Shown in pieces: positions 1 to 64,000 of a stretch of DNA of 64,000 nt. This DNA comes from Branchiostoma lanceolatum. Lineage: Eukaryota > Chordata > Leptocardii > Amphioxiformes > Branchiostomatidae. Numbering within the stretch: the first letter of the stretch is position 1; every line of letters starts with the position of its first letter. The notes beneath the pieces are model-generated. The model worked only from the letters and a program-made list of their open reading frames with translations. It ran no database searches and was not told the DNA's origin. The DNA is taken from NCBI RefSeq assembly GCF_035083965.1, contig NC_089735.1, forward strand, positions 13,948,501-14,012,500, written 5' to 3'. The position numbers and the translations under genes were made by a program.

Positions 1-735
1 ACTCTACCCACTCGGCCATTGCACCGGTTACATGTGTACTAAGCAAAAGACTTTTGAAACCTTAGCAAGTCTAACTTTCTAATTTGCTGTACATTGTCAC
101 ATGATCCACATGTGTAAATATGCTACATATTGATAACTTTATTGCAAGTTCATGCCCAAAGGCTAATTGCAGACAAACAAGTACATGGACATACATGGAA
201 ATCGAAATAGTTATCTAGTCTACTGTGAAAGTTCTATGATTAACTATGGTTGACTATGGTTGGGTTTGACTTCTTTTTTGAAGGCAGTGGAAAATGAAGT
301 GTCCCAGGTTTTGTATCGTAAGTGGGTTTGTTGATTTTTGTAGAAAGATGGATTTTTGTAAATTATTCAAATGGTGAAAGCTAGGAGAATTTATGGAAGC
401 TATTGTAAAGATTAACACAGTCAAGTGCTATATGGCACTATTCACTGACCTCCTCCCTTGAACTCTTGAAAAACGGCCTCGGCCGAATGAGTGTATGTGT
501 TTGCATACTTTCAAGGTTAAATAAAGGTTGAAAAAAAATAACAAAAAATAAAAAATAAGCGTTGGCTTTCTTTCAGCTGACATGGATTGAGATGTTTGAA
601 TTTACATTTACACGTGCATATATTTTTTGTGTATGTTATTTTAAAGTGCTAAAAGTAAATATTGTTTGATTTTGATTGTCTAGGATGCTATATTATCTGC
701 ATGTCGTGATATTACAAAGTGCTGTGATAAATATA

Positions 736-842
736 GAATACAACACGGTGTGTTCCGTATCGCCCGAGGTTCCGGCCCAACCGCGGGTCTTATCGCCCGA
801 CGTCCGGAACCTCGGGCGATACGGAACACACCCGCTGTATTC
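736..842. repeat. Short GC-rich inverted repeat (hairpin)
   Basis: An arm at about 736-775 is the near-perfect reverse complement of 804-842, with a spacer of about 28 bp. The core contains TGTGTTCCGTATCGCCCGAG and its complement. It would fold into a stable hairpin and looks like a very small non-autonomous inverted-repeat element. No coding content. Confidence 0.75.
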
Positions 843-2352
843 TTCATAGTTCATAGACAAAGTCCTTTCATCGTCATAAAGATTTGAAGGTGTGTCGTCA
901 CTGTCGTGTCCTATGTGTATTGAAATGTTTCTTTTATGGTTAATTTGTGATGGTTGATAGTGATATTAAAGAACTGAACTGTTTACAAACGTATATATTG
1001 AAATGTGTACATTGCATGTTCATGAACTATTATATATATAATAGCTAAAGCTTATGATATCAAAAGAACAATCGACTTTACAAGCCTGAACTGGTTTTTT
1101 TTCTTTGGGGGGGGGGGGGGGCAATCTCTTGTTGACATGTTGACATGTGACTCGACGAGGTACTATTTTTCTATGAACTACTATGGAATACAATGAATTT
1201 TTTTTATTAGTTTGACTGCTTTCTTTACAAGTGACTGGTGACCAAATGGGTAAACGTGTTTTTGTCGGGCTTTGTCATGTTTTTTTAAATTAAGTTTGGA
1301 GAGTACAATGCCGAGGCCTATCGACAATGTAATTGTCTTTACCCACCTTACCGATGCTTTTGAGGAGAACTCGCCACTGAGGTGCTGACTAACTCAAAAT
1401 TTGCTTAGGACTCTGCGCTGTTGCATGTACGATGTACGTACCTTACTGGTCATTCTGACTCAGTCTACTTCTAGTATAAAGTTGACCTCTAACCTGAACA
1501 TGACCAGGATGCTTTTCTTATCTTGCGGAGTACGCATTTTCGAGGAAATGTTTTAATCAACACCAGGTACAAATGGACGGAGTGAAGATCGTTGTAACTT
1601 TGTCCAACTTTCTGAAACAGTACACCTTAGTTCTGTACACATTGGCTCCTTTTTAGTGCATTGACTCATACCAAATACACCGTATTCCAGTACGTCCGCC
1701 CATATGTACGTTGTTAAGTGGGACAACAAAAATACAAAAGTCGTTGCCAAGTCTAAATTTACCATGCACTGAAGTCTAAACGTATCGTGACACCCTTTCC
1801 GAAGTTGGAATTACATGTCTCATCGCAGAGTAATCTGCAGTACCACGTCTGACCGCCACGAGGCGATTTTACAAGTCTAACTGTGTGGTGGCACCGTTTC
1901 GGAAACTGGAATTACATGTATTATCTGCAGTACCACATCTAACCGCCAAGAGACGATTTTAGGAAAGTGATCTTTTAGCTGCAAATCTTCAAGAATTTGA
2001 AAATCATAATACTTGAGGAATCTTACTGTGTATACTTCAACAAACTGATTTGTGAAAGCAAGATAAACTGCAAACACCAAAAATGCAAAAAATTACCTCT
2101 ATATCTAAATTGCAATATTTTCCTTCTTATTGGGCTAAAAACTTGCAAATATATCAATCATGGTGCAAGTGTCACGCATAACTGAAGAGCATTACAGGTT
2201 AGTGGAAACTGGCACTGTGTTACACGTAGGACTTTCAGTCCTATATATCTATTCATTTATCTATCTTATTTCATTCACACTATTTCCAACAATCGCATCT
2301 GTAAGCAGCGATACCTAGCGCTGCAGTGCAAAGTGGACCAGTCTGAGTTACC

Positions 2353-2920
2353 ATGAGAAAGATGACAGGCGGTCACCCCCAAAACGTCGGTTGTATAAAA
2401 CACTTGGTTGTGTACAAGGAATATTTCTATTCAAACTTAGATGTTCTGAAACAAATTTTAACTGCAATTTCCAATACAAAAATTGGACTCACCCAAATTT
2501 TCGACTGTACGACACCAGTCTTTGTCAAGGAGTGAGCAATCCACCGCTGAGATGACGTCACGTTATGCAAATAGCACACGTGACTCGGTGAGCAGTGGAT
2601 TATAAGAATCACCTGGACATTCAGTCTCACTTGATAAAGTCAAAATCTTGGACACTGAGCCGGACTTCTTTGCAAGAGGAATCAAGGAAGCCATTTACAT
2701 CATGGCCTTACAACCATCCCTCAACAGAGACGGGGGGCGCCACAGATTTTCCGCTACTTATGATCCACTGCTCACCGAGTCACGTGTGCTATCTGCATAA
2801 CGTGACGTCATCCCAGCGGTGGATTGCTCACTCCTTGACAAATACTGGTGTTGTACAGTCGAAAATTTGGGTAAGTCCAATTTTTGTGTTTGAAATTAAA
2901 ATTGAAAATTGTTTCAGAAT
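2353..2920 (+). mobile_element. Penelope-like retroelement remnant with fold-back arms
   Basis: Codons from 2633 to the TAA at 2798-2800 encode a C-terminal fragment reading DKVKILDTEPDFF, then GIKEAIYI, then PSLNRDGG, then TYDPLL. This is the pattern of the region after the GIY-YIG nuclease in Penelope-like reverse transcriptases. It is flanked by inverted arms at about 2453-2600 and 2763-2915, so the coding tail runs into the right arm. Just upstream (2353-2415) is a degenerate terminal signature, a GGTCACC stretch then AAAACGTCGG then TTGGTTGTGTAC, that recurs near 8476 (minus), 9627, 33690 (minus) and 48546. The element is 5'-truncated and has no reverse transcriptase. The family call rests on motif recognition, not a search. 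Confidence 0.65.
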
Positions 2921-2967
2921 GATTTCTACCAACACAGATGAACTTTCAGGCTAAAACTTAGATGTTG

Positions 2968-5900
2968 TTAGTAGACTGGCCCTCCGTCCTGGCGACTTTT
3001 TTTCTGCCGTGGAGTGAACAACACGCAGCGCTGTAGGTTCTTCCAGCGGCGTTTCCCGGCAGACTTTGTAGGCTTCAGGTTGTTCTTTGCGATGTAGGTC
3101 CGCAGGAACGCCCGGGCACCGGTGGCTCCTCGCTGTATGTCCATGGAGAGAAAATGGTCAGTGTCTCATATGAATATCTTCAAGAGATCTTAGAACTGAA
3201 CCATCTTGTTGTCACGGTTTTATGGTTTAAAATATGGTAACTCCAGTTTCTCGTTTGATCACTGACACTCCCATTCCACTGGGGCGGCGACCTCGAGGCG
3301 ATCTAGCATTTCATAGATATACAAATTTCATAGATAAAAAAAAATATTTGTACGCGTTATGCGTTTTGTTGTTTTTTTAGTTATACCTTTAAATTTTGCA
3401 TGATATTCTAACTATGAAATCAAGGGTTAGACAAATCCACTTTTAGTCACAGCGAGAGCGCATGCGAGATCGACGTCTACAAAAAAAATGAGGGCCTGAC
3501 GAAAGACAGAGGTAGCTGTCTGAAACGTCTATTTCCAAATTTCATCCATTTGCTTATCAAATAACGATGAATTGCTCAGATTACCTTGAAGAGGAACATT
3601 TTATCCTCGTCCTCCAGCTGAAAGTCTGTTGTCTTCACGTAGTCACTGTCCACTCCGATACTCCTCTCAATGTCGTCAACCTGAAACAATTAAAGCCAAC
3701 CATGGATTCCAGTGAGTTGAATGACAGAAAAAGATGGCTGTGGCCGAGGCTATGATGACTCGATACAGTCATGTCGATTGCAGTACAATACCATAGTTAC
3801 CCGGTTGTGTAATTTGTGTTTTTAATTTTACAACCGTTAATGATTAAACGAACCACAGACCTTGACTCGTCGGTGTAGTCTTGGGACTTATATGTGTTTT
3901 GCTACGGTCGCATTTGCACCGGGGCACGTAAGGGGGTGTAGTCCCGACAGGGCCCAGAAGACACAAATTTGTCCCAGTAGATACGGGGGGTACCCCACGG
4001 TGCTCGCACGATTAGCTCACGGTGTCTATTTGTTGCCGGGCCCTGCGTTGATTTTATCTCCATGTTAAAAACTTCCGGGGACCCGACCGTGTCCAAAAAT
4101 AGCGCAGGTAGCCGCAGGGTGCTCTAAGGGGCCACGTATAAGGGTAACACCCGAAAGTGCAAAATAATAACAGCCCGTGAACTGCCCGACAGGGCCCCTT
4201 TTTGGCGAAGCTTCAGGAGCGAGCTTATTCCAATTGTGACCTAAGCATTTCCCTACGCACCTTGCGGTACACCTTCTTCCCGAGGACTCCCAGGAGATCC
4301 ATGTACTTCAGGGTGTAGTCCGTGAAACTGGAGACATGCTTCCTCTTCTCCTCCATACTCCGTGTCAGCCAGCTGAAGCCTCTATTGGTAAAGAACTCGT
4401 GAACCTCCTGGAATGTCAGCTTTATAGAGGAAGAAAATATTTCAGTAAATAAAAGATACTGACAAAGCCATTTACTTAAAAAAGACAGACATTGGACCTC
4501 GGAGATTGCTACAAACAGTTACCAGACTCTCTAGGTCGCTGGAAAAATAGAAGAAATTGTCCAAATATACTGAATGATCTGCCAAAAGAGGTAGATGACT
4601 ATAGCAATACAGTTTGCAACTCTAGTTTGCAAAACTGTACTCCCATGGCCGGCTCACTCCTTTGCATGATTTTATCATTCAGTCTATTTGTCCAATTTCT
4701 ACTTCTTTTCCAGCAACTCATGTTTTAACAGAGACTAACACTGGTTAAAGCTCTTGATAAGTCTGCGCTGGCTGAAAACATTAATAATATTTACATAACG
4801 CAACATTTCCACAAGAATCAATAAAACGTGAAACATATATGAATAACATCAGTGTAAGATATATGTATGTATGTACATGTAACTGTATGTTTGTATAATG
4901 TATGTATGCAAAGTATACTCTCCAAGCAGAGGTTTGGATCCGGCTTGTTATTGACGTCATTTTATGCGCTTGGCTTGGCGACATAAAGAAAATAGGACAA
5001 ACTAGAAAGCCAGACAGAAACGCTTAACCCTATCTAGACCGGGCTCTTTCGACCCCCCCCCCCCGTCATAACTTCCGAACGGTATGCTCTATCATCTCCA
5101 AATTTGCAGGGAGTGATGTTCACGTAAAGTTTTATAATTTCTGTAATTTTGGTGACGTCATGACGTAATATGACGTAATTATTACGTCATCGATGTGATT
5201 TTATTGGCTAAATAGGGAATTCCCATAATATCTAAAAGTATTAGACAAAATAGTGCGTATTATTGATTCAAAGGTATGCCAAGACATTTGACGTCAGTGG
5301 TGACTAAGTTGACGTCAAAAGGACGTCGAAGAATAACGTCATGTGTTGTTAGCGACCCCCTGGGATCCGCCATATTTGATCGGCCATTTTGAAATTTTTC
5401 AAAATACATTTTTTCCATGTATGATCCCAAATAACAATGGAAATAGACTAAAAACATTAATCTGAATGTTTCTGGTTAAGAAAATTCCAGGTTGTGACGA
5501 ATTTGAAGGAGAAAAAGCCTGTTTATACCGAAAATAATGATTTTGTCCGCCATCTTGGATTTTGATGACGTCATCAAATTAGCATAATTTATGAATATTG
5601 AATCATGACAGTTACATAAAATCACATCTGATGTTATACATGTAGGAAACTAGTCTGGTTGAGCAAGAAAACATTGGAAACAACTATGTTTGAATCGAAA
5701 ATAGGGAAATTTGCATAACATGCCTCTTCAGAAACCCGTCGCCATGGCAATACGAAAAATGATAAACTTCTACTTTTATCATAATATTGTTGCCAACTAA
5801 ATTTTAGGAAAAGTCACCAAGTTTGGTTGTCCTACCATACGTTGTTTGGCAGTTATACGATGTCAAAGTTGGCGCGGGCACTTTTAGCCCCCCCGGTCTA

Positions 5901-7316
5901 GATAGGGTTAAAAGGACAAAAACAAGCCGGAGTCGAACCTCTGCTTGGAGAGTATACTAAGTATGCAAAATCCAATGTAAAAATCAAAGACTTTTCCATC
6001 TTTGTCGGCGTCCATTTGATCGAAGAGCTGGTCTACGGAGTATGCATCCCCAAAGAGCTTCTTCTTTTCGCTGTCAGTCAGATAGTTGTTTCCTGCCTGT
6101 GAGAAGAAGATTATGTTTCAAGTGTCAAAACGTCACGTCAAACAGCCACGTCAAGACGCCACGTAAAAACGTCACGTAAAAACTTCACGTAAAAACGTCA
6201 CGTAAAAACGTCACGTAAAAACGTCACGTCAAAGCGTCCTATGACATTGCGCACCAGGCGACCATGATTGTTCTTTCTTCTAGTTTCATTAGTTTGTTCT
6301 AGGTTCTATGTTTTTCGTTCATTCAGACCCTTGTAGGGGCTAGTAGCACACCATCTAATCTGTATCTATATAGCCGGTTACTGCCGGTATAAGCGCCACT
6401 CGGCGTAACACATGTGCACCATCATGATGGCAGCAAGTTTCCTTGCTGTTGCAGTATCATAGTGCATGTTTACTGAGGAGAGATATAGGTAGCTCATTTC
6501 CCCTTTAACGTGCTCGAGGCACTTACTCGAACAAGGGACCCACATTTTATGTCCCTTCCGAAAAACGAGTGCAGCGGCAACGGAGATGTCCTGACCCAAG
6601 AATGAACCGGGGTCTCTCATCCAACAGTTGATGATATGCATAACTGGAGTTCGGTGACCTCATACCTCCATGACATGTTTTGAGCTTTTGTAAATTTTAT
6701 GAAACTGACTTATATATTTCCATAATTTATGCATGGTGATCACCTTAGTACACATATAAGAAATATAACAATCCTATCACTCATCACTAAGCGGTTTTTC
6801 CATATTTGTGCTGAAATATGTGAAAGCGTCTGACGTAACCATAATTATGCAAATCAGCTCCTTATTTGCATGGTTGACATCTGTTTATGTTCCACCTGTC
6901 ATGAATTACATATGTTACAATTATTAAGTCCAGTTATGGAAAACAATAGAATTACATAATTTCCTAATTAATCATGCAAATTAAGTCCTCATTTGCATAA
7001 TATATATCTAATTATGTACATCTCTGCCTAAGCTAGCCGCGTGCGTAAAATGATGGAAATTCTTATACCTCTGTAAAAGCGCCGTGCAATTCCTGTCTAC
7101 TGACAGTCGCGGTGTGGTCTTTATTTTGGCCCTTCAGACTTGTCAGGAACTTGTCGATCAGCCCCCGGATTTTCTTCCTGTTCTCCATGGCCTCGACTGT
7201 TTCAACGGCCCTCTTGTCTTCATACGCCCTGTGAATATTGGCATATTTTGTATTTAGTTCTTAGCTTTTATTCAGGATTTCGCACATAGTATAGATATTC
7301 ATGTGTGTGTGTGACG

Positions 7317-7372
<56 letters not shown>

Positions 7373-7615
7373 ATATGTAGCTGTGTGTGTGTGTGTGTGT
7401 GCTATGGTTACTTAACAGCAGTAAAAACATCACTACTGCCAGCTAATCATCTATATGTTTACATACATGCAGCACGAATGTTTAGCGTAGTGTGCCCATG
7501 ATTGAATGTGTCTGGTTTTGTGGGGATTAGCGTGGCACTGTATATGTGCTTATACGTGCTTGACGGTGTAAGAGTATAGAAAACATTCAACAATACCATG
7601 CCTGATTATTGTGCA

Positions 7616-7655
<40 letters not shown>

Positions 7656-10600
7656 GTATAGCGAGAGAGCGTGAAGCTTTCCTCACCTGGCTGCCTCAGT
7701 GTCAGGTCTCTTCTTCTCATACAGTCTTTCCTCCTGCGTCAGACGATCACAGAGAACTTGCTGGTACTGTTCAATGTCGTCGTCAGAATACTGGTAAATG
7801 AAACACGATTGGACATCGTAAGATACCCAAATCATGAACAGACCTTCTATTATGTTCTACTTCGGCCGGACCCCGAAGCCACAAATTTGTTCCGGTGGAC
7901 TGCCGGGTACCGGAAGAGTACCTCCCGGTGCTCGCACGATTAGCTCACGGCGTCTATTTGTTACCGGGCCCCGCGTTCAATTTAAGTCTGAGTTAAATTG
8001 ATTCGGGATCCCGGCCGGGCCCAAAAATAGCCCGGCAACGGCAGAGTGTCCCACGGGGCCAGGTATGGGCCACGCCCGAAAGTGCAAATACCAGCCCTTG
8101 TACTACCCGGCGGGGCCCCTATTTCAAATTGGGACCAAAGCATTAGTAATGCAGCCCTCATTCAGGTCATAACTTGTTACGTAAGACTGATGAAGTCAAA
8201 TGTGAATGTACATTGATACGCACCAGCATGAGTCCGATCGTTTTGGGGCTTACGGGCTCGAAGCGGTTGGAACGGTGCATACTCCTGCTGAGGTGGGCCA
8301 GGTCATCCAGTCTGCTGAAGAACGAATCGCCTTCCTCCATGGAGAGCCACCAACCTAGACAACAAACAGATTCACGGTGTTTATTGTAAAGTTTTGAGCT
8401 TTGATCCAACACAGATGAGCTTTCATTCGAAGATTCACCGTGTGATTCACACTTCGCAGTATGAATGAAAAATACTCTTTGTACACAACCAAGTGTTTTA
8501 CTCTACGGACATTTTGGTGACCGTCTGTCACAATACGCCAAAAAGCAATTACTCAAACAACTGGATATGATTTTGGAAACGGTCAGACGTTTCAAGTAGC
8601 ATCCACTACTTTTCGTCAGTGACTGTGAGCAAGATCAGTTGAACAGCAGGTTTATAACCACGAACTATGAATTGATATGCAAATAAGGAGAAGACAAATT
8701 TTTAGAAGTCCAATAGAAAGCGAATTAGACAACTCAAGACGAGGTTGAAGTAAAAGGGGACAATAGCTCCTATTGTTTTGATATAGGAGCTAAAGCTGGT
8801 TTGCCCCCAAGGCTATGTCCCAATTTAGCAAGTGCCAGACAGTTCCACCCTTAGCCCTCCTTTCCTGTTGAGGGTTGGATTGTATATCCTCTCATATATT
8901 GCCTCCCTTACTCCACGTTCGAACCAGCGGGGTTAACCGCTACTCGTCGGCCATTTTCCACCACATAAAACACAACCAGGGGCACTCGTTCAAAATAGAA
9001 TCCACTGATATCCTTGACCGCGAACCCCGCTGGTTCGAACGTGGAGTAAGGGAGGCAATATATGAGAGGATATACAATCCAACCCTCAACAGGAAAGGAG
9101 GGCTAAGGGTGGAACTGTCTGGCACTTGGGACATAGCCTTGGGGGCAAACCAGCTTTAGCTCCTATATTAAAACAATAGGAGCTATTGTCCCCTTTTACT
9201 TCAACTTCGTCTTGAGTTGTCTAATTCGCTTTCTATTGGACTTCTAAAAATTTGTCTTCTCCTTATTTGCATATCAATTCATAGTTCGTGGTTATAAACC
9301 TGCTGTTCAACTGATCTTGCTCACAGTCACTGACGAAAAGTAGTGGATGCTACTTGAAACGTCTGACCGTTTCCGAAATCATATCCAGTTGTTTGAGTAA
9401 TTGCTTTTTGGCGTATCTTATTACCTGGATGTCTAATCTTCATCGACGTGTCTGTCACAATATTTTTCTACAAACCGACAGGGCCATCCAAGGAAAATAA
9501 AGGTTTCTACTACTACTACTTCCTCACAGCAATTCTGACTGGTTCACATTGCACTACAGCTCAGCTAGGTGTCTCTGCCTATCTGAAATACAGTGCAATG
9601 CGAACCAGTCAGAATTACACTGAGAAAGGTAACAGACGGTCACCGAAAAGTCAGTTGAGTAAAACTTTTGGTCGTGTACAAAGATACATTTACTCAGGGA
9701 CTTACAAACTTGATGAAACTATTCACGGAGATTCATTATCCTTCAAAAAAGGTCTGAAACTTCCAACAGCAAAGAGAATAGTGTCACAGGGTGTTTAAAG
9801 CTTTTTCAGAATGCTGTTACAGATGTAGCAGAGCTAGAAATATGATTTACTTCAAAGGTCAAATGCATTTTGAGTCAAACAACGACACGGCATGTACCTA
9901 CCATCGAAGGAGTGGAGTGGGTAGTTACAGACCACGCCCCCGTCAACGTAGAACTCCTTATGTCCATGGTAATCAGTCAATACAGGCTGGAACAGTCCTG
10001 GTCAAATACAACCGAAGACCATATAGTTTATAAAGTATCAATCTGTTACTTGTAGTGGATACCTTGGGTTCCAATCTATCATAATCAATATTTCAAGTTT
10101 ACGGGACAGATTTAGATGCAATGCCTTTAACACCCTATTCTGTAGATAAAGTGTTTGGTACTCAAATCGTATACCTGACACCCCCAGACCAGCTAGTTGT
10201 ATAGTATATCATATAGGTTATGGTGTTTTCTATTTGTACGGACTTTTCCAACAGATTATGTATCAATGAATACATAATCAAACGACTTTTTACAGAATTC
10301 CGCTTGTGGTGAATTACACTACGTGAGTTTGTAAAACAATTTAATACTCGAGCTCACTAAACCCGTGCAGACCCTACCCATGTTTTCCCTATACGTATAC
10401 ATACCTCCTTCATCGTGAATATTTTTGGTATAAATGAGGTCGAGGGTTGATAAGCACAATAAGAAGGCGACTTGTTGATAGGATATAAAAGAACACATTA
10501 CAAGACAAGTTTTTCTTATAACCCCTGAAATTATTTTTGTAACCTAACTTTTGCCAGGTCTTGCCAAATATATAGTATTCAGCCATAGGCTGAGGTTGTT

Positions 10601-13600
10601 TAATTCAATTAACTAATCAATTAGAAAATAGAGGGTCACCTGGGGAATTTTGTAGAATACTGAATGCTTTTTAATGCGCACGATACTTGTGGGTACTTTA
10701 TCGTATAATGTAATAAGTATTCATTTTTGCTTCCTAAAATCATCATCTATTCGAAAATAACTCCCCCTCTGGACTTCAGAACTTCTTTGAATTGGGAGAG
10801 AATTCGAGAAGTTAGTACGTAAAAAAAAGAAGCCCAAACCTGGAATCGACATGGACATCCTGACAGCCTTACGGATGGGAAGCTCGGGCGTGGTTTTGAC
10901 GTGGCAGTATTCCTCCGTCATCTGGTCCAAGTTGGTCACCACGATGCAGAGTTCTATTCCACTCATTTTGTACAACTGAAATTATACAAGACTGTTCATG
11001 CCATTTCATTTCGTCATTCTTTATGCTTTTGTGTGAATGAATGAATAAAGAAATAAACAAAAACAAGTTGATGATCATATGTATTTCTCACTCTCCAAGC
11101 AGAGGTTAGGCTACGGCTGGTTTTTAGACGTTTTTGTTGGGCTTTCTATTTTGTCAAGTTTTCTTTTTGTCCACCAGTCGAAACGGACAAAAGGAAAACC
11201 TTACAAAATAGAAAGCCAGAAAAAAAATCGTCTAAAAAGACGTTAGCAACAGTCGGATCCTAACATCTGCTTGGAGAGTAGTTATTTCTTACAATAGCGT
11301 TCCATACTGGTGGAAAACTATTTCATCTGTCCAGAACTGCATAGTCAATTAAAGAAGGACATCATATGTCACAACAATCATAGTCATACAAGCCTGATCA
11401 CCAGTCTCTACGGGTCGGTTTAGGGGTGCGTGTTTCACCAGGCCCAGTCTGCATTCTACAATGATACGTTTCTGTCAGCCTGTCTTCTTATCTAGCATAT
11501 AGAGTTTCGCCGCCACCTTCGGAAGCGAAATGATTAGGCCAAGCCCGTAGACCCACCCCCGAGCAGGCTAATCTGTCTGGGCGGGCGGGCACCACTCGGT
11601 ATGGTTTTCAGGCTATAGGCATACCTGCTTGAAGGTGACATCGGGGTTTCCGGGCCGGCCATCCTTACGTGTGAACTTCTCCAGAATGCCTCCAAAGAAC
11701 GCGTAGAACCCGTCACCCGTTTCCCAGCCGTACCGCCAGTACAGGTTGACGGGTTTGACTAGGGTCTGTAGGTATCCTCCTGTATAGATACGTATGTATT
11801 GGTGATTAAATCTTCAATATACTGTTTAAGTTAACAATTGTGAATGGCATTATCGATTATTATCAATTATGATAAGTATAGAAGAGGTGGGCCTAGTATA
11901 AGCTATATACGCTTTTCCCCTCCTCCTGAACCTATTTCTATCCATTGTTTATCGTATTATATATGTAACCTGGTCTGGCTATGTTCAGTTATAACCTTCC
12001 CGTGGAATGACTCCTCCTGGCGAATTGTTTATCCTGGAGTCCAGCCTTGTTAGCTTTGGCCCGCGGTTAGCGTACGTTGGGAGCTGGCCAAAGCTAACAA
12101 GGTAGCCTCCATAGCCGGCTCTACCGGGCCCTTTTTTTGGGGGGGGGGGCTTATAATACACCTTTTGTAGCCAGCCCGTAGCCATCAGCCAGACTGTAGC
12201 AAAATGGTTTCAGGCTGGCTGATGGTTACGGGCTGGCTGCAAAAAGTGTATTATGAGCCCCCAAAAAGGCCCGGTAGAGCCCGCTATGGAGGCTAAACAA
12301 GGCTGGACTCCAGGCTGCAATTGTTTCCCTTTTTGCCGAATTTCACTAGACGTACCGCCATAGGAAGGCCTAGTGGAGGGCCGGCTAGGCAAACACTGAC
12401 ACTATGTACATACCGGAGATGAGTATCTTGCCCAGATCTACGTCCGCCTGTTCCGCCACATCCGCACAGCTCAGTCCCATCGCCACGAACGTCGCAGTTA
12501 TGGCTCCCGCACTCACACCGGCGACTCTTTTGATGTTCTGCAGGATTCCGGCAGACTCCAGGACCTGAAAATACAGAAAATACAGGCCTGTTTATGAAAA
12601 TTCATGTTTAACAATAATATAATATTATGAATGGTTTATTTGACATTGCACACAATATATCACACTAGCAGTCAAAATACTGAATTGTGGTGAGGATACA
12701 TGAATTGTTGAATAGGCATAAAAGCTGGCTTGGTCGACTTTGTGACATTGTTTGTTTGCATGCATAGTTGTAGAAGACCTTACAAAAGTCGCTGTACTTT
12801 TGATGTGTCAAAAGATTGCATTGCATGAAAGCAGATTTATGTTGAAAACCGTTTGAAGACAAACGTAAGTTTAAGCATGATTTAACCAAGGTTTAACCAC
12901 TGGAAAAGTTGTTATAGGTTATTGTTACATTTCTATCGTTATATATTTTCATTTCATTTTATTTACATTCAAAAAGACGCAAAGTGCTTATTTGAATCCT
13001 CTACTCATAGAATAACAAAATGAGAACAATATCAACAGAAGTGAACTAATGATTACAAATTTAATGTAAAGCACAAAAACAGTTGTCAGGGTGTCAGGTT
13101 ATGTTAAGATATATATTTCAAATCTATGTATAATTTCCAGTGGGAATAAGATGAGAGTTGACATGGCGTTGCAATACTGTGAATGCATTTACAAGTAAGT
13201 TCGCGTGGTTTTTATTTCGCGATAAGGCGAAAATGGAGTGTTCGCGGTGGTTTTTAATTCGCGGTAGCGCTATGGTCACATACTGCTAGAGTATTGGACA
13301 TAAATGTTTGTGGTGGCTTTAATTTTGCGGTGAAACGTTCGTACGGTCGCCGCGAAGACCGCGAACATAAAACCACCGCGAACATTTCTGCATTTACAGT
13401 ACTTACCCGAAGCGCCCCAACATACGCCACTCCCCTGGCCCCGCCTCCCTCTATGACCAGGTTCTCAAACGGGAAGTCATAGTTTCCGAAGTTCTTGTCC
13501 TGTGGATCGTCTATATCAGTCACATCCAGTGGTGTCTTCTCTTCTTGTGAGTAAAAAATCCCCATTCTGTAGGGCCTATGGGTGAGAGAAAAAGGCAGTC

Positions 13601-14506
13601 CATTCCTGACCATCTGGTATTTATTCCACTTTGTACTTTTGTTAGGAACTTCCCAGTTGTGTAATATGTACTTTGATTTTCTTTCACCTGTGTACATTTG
13701 ATATGTCATTTGATTGCATTATTTCATTAGTTAATGATTATTTAGTCTGTTGGTTTTCCTTATTTACTTATTTATCTATAATGATTACCTTTTTTGTCTG
13801 ACTTTATTTACTTTAGTTTAATTGATATCATGATGTAATGTATAGTAATCAAGGGGAAACCCTGGCCAGCAAGCCTTGAAGATTTCTGGTTTCCCCTGCA
13901 TGTTTTTATTTCATTTCATGTTCATTTACTGTTCAGTTATGTTAAATTTTACGTGTGAATAAACAATAAACATTTGTCACGGTTAACGTAACGTTAGCGC
14001 TACCAATTTGACACCACGTACTTCATCATGTTTTTCTAACTCGCACGATTACTAGTATCTTTTAAAGAAGCTGCCATTAAACATTTCTTTGATAATCAAA
14101 ATATCTATAGAGATTCGAGGTTTGAAACATTTACCAGTTTTAGGAAGTTTTAATACAACCCAGCGACCCCCCCCCCCCCTCGCCTACGCTACATTTTCAC
14201 ACGTCAAAACATTATTTTGAAATTGACACAACATTATTTTCTTCAATTCTCGTCAAGCAAGCGGTGAGACAAACATAGTAACTTTAGTACCATTGTCTCT
14301 TTTATCTGTAGACTACTTTGAACAATTTATGTGCATTTTCTGATCTATGTTCTTCAAGTAGGGCGCTAGAAGGAGAAAGACTCAAGTGGACGATAATGGG
14401 TAACCCAAGCACTGCTCTTCATCATAGACCTCAGTATGAAGACATGTTAGCACGGCGTTAAACAGACGGAAAAATTAAAAAAAAAAAAAACTTACAGACC
14501 GTGCAT
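2968..14506 (-). CDS. Patatin-like phospholipase with C-terminal EF-hand (13 coding exons, 545 aa)
   Basis: Exons, 5' to 3' on the minus strand: 14496-14506, 13407-13575, 12414-12564, 11625-11779, 10840-10975, 9902-9997, 8224-8354, 7687-7790, 7069-7228, 5992-6096, 4261-4419, 3585-3680, 2968-3132 (TAA). All phases join and the total is 546 codons. Patatin hallmarks: oxyanion loop GGGARG (residues about 47-52), nucleophile elbow GVSAG (Ser about 78) and catalytic Asp in DGG (about 226), so the Ser-Asp dyad is intact. Patatins hydrolyse acyl esters of phospholipids or neutral lipids. A canonical EF-hand loop DADKDGKLTFQE (about 400-411) spans an exon junction, and a degenerate partner may lie just before it. 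The tail is basic (KSAGKRRWK). No signal peptide is seen, so it is probably cytosolic and possibly Ca2+-responsive (inference). The start is chosen because an 11-bp first coding exon beginning AACAATGC joins in frame; an internal ATG at 13565 is the alternative. Confidence 0.9.
3496..3529 (+). ncRNA. Candidate minimal hammerhead ribozyme motif
   Basis: The sequence reads CTGACGA (core CUGANGA), A, stem II AGACAG with complement CTGTCT around a 6-nt loop, GAAA, then CGTC with the cleavage-site type GUC. Every invariant hammerhead core position I can check is present. Helix III would be minimal (AC/GU), as reported for ribozymes of Penelope-like elements, and the flanks give little helix I pairing. 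It lies in the last intron of the patatin gene, on the strand opposite to transcription. Probably a solo retroelement end. Confidence 0.45.
3860..4200. repeat. Dispersed GC-rich repeat, copy 1
   Basis: Shares long stretches with 7855-8120, including GCTCGCACGATTAGCTCACG, a CGAAAGTGCAAA block and a terminal GGGGCCCC-type segment. Both copies lie in introns of the patatin gene in the same orientation. The internal GGGCCC-rich segments are partly self-complementary, which suggests a non-autonomous DNA transposon. No coding content. Confidence 0.6.
4912..5958. mobile_element. Inverted-repeat transposon (CTCTCCAAGCAGAGG family) interrupted by another element
   Basis: Ends are terminal inverted repeats, AGTATACTCTCCAAGCAGAG at 4912 and its complement ending at 5958. 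Short internal parts (4912-5023 and 5912-5958) flank a complete second element at 5024-5911. The empty host element would therefore be only about 160 bp, matching the 190-bp relative at 11090-11279. Lies in an intron of the patatin gene. Confidence 0.7.
5024..5911. mobile_element. TTAACCCTATC-ended inverted-repeat element, copy A (888 bp)
   Basis: Begins TTAACCCTATCTAGACCGGG and ends with the reverse complement type GGTCTAGATAGGGTTAA. The interior has a C-run and several TGACGTCA-like blocks and no long ORF. A second copy, in the opposite orientation, is at 29513-30429, and a deleted relative is near 34680-34790. A non-autonomous MITE is the most likely class. Confidence 0.75.
6123..6236. repeat. 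13-bp minisatellite, consensus ACGTCACGTAAAA
   Basis: About eight tandem units of roughly 13 bp, the middle ones nearly identical. Each carries a palindromic ACGT core. Located in the patatin intron just upstream (in transcription) of the exon at 5992-6096. Confidence 0.85.
6370..7060. repeat. Dispersed repeats in a patatin intron
   Basis: 6378-6640 resembles 55280-55410 (GTGCTCGAGGCACTTACTCG-type block, then a CCTTCCGAAA stretch and a GGGGTCTC block). 6660-7040 is AT-rich with several ATGCAAAT and ATTTGCAT blocks and matches the family at 62300-62930. No coding potential supported. Confidence 0.55.
7301..7404. repeat. (GT)n microsatellite
   Basis: An interrupted GT-dinucleotide tract of about 100 bp, within the patatin intron between the exons at 7687-7790 and 7069-7228. 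Confidence 0.95.
7617..7654. repeat. (GTCT)n microsatellite
   Basis: Nine to ten tandem GTCT units ending about 30 bp downstream (in transcription) of the 5' splice site of the exon at 7687-7790. Confidence 0.95.
7855..8120. repeat. Dispersed GC-rich repeat, copy 2
   Basis: Same family as 3860-4200, sharing GCTCGCACGATTAGCTCACG and the CGAAAGTGCAAA block. Ends near a GGCGGGGCCCCTATTT segment. Intronic. Confidence 0.6.
8582..8623 (-). ncRNA. Candidate hammerhead ribozyme motif (left arm)
   Basis: Reverse-complement copy of the motif at 9326-9367, in the left arm of the fold-back. It reads on the minus strand, which is the same strand as the patatin pre-mRNA, so it could be transcribed within that intron. 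Confidence 0.5.
9326..9367 (+). ncRNA. Candidate hammerhead ribozyme motif (right arm)
   Basis: GTCA (helix I), CTGACGA, A, stem II AAGTAG/CTACTT around a 6-nt loop, GAAA, C, GTC, then TGAC closing helix I by 4 bp. All invariant core residues are present and helix III is minimal. An identical motif lies inverted at 8582-8623. Confidence 0.5.
10200..10800. repeat. Dispersed repeat shared with 20727-21060 and 36060-36290
   Basis: Shares blocks such as CAGCCATAGGCTGAGGTTG, TTTTCTAATTGATTAG (as complement) and CTGCACGGGTTTAGTGAG (as complement) with two other sites. Orientation differs between copies. Its end abuts the patatin exon at 10840-10975. No ORF. Confidence 0.6.
11090..11279. mobile_element. 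190-bp MITE of the CTCTCCAAGCAGAGG family
   Basis: Starts ACTCTCCAAGCAGAGGTTAG and ends with the matching inverted CTGCTTGGAGAGT. The interior is itself partly palindromic. Intronic in the patatin gene. Related ends occur at 4912/5958, about 34999-35150, 37371-37466 and near 37640. Confidence 0.75.
12025..12322. repeat. Inverted repeat (fold-back), about 300 bp
   Basis: Left-arm blocks CCTGGAGTCCAGCCTTGTTA, GGGCCCTTTTT and CAGCCCGTAGCCATCAGCC recur as complements on the right side in reverse order, with the centre near 12195. Lies between patatin exons 12414-12564 and 11625-11779. Confidence 0.7.
13177..13399. mobile_element. TA-flanked MITE (CTGTAAATGCA ends) touching a patatin splice donor
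   Basis: Terminal inverted repeats of the type CTGTRAATGCA and TGCATTTACAG are flanked by TA at 13175-13176 and 13400-13401. The interior has TTCGCGGTGGTTTT-type blocks in both orientations. Relatives are at 25195-25374 and 49678-49886. The element begins four to five bases after the exon 13407-13575 donor, so the last bases of the GTAAGT donor overlap the TA flank. Confidence 0.85.
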
Positions 14507-15675
14507 TGTTCTTTTTAGAAGAGCTGATATTTCTTTCCACGGGTTAACATTTAGCTCTGTCCGCGCGGTTTTAAAATGAATGACGTTTTGAATAAATTGG
14601 ACGATAATTGGTAGCGTAACGTTAGCAGTTCATGATGCCGTTAGGTTATCAAGTTTCAATCACGTTGTTATTGTGACGCTATGCATTTGAAGTGCTCTTT
14701 TCATGCGCCAAAAGAACTTCAAGTTTACCGTAAATAACGTTTGACCGAACTCAGCCGAACACTGGTCGATAAGTGGTTGATATGCCTGGGAACGTTTCTT
14801 ATTGGATTGCGCTGTTATGTTGCGCAGAGTCCGGGTTTGCTTAGTGAAACACAAAACCTCCTTGACCCTTGGAAATTCACCGAACAGCGGAAGCGTGCTC
14901 TCCTAAGAAAGCAACAATGTTGTCCCGATTTCACCCCAAGAAAGCTAGCTTATTTGGATAAAACGTGGGTAGAGTTTTCACCTGTTTAATATAAGGAGTA
15001 AGTCAAGTACCTAAAGCATGTACGTTAAGGCTACATGTATTGTTTGCCCCCAACGTTTTGCGGTTCGCCGACCACAAATTAACCAATTTAGCGCCCTGGA
15101 ATAATGGAGAAACTGTGCAGACGTGTTGGGTGGCTGGCGGGTATCTATGACTCTTTTGGATATAATTTTCGCCATTTTCCGATTGCTCACATGTTCTTAC
15201 TTGGCCAAACTTAATCTGTACGCCAACTTACAGGCAAAACACGGCTAATACGTCTACAACGGGGGCTAGGAGAAAGCAAGGAGGTTATAAATGTTAACCT
15301 CCTTGGAAAAAGTAATGCCAAAACATTAATTCTCCAAATTCAATTCCCATGAAACCAGACACATTCGACCATGGGTATACTACACTAAAAACACCTGCTC
15401 TCCTCTTCTGCAGTTACTTGCATGTATAGTTTTACAACATATATGTGAATAATCAGCATGGCTATGTTGAAAGTTTTCTCTGCTCTTAAGCCGTAAAGCA
15501 CGCATAACACACAAGCACGTACCGTGCTACTTCAATCTTCACAAAACCAGACAAATTCGATCACGGGTAGACTGCACAAAGTATTCGTGCTCTCGTCTCA
15601 GGCCTGCATATATGCGCATACATAAATGATTAGCTGGCAATGTTGAGGGTTCTCACTACTGTAAAGTATGCATCA

Positions 15676-15770
15676 CACACACACAAGCACACAAGCACAA
15701 ACACACACATATTGACACACACAGTGACACACACACACAGACACACGCACGCACACACACTCACACCATG

Positions 15771-15840
<70 letters not shown>

Positions 15841-15845
15841 ACACA
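15676..15845. repeat. (CA)n microsatellite
   Basis: An interrupted then pure CA tract of about 170 bp. ORFs across it are low-complexity artefacts. Confidence 0.95.
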
Positions 15846-16814
15846 TACACAGTGCCACTCTTTAAAATGAGACTATACCTACAGAATTCAGCGTTGATGC
15901 TCTAACGTTGACCGGACTGCTACCAACTTCAGAGCCGCACTTCCAGACACAATGGCGAACTGTACTCTGCCGCCACGCTACTCAGGGTCTGTTGTACTGT
16001 ACTGTCGCGTCACGTCTCACCCGGGACAGGCAAGCAGGTGTGCCTTACTTCAGAGAATGTGCTCGGTTTTAAGCTTGTTATGTTTACCAGGTCATTGATG
16101 TGGGAATCGGCTGTGGGTGTTCACTTACCACCTCCAGGGGCGCGACTGGCTTACTGCGCACGCGTATCGAAACACCAACAACAAAGTACTTGAAAAGATA
16201 ACATATTTTTCACACTTACGTTACACTTCTACATTCTCATGAGGCCCAAACAAGTACATTTTATGGATGACATCGCCTACAGACTCCACATCCAATGCGA
16301 GAGGACGGAAAAACAAGATGGGTAAAAAAAAAACAAGATGGCTTAAATTTTCAAAATAGACACCATGAACGTTGTAACACGAATTGATGCGACAAAACAT
16401 GGTGTTACAGCCAACAGGTCCTTAATTCCTATATTCAAGAAGTGCACAAAATGACAGTAGTGTGGTAGACTGCTATCACTTACTAAGTTTGCAACTACAC
16501 TCATGGCTACCACACGGGTACCACTGTTACAACTATTGAACTAGTTTCATTTCTAATACAACAGTCATAGCTACCTTACCAGTGTCGCTTCTACAAGTAC
16601 AACCAAGGCTACAGCACAACATATTTTCACACTTTGGTACTTTCTCGTCATCTTGGCCATCTTCGGAGGGGAATTTTTTTTTCCTTCAAATTCAGGCGAA
16701 AATTAATGAGCGCTCTGATGTCATCCATTAGATTTACTTGCTGTGGCCTTAAGTTTGCGTGGAACATGAGAAAGCTGACTCAGCGACAAAATATTTACCT
16801 AAACGGTCAGATCT

Positions 16815-16935
16815 CGAGGCTGGGTTCTAAAGTTCGTCGCGATCGGAAGTACGCCAACTCTTTTCTCGGAAAGCCGGATAAGACGTAACGATGAAAGGAA
16901 GTGAACGTTTGCAAATCTGTGTGGTCGTCTGGATA
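16815..16935. repeat. Duplicated block, copy 1
   Basis: Matches 18063-18175, sharing CGGAAGTACGCCAACTCTTT followed by an AAGCCGGA block and a GTGGTCGTCTGGATAT block. The copies are about 1.25 kb apart in the same orientation. Confidence 0.7.
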
Positions 16936-17746
16936 TCTGAAAAAGGGGAGTGTACAAAGATTCGCGGGAATTTCGCCAGTATAGCATCCACATGACAACT
17001 CGCGATCGTGAGCGAGTTTTAAAATCAAATCAAAGAACTTACATTCCATAAAACTTTCCCAAGATGGTTAAATGAGAGTTAGAAATAATTCGAAATACAG
17101 GATAGTTATACTGATATTGTACGATCGGGATTAAACTACATTTCAAAATCACAGAAACAGTTACACAACTACAAACATTAATATACATAACTCACAAAAG
17201 ATGCAGCGAAAACGTGGAACGCAAATTGTGACTGTCCGAACTATTAATGTGGGTATAAATAAAATGCATACAGTTGAAGCATCACCAATAAATCTGAAAT
17301 TACAAAGGGACAGATACAAGATGACTTAATAGATGAAAAGCTATTAGTTTAGGAAAATACCAAAGAAGTTCGGAATCGATCGCAAAGTGGGCGTGAACTT
17401 GGTTTACATCGATAAGAATTTCACACTCAACGCAGCCATGAAGTCAAGTACCTATATAAAACCCGGTTGATAATCATGACAAGTTTAGTCAGCAACCAAA
17501 CAAATACAGGCCTCACGGCAGCCCTAAGCCTGAATTAACAGGCGTGTTTACAAAAAGACATCAAAGTTACATATTCATGAAAACATTTTATTTTTTATTT
17601 TTTACACGTCACAATTAGAGCATTCTTCGGAATTAAAATAGCATACTATCATATTAGTCAGTGTTGTTTAGCAGGGAAACCATGTGGTAAATGGGGCTCT
17701 TAGTGAAGCTGGCAGTATTTGCTTTTAATTAAAAGTCTGTAGCCGG

Positions 17747-17842
17747 TTACACGACGGAGGCTTTCTGCCGGAGATCGCCTCGCGGCGCGGTGGGAACCAG
17801 GCTCTGAACATCGGGGATCTCACTAAGGAGCGAGAATAACTT
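17747..17842 (-). CDS. Possible terminal coding exon of an unidentified gene
   Basis: On the minus strand, after an acceptor-like ATGCAG at 17848-17843, a GC-rich frame reads KLFSLLSEIPDVQSLVPT, then APRGDLRQKASVV and a TAA at 17749-17747. Codon use is much more coding-like than the surroundings. AATAAA motifs follow on the same strand near 17590. I found no convincing upstream exon, so it could be the last exon of a gene not otherwise visible, a small ORF starting at the ATG 17848-17846, or chance. No family recognised. Confidence 0.25.
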   Translation of the reverse strand, partial: KLFSLLSEIPDVQSLVPTAPRGDLRQKASVV

Positions 17843-18481
17843 CTGCATAGCGACTTGGACTAATGTCATTTGAATAACTTGTGATGTCGGGGCGCAGGTT
17901 AAGTACTAGAAAAGGTGTATGGAGGACCGGAACTTCTGAAGAGGGAGAGTGGACTTCAGCTGGGCAACTCGGCCTTAATGACGATGATGGGTGTGTGTGC
18001 GGGGGGGGGGGGTTGTGGGTGGGGGAGGGGGGTTGTAAGGGCACAGTCAGCTGAGCACGTACAAGGCCGGGTTCAAAAGTTCATCGGAAGTACGCCAACT
18101 CTTTTCTGAGCAAGCCGGACATGACGTCAGGAAAAAGGGACGGGCACAAAGATACGTGGTCGTCTGGATATTAGATATGGCCTAAGACAAAAAGTCTTCA
18201 TAAACTGAATAAAGACTGAGTATAATGCTTGCTACACATTCTTATTAGATTACATCAACTGTTCAAGCCTTGATCTGTTAACAGGATGTGAAATATGCAA
18301 ATGTCTTCGATTTTGTTTGGAATGTCATCACCTAGCGGTGGACAAAAAAAATGCAAGGGTCAGCAGGGGTTTGCTAGGGTCGGTCGAGTAACCGAAAACA
18401 CAACATTTTCCCCTAGGCCTAAGTCAAAGACAACTCTAATCCCATACATGAAATTAGCAAGACTATGTTGAACTAGAACGA

Positions 18482-18580
18482 GAGAGAGAGTGTGTGCGTG
18501 TACGTGTGCGCGCCTGTGTGTGGGTTTGTGTGAATGTGTGCGTTCGTGCCTATGTGTGTGATTCTGAGAGGGTGTGTGTG

Positions 18581-18639
<59 letters not shown>

Positions 18640-18646
18640 GGTGTGC
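18482..18646. repeat. (GT)n-rich microsatellite
   Basis: GA then interrupted GT/GC-T tract grading into pure GT. ORFs on both strands across it are low-complexity. Confidence 0.95.
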
Positions 18647-18954
18647 GTGCGTCCTTTTGGATCACATCATTTTAATTCAAAATTTCAAACAAAATTGGCC
18701 CCTGTAGTTACAGAATAAGCTGCCAGGGGGCCCGACCCTATATCACTTACTCTCTGCCCCAAGAGCTAATCAACACCTAAAAACACCAACCGAAGTACAT
18801 GCATGTATGTCAAGAACACGAGCTCAAGCTATTTATTCCAATTTTTATTCCAAAAAAGTATTTCAATCGAAAACCGTGATAACTAATTTTACACGTGATA
18901 ACGTCTGTCACAAATGTATCCCATTATTTCACTAGTAAGACAATTTGTGAAGCC

Positions 18955-19225
18955 TTATTAGTAAATTTTTGGGATAGCACTCCCTTATCCCATTAATTTA
19001 CTATAGGAGATATTTAAATAACTCTTGTTGGTAAATTGTTGGGATAGCACCCCCTCATCCCATTAATTTACTATAAGAGATATCTAAATAACTCATATTA
19101 GTGAATTGTTGGGATACCACCCCCTTATCCCATCAATTTACTATACAAGAATTAACCTTACAAGTGTATTGTTGGGATAGCACCCCGGCCCTTATCCCAT
19201 CAATTTGCTATAAGAGATATCTAAA
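18955..19225. repeat. Tandem repeat of about 70-bp hairpin-forming units
   Basis: Four units with GGGATAGCAC-type cores starting at 18971, 19041, 19111 and 19174 (spacings 70, 70 and 63 bp). Each has a GTAAATT..TTGGGATA arm facing TATCCCAT..AATTTAC, so each can fold into a hairpin of roughly 40 bp. Confidence 0.85.
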
Positions 19226-19306
19226 TAATCAAGTCTAGAACACGAGATATCAAAACCTGAAGTCCTGGTGCAGTACCGTAGAAAGCCGCTAGGACCCCTA
19301 GGGCTA

Positions 19307-19308
<2 letters not shown>

Positions 19309-19382
<74 letters not shown>

Positions 19383-19390
19383 CACACAGA
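19309..19390. repeat. (CA)n microsatellite
   Basis: About 80 bp of CA with two single-base interruptions. Confidence 0.95.
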
Positions 19391-19865
19391 GAGGCAAACG
19401 ACACAAAAAAACATAGTTTTCTTGGCGAAGGTAATTACTTTTGAGCCGGGTTAAACATATATCATTATGTTCCCGTCTGTGCTAGTCAGGGTCTGTTGTT
19501 TTCGTCAGTATGATAAATGAGAGTGTGAAACGGGAGGCCCGTAAACTTGGTCGAGTGTGAAATGTCAACGAAGGCTCAGTGTCAACAGGTTCAACAACAA
19601 ACACTGTCAAACCAGTCTGCAACATAAGACATATGAGTCTGTGTAATACTCTTACAGAACCCCCTCCCTACAGATATTCAAGTGCCTGGCCAGCTAGCTG
19701 TTGAGGGCTAACAGGAGCATGGCAGTGCCGAATAATGTGCAGTACCATACACAGAAGAAAGACTGTCAAGACTATGCATGATGTGCAAAATGACAAATAA
19801 ACTGTCAGACGTAACGTTAGACTACTAATACCAGCTCAGAAAAGAACACGAAATAGCCATACCTT

Positions 19866-20130
19866 CAAGTGCCAAAGTTATCAACCTACAATTGGTGTGT
19901 TCAAAAATTCGTATTTTCCTAGAACTATCGCAGAATGGTACTTGTTTCCATCAAGTACTGTAGGAGCACCCTTACTAGCTATTCAATTCAATTCAATTCT
20001 TTATATGAATAACTTTAAACAACGTTTTTGTACAGCTAGATTAAGTGCGTGTGACAGGCCGTTTAGTGTAATAACGAGCTGTTTTCGCGCCGAGTGCCTG
20101 CGATGCTGGTGTGTTACGCCAAAGTGCATT
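19866..20130 (+). mobile_element. CR1/L2-type LINE 3' fragment
   Basis: The frame from 19897 begins [13 protein letters not shown], matching the FFPRTIxxWNxLP-type C-terminal tail of CR1-like reverse transcriptases, followed by a diverged 3' region. A related fragment with [11 protein letters not shown] then a stop occurs at 54690-54930. The 127-residue ORF continuing to 20280 is not a host gene in my view. Confidence 0.5.
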
Positions 20131-20726
20131 TATACCGGATATACAGTTACGAATACAGATTTATGTAGGTGGCGGGTTAGACTAGTTCAGATCAGTATAC
20201 TTGTGGTCACGCTACCATGCACCGCCATACAACAGGACAAACTGACTAGACTCAGGTGCTCTACGTTATTTGCAGTCTGACTTATGCGTGATCATGATTT
20301 GTTCTCTGTACTGTAAACGTCGCACAGTCGTGGGGAAAGTTCACTACACATTATGTAGACTGTTGCATGTCCAATAATGAGCCACCTGCACAACATAAGT
20401 GAAGCATTACTACTTGTTCGCGATCGTCAAGTTAGAATGTCACGATTTTGAGTTACCATTTTGAGTTATAATAATCAGCATTGAAAACTTTGTTAAGACA
20501 TGGTTCCAACCAACGAGGTTTGATCTAGATTGACCCCTTGCTCGAACTTAAACAATATATAACGTCGTTGTCAATTGTTGGTTGATTTCTGTTTGTTAAT
20601 GTTTAAATTTCTGTTGTGAAACAGAGCATGAACAGCTGAGTACATTGTTGGTTTGGAGTGGCCGCATACATAATCTCATCAAACAACGCATTAGACCTTA
20701 GAAGTCAGCACTTAGGTCGCTTTAAA

Positions 20727-21060
20727 GGAGTCCTAAAGTCCAGATGGGGAGTTATTTTCCAATAGATGATAATTTTAGGAGGTGATAATGAGTACTTTCA
20801 CAGCATACGATAAAGTACCCACTAGTCCGGTGCGCATAAAAAAGCATTCGGTATTCTACTAAATTTACCAGGTGACCATCTATTTTCTAATTGATTAGAT
20901 TAAACAACCTCAGCCTATGGCTGAATACAATGTGCCTGACAAGGCCTCACAAAAGTCAGGTTACAAAAAGAATTTCAGGGGGATAAGAAAAACTCGTATT
21001 GTTTTGTGTTCTTTTATATCTTATCAACAACCGGCCTTCTTATTGTGTTTATCACCCCTC
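20727..21060. repeat. Dispersed repeat, second copy of the 10200-10800 family
   Basis: Contains GTCCAGATGGGGAGTTATTT, CCTCAGCCTATGGCTGAATA and a CTTTTATATCTTATCAACAA block, matching 10440-10790 in opposite orientation. No ORF. Confidence 0.65.
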
Positions 21061-21552
21061 ATTTATGCCAAAAATATTCACAACTAGACTTCTACGACTT
21101 CATACCTTCGCATTACTCTGTTAAACTTTATGACTAGCGTATTACGACGAGATATGAAAAAAAAGTTCTGCTGCAGTACCGTAAATAGCCGCTATGAGGT
21201 TCATTCTCGGCCTGAACCTTCGTTTTATCTGACACCTACCCCCTACACAATATCATAAAGACCATCTGCTATGAACATCTCTAGTTATGCCGTCTACGAA
21301 CACACATAAACACGCATACTCACAACCACACATGCAAATAATAGAAAATACTGTATAATCTTCTTGACAAAGGCAATAAGATATTTCACAGCATAAACAT
21401 ACAAAGCGAACCTATAAATATCACACCCGTATTCTCTACCAGCAAAGACTGCGATCGCGATCTCTACCGATAGAATTGCAGCAAATATTAGGTGCGTGTG
21501 TGTAAGTTTTGTGATTATTTTTTAAAGGCTCTATACCCTTTCTTTCCCCCAG

Positions 21553-22296
21553 TGGTCGTCTAGCCAGAAGCTGTTCGTGGCGTATCGTGTGGTGTGTGCC
21601 GTCTTCACTCTTGCCATTCTGATCTGGAGCGTCCCTACAGACAGCAACAGGTGGATCACCTTCTACTCCAACTGGGTGTACTCCACTCTTACCCTCCATT
21701 TCTGCTGGAGCGCGGTCGTCTGTCTACAGGATTACCGCAAAGCCGCAGGCCATGAAGGGCCCTCGGAAAGGACACTCTACATCGGTTGGGTGATATACGA
21801 CATGGCAATGGCCACGTCGTTGACAGTGTCGGCTGAATATTGGTTTTCTCCCTGGCCTGTGACTATAGGCCTTCGTAGTATTCTCCGCCACGGGTTGAAC
21901 TCGCTCATGGTTGTGATTGACCTGTTGTTGTGCGGGTTTCCCTCACGGTTGAACCGTGTGGTGTATCCCGTGATCCACCAGGGTGCCTACTGCGTATTCG
22001 TGGTGTTCTACTGGTTGGGTGGGTTCCGAGGGTACGGCGGAAAACAGTACATCTACTCTTTTGCGGACCTGAATACAGTCCCACTCCAAACTGTGATCAT
22101 CATGTCTGGCAATACCTTCTTAGTCATGCCGGTGTTCCACGCACTGGTATGTGCCTTGTATCGGACACGTTTGAAACTACTGAAGAAGTTCAGAAATATA
22201 AACACTTACGAACCTCCAAAAGGGATGCCAATTCAGACTTTAGAGACAGAGATCGTCAACGACAAGATTAAGGAAATCACTGTTACCCAGGTCTAA
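21553..22296 (+). CDS. Rolling stone-like multipass membrane protein (last coding exon)
   Basis: A polypyrimidine acceptor (TTTCTTTCCCCCAG, ending 21552) is followed by 247 codons to the TAA at 22294-22296. Frame choice is set by the open frame beginning WSSSQKLFVAYRV. About six hydrophobic segments are visible, including WVYSTLTLHFCW, WVIYDMAMATSLTVSAEYW, GLNSLMVVIDLLLCGF, GAYCVFVVFYWLGGF and a final one ending LVCALYRTR. The block HGLNS, then VVYPVIHQGAY, then YWLGG and QYIYSF is characteristic of the Rolling stone family (a Drosophila relative is needed for myoblast fusion). The C-terminal tail is polar. One or more upstream exons with the usual Cys-containing N-terminus must exist; I could not identify them. 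An internal start is unlikely because no in-frame ATG opens the exon. Confidence 0.85.
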   Translation, partial: WSSSQKLFVAYRVVCAVFTLAILIWSVPTDSNRWITFYSNWVYSTLTLHFCWSAVVCLQDYRKAAGHEGPSERTLYIGWVIYDMAMATSLTVSAEYWFSPWPVTIGLRSILRHGLNSLMVVIDLLLCGFPSRLNRVVYPVIHQGAYCVFVVFYWLGGFRGYGGKQYIYSFADLNTVPLQTVIIMSGNTFLVMPVFHALVCALYRTRLKLLKKFRNINTYEPPKGMPIQTLETEIVNDKIKEITVTQV

Positions 22297-23375
22297 GTAG
22301 ATGTGGTGGTATTTGAGACCATATAATGAGAACTTGTTTTTTCAACCCAGGCCATACTGATCCAATCATATGGATGACATCATCTGGTACCTCAAAACTG
22401 ATGCAAGCTTGCGAAACAAAGTTGTGGGGAAAGTGCCTTCATATATACTTGCTCAGTATCCTATATAGATGTAGATGTAGATGTAGATGTTGGTCACAAT
22501 AGAGGCGGTTTACGGTCGTCATCTTAGGAAATATGACTGTTGAGTTTATGCCATACTAAGTTGGTGAATTTCTTAAATGGTTTCTTATTCAGGGTTATTG
22601 TACCGGACTGTACCAAACTTTGGTGTATCTTTTTTGGACTAACTATTGTGATCATATTCAAATGTTACCTATAGTGACTAAGGTTAACTGCAGTTACATC
22701 CATCGTATACTGTCACTATTCTCCACCTATGCTTACAGTTAAAATTGTTAGAAATTTTCCAAATATAATATCTGTATATGGTAAACTCGTCCCTACTATA
22801 ACATGTGATGTTCTAGAAAGCTACACAGATTGAACATGTACGCTATCTAACGAAGTAATAAAATATACATACATTCTAGATTGAGTGCCTATCTTGAATG
22901 GGTCTCCTTGGTGCTAGTTTCTACGGTAGAAAATTTCTCTAAAATGCTGATGTTAAAGAACATTTACTTGATGTCTCAATATGTTAAAAAACTGAACGAG
23001 AAAGTAACCAAAACTGAACGAGAAAGTAACAAACAGCAAGCTCAAACTTATCGACACCCTACCAAGATAGAGACAGAATTCATAAGCGCGTTGCAACTTG
23101 GAATCCTCAGTGAACACAGGCTTGTACGTCGATTCTGCCAATTACTCCTTCTTAGATCTCATGAAAGAAAGCCTGTAGCATTAGATAGAAAATTTGAATA
23201 ATTATTCCAACTGCTGAATGATGAAGTCTTAATCACAGAAGATAACTAGTGAGCCAAGAGATCAGTAAAAATACAGATTATGTAATATTTGACTAATCAA
23301 ACATTGTAGACACTTGAAAAATTTCAAGTGTCTCTTTTTGTTATAAAATTCCGAAATTCCTCAGAAAAAAGAGAT
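22297..23375. other. Convergent 3' flanks of the Rolling stone-like and kinase genes
   Basis: Holds the 3' UTR of the plus-strand gene, with a candidate AATAAA at 22857-22862, a short ATGTAG tandem near 22470, a short direct repeat (GAACGAGAAAGTAACMAA, near 22996 and 23016) and a small inverted repeat ACTTGAAAAATTTCAAGT near 23311. No further coding exon supported. Confidence 0.6.
22857..22862 (+). other. Candidate polyadenylation signal AATAAA
   Basis: Lies 561 bp after the Rolling stone-like stop codon on the same strand, in an AT-rich stretch. Confidence 0.5.
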
Positions 23376-26300
23376 CTACTGGTCACGTTTTGTCACTTTA
23401 GGGTGCTGCAATGTATAAATCCAATGCATCTATTTGCAATAGCTAGAAAAAAACAAATATGGTGCCCCGACAAATACAAAGAGGTCAAGGGATAGGTGAG
23501 GTGAGGTGATATAATATGATATGATTTGATATGATATGATATGATATGATATGATATAATATGATATGAAAAAGGTACCTATACTTAGAACATCTATGAA
23601 AACAGTATTATCCCCTACCTTGTTCTGTTCCAGCAGCTGCTCCAACCTGTCCTCCATGACGTCAGGTGTGGGCCTAACATCCGGGTCGTCCAGCCAGCAA
23701 AGGTTCATTAGTTCGTACCTAAGTCAGGCACAGAAAACACAAACACCAAATTCATCTTTAGACCTCAATGTCGCTGGGGTTATTTTTAAATCCTGTAAGC
23801 ATTGACCTTTTTTTGTTTAAGAGCATAAAGGCGAGGATTTGGTACACGTAACATTTTATAGTGATTGAGTTGCTGGTTACGAAATACGCAACCGAAACAG
23901 ATAACGGTTGTCAAATTTGGTTTTAAAGATCACAAGTTGAAAGATGGAGCAAAACAAAGAAAGAAAGAAAGAAAGAAAGAAACAAACAAACAAACAAACA
24001 AACAGACGGACGGACAAGCCTTTTTCGGATATGAACCTTCAGAACAGGATTGACGTTTTCATTAGACGCACACATTCCAACACCAAAGTTGTTTTTACTT
24101 ACAGCTCGTCCGAACAGCCGTTCGGTTTCTGCAGGCGGTACCCTCGGCGCAGCCTCGTCACCAGAGTCTCGTACCCACAAACCTCAGGATAAGGGGTCCC
24201 TCCTGGAATTTTACAGTTCGTAAATTAAGAACAATATCATGAAAATTAGATAAGCGTTATCTTCGTGAAGCAGAGGAGGATATTACAAACAAGCAGCACA
24301 CAGTCTGCTCATCTATATCCCCATTCGCGATGTTTTGTTATTTATCAAAGCATCTGGGATCATGACTGTATCGTAGAGCTGAGATACATGATAATCGCTT
24401 TTTAAGAATTGTGTCATAAAGGCAACTGACGACCAAACAAACTTGGAAATTTGGAATGAAAATACAACCATCAGAGACAGTTCTTTGCCAATATCAATCC
24501 CAGGAGTTACGGATTATTACATTGTTAATGCTTTTAGGGGCATTCTGAAATAAAGATTATTGCCGTCAGCATTTCATGCAAGATTGACACAGAGGCACCC
24601 ACCCAAAGTTGCTATCTCCCACAGCACGACTCCGAACCCCCACATGTCGCTCTTACAGCTATAAACACCCTCGATCAGAGACTCTATCGCCATCCACTTG
24701 ATAGGGAGCAGCAGGTTGGTCTTTGGGAAAATGCCATGTTGACAAAATTGATACGGTTCAGCGAATGACATGTTCGTCATTATTCACAGTTTTTCAAAAA
24801 GGGGAACGCTATCAGAGAAAGACAAAGATCTACGATCTTATTTGATTTCGATATCAACAAACAAACAAACAAAATTGATTATTTTCTAGAATGAATTTTA
24901 CAGAGAAAGTACAGTAGAGTGCCTACCAGAGGGTGCCTCATGTACTGTGTCGTCACGTACACGTCACGGGCCAGTCCGAAGTCGGAGATTTTGGCGACCA
25001 GCCGTCCGGCCTGGCCGCCCGGAGAGGACAGGACGATGTTCCTGCACGCCAAGTCACGGTGGGTGATCTGGGAGGAGCGATCGCAAGCAGAGTTTATAGT
25101 TGAGATAGAGGCGCTGGTCTAATGTACGCCATGGGTACATCCATGGCTGTGCCTATCGAAGTGTACAACAAACATTACATTTAGAGACAAAATACTGTAA
25201 ATGCATTTTAACTTTAATCTAAGTTCGCGTGATTTTTATTTCGGGCTAAGGCGAAAATGAAGTCTTCGCGTTGGTTTAAAGTTCGCGGCAGGGCTATAGT
25301 CAGATACGCGGTAAAAGGCTCGCCGCAAAAACCGCGAACATAAAAAACTACCGCGAATATTTCTGCATTTACAGTATCATTCTTTGCTATAATATCAAGG
25401 ATGCCCGTTTATAACGCGGCGCACTAGATTTATTCTATCCAACATGATGGTAGTTGCCGAGATTGCTGCTTTAATTGGGAACTGCAAGTTCATATATAAT
25501 CTGATCGTACAAGGTTATTAAGATGATTTTCGAGTAGAAATGTTCTTGAAAAACATGAGGTACCCGACGGCGTTTGAGCTCGAGCATCCCCCGGGCGATG
25601 TCGATGGCCACCTCGGTGAGCTGACGTCCTAAGCCCGGCGGGATGCCTGCATGGTGTCGGTTGTTCTGAATGCTCACCAGGTACCAAAGAAACTCTCCTG
25701 GCTCAGCGTACTCAACAAGAATGTACCGTGGATCTGAAGAGAAAGGATGAGCATTGTTTATGATACGTGGAAGTTATCATCATAATCATAATAATTATGG
25801 ATTAAGGAATGTTTGTCCTCATATTGCTCATAAAGAAGCTTTAGCGGTCCACTGCTGAAAACAGAAGATAACTCCAATCTAAGCAGAAATGCGAGATCTT
25901 AACTAATCATACAACGTTTCCTCGTGTACCTTTCTTTTTCACTCCATCAATCACAAGTCCAATCAGACTGACGATGTTCACGTGACCTCCATCATCGTTG
26001 ACTTCCACCAGCAGGCTCGCTTCCTTCGCGAAGTCCCGGTAGGTTATCTCGTTGGCTCGATCCACCCTGTAGTTAAAGAGACGATACATTTTCACAAGAA
26101 GTCAAACATGCCGCATCCGTTTGCTCAACTAATTTCACTAATCTACACTTAACTGTTTTCATTGATTTCAAAATATTTTTTCCTGCAAATATGGATAGAA
26201 GGAGGAACAGGTAATTGATGTAGATTTCAACTGCTTTTTGTCTGTTATTTTGTTGTTCCGTTCAGTTGTTCAAACGTTAATCTTACCTGAGCGTCTTGGC

Positions 26301-29300
26301 AGCTACAATGACGGCCTGTTGTCCTTCTTCCCTCAGCACGCCCCTCCTCACGTGACCGAACTCTCCCTCTCCGATCAGCTCCTCCAGGAACAGGTCCTTC
26401 CTGTCCTTCAGCCATGGCTCCATCTTCTCAGACCCAACGATGTCCTGGGGAACAACATACGACAGTTAGGATGCTCGTTTATGCCGAGCAAGCTTAGTCA
26501 TGAATTAGTGCAAAAACAATGAGCTTCTGGTGGTAATGTCATAGTTGTACTTGAACAGACCTTGATTGACTTAGAGGTTCATCTGTGTTGGTTGTTTTTC
26601 ATAGTATAGAGACAAACGTTTGTTGAAACAAAGACAGGAAGGAGCTTCGAATAACAGCCGTCCTACTTCCCACTGCATATTTCTCAGAATTCAAGATATC
26701 GTATCAACTACAAATGTAAAAAAAAGGTAAAGAAATAGAAATAGGACTCTAGACAAAGACTCAGTACCTCAAGGACTTCCCTGAATAACTGAGTCGGGTC
26801 TAACTTGTATCTCAGCCGCTTGACGATCCGCACAGCACAGAAGGCTGCTGCCATCAGAGCAACCACGAGGACCGCTGTGACTGAGCCAACGAGCTTTGCA
26901 TCAATGGGTACAGCCCCTGTTACAGAAAAAAGAGATTTAACAATGATTCTATATACGATGAACAGAGAAACTGTAAAATGACGAAATGCTAGTGTGTGTG
27001 TGTGTGTGTGTGTGTGTCTGTCTGTCTGTCTGTCTATGTATTAACACGATAACTCGAGAAGTTTCTTCCGCCAATGCCTTAAAAGAATCCAGGAACCACA
27101 ATATGCTAATACATGACATACATGTACATTGGGACATTGAATCTACACCTTTTGAGTCAGTGAATACAAAATTGCTAGCTACAGCTCCCTGTACGTATAT
27201 TTTTGATATGATATAACCACAATAGGGCACTTCCTGGACTTGTGGCATTACATTTTCTTTTTCAGTTCTGACAAAATCATTACAGTTATCACTGTTTCCT
27301 CTCACCCGTTCTAAAGGTGACGAACCTAGCCTGTCCCCTCCTGCCGTTGGCAACGGTCACGACTGACAGGTTGTATGCAGTTTTGGGCTGCAGGTTGGAC
27401 AAAGTCGTTCTCACACTTCTTCGGGTTTTCTCCGAGAAAGACACATCGATCAGAGGACTGGAATGTTATTATTAAATATGGTCATTTTTACACCAATAAA
27501 ATCTGAAAAAAAATAGATAAAACTGTATGATTTTTTTGCCTATCTTGCTCGCGCTCGGAGGCTAGCTACATAAAGCTAATCAAAACAAAGAAAGACGTGA
27601 TAATGAGATATGTGTGGCTACTCTAGTTTCACACCCATATGTTCTGAACCTAAATTTGTTGGGTTCATCATTTTTGTGGTGGAGAGCAGTCCCATTTTAA
27701 AACCAATTCTACACGAATTTCGTTACCATGCAGCTTTGATAGCGTTATGATTCTTAAAGGCTCTGACAGCAACAAGGCATTCAAAGCGTATCTTTAAGAC
27801 TGGTGCCCTGTACCTGGTGTGCTGTGATGAAGTCGCCTGTATTTGGAACAAGTCTACAAACCCTTCCGTCGGTGGAATCAGGTTCAAAGTCACGGATGTC
27901 GATTCCGCGGTGACTATGGACAATTTTTCCACCGAAGAAGGATCTGAAAACACAGGGAAGCTGATCAGGCACAATTCTTATACATGAAATGATATTAAGC
28001 ACCACACGTTTATATCAAAAGTATAACGTCGTCTACCCACCTGTGGTGATGATGGCTGCGGTCCTGTAATCAATCATGGAATCACCTAAAGGAAAACCTG
28101 TCTTGACTTTGCGGCTGTTAATGCCGACTGTTCCCAATTGAATCTGGGGGGGGGGGGATATCAAGATATTCTTGTTATTCCTAATTTCAATTTTACATTA
28201 GGAAACCATTCTAAATGCAGAAACTTTCGTTGTCGTCCAGATTATAAACATTCAAGCTAATTTTAAGCTTTTGTAATCCCATGACTGTAGTCATTCTAAT
28301 GATTTAATTGGTTGATGGATGGACGGAAAGCTAGACCAATTGTACTTGCACTAACTTGATATTCTTTTCCTGGTGTAAGTCTGAAGAATGTTGCCTTCAT
28401 GTCGGTCTCGTTGTAGTAAACCTGTGGAGTGTTAGAGTCGATCTCTCGTGGAAAAATGTCGAGCTGAAAAGGCAATACTCTCATTCATTTATTAGTAAGA
28501 ATTACTAGCGAAAGCTGACTGTTGTAAATGACTGTAACTTTTTCCCAAAACGTCTGTCATATACTGCGAAGCAAAGTTTGTAATGTCTAAAGTTAAACTT
28601 TGCTTCAGAAAATCAAAAACCCTAATCAAATCAAGAAAAGTGTATGGCAATAGCTTTTCATGAGCATTATAATCCTGGGCCATACATTGTATAAATCATG
28701 AAATAAATTCTATTAAACTATTATGAAATCAGATCTACAAACGTTTATGTGAAAGGAGAAAATGTGAATACCTTGTAATATGAGAAATATATGACGGCAA
28801 AAGTAGTGCGACGAATCTGTTCCGTAAAGTTCGCCCAGGTGACTGTGATTGTGCTGTTGGTGACTGATGTGGAGCTGAAGTACCTATCACTTGCATCGGT
28901 CGCTTTGTATGATACAAAAGACAATTAGATACAATACGTGGGGTCGTGTGGCGCAACGGCAGTGCGTTCGGCTCAGAACCAAGAGGTCCCGAGTTCGAAT
29001 CCTGTCATGTCACCGATCTTGTGCCCTTGGGAAAGGCACTTTACACGACTTTCCTCACTCCACCCAGGTGTAAATGGGTACCTGACTTCGGTTGGGGAAG
29101 GTTGTATTAAGGGTCACCTGGTGGCGCCGAATGGCAGCCGCCCAGACCCTTGCGACAATTCCACATAATGCAAGTGTGGATAAGATATGTATATGTTGTG
29201 TATTATGTGAAACCTGTAAACCCTGCATTAATTCAGCGCTAGAAAGCCATTGCGGGTAATTTCTGACCAATAAAAAACATTCTTTATGTGGCACAAAAAG

Positions 29301-31927
29301 TACCACTGCTTGCAATGGAATTCAATGCTACTCTTCTACTCAATACACGAGGTGCACATATGGCCCGATGGAGCATATGAACATCTAGATTATATACTGA
29401 CAGTTATTCAATTCGGTCAAAGCAATGCTTATGATCTACAGTTATAGTAATTGTTAACACACTTAGGGTTAATTCACAAAATTATGTTTTGATTAAGTTA
29501 AACAATTCTGCATTAACCCTATCCAGACTGGGGGGGCTAAAAGTGCCCGCGGCAACTTTGACATCGTATTACTGCCAAACGATGTATGCTACGACGACCA
29601 AACTTGGTGACTTTTCCTAAAATTTTGTTGGAAACAATTTTATACTAATGGTTAAAGTTTATAATTTTTCATGTTGCCATGGCAACGGGTTTCTGACAGG
29701 CATTTTATGCAAAAATCATTAATTTTTTGAAAACAATGATATTTCTCAGGTTTTCTTGCACAACTACACTAGTTTTCCTACATGTATAACATTATATGTA
29801 ATCAGATGTAACTTTCCTGATTTAATATTCATAATTTATGCTAATTTGATGACGTAATCAGTCAAAATCCAAGATGGCGGACTATATCACTATTTAAGGT
29901 ATCAGCAGGCTTTTTTGCCTTTAAAACCGTCAATTCCTGACATTTTCTTTAACAGAAACATTTAGATTAACGTTTCTAGTCTATTTTCAGTGTCCTTTGG
30001 GGTCATAAGTGGAAAAAAAGGATTTTTAAAAATTTCAAAATGGCCGATCCAAGATGGCGGATCCCAAGGGATCGCTAACAACACATGACGTCACTCTATG
30101 GCGTCATTTTGACGTCAACGTACTTACCATTGACGTTGTATGCCTTGCACACCTTAAAATGAATAATACAAACCGTTTTGTTTAATACCTTTAGATATTA
30201 CGGGAATTCCCTATTTAGCCAATAAAATCACATCGATGACGTCATAATTACGTCATATTACGTCATAACGTCACCAAAATTACAGGAATTATAAAACTTG
30301 ACGTGAATATCACTCCCTGCAAATTTGGTGATGATACATCATACCGTTCGGAAATTATGAGGGGGGGGGCCGAATCAGCCCCCCCCCAGTCCCAGATATA
30401 CCAAAAAAGCCCAGTCTGGATAGGGTTAAACAAAGAAACGTTAAAGGACACTTACCATTGATACCAACTGTACGTATTGCCTGCAATTCTCCACAGCTTT
30501 TGGTGCCATTCGTTGTCACAATAGTGCAGTTGCTGTGGAAAGAGTGACATGAAACACAGGGTAATTCAATTTATACTTTTTTTGCATATATACAGCTAGA
30601 CTGACGACAAAGTGTTGAAATGTTAGTAATTTTGCCGTATATTATAAAAATACCCACATAGATTGAAAAGAGTCGTTGTGAGAATTATAATTACCGGCAG
30701 TAGAAGGTGCCCGGGAGTAAGCCATTGAAGGTCGCCTCTCTCAGCTCGTATATCGGGATTTTTTCTATCTTTGGTTTCCATGGTAGGTACACGTCACTGC
30801 TATTGTTGTTCGCAAATACAAAATTGTTATAATTGTGCAGGGGTAAATAGGGTGTTCGTTGTTGTCTTCGTCCTTGTGGTGCCTAACGCCATTGTAAAAA
30901 GTGTACATGTGTGCTGTTTACACACAGGGTGATTGCTATACATCTAAATAACTCGTTCTTGATAACGATCCGTTGGATAGTCAAGTCAAAGTTTATTGAA
31001 CAACGATTGTATCAGGTACAATGTAAGGCAAAGATAAAATACTACTGGCTACTTATATCAAACTACTAAAAGCTATAGGGAGTTTCTATTCTATACAATG
31101 GTTAAGTTGTAGGTTGTACAATGTTCCATTTCAAACTACATGAAAGCACTATCTATATACTATTATCAGAGGTAGATAATATCAACAGGAGATACAATAT
31201 GGAGCCGTATATGTCAATTCTACAATTACATGATGAGGAGATGAATGTCTTATGTTTACCTACCAATTTCTGATCGTGCCGTTGACCTGATGCATTTGGA
31301 CCACATACTTCACGAAAGAGTCGTCCACGCCAGTGTCGTCCCAGGTCAGCCGAATGCTGTCCCTCGCAAAGGTCGGGTCAGCAGTCCACTTTCCAGCTGA
31401 ACGTACTTTTAAAATTACAATTCGATATTGTCATATTTAGAGACTCATATTTATAAAACATATAAAAAGATAGATTTCTAAAGGGGGGACGATCGTTTCT
31501 CGACCCAACTATTGTAACAAATGTACATTCCCAACCAATGTATGAAGGCAAACCCTGCTCTCAAATACTAGTACATGTCCTGTTTGCAATTTGGCAGACT
31601 GTCAAAAAATTCTGTAGTAAGCCTTATTTTTACATGATTATGACTGTGGAGGAAGAAATCACGGAAGAAGATATGTGTATTTACAGTAAACAAAACGTTT
31701 TCCTTACGAAGTTAGGCCATAACTAATGATAATCTTTATCGGTAGAATGGCGGTTTTATTATTTTATATCAACAAAAGACATTGTTGCTTTATGGCAGAC
31801 TGCATCTAACGCACAATAATATATACGAAAATATCATCATGAAGCATGTTCTCTATTACTTACCAACGAAGAAGAGCAGAGTCAGGGTGGCTGCACGAAA
31901 CAACGCTTCACTGCGAGATTTGTACAT
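23376..31927 (-). CDS. Receptor tyrosine kinase: signal peptide, three FN3 domains, TM, kinase (18 exons, about 701 aa)
   Basis: Exons, 5' to 3': 31864-31927, 31264-31396, 30695-30799, 30456-30532, 28772-28902, 28356-28463, 28041-28143, 27814-27943, 27306-27457, 26768-26916, 26287-26444, 25930-26066, 25564-25733, 24927-25067, 24603-24720, 24103-24202, 23619-23718, 23376-23405 (TAG). Phases join throughout. The N-terminus [10 protein letters not shown] followed by a hydrophobic run is a signal peptide. Exons 2-4, 5-7 and 8-9 each make one fibronectin III domain. The membrane span is about residues 343-363. Kinase: GEGEFG loop (409-414), Lys in VAAK (434), HRDLACRN (Asp 544), DFG (568), WMAIESL, then [13 protein letters not shown]. 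Layout and C-lobe motifs resemble Tie and Ret kinases, but Ig, EGF and cadherin domains are absent. It should phosphorylate tyrosines after ligand binding; the ligand is unknown. The 9-residue final exon is the least certain part. Confidence 0.9.
23508..23572. repeat. (GATAT)n pentanucleotide microsatellite
   Basis: About twelve imperfect GATAT/GATTT units in the last kinase-gene intron. Confidence 0.95.
23960..24012. repeat. (AAAG)n(AAAC)n microsatellite
   Basis: Tandem AAAG then AAAC then CGGA units, intronic in the kinase gene. Confidence 0.95.
25195..25374. mobile_element. TA-flanked MITE (CTGTAAATGCA ends), second copy
   Basis: CTGTAAATGCATTTT at the left and TTCTGCATTTACAG at the right, flanked by TA at 25193-25194 and 25375-25376. 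GTTCGCG blocks inside. Lies between the kinase exons 25564-25733 and 24927-25067. Confidence 0.85.
26990..27036. repeat. (GT)n(GTCT)n microsatellite
   Basis: GT tract grading into GTCT units, just downstream (in transcription) of the intron start after exon 27306-27457. Confidence 0.95.
28936..29180 (+). mobile_element. tRNA-derived SINE
   Basis: The head is tRNA-like: a GTGGCGCAACGG box A and a GAGTTCGAATCC box B about 35 bp apart. The body contains CTTGGGAAAGGCACTTTACA and CAGGTGTAAATGGGTACCTG. The same body block occurs, diverged, at 44640-44830 (minus). Not a functional tRNA gene, since the cloverleaf is incomplete and has a retroposon body. Lies in the kinase intron between exons 30456-30532 and 28772-28902. 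Confidence 0.75.
29513..30429. mobile_element. TTAACCCTATC-ended inverted-repeat element, copy B (917 bp)
   Basis: Ends TTAACCCTATCCAGACTGGG and the complement ending GGATAGGGTTAA. It aligns with 5024-5911 in reverse orientation over its whole length, with a slightly longer G/C-run end. It ends 26 bp from the kinase exon 30456-30532. Confidence 0.8.
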
Positions 31928-32689
31928 GTCTGGGTTCAACAAGAGGGCACTGTTTATTAATATTGTTCGTACCCAACACGAGTAATGGGATAAGACAGTG
32001 CAGTACAACACGCAACTAGTAAAAGGGTCATCAGTTAAACTGGTCCATGATTAAGTCCAGATCAAGAATCCGAATGGGTCTTCAGTCTGGTGTACAGGTA
32101 CGCCCAGGTGTGCATATCAAGAAGGGCTGAGAACAAACTGCAAAGATCCTCCATGTTCGATGTATGGAGTGCGAGCTACCGAAGTTGGAAAGAACCCTTG
32201 GAGGCCGGTACCTTCTTGCTGTTGTAATCGTCTACTTGGCTGTCTTTTCGCTGCGCGGACGACCAATGTTTAACACGAAAAGCATCCTATGCTTGTACTC
32301 TACTAGAAATATAAATAATAGGCGTTCATACCTGAAATGCAACACAGTGAATACAATGTGGCCAGCAAGAGCTTGATGCAGTTCACCCTAACGTCCAACT
32401 AACTTCCCTAGCCTTAGCACCGTCATATAAGAACTTCTCCGCCAGCGTATCCCCCACAAAGAAGTTATGCGGAACTATGGTGTTATGTTACACTTTGCAA
32501 ATCAAAACAATGCTTCATGTATACAGGTGACAGTGACTTTGGGGCCCAGAGAGGGTGTTTTGATATGCTAGATTACTTAGTACCTTACAAGAAAAGAGTT
32601 AAATATCCTCGCACGGTCCTGGTCTGAGGTAAAACACTACAGTCTTTCATTAATCGTGAGAAAATATAAGCATGTTCTCTATTACTTAC

Positions 32690-32743
32690 CAACAAAGGAG
32701 AATAGAGTTACGGTGGCTACACTAAACAACGCTTCACTTCACT
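32690..32743 (-). pseudogene. Decayed copy of the kinase signal-peptide exon (2a)
   Basis: Retains the GTAAGT donor and a frame ending in a hydrophobic run (ATVTLFSFV), but the 5' part is lost: the nearest upstream ATG reads into a stop three codons later. Unlikely to start translation. Confidence 0.6.
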
Positions 32744-32779
32744 TTTTCATCAATCCTAAGAATGTTCTCTATTACTTAG

Positions 32780-32843
32780 CTACAAAGGAGAGCAGCGTCA
32801 CAGTGTTTACAATAAACAACGCTTCGCTAAGAGCCATGTACAT
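32780..32843 (-). pseudogene. Decayed copy of the kinase signal-peptide exon (2b)
   Basis: Keeps an ATG and 21 codons matching the exon 31864-31927 (MYMALSEALF, then a hydrophobic run), but the donor GT has become CT, and read-through meets a TAA two codons later. Non-functional as a splice-donor exon. Confidence 0.65.
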
Positions 32844-33686
32844 GTCTAGGTTCAACAGGAGGGCATTATCTATTGTCTGTGCCCAACACGAATAATGGGA
32901 TAGGGCAGTACAGTACAACAAGCACCTAGTAAAGTTGTCATCAGTTTAACTGGTCCATAATTAAGTCCAGATCAAGAATCCGTCTAAATGAGACGCTGGG
33001 TCGTCAGTCTGGTGTTGAAAAATCATCAAGTCTTTTAAAATTGCTCAGGTAGGCCCATGTGTGCACTTTAGGTGTGAATTTAGTCGATCAGTTCTTAAGG
33101 TCAAGAATCTTTGAGAACTCATGCCCAAGATCCTCCATGTTCCATGTATGCAGCGTGATATACAGAAGTTGGAAAGAACCCTTGGAGGCCGGTACCTGCT
33201 TGCTGTTGTAATCGTCTACTTTCTTTGTTGTCTTTTCGCTGCGCGGATGACCATTGTTTAACACGAAAAGCATCCGATGCTTATAATCTACTAGAAATGT
33301 AAAAAAGATTGGTTTTCATACCTGAAATACAACACAGTGGCCGGCGAGAGCTTGCTGCAGTTTACCCTAACAAAACCCGACGTCCAACTAACTTCCCGGC
33401 CGTCTTATAAGAACTTCCCACCAGTGTGTTTCTCACAAAGAAGGTATGCGGAACTATAGTATAATGTTACAATTTGCAATTTAAAACAGTGCTTCAAGGT
33501 GTGTACAGGTGGCACTGACTTTGAGGCCCAGAGAGGGTGTTTTAACATGCGAGGTTACTTGTTACCTTACACGAAAAAGCTTTTCCCGGTCCTGGTCTAC
33601 AGTGTTTCATTAATCTCGATTTTACTCCTTCATTGCGTACGCAGTCTGCTGCTTTACACTACTAATGATTTTTGGAGTTTCTTTTA

Positions 33687-34030
33687 ACACAACCAGGTAA
33701 TCTCACCTGCTGACGTTTCGGTGTCTGTCAGACACCTTCTTCCTGACTGGAGTACTGCTTCTCACCGCTATAAGTAGCCGATGTAGGTGGCGTTCTTGCG
33801 GCGAGAACGTAATCCCAAACGTGGCTGAGCTTGTATCCCCCCTCGTCTCGGTTCATCACTAGTGATGACTTCCTGATCCATACTGCCTCCTTAATCCAAC
33901 GAATGCGTCTGTTGTCCTCTCTGTCTATTACTTTGGCCCCCTCCCAGTCAATGACGCAGTTGTTTCTAGCAATATGGTCCGTGACTGCAGATTTCTTTTC
34001 TTCTTGTTGGCATACATGTACAAACTGTAC
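33687..34030 (-). mobile_element. Penelope-like element 3' remnant
   Basis: The minus-strand frame (about 33995 down to the TGA at 33728) reads DHIARNN, then VIDWEGAKVIDRED, then RWIKEAVWIRKS, then MNRDEGGYKLSHVWDYV. This is the conserved tail after the GIY-YIG domain of Penelope-like retroelements. It is followed by a GAAACGTC element-end signature near 33712-33719. The reverse transcriptase is missing. Confidence 0.65.
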
Positions 34031-35539
34031 CTTTCTAGACAGCCACCATGGACGTACTTGCCCAAGAAACTTGTAGATTTTTATGTTTATGTGGTGTGGT
34101 CAAATCATGTTCCATGGACACGATATTGTATCGGTTAGATCAAAAGAGTGGAGAAATAGAATGTTCTCTTTGATAATACCGCACAACTGTAATTATAATA
34201 CTGCATGATACCGGTAACTGCCCTTTATTTAATGACAACTGAAAATCGCCAATTTTGGATATTGTCTGCGGCAAATCGGTAACTTTGGAGAAATCGTAGA
34301 GGATGTTTTTAAAGATGAAACTATATACCTTTAGTTAGAAATATGTACGTAAGCGACTAGAAAATTAGTATAGAGGTCAAAACTTGTAATCTTTAGTTCA
34401 GTAAGAAAGAGAGCATCATTGTGTAACATATTTCTTTTCGAGAAGATGTCCCTATCCCTCTCCCTCTCACAAACAAATTATTATAAGGCATTTAAATGGA
34501 TAATTTTCAGATAAGCTGAACGCGCCTGTACAACACCCATCACATATTTGAAACACGTTAAAGGCTAAGAAACTGTCATTTAATCAAGCGTCGAGGTAAA
34601 AAAAACGAAACCCAATACTAGAGTTCCACGAACACGTTATCTTCGCCAAATAATCAAGGCTTATTGTGGAGAGTGATTAATATTTACATGCTTATCACCC
34701 CCTGCAAACTTGATCATACACCATACCGTTTGAAAGTTATGATGGGGAGGGGGGGGGGGTAGAATGAGTCCAGTCTAGCTAGGGATAAAAATCATTTCTT
34801 GGTACAGGACTAGTATATGTGTATGGTGTGCTGATATATGTTATAACTGGACATCCAAAAAATTGAAAGTTATGATTAAATGGTACAGTCAATATATATG
34901 AAAAGAATAAATCTTTATTCAATATCACACATTTTGCAAGACATAGTACATGTGACTTTTCCATACGGTGCTATCTAGCAGTGGTGCAGTTTTGGTGCAG
35001 TGTACTCTCTGGGCAGAGGAGTGGGTCCGGCTGGTTTTTTACATGTTTAAGGTGTTTTTGTTAGGCTTTCTATTTGGTCCCTTTTTCGTTATGTCTCCAA
35101 CCGTGTGTTGGACAAAAATGCCTAAACTGAACATCTGCTTGGAGTGTAGTGGGACTGTCCCATGTGTTTATTTATATGCCCCATCTGTTTATTTATACTT
35201 TTAGGCAAGGCCCTCTGTTGACCTGTTTCGGGAACACTCACATTCCCCATTATGAACTGTAGTGAATTAACAAATTATCCTTACTAATTATGCAGATTAG
35301 CTCCTGATTTGCATAAATAGTCATTGTTTGTGTAAAGCACCATCTGAGCTCTCTACATACCAAACTTCACGACGATCAGTCGACCCCTTCTCAAGTTATT
35401 CTTATCCGAAGGTCAAAACAAAACCACCCACTGCAGTTCCAAACAAGACGCTAGGGGGCCCAAACTTACACAACTTAATTCCTGTGGCATGAGCTATCAA
35501 CCACAGAAAAAGCATGACCATAGCACTTTCAGAAAATAT

Positions 35540-36000
35540 GCTCCAAAATTTTTAAGCTCCGCTGCAGTACCTTAGGTACCTGCTAGAAGGCCCATTATCG
35601 AACTTGACCTTCCTTTCTGTAAACCCTACCCATCCACTAGATATCATACAGAACCATCAACAGCTTCTCGAGTTATGTTGTCCACAAGAAAATACACATC
35701 CACACAAAGCCCGCTGCAGGACCGATGGAAAATGCCAGGGGAATCATTTTTGAACTTGACCTCCATTTCCACAACATCTACACACCTACAAAAAATCATG
35801 AAGATCCATCAACGTTTCCGTCACTTTTTTTGCCTACATACAAACACACAAAATTTAAGTCCGCTGCAGTACTGTTGAAAAACGCAAGGTAAACCATTTT
35901 CAAACTTGACCTTCCTTTGTACAACCACTACACACCTACCAAAAATCATAAAGATTCATCAAAGGTTTCTTGAGTTATGCTCTTGACATACATACAGACC
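35540..36000. repeat. Tandem repeat, about 140-150 bp units
   Basis: Blocks GCTGCAGTAC, a TTGACCTTCC block, CACACCTACCAAAAATCAT and AAGATYCATCAA recur three times in the same order. Short ORFs inside are not genes. Confidence 0.7.
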
Positions 36001-36846
36001 CACCAAACAGCTGGCTCAACCAAAAACATAATCTTCCCCGAGTACTATAGTACTCGGCGAAGATAATGAAGGAAGTGTGTATAGTTACGTATAGGGAATA
36101 TATGGGTAGGGTCTGCACGGGTTTAGTGAGTATCGTATTGCTTTACAAAACACACCTTCTCAATCTGTAATTCACCACAAGCGGAATTCTGTAAAAAAAA
36201 TCGGCTGATTATGTAATCATTAATACATAATCTAGTAACGCTCCCTTCTGGAGTAAATAACACTCCCTTCTGGAGTTTAGGACTCCTTTAACTTACTCGG
36301 AACCTGTCCGGCGTGTCGCCATTTCCAAAGTTAAACGCTGTTATGAGACCACGAAATGGTCCGCTTTAGATAATAAACATATATCTACGTTGTTAACTTA
36401 CAGGTTTCGAATGTGACCATACAAGACATACACCACCATCCAAACTTTTTACAGTAAGTCTGATCTCTCAAGAAGACGAAAGACTGGAAACTAAAAGGAT
36501 ACCATGAACATTATGTAAACATTCAAAAAATGTCTAAACACTGAAGGTGCGCCGAAAAAATAGTGTTTATTTCTGTATTTAAAAGGTCCCTTTCAACTAA
36601 ACACCCTTGCAATTGATAGACTGACAACCTTTAAGTTGAACTTTGAACTTTGAACTTTATTTCACCTTAAAATCGGTGGCACAACGCTTCCTGTCACGTG
36701 TGCGTTACAAATCAAATCAAATCAAGTATGGACAATTATAAATACAACAATACATAATAACAATAGCATAGTAATGGTGATAATGATATATCCGTATATG
36801 TCATAACAGAAGGTCGTGTATAATAACATGCTGTCGCTTGATTTAA

Positions 36847-37055
36847 GATAGTAGGCGAATTAAGTCGTGTAAACAAAACATAAAGTCTCGAACAAAACAT
36901 GATGTAGGTGAATTAAGTCGTACAAAATAAAACTTAAAGTCTTGAACAAAACATAAAGTAGGCAGATTAAGTCATATAGATAGAACTTAAGGTCTTGAAC
37001 AAAACATATTGTAAGCAAATTAGGTCGTATAGAACAAAACTTAAAGCCTTGAACT
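36847..37055. repeat. Minisatellite, about 57-bp units
   Basis: Three to four units of the form (A/G)AATTAAGTCGT..A.AAAACTTAAAGTCTTGAACAAAACAT with substitutions. Confidence 0.75.
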
Positions 37056-37902
37056 CAAAGTTAGCTTTACCAAGCATACGTCTTGTAGATCCAAGACTGT
37101 CGAATTTCAACCTTTCGAACGAAGTTGAATGACATTGTATGGAGATAAATTCCCCATATACCTAGTACCTACATGCTTGACGTGGAAGAACATCGACAGC
37201 GTCCCGCTTCCTCGGCCGGCGTCTTCCAGTGAAAAATGAACGTGAATACTAAGTACTTAAAATAATCTCTGGCGCCCCACCCAGCCAAGGGCTTTGGAAC
37301 GTCTTCAGGAATACACCATCCACGCCAGAACCATATAGCGGTATTAAAGTAGAGCACCCAGAACAGTGTGGACCACTAATCTCTAAGCAGATCTAACGGA
37401 GTTTCTGTCCTTTTTGCCAGTTAGATACGGTCTTTGCAACCGCCAGATCTGCTTGGAGATTAGTGGACCACGTCTTTCTACACTGGCTTGTCCTAATTAC
37501 GCCTTGCAAACTTGGTCGCCTAATGTCGTTTCACACAAGTACGTCAGATGCATTTGTGGGCTCTCTATTCAACTGTTTCTTGTTTGCGTCAAATATCATG
37601 AACAGGTGGGCGTATTAAAATACTACTGTTCTAGTGAAAACGTACTCTCCAAGCAGAGGTTGGTGGGGAAAATTGTGACCTTTTTACCATATGCCCCGTT
37701 TTTTGTCTCCATAGTATAAGGAGAGCGGACAAAAAAGGTCACAATCTTACGTATTAGCCAATGCCAAAGTTGCTGAAATTACATTTTGGCCGACGACGTA
37801 AACTAAACATCTGGAAATTTCAATACGTTTTTACACTCATTGACTAACTTACTCAGTGAACTCACACACGCACAAGTCTTCGCAGGACTATTTTCACTAG
37901 GA

Positions 37903-38015
37903 CACGAACATGTCTAACGCTGACGACTAATAAGAATGGACATTATCATAAGCATATATCATATGCTTATGATAATGTCCATTCTTATTAGTCGTCAGCG
38001 TTAGACATGTTCGTG
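37903..38015. repeat. Perfect palindrome: 55-bp arms, 3-nt centre
   Basis: Bases 37903-37957 are the exact reverse complement of 37961-38015, with ATC between. The centre is ATAAGCATAT/ATATGCTTAT. No mismatch was found on base-by-base comparison. Confidence 0.95.
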
Positions 38016-39754
38016 AACTTAAAACCCTTTGAAATTCTAGACTTGCAGGTGACAGTATCACAGGTTATCTGCTAGTATAACATGACCTCAGATACATGTA
38101 CCCAGTGTGAAATAAAAGACGTTAGTACCAATGCAAGCCTTTTCAAGGTCTTTTTATTCGTTGTTCCTGATACTGCAACACTATAAAGGAAGGTACCGGA
38201 GAATCTCAACAGCAACAGCATGACATCCACACAGTTTATAACACATTTGTGGAATTTTTATAAACGAAGGTTGTAAACTGCATATAATACTTGTACTTGG
38301 GTTAGTTCTTTCGTATCCAATCGTTTGTTTGTATGTGTAGTTGTAGAAGACCTTAAAAAGTTGCTGTACTCTTGTTGTGTCAATAAACATTGTAGATGAT
38401 TATAATAATTCATCCCTGATATTAGACACACATACCATACAACAGAAAAACACTCCGGTTGAAATATATATCATTATCAGGTTACAGACTAAAGATTCCT
38501 CACAAAATCGTAGCCAAAAATATACTTAAGCTTTCATCAAACTGACAGACGTTTACATATCACAGGACTACATAAACGTTTTAGAAAAGGTTTCATGTTG
38601 TTATTGCCCCAAGAATAATTTTAAAATTTCTAAAACCACCAATTTTCCAATTATGCTAAACTCATCAGGAACCATCATAAAAAAGGTAAAAGAAGCCCTT
38701 GAATTTTCTTAGCATCACACAGTGACATAGTAATACGACATACACTGTAGCTACATGAATTATACATGTTACTGAGTTACAATTAACACTATAGGCAACT
38801 ACCTTCTGTAATAAGGCCACACCAATTTAATTTGTTGCTTCTTGGATTTTTTCAGAAAAAACTTGGAGCGACAGGGGGAAAAAAAGTAAGAATACAATTT
38901 TTTACTAAAGAATAAGAGGATTATTCAAGTTTCAGCTTTATATGGCTAATTTTATGCAATGCACCCCTTTCTTTGATCTTGTACTATATAATAATTTCAG
39001 TAACAAAATTACCCTTTGCCATGTAATATATGGATTGATATTGAGAAATATAGTTTTAATAAATGAAAAATTATAACTTATGATCAATATGACCACACTT
39101 TTTAGGTATGTGCAGGCCTTTATAATCTATTTTGGTGGCTATTGAGTTTAACAACTGAACAGATAGTAAAATTGGGAGTTAAAATTTGTGAATGGGAATA
39201 GATACCCAATTTTTGTTTGTTTTTTCAAAATGGGAAAAACAGGAGAGGCTATTCCGAGAAGCAACAAAATAAATTGGCGTGGCCTAATCATTGTAAATAT
39301 GCATCCTACTGCAAATGGCACTCAGCTTTTTTGGAAATGCACAAGGCATGCTAATGACAACAATGATTGATATTCAATGATATCATAATCTCTTTAGAAT
39401 TTCCCTACGTTGCATGTGAACACCTCGCAATTCTGTCCACTGCGTTGAAATCATATACAATATCATGATTGCGCATTATAGAAATATTGTATAAAAATGG
39501 GAAGACAAGTAGAATTTTAAAAACAGTCCCAGTTAATTTGTCTTGCTAAAATCATGAAGTAAACATACTTAGATATCAGCTATATATATCTAAAGGCCTC
39601 ATACAAGTTTTACAAATTCATGCAATGACATTCCAATTAATCAAAAGTTGATTACATCATTTTGACACAATGTTAATAATGCAAAACAGTGCCACTAAAC
39701 TTCACAAGAACATTTCTCCAGGGTACATATATTAGAAGACATCTGCTAATCAAG

Positions 39755-42700
39755 TTAGTCCTTTCCTCCAATCAGAGCCAGCAGGATCTTCTGGTAATCT
39801 CCTGAAGTGTCACCCTGTTGACAACATTAAAAAAGTCATGATTGATAAAAACAGTTGTTTATTTATCAAGTACATGCCAGAAGGCTAATCACAGTATCGA
39901 AAAATAAGTACAGATGGACAAACTTTGGTTCGGACAAAATAGCTGTTCTTACTACAGTCAGACCCAATGGACGTTAAGTCAAAAGATAGCATTACGAAGG
40001 CAGGTTAGTTGAAGCAGGTACTTACAGCGATGAACCGGCCGAGAGTTTGTTTATAGTTGGCCTGAAACGCCTGCTTTATCAGCTGCATGTCCACCTCACA
40101 ACGGGTCACCACCACACGGATCAGTGTGTCATCATCTGTTCCAAGTCCCTGTGAAACAGAAAATAAAATTCAGCGTCTTTATAGTGAAACTTAATATTCA
40201 TTCATGTAAGGTAAAGCACCAATCATACATATCCAAACATGGCCTCCCGACCTTCCTTCAACCATGGTTGGGAGTGGTTCGGGAGCTTAGGGTTGGATAT
40301 CATCGGTCATGATTAAACCACTGTTCTAATGCCCACAAGTGACCAGTGTTTGTAAAGTTTCTAGACAAGTTTGAATCACAATTACTGCTACTGTTATTGC
40401 CTTTAAAGTTTAAGTTTGTGGGGATTTAATTTTGTAGTAGGGAGAAAAGTATGTTTTTTTTTGCGGTAGTTTTTAGTTTGCGGTTGAAACAAGGGGGTAT
40501 AAGCTAGCAGAAGATAAAATATTAAGCATTTTCGTGGTAATGTGAAGTTACCGCAAAAACTACAAACATTGATTAAACCACTATAAAAATGTCAACATCT
40601 ACAGTATTTGATACTTTACCAAGTGATAGTGGTAGAGTTTCTGTGCATGATGCCTCTTATTATATATTAAGTTTCAAAAATTAAAGAAAAAAAATAATAA
40701 TATGAAATGTTATAATTACCTTCATTGATTTGTACAGCCTTTCAGCAAAGTATGCAGGAGTATCTCTCGCTGACTTCACTGCATTGGAGAAAGAATGGGT
40801 TAGAATAAAGGTAACATAACAGCAGGATTCATGAGAAACAAGATTCTGTAAAATTATGGAAAGACAGAAGCTGAGCAAAAACCTACCTGTGCACCTATTG
40901 ATTACATGTATGTAAAGCCATTTTGAGTGCATCAAGCTTCAATCTTTGAGGCTTTTGTCATAGCCATATCTACCTATATGTAGGTCAATCTATATACAAC
41001 TCTCTGCAAAGGCGGGACAACATTACATATTCCTGAAACAGCATACTGGTGTCAAAAATGTTTACAAACTATTATTAAGCATGCACAATTAGTGTTTTTA
41101 CTGTTTATAATTCATAAAAGTAGACAAGTTCCTCAGAATTGTCAGATATTAGCAATAGCTCAACTGCATGTACAAGTTGCCAGACAAATTGTGTATGTTA
41201 CAATTGTGGCCCATAAAGTTCTTCTTGTTCTATATCAACAGCGCACCATGCACCACAGCATTGCAATTACAAATGTTTGACAAATTATACTATATAATAT
41301 ATATGTACACAAAAACAGGTAGATCTCACTTCTATTTGTATAACTCATGTAAAAGCTACCTCTGTTAATGCATGAGCATTGTAACAATTCCTATTGTATA
41401 TTGTCCAGTTACCGGGTTTAGTCATTTGTTGGGTAGCCCTGGCTGCTTGTCATTTTATACGGCCTATTGAGCCCAATAAATCAAATCAAATTAAATTAAA
41501 TCTCACCAATAGCCAGCATGCCCTTCTCCAGATCTCCAGACATCTCCCTCTTGATGGACTGTTCCATGGTGTACTTACACAGCCTGCTGTACTCGTCAAA
41601 CGTGGCCCGGAGCTGGGCGGGGCTGCGTTGCACCAGGATGGCGTTGAACTTGGACTCGTCCGTGCCCCACTTCTTCTCACCTGCATCGTACAACTCCTAG
41701 AACAGAGAGACAAACGTATTTCAGATTTCACTACCATCCTTGCAGGCTGTTCCTGCCTCTGGCAGTTGGAACATCCCACACTTACCCCTCCATAGGCGTG
41801 TTGGACTTTTTATAAAGCAAGTCAAACAGACCAAAAACACTACAATCTATCTGAAGAACACTACCATTCATGATCAGAAAACTCTGGTGACGTTGTTGTC
41901 TTTGTTGTTGTCATATTCTAATCATCTTGTATAACGCTATATCATTTTAACATTGTATCTTTTAATGCAGTTGGTCTTATTAGTGTTTTGAAAATGCACT
42001 GTGTAAAATGAACACAGTTCAGTCTCAATGACTGCAAAGCTGATTGAACACTAAAATTTGAACTTTCTAAGATACCTCCAAAAATAATTTCATCAGGATG
42101 GTAGAACATAGGATGTTGGAAATTCTTTATTGTTACTGGTTGTGTTAAAAGAATCTCCAACATCCTTTCGAAGATAAGATGATTTAACAACACTCAAAAT
42201 GCTCAGACTATGCAAGTTGTAACCAAAGTCAGCAAAGCTGTTTGCACAATAAAGTTTGAACTTTCTAAAAAAAATAGTTACTGTATTATTAGACATTTTG
42301 AGAACACTCAAAATGCCAAGAAAACCTCAGCAAAGCTGCATGAAAAAAAGAAAACTTTAAACAAATGAATATGCCCTGATGCCCTTACCTTAGCCTCCCT
42401 CTGAGCCTGTGCCATGTCCACGGTTGTGCTCTCACTCCTGTTCCCCTGCATTCAAACAAAAAACACCATGGCTGTGAAGCTTGTAGTTTGTATGTTTGTA
42501 CTGCACAGCATACCTGGTAAACCACTTCATGGTGTAACACACCAGGTTTGTTATGACAAAAAAGTACAAGCTGCATATTCGGACATATCTATTTTATCCA
42601 CTCACACCAGGAAGGACCCCTACTCTCATCTCCCAAATAAACATACCCCCCGGAATAAACATACCCCCCGGACAAATCTTCAAAATCTAATAAACGTACC

Positions 42701-45700
42701 CCCCGGAATAAACATACCCCCTGGAAAATGACCAAATTGACACATAAACTGTGTCCATGCTAGTGATGCTACTAATCTGTCCTCGGGAAAGGAGATGATA
42801 AGCAGGTAGGTTCTTTTTATTCGTTTATGCCTGATTTACTTATTGAGATTTACCACATTTGTGGAAAGATTGACATAACAGGTGACTATCACGTTTTCAA
42901 GATGTCAACCCTGACTAGACTGTATGGTTTGATACACTCACACTGGGAAGGACCCCTACTCTTTGTAACACTTAAATGTATAGTAAGATGCAAAATTTTT
43001 GGAAAAATTGGGCATAGGTTCCCCGCTATGACCCCTAACCAGGGGTGAACGGTGCTTTCAATTTTCAACAAGTGAAAATGTACATGATACATGCATTTTC
43101 TACTTGGAAATTGAAGCAAGTGATCAAGGAAAATTGTATAAAGTGACATCATCAAACACAAGTAGTCGCCAAACTTCTCAGTTCACTTCACACCTTCAGA
43201 GTCTACTCTGTTTTCAGATATGTATCAACGTCTAGAAAATTACTGAATATATGCTCAGTGAAAGTATTACTTATTTGTAGAAGCCATACAGAAAAGGAGG
43301 AACTTGCCATTTATCGTGTCATGCATTGCATATAGAACAAAATCACATTATAATATATTATATAATGTTAAGGATATTATCATATATTGTCCTTGGTTCA
43401 GTGTTGTTGCTATCCAAATAATTTCAAATCCAAAAATTAGCCTTGTATGTAGAAAAAAAACTTTCATTTTGAGAGACTAAATTGTCAACAAATTTGTCAA
43501 TTAGATACCTCAGGCCTGTACAATGTTGCAACATGGAGGTTTGGTGGCAACAAACCACAGGGTTCTCATGTTACACATCAAAGGGCCTGTGAAAGGGTGA
43601 GCCAGACAGTAACCATGGTAGCGGCACCAACACAGTAAGGGGCGGGGCTTACACCCAAAATTCTTGGAAAGCCTGGGCACTCTCTCTGTAGAGGAGTGAT
43701 CTTTTTAAAAGCATTTTTATGAGATAATAACAGTGACTAGATTGCAATCTAATTTTGTGTATAGACTTTACTATGGAAAATTATTTTTGTTAAATTGTCA
43801 TGCACATTTCTGACTGAGGCAAAGGAGTTTTATTTATACTTATTATAGATCAAAAAAAGTTGTTTCCCCTTCTTCAAGGTGAGCTCTTCCATGTATGAGA
43901 AACATTCCCACGGAATATCACTGCCATGCGTCTTTACTGTGGCGATTTTCGAAGGACTAAATGTACATGTTTGTGGTAGGATTTAAATGTTCTAGTATAT
44001 TTTTAAAGTGATTATACAGTTTCTAATGCTAAGACACAATTTTTACAAGGTGTTGTTTTTAGATTTTCAAAGTTTTTGGGAAAGGCTGTATTTTAACCTC
44101 CTTGATCTCACGTGAGTAATCTTACATGTGTTAACTTGAAACACTGTGCGCCGCTGGCATATACATGTAATTTCTTTTCTGATCAGCGTGTTTGGTTTAC
44201 GATCTAAACAGAGACTGTCAAAGTTGTTTATATGAAAAATACATTTCAAAACTTCAGTGTGCTGTCTTATTTTCTCCTAATAACAATGTTACTTTGTAGC
44301 GAGATCGACGGATATGTTAGTACCGTCAGGGTTTCACAAATGTCGGGTCATTGTATCGGCGGGGAAATCCACGTCATTTGGTCGAATTATAGCGATTTAG
44401 GAGCAAAAATATCGGGGAAATATGGGGAAAAAACTAAACTTTCGACATAAGGGGGATCTCTGGTAAGCAAAGCCCCGATGGATTTTCAAAAAAACAATAA
44501 ACGTACCGTCCAAAATAAGAACGTACTGGGTGGATTTTGAGGCTGAAAAAAATAAACGTACCGGTACGTTTATTTGGGAGATGAGAGTAACTCTTTTTGA
44601 TCAGTGTGGTGGGTTCTTTTACGTGCTCAAGATGTGACTCTCCTGATACTTGGGACCTCTATCCAAAGGATGTCCCTAACCAAACCTAGGTACTTGTTTT
44701 CACCTGAGTGAAGTGAGGAAATTCAATGACTTGTAAAGTGCCTTTCCCAAGGACATGTAACATCAGAACATGTCAGGGAACTCGAACTTAAGAAATCTGG
44801 GCTCTTGGCCAAACACCATTAGGTCATGCAACGCCAAGTTTCTTCTTTGAAAGCAAGTACAACAAACCAGTGGCTGTGTTTCTTTAATTCTTTTAACACA
44901 ATGTATTTTAAAAATGTAATATGAATGCTGACACAGAGCAGAAGCCTTACCTGTGCTAAAGACACCATCAACCTTTGGAAGTGGCCAGACGTGTCATCGA
45001 TAATGTCCTGCTCCAAGTTTTTGTTGTAGTCTGTATGGGTCAAAGAGGAGAAAAGGAAGTTAACACTCAAGTACTGTACAGTCATAGGCATAGCACAGCA
45101 CATAAAATAAACACAATCTACCCTTACCAAAAGGTACAGCTAAATCAAAATCGTGTAGAAATATATCCCAAAAGTGCATTGAAGTATGTCACTTTGAGAC
45201 TGAAAAATGCATGGTTTTACTGTTTACATTATCCAAACTGTTCATGATTACTGACTGAAGGGCTGTCTCCAGCTTTCAACTTTTATGTCCTTCTCATTGT
45301 TTGGGAGCCCATGTTGGTGATTTTTGTTGTTAAATCTGTCATTTCAAACTTACAAATATACATTTTTGTCAGTTTCATATCATGAAATTCAGATTTTTGG
45401 ACAGATGGGGTGAAATTTTTGTATGTACCAACACGCAACGTTCTATCCCTGGCAGAGGTACGGATCCTGGAGACCGAATACCGAATGGAACAACGCAAGA
45501 AAAAGATCAGAAAAAGGAGCACACCTGAGTTATAAGCCATCCTGATTTCTGCTAGCTCTTGGTTCGTCCGTGTGCTTAAGATTTCTATCAGCACTTTCTC
45601 ATCAGTTCCCAACCCCTGGAAAAGCAAAATAGTTGACCAGTAACTACATTTAAACGGAATAATCCTCACAACTTTTACAAACATGTTAACATTTCAAATT

Positions 45701-48700
45701 GATCTGACATGTTGTACTGTAAATATATGCACCAGAACTGCTTATAATGTAAAGCCTTTAGTTGTCTTGTTAAGGAAAAACATTGTCTTGTTAACTAGTG
45801 CAGTTATTATAGTGACACTGCATCTGGACCAAGAGGTTGGGAGTTTGAATCCTGGCTGTGTCGTTCGACCGACATTCATGCTACCGGAAAGTGTTGCAGT
45901 TCTTAGGACGGAACGTTAAGCCGTGGTCCACTGTTCAATGTGCTTGTCAAAAAGAGCTAGGGGAATTTCCCCCATACAATGAACCTGTAAATACTGGACA
46001 TAGCGTCTGTCTTCTCTGTCACGACCAGTGGAAGATTCATTGTTCATTGAGTTCATTTGAGCTAAACCGGTTCGAGATCACTTTCCTTTCTCTGTCACAA
46101 CAGTAGAAAAATAGCTCTTTGGTTAGCTTAACTGGTTTGAAATTTCTTTTACTTTCACAAGGAAGTTACTAGATCATCTGTTGAAATGTTGAGCATACCT
46201 TGATGGCATTCCTGATCAGGTAGGCGTCCAAACGTGCAGGTGTCATACACAGGTACTCTATCACCTGTCCAAACCTCCCTCCACAATCACTCCTCAAGTT
46301 GGCTATCAAGTCCTGTAAAATATGTACAATTACATTTTTGACTTCATGTATGGATGCTATGTTTTTGGTGTGTGAGTCTGTTTGTGTGCCTGCAGTCATT
46401 TGTCTGAGTGACAGCTAGTGAGAGGGAAGATGACCGCAAAGGGTAGACTTGCCAGGGTGGCAGGAAGTACAGGTTAGAGGTCGTACAAATAGTCATTTAT
46501 CAGGTACAAAAATTCATTGTTTTTTATTTGTCTGGTGTTTTCGCAGTTATATTTCCATATGCAAGTCACATTTCACAGTATAGTGACATAAAGTAATCAA
46601 TGGACACATGTTATGTAAATCATGACCTTAATTTCAAAGGAACTACAGTTACTGTAACGATTAAACAAGAAATATGATTACGAGACTTATTATTTCACTG
46701 ATTCGTGATATCTTGGAACTCTTGTTGATACTGTTGCAAATGCAACAATGAACTTCATGAACACACTACCATGCCAAAAGTACATCGATAAATTCATCTC
46801 CTACAATTGAAACCTGTCACTTCTTTTCTTGACTATATGGAGCACCATATACATTCAGAGCACTTAACAAAAATTTCTTGATACTGACAAAGTGTACAGA
46901 TATGAGTAATAACTTATGTTGATATTTGATGTGGACACTATTTTAATATCTTAAGTCAGCAACTACTGGTCAGTAACTACTGGTATATTTTACCTTTCCA
47001 TACATGGTCTTGTACTGCAAGATGATATTCTGTCTCTGTTCACTAGATCTATGGGCCATGATATCAATGATAGCTTTCTCATCAGTCCCTGTATGTTCAA
47101 ACAAAAGAAAAAATTATCACATAGTATACACTTCAACAAAAGTATCAACCCCCAAATGCTCTGCTATTTTGGGACTAAACAAGTACGTTCTTCTCCTTTT
47201 GGTCGGATTTATATATTTTCCGTTCTTTGATGCATTAAAAGTTCAAAATTCATTGTTTGACATGCAAATTAGTTTGTTGCTGGAGCTTTAAAATATCAAA
47301 TCTTTCTGCAACACGAAATTTCCATTTTCCTTTTCTTCTTTGTCTGTTCCATCATAACTTACCCACTCCTCTCATCGCGTTTCTCAGCGTTTGTCCGTCA
47401 GCGTGGGGGTCGAATGGCTGGTGTTCCCGCAGGGTGCCATACTTGTGACGCTGTTGTGTTAGAAGAAACAGTGAAACGTCACTTACAGCAAAATAGGGTT
47501 TGTAGGATATTCAAGTCAGCGGTTTTAATAACATAGATGCACAATCAACTGCTATGCCTTGCCCTTAGCCTGTACAATGTGCCTTGTGATAATGATAAAC
47601 CGGGCTGAGGTTTCCACTTTTGTGGGCGTGGCCTCTAACCATGCTGTCAGCCAGTCACAGAACCGCCTAAATGTTTTCTTTAGGTAAAGCCAATTCTCTG
47701 ATTGAACGGCTGGTTAGAGGCCACACCTACTAAAACCTCAGGCGGGTTTATGCTTATGGTTTATGGTCACATTTCTAAACCAAGGCCTAGCCAGTTGACA
47801 TCAATATTACAACACTATGTTCATGACTATTTTCTTTTAATAATTTTGTGTGTTTTGTAGTCTTTTATGTCATAATTTTCATTTCTGCAAACTGTCAGCT
47901 GGTCCCCTGTTTGGAAATGTGAACGTAGCATTAGCTGAGACTCCCTAAGATATATTAAATAGTCCGTGGAGAAGACTCTGCGTAGGAGAATGAACCAAGT
48001 AGAATGATGCAGTTTTTATCCACAATGTTTGCTGTATGGATAATGTGACCATTCTACCCTATTGCTACGGCACTTACAGTTTGGCTTGTACTGCTTGTAG
48101 CAGACTGTGGCGTCCCCTGGGCAGGGGCAGTCCTGTGACCCCCTGGGGCAGTCGGGGCCTGGGGTGGGGGTCGTCGCTGACTCCCTGGGGCTGATGGCAT
48201 CTGAGGGTGGGGCTGCATGAACAGGATCATCAAATAGATTAAGACTATAAACACACAAAAATTTACATTTTATATCACAGATCCACACCATTATTGAATA
48301 GAAAAAGTACAGAAAGATGTGACATTATGTGTATTTATAACATAATAGCTAGCTAGCATCCGTGAATAGTTTCATCAGGTTGGTAAGTAACTTGATCGAT
48401 AGTCTTTACGTTTGGGACCGCATAGTGATGTCATCCCCTGTGATTGTACATAATTATGTATTATACACTTTGCATTTGGGAATGAATCTCATTATATATA
48501 AGCAGCGACACCTGTGCTGCATTACTATGTGAACCAGTCAGAATTGCCTTGAAGAAGGTGGCAGATGGTCACCGAAACGTCGGTGGAATAAATCTCTTGG
48601 TTGTGTAAAAAGAGTCTTTTTATTTAGCTAGCATTCTTCATTCTTGAATGTGTCAAATTTTCACACCAAACAAATGCAAACAGGAATGTATAACATATGG

Positions 48701-51700
48701 AAACCATGATCCTTAGGAGGTGATGGCAATGGATAGGACATGTTATGAGAAAACATTCAAATGACATAACAAAAACAGCACAACCGGTAACACCAGTATC
48801 AACATTGTATACATGCTAAGAGATTAACACTTTCATACCGAGTACCCATATTGTCCCCATGGTTGTGGTGACCTGGGTGGCAGGGGCGAACTTGATGGTT
48901 GGGGCATGGGGGACGGAACGGGTGAGGGGATGGGTGAGGGGATGGGGGAGGGGACAGGGGATGGTCGTGGGGACCGTGGGGAGAGGTAAGGGTTCTGATA
49001 CTGCGATAGCAAACAAAATAGTCAACTCAAAAATACACCAGCCTCAAAGTCATTTTAAAAACAGAAAGATAGCTTCATGTAGAAAAAAAGACAAAAATAT
49101 GAGAACTGTGAAAAATGACAAAGCAAAGAATTAAAGAATCAGAGAGCTGTGATGCAGGGTTTCCTTACCTGCATAGGAGGGGGTACAGGTGATGGGGCTC
49201 GTGGAGGTTGGGGGGAGGGGGGCGACAGGTAAGGGTTAGGGTACTGACAGGAACACAGAGACAGTAAACAAGAGACTGTGAACTGCAGTACAGTATAACA
49301 GAGTAACAACTGTATTCAGACAGAAAAACAAGTTTAAAGTGAAATAACAGATTGTGGACATGAAAATGGAGACACGACAAGGCTAGAAAAGAGTAAGTCG
49401 CTCAGAGCACCAAAAAAGGCAGACAACTTTTTTCTATAGAACAAAATGTAAAATAAAAACACTGGACAGCAGTGCAACATACAGGAAACTTTTAAATGTA
49501 TAATACATCAAGAAGAAGCTTAAGTAAAAATAAAACATCTAATTTGCATTCAATTTGATGGTGTAAGGAAAGCCATTCAGACTTAAAAGATATTGTCTAT
49601 AAGTACAAAAATGTAGGTATGAAAAGGAAAAAAAGTGATAAGGTCATTGTAATGGCTACAATACTGATTTGAGTATACTGTAAATGCAGAAATGTTCGCG
49701 GTGGTTTTATGTTCGCAGTTTCCGCACCTACCATTTCACCACAAACTTAAAGACACCACAAACATTATTGTCTAATACTGTATCGGTTTGTGACTATAGC
49801 GCTGCCGCGAAATTAAAACCACCGCAAACACTCCATTTTCGCCTTAGCTCGAAATAAAAACCACACAAACTTAAATGCATTTACAGTAATGCCATTTTTT
49901 TATCCCCATTTTTCTTAATTCCTCACCTGAGTAGGAGGAGGAGCAGATCGGAAGGAACCACCGGCTGGCGGGGGGGCCTGAGGATACGGAGGGGCTGATG
50001 TCCCTCCACCGACTACAGGATAAGGAGGGGCACCCCCGCCAGCAGATGGGTATGGTGCAGGCCCAGGAGGCTGAGGCGTCGGCATGGCAACAGACCCCGC
50101 CCCTCCTCGAAAGGCTGTAGCTGCCATAGCAACAGTCTGTTGGGGGGAAAAGTTAGAATAAAATGTTAGAAAAATAATAAACATAGATATTAATTTGAAA
50201 TAAAAATGAATATACATGATTTATGAAGGTAAAGTAAAGTGAGTTATTATAAACATTTTATGTATATGTTTATGAAAGACAGTCTTAATTGTTTAAACTG
50301 CAAATAAATTGATGATGAATTGCAAATCAGATGTGGGATCTCTAAAGGGTGTTATCATAATATCTCATCCATGCAGACATACAAACCAGATTATTATTGT
50401 TATTATGATGTCTGCGTGCATATCAATGATCCAAAGATGAACATGATACAAGGTACATGTACATGAGGTGTAACTAAGTTATATCAAACAGACTCTGAAA
50501 CACACATCAGCAAACATCTAGAAACAAAACAAGCAAGAAGTCTACATTGTTTACGCTTTAGAAAGAAATCTACAAGAATCTGTCAATTGACAACTGGTCA
50601 GGAGATGAGGAGCGAGCTCGACGGAGTGAGTGATTGATTAATTGACTCTTTCTAGCTTAATCTGTACCAAAAGCTGTTTAGTTCACACTTAAGGAGCTCA
50701 TCAAACTTAAAGTAAAGATGGTATCAGTTAGACAGAATGAAGAATGATTAGGGATAGAACATGTCACACAGCAAGGCACTTACTGCTGCATCATCCACCA
50801 TTGTCTGCATGCAAAACACCAGGGAAAAGGAATGGTTAGTCCCTTGTTAAGTACGGTGAAAAGTTTCTTCAAAGGGGGGGCTAAAATTAGAATGCCTAAC
50901 ATACTATGCTAAAATACACCCGACTAGAATATCCCAACTAGTTTGAAATTAGGGCTTTTTCAGCTGACTTGCCTGGGAATGGATTTCGAGGAATTTTTCG
51001 AATCCAAAGCCTGATTCGTCAATAGACCTCTTTCCAGTTACGGTGGCCATTTTGAATTCCCAGAGGTCAGCTCGGGGTCATGCACCAAAACGAGGCAGTC
51101 CCTGACTCAGATCCTACTATAACCCTGGGTAATGCCAGTTATACCATCTTCGGTGGTACATTTCGCCCCTCGAAGATGAAATAATCTAATATATGTGCCT
51201 TTCATATGTAGAAAATATTGTTGTGGACATTTTGACTTATTTTTGGCTAATTTTTTTTTCGTTTGTTACAGTTTTTGACGGGTAACTTAAGGACAGTATC
51301 TACCGTGCATCCTCCTTAAAATCTTTTCTAGTAGGATTAATACAAGACCTGAAAAGTCTAGCTGAAGACTGGCATTCTTGTGGGTAAAAAATTAGAAGAC
51401 AATTGGCAGTTGTTCCGACAATTTCTCGATGCCAAGATCCGTTCTGCAAACACTGAGCTCCATGGAGTGATTGGGGTCCAATGCAGAACTCAGTGCAGTT
51501 GGAAAGGTGGGGTACACACTGGATGCGCTCTTTGTATATTTGTATGTCAGTTTGCTCCAATGATAGTTTTGGTAGCATACACTTCCACAATTTGAGTGCA
51601 GATCATTGTGGGCTGAAATTTAGCAGATCTATCCTGTGATTTTGACGACTTCTCAATGCTAAGATCGGCCTGGCAAAGAAACACTATACACGTAAATGTT

Positions 51701-54700
51701 ATCGCCAGTGGGACAGGGATCGACCCCACTCTCTACCAAACTAACTACACTGGCAACTAGTGATGGGGACGCATCTGTGATTTACTCCGCCTTCTCCACT
51801 GAGTTCTGCATTGGACCTGACCGGTCGACCCCATAGAGCTTAGTTTGCAGAACGGATCTTGGTATCGAGAAATTGTCGGAACAACTGCCAATTGTCTTCT
51901 AATTTTTTACCCACAAGAATGCCAGTCTGCAGCTAGACTTTTCAGGTCTTGTATTAATCCTACTAGAAAAGATTTTAAGGAGGATACACGGTAGATACTG
52001 TCCTTAAGTTACCCGTCAAAAACTGTAAAAAAACTAATAAAAATTCAGCCAAAAATAAGTCAAAATGTCCACAACAATATTTTCTATATACGAAAGGCAC
52101 ATATATTGCATTATTTCATCTTCGAGGGGCGAAATGTACCACCGAAGATGGTATAACTGGCATTACCCAGGGTTATAGTAGGATCTGAGTCAGGGACTGC
52201 CTCGTTTTGGTGCATGACCCCGAGCTGACCTCTGGGAATTCAAAATGGCCGCCGTAACTGGAAAGAGGTCTATTCTCTTGAATTCGTCGGAAAATTCCTT
52301 GAAATCCATCACCAGGAAAGCTACCCTGGAAGCCAGAGATATCTGTGGGCGGCTAGGGACTTGCCTCTAGAAAGCAACAACATCTGGCCGCTTTACGTGC
52401 CGCTTTTTCCGGGGGCAAGTCACTAACTGCCCCGCAGATATCTCTGGCTTCCAGGGCACAGGAAAGCCAGCTTGAAAAGACTTATTGATAATACGTGTAG
52501 TTGGGAAATGCAGATGACTGACGTCACCTAATTCAATCATCAAAAAAGGATAAAATTCGTAGTCGTCAGAACAGCGTGAGTTGCAAAACGGCAGGAGAGC
52601 CCTGAACTATGACGGACGTAATGTAAAACAATCGAGAACTAATGACTTTGGGGTGTATTTAGCATAGTATAGTAGGCTTTTCAATTTCAAGTTTAGTCCC
52701 ACTTTAACAGTATGTTCTGGTTCAATTAAGTGTCAACAAGCACATAAGTATACACAGTCTAAATGGTTAGAAATAAAACAGGCTTTTCACAAATGCAATA
52801 TCATATTTTCATATTACAGGTGTAAGGTGTCTCTTTATTGTTGTAACAAGATATCATTGCTTTGCTCTGCTTGCTATGTCCACCTAGAGTAGAGGTAGAG
52901 TTTGAGAACAACATTGTAAGAGGGAGTATCAACGCTGTTAAGTACAGTGTGGAAAGTAAGAAATATTTAGTTTCTTTTCTAAGAAAGTATTATATATAAG
53001 TGGAGGTAAAACTTCTTGTATCTACTTTTGCCATGTGGCATGGATACATAACATGTACATAGATCTACTATAGTATCATTATCAACATACGTCAAATTGA
53101 ATTGTAAAAAGAACATGTACAATGACACAAAATGCAGTTAAATCGCTTTTTGTTCAAACCCCCATATCTCCCTTCACAAATTATCTGCTAGATTTGGACA
53201 ATGAATTCTAACAATATCATGATTATTCACATCACTCTGTTATCCTTACATTCACACATGCTTTTCTCCGTGCTTCTGATGTAGCTTGAGGAATCCAATG
53301 ACTTGAAATCCCAAATCTTCAGTTCTTCAGTTTTGTCTGCAGCATATCATCATGCTGCAATATATGCAATATATACTAGGAGAGCTCAATGCATTGTTAC
53401 ATAATTTTCACTTGTGTAACATAATGTGATGAAATCATAAACCGATTGAAAGCATCTCTCTAGGACAGATATACATGTACATTCAGTACAGACATCGACT
53501 ACTGAACAGACTTATAAATTATTCTATATCTAAGGTCTGAGACCAAATTATAATACTTCTCATATGGACAGAAATTGTTTCCTACATATAGCACAGTATA
53601 GGCAATAGTCTAATAGCATTATAATGCCATTCTACTACATTCACTATATGTAGTATAAATAATTGTACAGAGGAGATGTATTAATTATTCTTTATTAAAT
53701 CTCAATGTCGACTGTTACAAAGCAAAAGTAAGGCTAGAGGCATGATCTGGTAACACATCTAAAGGGTTACTAAACTACATGAAGAGTGAAACAGTTAAAA
53801 GTTAGTGAACATGGCAAAGCAGAGCATCCATTGCTAAAGTAAGATACACATAGAAGGCTACAGATGAAAGTTGAAAACAAGCCAATCCTTGCACAGAATG
53901 GATTATGATGATGATGTGACAATTGCAATGTTCTGTTGCAGTAATGCTACTTCTGGTAGCCGCTGTATATTACTGTAGTTCTTGACTAAATGACACCTGT
54001 TAGAGTTATGATACATGTATATGAATGCTTTTTTTGCACCAGTAACATGCAAGCTGTGTGTGTCATACATTTAAGAGGTGATCATGAGTATTGTGTCACG
54101 AATGAAACACATAACAGTTGTATTCAATGATACTATAATGCAAAGATGTCTGTACTCAGTAAAGAAAGAAGGAGCTTGGATAAACTGTTTTCTTCTCCCC
54201 CCCCCTAAGACAAATACAATTTTGTTATCAAATCATTGTCACAGTTTGAGCAACTCAAGCTGTACAAAATGTGAACTGTCTACACAGATTTAAACCTGTA
54301 GCGTTACTATATAGGTTTTTACTGACCTGGAAACCCAAGGGTGGTTGAGGACTGTAGGGCAGCCCGGGACCACCAGGGGGCGCTGGCATCTGGTCATAAC
54401 CTGCAGGACCTCCATACAGAGCTTGGGAAGGAGGTGCACCAGGCATGGGCATTGTAGCAGGACCCTAATACATGTATGAATAGAAACTAGCTTGGTTAAA
54501 TCATGCTAGAACCAGGGAAAAGCCTGTTATAGCCATTGATGACAGAGTTTGCTTTACACAGACACAGAAATTTTAAAAATGCTTTTTTAAGGCATTCATT
54601 CTGCTTTAGTTATTGAATTATGGGTTCTTTTTATATGATAAAATATAAATATTGAAATCGTGAATTCAATCACCGGAGCTATCAACCTAGAATTGAGGTG

Positions 54701-55125
54701 TTCAAAAACTCATATTTTCCTAGAACTATCATAGAATGAAGTTAACTGTAGGAACATCCTCATTAGATTAAAGCTGAGCTTTAATTTAAACTACGCTTGC
54801 AATCAGATGTGGGCCGGTCGTTCATTCTAATATAACCAGCTGCTTCCCTGTGAAGCGTGCCTGTGAAGCTGGTGTGTTATGCCAAAGGATGATTATATGT
54901 AGCCTATACAGATATGATTCTGCACAAACTATGACAGGGGTGCTAGTGTCGTCAGAATGAAAACAGATCTACGGTGGATGTCACTTGAAGACAGAAGAAA
55001 AACATTGAAAGACATACCTGAGGATATCCAGGTGCCGCATTAGGAAAAGGTGGGTTGGGGTTTGGGAAGCCAGGCTGCGGCATGCCCTGGCCAGGGTAAC
55101 CACCCCCTGGGTAGGGATAGCTCAT
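39755..55125 (-). CDS. Annexin, A7/A11-like (17 coding exons, 601 aa)
   Basis: Exons, 5' to 3': 55018-55125, 54327-54464, 50784-50804, 49927-50136, 49169-49243, 48839-49000, 48078-48212, 47363-47450, 46994-47088, 46199-46312, 45525-45615, 44951-45030, 42389-42445, 41507-41696, 40720-40778, 40026-40148, 39755-39814 (TAA). All phases join. Residues 1-283 are Pro/Gly/Tyr-rich, starting [14 protein letters not shown] as in annexins A7 and A11. Residues 284-601 hold four annexin repeats with Ca2+ sites GVGTDE (about 311), GLGTDE (383), KWGTDE (468) and GLGTDD (542), plus capping acidic blocks DDTSG and EMSGD, ending [19 protein letters not shown]. It binds acidic phospholipids in a Ca2+-dependent way. 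The low-complexity N-terminus is the kind that phase-separates or binds EF-hand partners (family knowledge). All N-terminal coding exons are phase 0, allowing exon skipping without frame loss. Confidence 0.95.
42623..44587. mobile_element. TA-flanked inverted-repeat DNA transposon, about 1.97 kb
   Basis: Begins CTCTCATCTCCCAAATAAAC and ends GTTTATTTGGGAGATGAGAG, flanked by TA at 42621-42622 and 44588-44589. Subterminal ATAAACGTACC-type repeats follow at both ends. The TA target and TIR style suggest Tc1/mariner-pogo. No transposase ORF, so probably non-autonomous. Intronic in the annexin gene between exons 44951-45030 and 42389-42445. Confidence 0.75.
44590..44830 (-). mobile_element. SINE-like retroposon
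   Basis: Read on the minus strand, a tRNA-like head with a box-B-like AAGTTCGAGTTCC is followed by CCTTGGGAAAGGCACTTTAC, as in the SINE at 28936. The tail block GTGGGTTCTTTTACGTGC (plus orientation, near 44610) recurs near 55640. Confidence 0.55.
45795..45970 (+). mobile_element. SINE-like retroposon
   Basis: Contains CAAGAGGTTGGGAGTTTGAA with a box-B-like GAGTTTGAATCC, then a GGACGGAACGTTAAGCCGTG body. Intronic in the annexin gene. Confidence 0.55.
48540..48625 (+). mobile_element. Retroelement end signature (solo)
   Basis: AAGAAGGTGGCAGATGGTCA, then CCGAAACGTCGG, then CTTGGTTGTGTA. The same signature ends the Penelope-like remnants near 2353 and 9627. The core is a degenerate hammerhead-like motif (first C changed). 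Confidence 0.5.
49678..49886. mobile_element. TA-flanked MITE (CTGTAAATGCA ends), third copy
   Basis: CTGTAAATGCAGAAATGTTC at the left and AAATGCATTTACAG at the right, flanked by TA at 49676-49677 and 49887-49888. It ends about 40 bp from the annexin exon 49927-50136. Confidence 0.85.
50962..52322. mobile_element. Long inverted-repeat (fold-back) element, about 1.36 kb
   Basis: Arms of about 520 bp (approximately 50962-51494 and 51797-52322) are reverse complements with few differences, sharing for example TCGGTGGTACATTTCGCCCC and CAATTGGCAGTTGTTCCGAC. The spacer is about 300 bp. No transposase is seen. It lies in the annexin intron between exons 54327-54464 and 50784-50804. Confidence 0.8.
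54690..54930 (+). mobile_element. CR1/L2-type LINE 3' fragment
   Basis: [11 protein letters not shown] then a stop, followed by a region matching 19980-20130 (GCTGGTGTGTTA.GCCAAA block). Decayed. Intronic. Confidence 0.45.
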
Positions 55126-56600
55126 CTCCGCTCCTGTTTCTGGGCTCCTCAAGCTGCTACGAGGGGAGAGAGTGTTTTATAATTAACTACACAGAAAACT
55201 GACAATCTCTTTATAATAATAGAATTTACCAGCAGGTTGTATCATTTCAGCCAGTAGGTACCCATGTGAGTAATGAGGCTGTTGTAACGCACTCGAGGCA
55301 CCTCCTCGAACACGGGACCCCCATTTTTCGTCTCTTCCGAAAGACGGTGCAGCTCCGACAAGGATACCCTTCCCGGGATTCCATCCGGGGTCTCCCGGAT
55401 CCAACTAATTGGAAACAGAAGGCTCAACTGCGAAGCGGCTACAGGGACATCCTTATACCTTGTTTTAAATATAACTGAACTGAGATAAGGTAAAGCGGTA
55501 ATCCTCAATTGAGGTGAAGCATGCATGTTGCTTTTGCAAGTAGCTAGTGGCTACAGTGAAAAGCGGCTTTGCTACGGCTCACTTTTTTAATCTTGGCCAA
55601 GCAAACTGGGTCACCCCTACTCTTCTCGATAAGTGTGTTGGGTTCTTTTACATGCAGATCTAGAGGTTTTGACACTTGAGGCTTATGCCTGAAGCTCCCT
55701 AATAGTCATACACAGGGCAGTCAGCTTAACATCACCATCCTTGTAATGATCATGACAAATGCAATTCATTACAACATGTCCGAACTGAGGTCGACCAGAG
55801 TTTAAGCAGCCAATTATGCTTTACATTTACCAAGGAAGTTAGATAGAGATTTTTAACCTTCTTGCAATTACAGATAATGTGGCAATATGCTTTATGTTAG
55901 CTGAGAGCCATCTGGTTATCATCAATCAAAAGAGGAAATTGCATGCAGACCCCCCAAGAACAATTATCAGTTATAACCACGTCATGTATCATTAATTACC
56001 AAAATAGAAATAACACGGAATGCCTCTTTGGAAAGCCATTCGTAGAGATTTTGTTATACTTGACTGATAACGATACCAAACATCCTTGCATACCGTTGGC
56101 AACACCTGGTAGAAAACTAGAGACATTCAGAAGAAAATCCCGTATCTAGCTAAATTACGTTATAACATGTCAACAACAACAACAGTCATAGGCGTCCTAT
56201 ATAATCAGTTAACATTTCAAGATTGGTTCTATCGCTAAACCATTAGTCTGGCTGTGATCCAGGATGACTTTCCGCTATAGTATAAAGCTACATGTACAAC
56301 GTCATGCACTGTATGTATACTATGTGTACACTGCAGACTACGCCCCCCTCCCCCAACCACCACCAACGTACTCAAAACATCATACCTTTACTCCAAATAT
56401 AGCCCTTCTATCGACCAGACACGGGATTGGGAGGTTCACTGCAACCCAAATGAGTAACTGGCTGCTTCTTTGTGATTTTTATGGAACGAGAAATGACCTA
56501 GCGGCTTGGTTAGAGCGAAGACAATAATGGAAAAGTTGACTCACCAAATATTATCAACCTGTCGATGACCTCTGATGCATGGTGGGATACAACATACTGG
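55126..56600 (-). other. Annexin 5' region with probable UTR exons and repeats
   Basis: A CTACGAGC-side acceptor (minus strand TAGCAG) places the 5' edge of the start-codon exon at 55153. A GTGAGT donor on the minus strand at 56544-56543 follows about 50 bp of non-repetitive sequence ending ATAATATTTG, a good candidate for the noncoding first exon (about 56545-56600). Between them, 55280-55700 carries repeats shared with 6378-6640 and 44590-44650. Confidence 0.45.
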
Positions 56601-56984
56601 CGGGAAATTTTAAAAATCATTGTGGCATGATGGTTTGGGTCTTAACGTTTGGTACATATGGTTTTCATAAGTAAGGCCATTTTGATTTGATTATATGGAT
56701 GACATCCGCGCCAATTTTTGTACTGTAAGTCGTACAAAACAGCTGCAAAATGGCAATCTGTATGCTGCAAACTATTGCAAAGAAATATTTCGGAAAACAG
56801 ATGGCGAATAATTAATAGATTCTTCATTTTCCTTTCTTCACATCTTCTTTGACTTTGGCATTCTATAACATTAGTATCGTTTTCCAATATTGCAATTTAC
56901 GGCATATAACTTTATTATCTCCATGAAAGAAAGGTTTTTTCATGGAGATACTGTTTTGCGTGCGTTTGGTGTTTATGTGTATGT

Positions 56985-57880
56985 TTGTGTCACCGGATGC
57001 TTAAAGTCAGCATAACTGTAGAACATGTAGATAGATTGTAATGATATTTGGTATGTGGGTAGGTGTTAGGAGGAGGAAGGTCAAGGTCGATCTTGGGCCC
57101 CCTGGTATGTGTCACTGGAACTGCAATGGCGTATTTGTCAAAATCTTCTAAGGAGAATAACTGAAAAAAGGATCGACAGATTTTCATGTTATTTGGTACA
57201 CAGGTAGGTTGGACAGCGATGTACACACTTAAGTGCAAATTATGCAAATGAGACTGAATTTGCATAAGTAAGGAGGAAAATCGTTTGCATGTGTGTCGCT
57301 GGATGCTTAAAGTCAGCATAATTGTAGAACGTGTAGATGGATTGTAATGATAGTTGGTATGTGGGTATGTGCTGGGAGGAGAAAGGTCAAGGTCGATTTT
57401 GGGCCCCCTGGTATGTGTCACTGGAACTGCAATGGTCTATTTGTAAAAATGTTCTAAATGAGAATAACTGAAGAACGGAATAACAGATTTTCATGTCATT
57501 TGGTACGCAGGTAGGTTGGACAGAGATGTACACACTGAAGTGTACATCATGCAAATCATGCAAAGTTAGTGTGTTTGCGTGTGTGTGCGCGTGTGTGCAT
57601 GTTTGTGTCACCGTGTGTGTATGTTTGTGTCACCGGATGCGTAAAGTCAGCATAACTGTAGAACGTGTAGATGGATTGTAATGATATTTGGTATGTGGGT
57701 AGGTGCTGGGGGGAGAAAGGTCAAGGTCGATTTTTGGCCCCCTGGTATGTGTCACTGGAACTGCAATGGCGTATTTGTCAAAATCTTTTAAGGAGAATAA
57801 CTGAAGAAAGGAGCGACAGATTGTATACTATGCAGGTAGCTTAGACAGAGATGTATACAACGAACTGCAAATTATGCAAA
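56985..57880. repeat. Tandem repeat, three units of about 306-335 bp
   Basis: Unit starts near 56989, 57294 and 57629 share GGATGCKTAAAGTCAGCATA. Each continues with TTGTAATGATA, TCAAGGTCGAT, GGGCCCCCTGGTATGTGTCA-type and TATGCAAAT blocks in the same order. Confidence 0.85.
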
Positions 57881-58191
57881 TTGGACTTAATTTTCATAAG
57901 TAATGAGGAAAATTTATATTTGCAGTGTTTTGCATATTGTGGCACCCCCACCTGTCAGTAGCTATTTATATCGAAAGTGGGTCACTTCTCCCCTTGCCCG
58001 ACAGCGTGGGTCATACCATTGAGCGATATAGAATGGGGAGAACTGGTTTAATAAAAAAACAAAGTTTGATGGAGATTCTGGGGGCTAAGACTCTTGTTTA
58101 GTAATTTTGCAGCTGATTTGTATGATTTACGGAACCAGTGTAGTCGAAAACTTTTTTAAACTGACGAATATTGAAAATGTAATATTACATA

Positions 58192-59545
58192 CAGTCAAAC
58201 CTGCCTAGGCGACCACCTTTTCAACGCGACCACCTGGCCATGGCGACCGCTTTTTCCCGGTCCCGAAAATTTTCCCCATTGGCACAAGCATTAAGCTGCC
58301 TGCCCAAGGCGACCACCTGTCCAACGCGACCGCGACCGCCACGAATTGCGACCATCCCTGCCCATGGCGGCCGCCTAATTTTCAAGCGTGTGGTGATCAT
58401 TTTGCTGTCGGATTTCACGGAAATGCTTTCAAGACTTTGATGGACAAAAATAAGGGCAAAAATATATGGAATAGCAATGTTATAGCATCGATTCTTCCAT
58501 GAAGTGTTTTAATAAAACGTTCCCCCTATAAACATTTTAAAGACAAATGTTTGTGATGTTCTTGTGCCTATCGTCATCTTATTAGTTAACGCAAACTCAG
58601 TTCGGTTTAAACTCAATTTTCAAAACGAATACGTAGTGCATGGCATCAAAAAGTCAGATTTCACAGAAATTACTATCTATTTCTTGTATTTTCAACAAAA
58701 ATGTGTCTGTGCCTTACTACATTCCGCCGAAAAATGACTTCGCGGCGTGCAAAACATCATGCGAGGAATGTTGTTCTTTGGTCCCGACGCCATCTTGGAT
58801 TTGGCGCGACCCGGAATTTGGCGTACCGCTGACCTTTCTAAAACACGATGCTTTTGTGTATGAATATTTACGAATACTCTAGTTATCGATGAAAATTAGT
58901 ATTCTTATTTCTATTTATTTCCATGAATCTCACAAACCTTTATTGGCCGCTGTGCGTTCTGCTGCGCTGCACTGACTTACCTTTCGATGCGGTCGCTCAG
59001 AGCTTGGCGGCGCGGCGCGACGAAATCACACCGTTCCGTTTTCATATTCAGTTGTCAGATCGAAAACTTTTTGCCCGTTTTATCCAGCGGTCGGCGCCCG
59101 AAAAAAGGCTGGGGCCAGCAAGTGTTTTCTAGGGATTTGTCTTAGGCCTTAAAACTTCGATGATGTGCGTGTGTGTGTGTACTACTAGTATTTGATGTAA
59201 CGTGTGAATGCGGGAAGGCGCTGCGAGATCATAGAGGCAACCATTGTTTTGTAGTCATAATAATTTATGACGAAAATTTGTACACGATGTAGCGGTTAAC
59301 AATTATTACAACGATAACGGAAAATGTAATTTATGTAGGATCTTTCTGTCAATGAGAATTGAATCTGGTGGGGGTCATGCTGTCTAAATTCACATAATAT
59401 TCCATCCATTTAAGTACTGTATTTGTATTTGAAAACCTTGACCTAAAAACATGTTATGAGTGGAATCCTCTTCATGGCGACCACCTGTCCATCGCGACCG
59501 TTTTTGCTCGGTCCGCCGGGTGGTCGCCTTGGGCAGGTTTGACTG
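58192..59545. mobile_element. TA-flanked inverted-repeat DNA transposon, 1.35 kb
   Basis: Begins CAGTCAAACCTGCCTAGGCG and ends with the complement GGGCAGGTTTGACTG, flanked by TA (58190-58191 and 59546-59547). Subterminal GCGACCACCTGTCC blocks repeat near both ends. The CAG ends and TA target fit Tc1/mariner-pogo-like elements. No recognisable transposase. Confidence 0.8.
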
Positions 59546-61106
59546 TACCACAATATCTTCTTCTTTTCGGGTCATCGCTTTTATGATTGGATAGTTTTTT
59601 TTACGTAGTTTGAACTGTCATTTGAACGATTCCCAGTGTCTTAAAGACTACTCACACACGTCATCCAGTTCAATCGTACGTGTACAGTTAAGCCATGTTG
59701 ATACTATCATATGGATGGTATCCTCTTTGGACCCCTAAACCGATGCGAGTGTGCTTAAAAAAAGTATGGCAAAGACTTTCCTTCATTATGAAATCTAAAT
59801 GGTTAGGAAGGTTGAACAAATGATTAAACCGCACAGATTACGGTTTACCGAACAATATTAAGTTCTTCGTTTTTTTTCCACATCTTTGATGTTGAAATAG
59901 CTTTTGGCATTATGCTACGACATTAGTAGCCGTTTTCCGATTCATTGATATATGTTTTTTTTTCATTTTGCTGTTTTTTCACGATTCACTGTTTGGTCGA
60001 AAACTTTTTAACGAACGAAAATTTATACGCGCGCGAATATTATCCATTTAATTGAATCAACATGGTCTTAGCCAATCAAGACACGACCATGCCCAAATAA
60101 TTGTTGACTGTTGACTTCCTGTACATTGTCTGCTGATTTTACAGACCTCTTATATGAACAAACCATTTCCTTTCATAAACGTGTGAATATATTATTTCAC
60201 CGTTGCCTTGATTCACTATTCGTTCGTCTGCATGGTTTTATAATCAGTAATCAAGTATGCACCGCAAACTGATTGGGTAATATACGGGTCCCTCCTCGTA
60301 TGGTGACAGACAGCCCGTGGTATACGTATTGAAACCATTGTTGCTCGTCACGTAGGAGATCTCCCCTCCTACATGACGATACAGAGCATGTGGTTTTTCT
60401 TACCAATCATCGACTTCTATTTCAGTGCACATGCGCATGTACACAAGCTACTGACCATTTCCATGTCACTATGTATCCTAATTCTGTAATTACGTATGCC
60501 ATGGAGACTGGTTTGTCACAATACGACACTCCCCTCACATGATGTCTGACGTTAGAATGATGAACGCCTACTGTTTAGTTACGCATGCATGCGAACGTAC
60601 GTAAGTCCGTATTGTTATCACTGCATAACGTCCTATGGGATTTATCACAACGCTAGATCACAGATCAGTCAAGTGTTCATATGCGCTGTACATCTGGTCC
60701 TTTTCCAAAATATGTGACATTCAAAACAAAATAAACAAATGAAATTTAAAAAAAAAAACAGCGATCACCCCTTAGGTCTAATTTTTTAGTTACGATAAAT
60801 AGAATTTTTAATGTCCCTCTACATTCTAAATAAAATGCGCTCTGGAGGGACTACAATACGCATTGTGTAAATGGGGCGTCCTTGCATATCGGTCCAATTC
60901 CTGACCCCGCAGTCACACAAAGGGATGGTACATACCCGCTATTCACCACTGTCTCTTCATGAATAATGCGCCACCGTATTGTCACCGTCCAAAGTTCTTT
61001 TCAGGTACACCACGGCTTGAGAACAGACGTACACATCAAGCTCCCTCTGTTTTCTTTCTTTCTCACACTGTCTTCGCCAACTTTGGTATCTACCATCAAG
61101 TTTGAG

Positions 61107-63784
61107 ATGACGGGTGCACAGTCACAGTATTCTAAAGGTAAGTCGCTGCTCTTATACGATCTTTTCCTCTGAGTAAAGTATTTTAGGCGTTATATATCAG
61201 ACCGATTCACATCTCTCGCTACCCTAAGCACTGTTTTTTTCCACACATTACCAACTTGTATAGAATTACTTTCATTGATTTGTTCTTGTTTATATTATTT
61301 ACCACCGTACCTATTTTAGAAACCCTTTTCGCTAAAACCTAAAACGCGCTCACATCTCTATGAAAAATTTTCTCCGTACGGAAACACAGCGGCCACATTC
61401 TATTGTTGTCGTGGTCGGTTTATGCATACGAACTCCCGGGAAACCCCTAGCTCCAGGGACAAAAGATGCCAGCACTCCAACTTATTTATAGCTCTCCCAC
61501 TCATTGTATTGAAAGGCGCGGTTATTTTCTCTAACTCTCACGATAGCAAACCTATCATCATTAGTCTTGTATAAACTAACTTTTGATGTTTTTTCTTTTG
61601 TCTATCACCATACCTTTTTAGAAACCCTTTTCGCTAAAACCTAAAACGCGCTCACATCTCTATGAAAAATTTTCTCCGCACGGAAACACAGCGGCCACAT
61701 TCTATTGTTGTCGTGGTCGGTTTATGCATACGAACTCCCGGAAACCCCTCCATGGACAAAAGATGCCAGCAATCCAACTTATTCATAGCTCTCCCACTCA
61801 TTGTATTGAAAGGCGCGGTTCATTTACTCTATTCTATCTGTGTCTGTTGTTGTTTCTCCCCTACGTATAGAACTCGGAGAGGCCACCACACTATTCCTTG
61901 AAGACGTATATGACGTCCGTGGCCCGTCAAGGAACAAGTTGTACAGAGACAGTATGTGGGAGGCTTATGTCTCCCACTTGTGGAAGCTTTGTAAGTACAA
62001 TTGTTATTGCGTTTGTTTATATCTGTATCTATATATCACGTGTATATTTTGCTTCCTACATATATCTATAGCTATCTATTCTTCTATTGACTTATCTATT
62101 CATTTTCAGATAGGGAACCCGCACGCGTCAAGGAGGCGCTTGCCCCCTTAACAACAGATGAAGACCCGTATGTCCGCGAAAAAAGCAAGAATGTGTATGA
62201 CTCTATACACTTTCATGACGACGGTACGTACCTTTCAGATGCTCTTTATATCCTTATCTAAATCTAACGCAAATCCTAACAAGAGTTCCACGACCTCATA
62301 TCTCCATAAACAATTTTATTCATGCAAATGACTTACACATTTGCATAATATATGCTTGGTCATAAACACCTTTATCTAACTTACACATGTTGCAATATTG
62401 ACAGTCCAATAATTTCCCAATTAGATGAATTATGGTGTTTTTGCATCAATTATGCAAATTAGGAATTTATTTGCATAATTTGTATCTGTTGATGAGCCAC
62501 TTTCCATAAACTATATATGTTACATGTATTTGAGTCTGATGATGGAAAACACTGCAAATATAGATTTTCCTCATTAGCTATGCAAATTAAGTCACAATTA
62601 GCATAATTTAGACTTCATTATATGTATATCTCTGTCCAAGCTACCTGCATACTAAGTATCATATTGACAGTCCTATTATTTTCTATTTAGATGAGATACG
62701 GTGTTTTGCATTTATTATGCAAATTAGGAATTTATTTGAATAATTTGTATCTGTTGATGATCCACTTTCCATAAACTACATACGTTACACGTATTTGAGT
62801 CTAATAATCGAATACGCCGAAAATATAGATTTTCCTCATTAGCTATGCAAATTAAGTCTCAATTAGCATAATTTGCACTTCATTGTGTATATCTCTATCT
62901 AAGCTACCTGCATACTAAATATCATGGAAATCCGTTGTTCCACAAGCTATCTGCCACCACAGCATGTCCAGGTCAAAATTAAAGTTCTGCTGCAGTACCA
63001 AGGTCAATAATCAGGACATAATCTACTTGGCTGCGGATTGATAAAATGATATTCTTACGAAAAGAGAAGTTCCATGACAGACTCGTAACTGTTTTAGTGT
63101 CTAAGACGTTCTTGAACTGAATGAATATGTGCTCTCATGTGATACAGCACCAGCACCACATGTGTCTAATATGTGCCTTAATTTTCATTTCTCCTGCCAG
63201 CTGAGCTAAGGAAAGTTGAGGAAAAGGTGAGGTCGCTCCTGGAAGAACTGGATGAACAGCCGGATCAACTGGATACACGGGGACTGGAGGACGTGGATTT
63301 GGAGAAGGTGAGAAGTCCACCTTGGTTTTTTCCCTTTCCCCCGTAAGACCACAGTTTTGCAAAATTGTCCTATTTACATTCTCTGGTCCACTAAAAGTGT
63401 GACTTACCACGTTTTCATGGAGACCGTTGTTTAAATTTGTCCACATAGCTCGTTGTAAGCTATTGATATTTGAGATCCATCGGTAACGTTGTTGACAAAA
63501 TCTAGACACAAACGTTTGGTAACCGATAGCAACCATCAAGTTGGGCTGGTCTGTTCTTCACTCTTATATCCCATCTTCTTACACATTTGAAGAAATGCGA
63601 TTGACTCCGATTATCTTGTTGATTTGAGGATATTACAAGAAATAATGAAAAAAATTCCATAGCTGCGATAAGTTTATTCCTGGTTTCATGTAATTGTGTG
63701 GAATGCATTTTTTGTAATTTTTCTGTCGCTAATAGTTATTCTTTTCGTTTACAGACGCTCGAAGGAGACGCTAATTCTGGGTGA
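61107..63784 (+). CDS. Unrecognised small acidic protein (five exons, 133 aa)
   Basis: Exons 61107-61137, 61871-61990, 62110-62223, 63201-63307 and 63755-63784 (TGA) join with matching phases and good GT-AG sites (GTAAGT, GTAAGT, GTACGT, GTGAGA). The product begins MTGAQSQYSKELGEATTLF, is soluble and acidic, and has a central helical part, SMWEAYVSHLWKLY then VKEALAPLTTDEDPYVREKS. That segment resembles a single HEAT-type repeat (L..L..DEDPxVR), which is only a pattern impression. A Glu/Leu-rich segment (about 90-115) could be a coiled coil. There is no signal peptide or membrane span. The start ATG follows GAG in a sequence open further upstream, so a longer N-terminus is possible. I do not recognise a family and infer no function. 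Confidence 0.7.
61316..61832. repeat. Tandem duplication of about 215 bp (302-bp offset) in intron 1
   Basis: 61316-61530 and 61616-61832 are nearly identical, sharing AACCCTTTTCGCTAAAACCT and GGCCACATTCTATTGTTGTC, with small indels. Copy 2 ends about 40 bp before exon 2 of the small gene. Confidence 0.9.
62300..62930. repeat. AT-rich repeat, two units, intron 3 of the small gene
   Basis: Two units about 255 bp apart share ATTATGCAAATTAGGAATTT, TTTGTATCTGTTGATGA, TTTTCCTCATTAGCTATGCA and CTACCTGCATACTAA. Related to 6660-7040 and 35250-35340. Confidence 0.8.
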
Positions 63785-64000
63785 TCTGACGGATGACCTG
63801 AACTACAAAAGTTTTCAATGACTTCAAAACAGCAGGATTCGCGCTAAAAGAAATAAGTTATATCGAAAAAAATCAGATGATTTAGACACAAAATGTCACT
63901 AGAAAGGCAACATTTGCGGCAGCAAATGCAACATGTTTCGCCCAGTTCCCTCCCCATGCAAAAAGCGACTGTGGCATAGAGGCTAACGTTTGTTGTATGT
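63785..64000 (+). other. 3' UTR/flank of the small gene
   Basis: Follows the TGA at 63782-63784. No poly(A) signal is recognised before the window ends. Confidence 0.5.

Follow-up and report, generated by a model that had tools for sequence, protein, structure and literature searches.

A predicted ExoU/VipD-like patatin of Branchiostoma lanceolatum with an EF-hand region inserted within the enzyme

INTRODUCTION

Among animals, a Ca2+-regulated phospholipase A is usually taken to be either cPLA2, which has a C2 domain, or sPLA2, and patatin-type enzymes are called Ca2+-independent. The described systems closest to the gene analyzed here belong to the Pat_ExoU_VipD_like family, whose VipD (4kyi, 4akf) and ExoU (4akx, 3tu3) structures stand at the top of our PDB rankings and resemble the lancelet protein in motifs, in profile match and in the theme of control through the C-terminal part. 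According to the portions of PMC5127104 available to us, the C-terminal part of ExoU mediates its activation, VipD was reported to be without phospholipase activity with its motifs present, and the family includes proteins of sea urchin, sea anemone, Trichoplax and Florida lancelet. As far as these portions describe them, animal members of the family are already known; the new element is the EF-hand insert that we describe below, which, together with an intron-rich gene of animal type, distinguishes the lancelet protein from VipD and ExoU. No paper on an EF-hand form of patatin was found among open-licence full texts, and eukaryotic domain databases may already list the architecture.

The gene lies within a 64,000-nucleotide stretch of Branchiostoma lanceolatum DNA that was analyzed in full (the window). 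We estimate a probability of about 55% that its product is an ExoU/VipD/PlpD-like phospholipase A that would be Ca2+-modulated through an inserted EF-hand pair.

RESULTS AND DISCUSSION

Gene structure and catalytic motifs

The predicted gene runs on the minus strand from 14506 to 2968, where 13 exons join into a single frame of 1638 nt (545 amino acids and a TAA stop) with GT-AG borders at 12 of 12 introns. GC content is 53% in the coding exons (68% at third codon positions, GC3) and 40% in the introns. The start codon is uncertain: translation may begin at M1 in exon 1, of which 11 nt are coding (14496..14506, with the ATG at 14506-14504 and the first in-frame stop 41 codons 5' of it), or at M8 in exon 2 (13407..13575), where the protein would open with MGIFYSQ. 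Beyond this N-terminal part, exon 2 also encodes the oxyanion motif GGGARG (aa 47). The nucleophile elbow GVSAG (aa 76, with Ser78) follows in exon 3 (12414..12564), the patatin core continues through exons 4 (11625..11779) and 5 (10840..10975, with the SMSIP block from aa 203), and the DGG motif with the predicted catalytic Asp226 falls in exon 6 (9902..9997). Exon 7 (8224..8354) carries a TIGLML block, and there the first part of the bacterial-type domain ends.

Pfam Patatin (PF01734) matches aa 43-238 over positions 1-190 of its 191-position profile (E 1e-27, 98 bits against a cut-off of 27.7). Ser78 within GxSxG and Asp226 within DG[GA] supply the patatin dyad, and when the window domain is aligned with 25 bacterial rows (26 in total), 19 columns do not vary; these include the oxyanion glycines, GxSxG and DGG. 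At block III, which the same portions of PMC5127104 give as ASxxxP in bacteria and AAP in eukaryotes, the window protein has SMSIP (aa 203-207), an SxxxP form with M replacing the preceding A and without AAP; the consensus of the bacterial rows at this block is ISMSIP.

When the window protein was compared with the PDB, VipD (55.8 bits), ExoU (51.7 bits) and PlpD were among the best matches, and iPLA2-beta was absent from the 60 best of 91 matches. With a profile of the 26 rows, window included, the scores were 117.6 bits for VipD, 99.7 for ExoU, 91.1 for PlpD, 58.3 for CapV and 21.8 for iPLA2-beta; a 33-row bacterial profile without the window gave a near-identical order (VipD 115.6, iPLA2-beta 19.0). 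In both profiles iPLA2-beta (PNPLA9, 6aun), which shares the patatin domain and to our knowledge has no EF-hands, was the lowest-ranked patatin and the only animal patatin listed among the solved structures. Judged by these PDB scores, the protein is closer to ExoU and VipD than to iPLA2, as expected of a Pat_ExoU_VipD_like member. From its sequence we class the patatin domain as ExoU/VipD/PlpD-like, a type known chiefly from bacteria. Two narrower assignments were rejected: the top NCBIfam hit, to an effector model, has 70 bits, far under its cut-off of 1000, and the PADLOC matches are confined to generic phospholipase effector models at 28 bits or less, which gives no ground for membership in a defence system.

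The preliminary description of this locus, made from the sequence, had found a canonical EF-hand loop to share one frame with GGGARG, GVSAG and DGG across 13 exons and had judged the patatin closer to bacterial types. Both statements agree with our results, the second in that VipD and ExoU score far above iPLA2-beta, the one animal PNPLA compared.

Intact motifs do not prove activity, given that VipD is reported inactive despite having them. On that precedent, known to us from portions of PMC5127104, the protein could be a catalytically silent patatin whose role is to bind membranes or proteins in a Ca2+-dependent way. We consider this improbable, given that its catalytic motifs are intact and common to the 25 bacterial rows.

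The EF-hand region as an insertion within the enzyme

A profile built from 39 bacterial ORFs without the window, hand-picked from a core group that had itself been selected for likeness to the window, matched the lancelet protein in two separate parts. The first covers aa 38-293 (model 13-246, 193.1 bits), and the match resumes at the same model position with aa 425-503 (model 246-324, 31.1 bits). Between them, aa 294-424 scored -0.4 bits with this profile, which is not significant. Taken by themselves, the C-terminal 125 aa scored 34.9 bits against the profile, compared with 5.9 bits for the best of 1000 shuffles, and in pairwise comparison with single bacterial ORFs the C-terminal block reached a best E of 3e-10 (composition correction off). 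The alignment with which this core group was fetched covered aa 1-294 of the window protein and left out its C-terminal block.

The insert spans exons 8 to 11, all on the minus strand. It begins near aa 294 in exon 8 (7687..7790) with what appears by inspection to be a charged linker, continues through exon 9 (7069..7228) with a degenerate EF loop and exon 10 (5992..6096) with the first half of the canonical loop (DADKDGK), and ends near aa 424 in exon 11 (4261..4419), which supplies the second half of that loop (LTFQE, to aa 411) and the start of the C-terminal patatin block. Exon 12 (3585..3680) encodes the block found at the C-terminus of bacterial patatins (DDIERSI...TTDF), and in exon 13 (2968..3132) the block ends near aa 503 and is followed by a basic tail and the stop codon.

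Where exactly the insert entered is uncertain. Global alignment locates it, with a length of 150 aa, at model column 221 instead of 246, and at column 221 the bacterial proteins also vary in length, by up to 55 aa; column 246, the position given by the profile, is favoured by KTIGLMLYSDDDIE, which matches the bacterial block keTLGlrldseeeie. Since the global aligner puts the window insert at 221, inserts were counted over columns 205-300 in place of 235-265. On this count the window protein has an insert of 150 aa, and none of 128 other patatin ORFs exceeds 55 aa, a length reached at column 221; these ORFs have 111 distinct cores and include rows from viral contigs and from other subfamilies. 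The bacterial patatins represented by L004-L062 (most of them 285-395 aa long) share the whole domain with the lancelet protein, including the C-terminal TTDF block, and PlpD (5fqu) shares by profile the core only; the long insert sets the window protein apart from the bacterial rows.

Because the bacterial profile resumes past it at the same model position, the EF region (about aa 294-424) lies inside the enzyme and is not a tail; as far as sequence comparison reaches, it is an insertion within a protein that is whole in bacteria. A tail fusion of two domains was rejected on the same ground, namely that the bacterial domain resumes downstream of the EF-hands, and the resumed match also makes it very unlikely that the patatin and the EF-hands belong to two separate transcripts. 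The preliminary description had spoken of a patatin fused to an EF-hand region some 170 residues later. One protein does hold both domains, and the canonical loop does lie 174 residues past DGG; the split profile match places the EF-hands within the enzyme, not joined behind it.

A related explanation is that the gene model is a chimera, with patatin and EF-hand exons drawn from separate genes. Portions of PMC4967905 argue that, when lancelet gene models show new combinations of domains, errors of prediction are the probable cause, and the exon 10 donor (AAA|GTCTTT) is poor, at the 44th percentile among all GT on the same strand of the whole window, where the remaining 11 donors reach the 88th percentile or higher (by a donor scoring table). 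This weak donor splits the canonical EF loop. Around it, 1 of 45 junctions that are frame-compatible and stop-free yields an EF loop, and it is the one in the model; the EF-loop reading is to that extent specific, and use of that splice site is not thereby established. The C-terminal match past the EF-hands in one joined frame (34.9 bits; best of 1000 shuffles 5.9) counts against a chimera, as does a tblastn search of the window with the 545-aa protein, in which the sole matches were the gene's own exons, with no tandem copies of the gene in the window. We judge a chimera very improbable.

The EF-hand pair and its putative role

Pfam EF-hand_1 matches aa 392-417 of the whole protein at 26.1 bits (cut-off 25.4) and scores 30.0 bits on a 148-aa piece consisting of the insert and short flanks. 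The canonical loop DADKDGKLTFQE (aa 400-411), which we take to fit the EF-hand ligand pattern, is preceded by the degenerate second loop NKDHTATVSRQE (aa 353-364), and the pair model EF-hand_7 falls just short at 29.0 bits (cut-off 30). Calmodulin and the calcium-binding protein 2jnx share the canonical loop; in the window protein the loop is embedded in a lipase and its partner is degenerate. A loop-pattern search for EF-hands in 84 ORFs of the bacterial relatives returned six matches in five ORFs, which by eye were judged to be due to chance, and on this pattern search we rejected the idea that the bacterial relatives already had an EF-hand.

An EF-hand module within an enzyme suggests a calcium-switched lipase. 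In the mechanism that we propose, the metal-free Ser78-Asp226 dyad would hydrolyse the acyl chains of membrane phospholipids, with the TIGLML block before the EF-hand pair and the C-terminal block after it. Ca2+ bound to the canonical loop would move the C-terminal block with respect to the catalytic core, and this movement might raise or lower activity or membrane binding. With M8 as the start codon, the protein would begin with MGIFYS(Q) (13540-13590, minus strand), which fits the N-myristoylation motif and would be a candidate for a membrane hold; we put this step forward with less confidence than the others.

Against Ca2+ modulation stand the EF loops, only one of which is canonical, the pair model, which stays just under its cut-off, and the poor exon 10 donor. 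The EF-hand insert could instead be a structural element or a docking site in an enzyme that is Ca2+-independent like other patatins. The patatin dyad requires no metal, and the degenerate loop and the sub-threshold pair score speak for such a role; the canonical DADKDGKLTFQE, by contrast, lies between the two enzyme parts, where a Ca2+-driven movement would be felt. We regard a structural or docking role as an unlikely but serious alternative to a Ca2+-modulated phospholipase A.

Should Ca2+ modulation hold, an EF-hand pair inside a patatin would add a third route by which Ca2+ is coupled to lipid release, and it would give the ExoU/VipD-like family in animals a function that can be tested. 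More speculatively, an old bacterial-type patatin, of a family best known for injected membrane-destroying effectors, may have been taken up by early animals and placed under Ca2+ control by the inserted EF-hand pair, possibly with a myristoyl anchor. The result would be a Ca2+-gated membrane phospholipase outside the cPLA2, sPLA2 and iPLA2 classes, a combined proposal that we hold doubtful as a whole.

Relatives and origin

Searching prokaryote genomes with an alignment of three rows yielded 303 relatives. We retained the best 80, to which the patatin domain has about 25-42% identity (tblastn). Eleven plasmid records matched. There was no match among phage records and no matching family in PHROGs, and in viral contigs the search for full-protein relatives gave four pattern matches, none of them confirmed. 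Bacterial-kind patatins occur in 1 and 23 viral contigs under two alignments of the window domain with bacterial rows (the 23 being L110-L132), with a largest insert of 34 aa. A viral source was rejected, as phage records, PHROGs and viral contigs held no confirmed full-protein relative.

In the trees the window protein was represented by residues 38-300 only. A quick tree of 75 rows comprised the window, 61 of the 84 ORFs in the first sets and 13 of 21 from nine genomes; the 23 ORFs of the first sets left out by eye were near-copies, ORFs with long extra parts, L001 and L003. The window row fell within a 46-row group (SH-aLRT 97). In a careful tree of 63 rows, from which 12 further rows had been dropped, it stood beside six Chloroflexota rows (95/92) on a long branch of 1.8. 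AU tests rejected neither an arrangement in which the window lies outside a clade of the 41 bacterial core rows (p 0.243) nor one that unites the window with four other patatin rows (p 0.148). Horizontal transfer from bacteria is plausible on these comparisons.

A recent bacterial transfer, or contamination of the assembly, is a different proposition. The relatives found are bacterial, partly by construction, as the sets searched were prokaryote together with viral, phage and plasmid sequences. Against it stand the 12 introns, an identity of at most about 42% to the best 80 of the 303 relatives, and the family members in four animal groups listed in portions of PMC5127104. One of the four, that of Trichoplax, may belong to a rickettsial endosymbiont, whose patatins fall in the Pat1 group, a kind other than the ExoU/VipD-like one, according to the part of PMC3688537 available to us. 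We consider a recent origin extremely improbable: the animal family members and the 12 introns here suggest that such genes have long resided in animals, wherever they first came from.

Intron elements and neighbouring features

Several repeats accompany the gene. Intron 10 contains, about 39 nt from exon 10 and outside the protein, an element with 17-nt inverted ends CTCTCCAAGCAGAGGTT (4918..5952, no strand assigned), flanked by similar GTATGCAAA stretches; its 17-nt end recurs at 11091 and 37645. In intron 6, a near-perfect long palindrome (8533-9416) has arms of 291 nt (99%) and, further in, arms of 106 nt (100%) separated by 88 nt, and is probably a mobile-element or hairpin insertion. Just 3' of the stop codon lies an inverted repeat with 163-nt arms (92%; 2444-2919). 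Elsewhere in the window, an ORF on the plus strand (21526-22293) has a rolling stone (Rost) domain at 63.7 bits, and an annexin repeat on the minus strand (45286-45693, 36 bits) is probably part of an annexin gene, encoding a Ca2+/phospholipid protein about 30 kb away.
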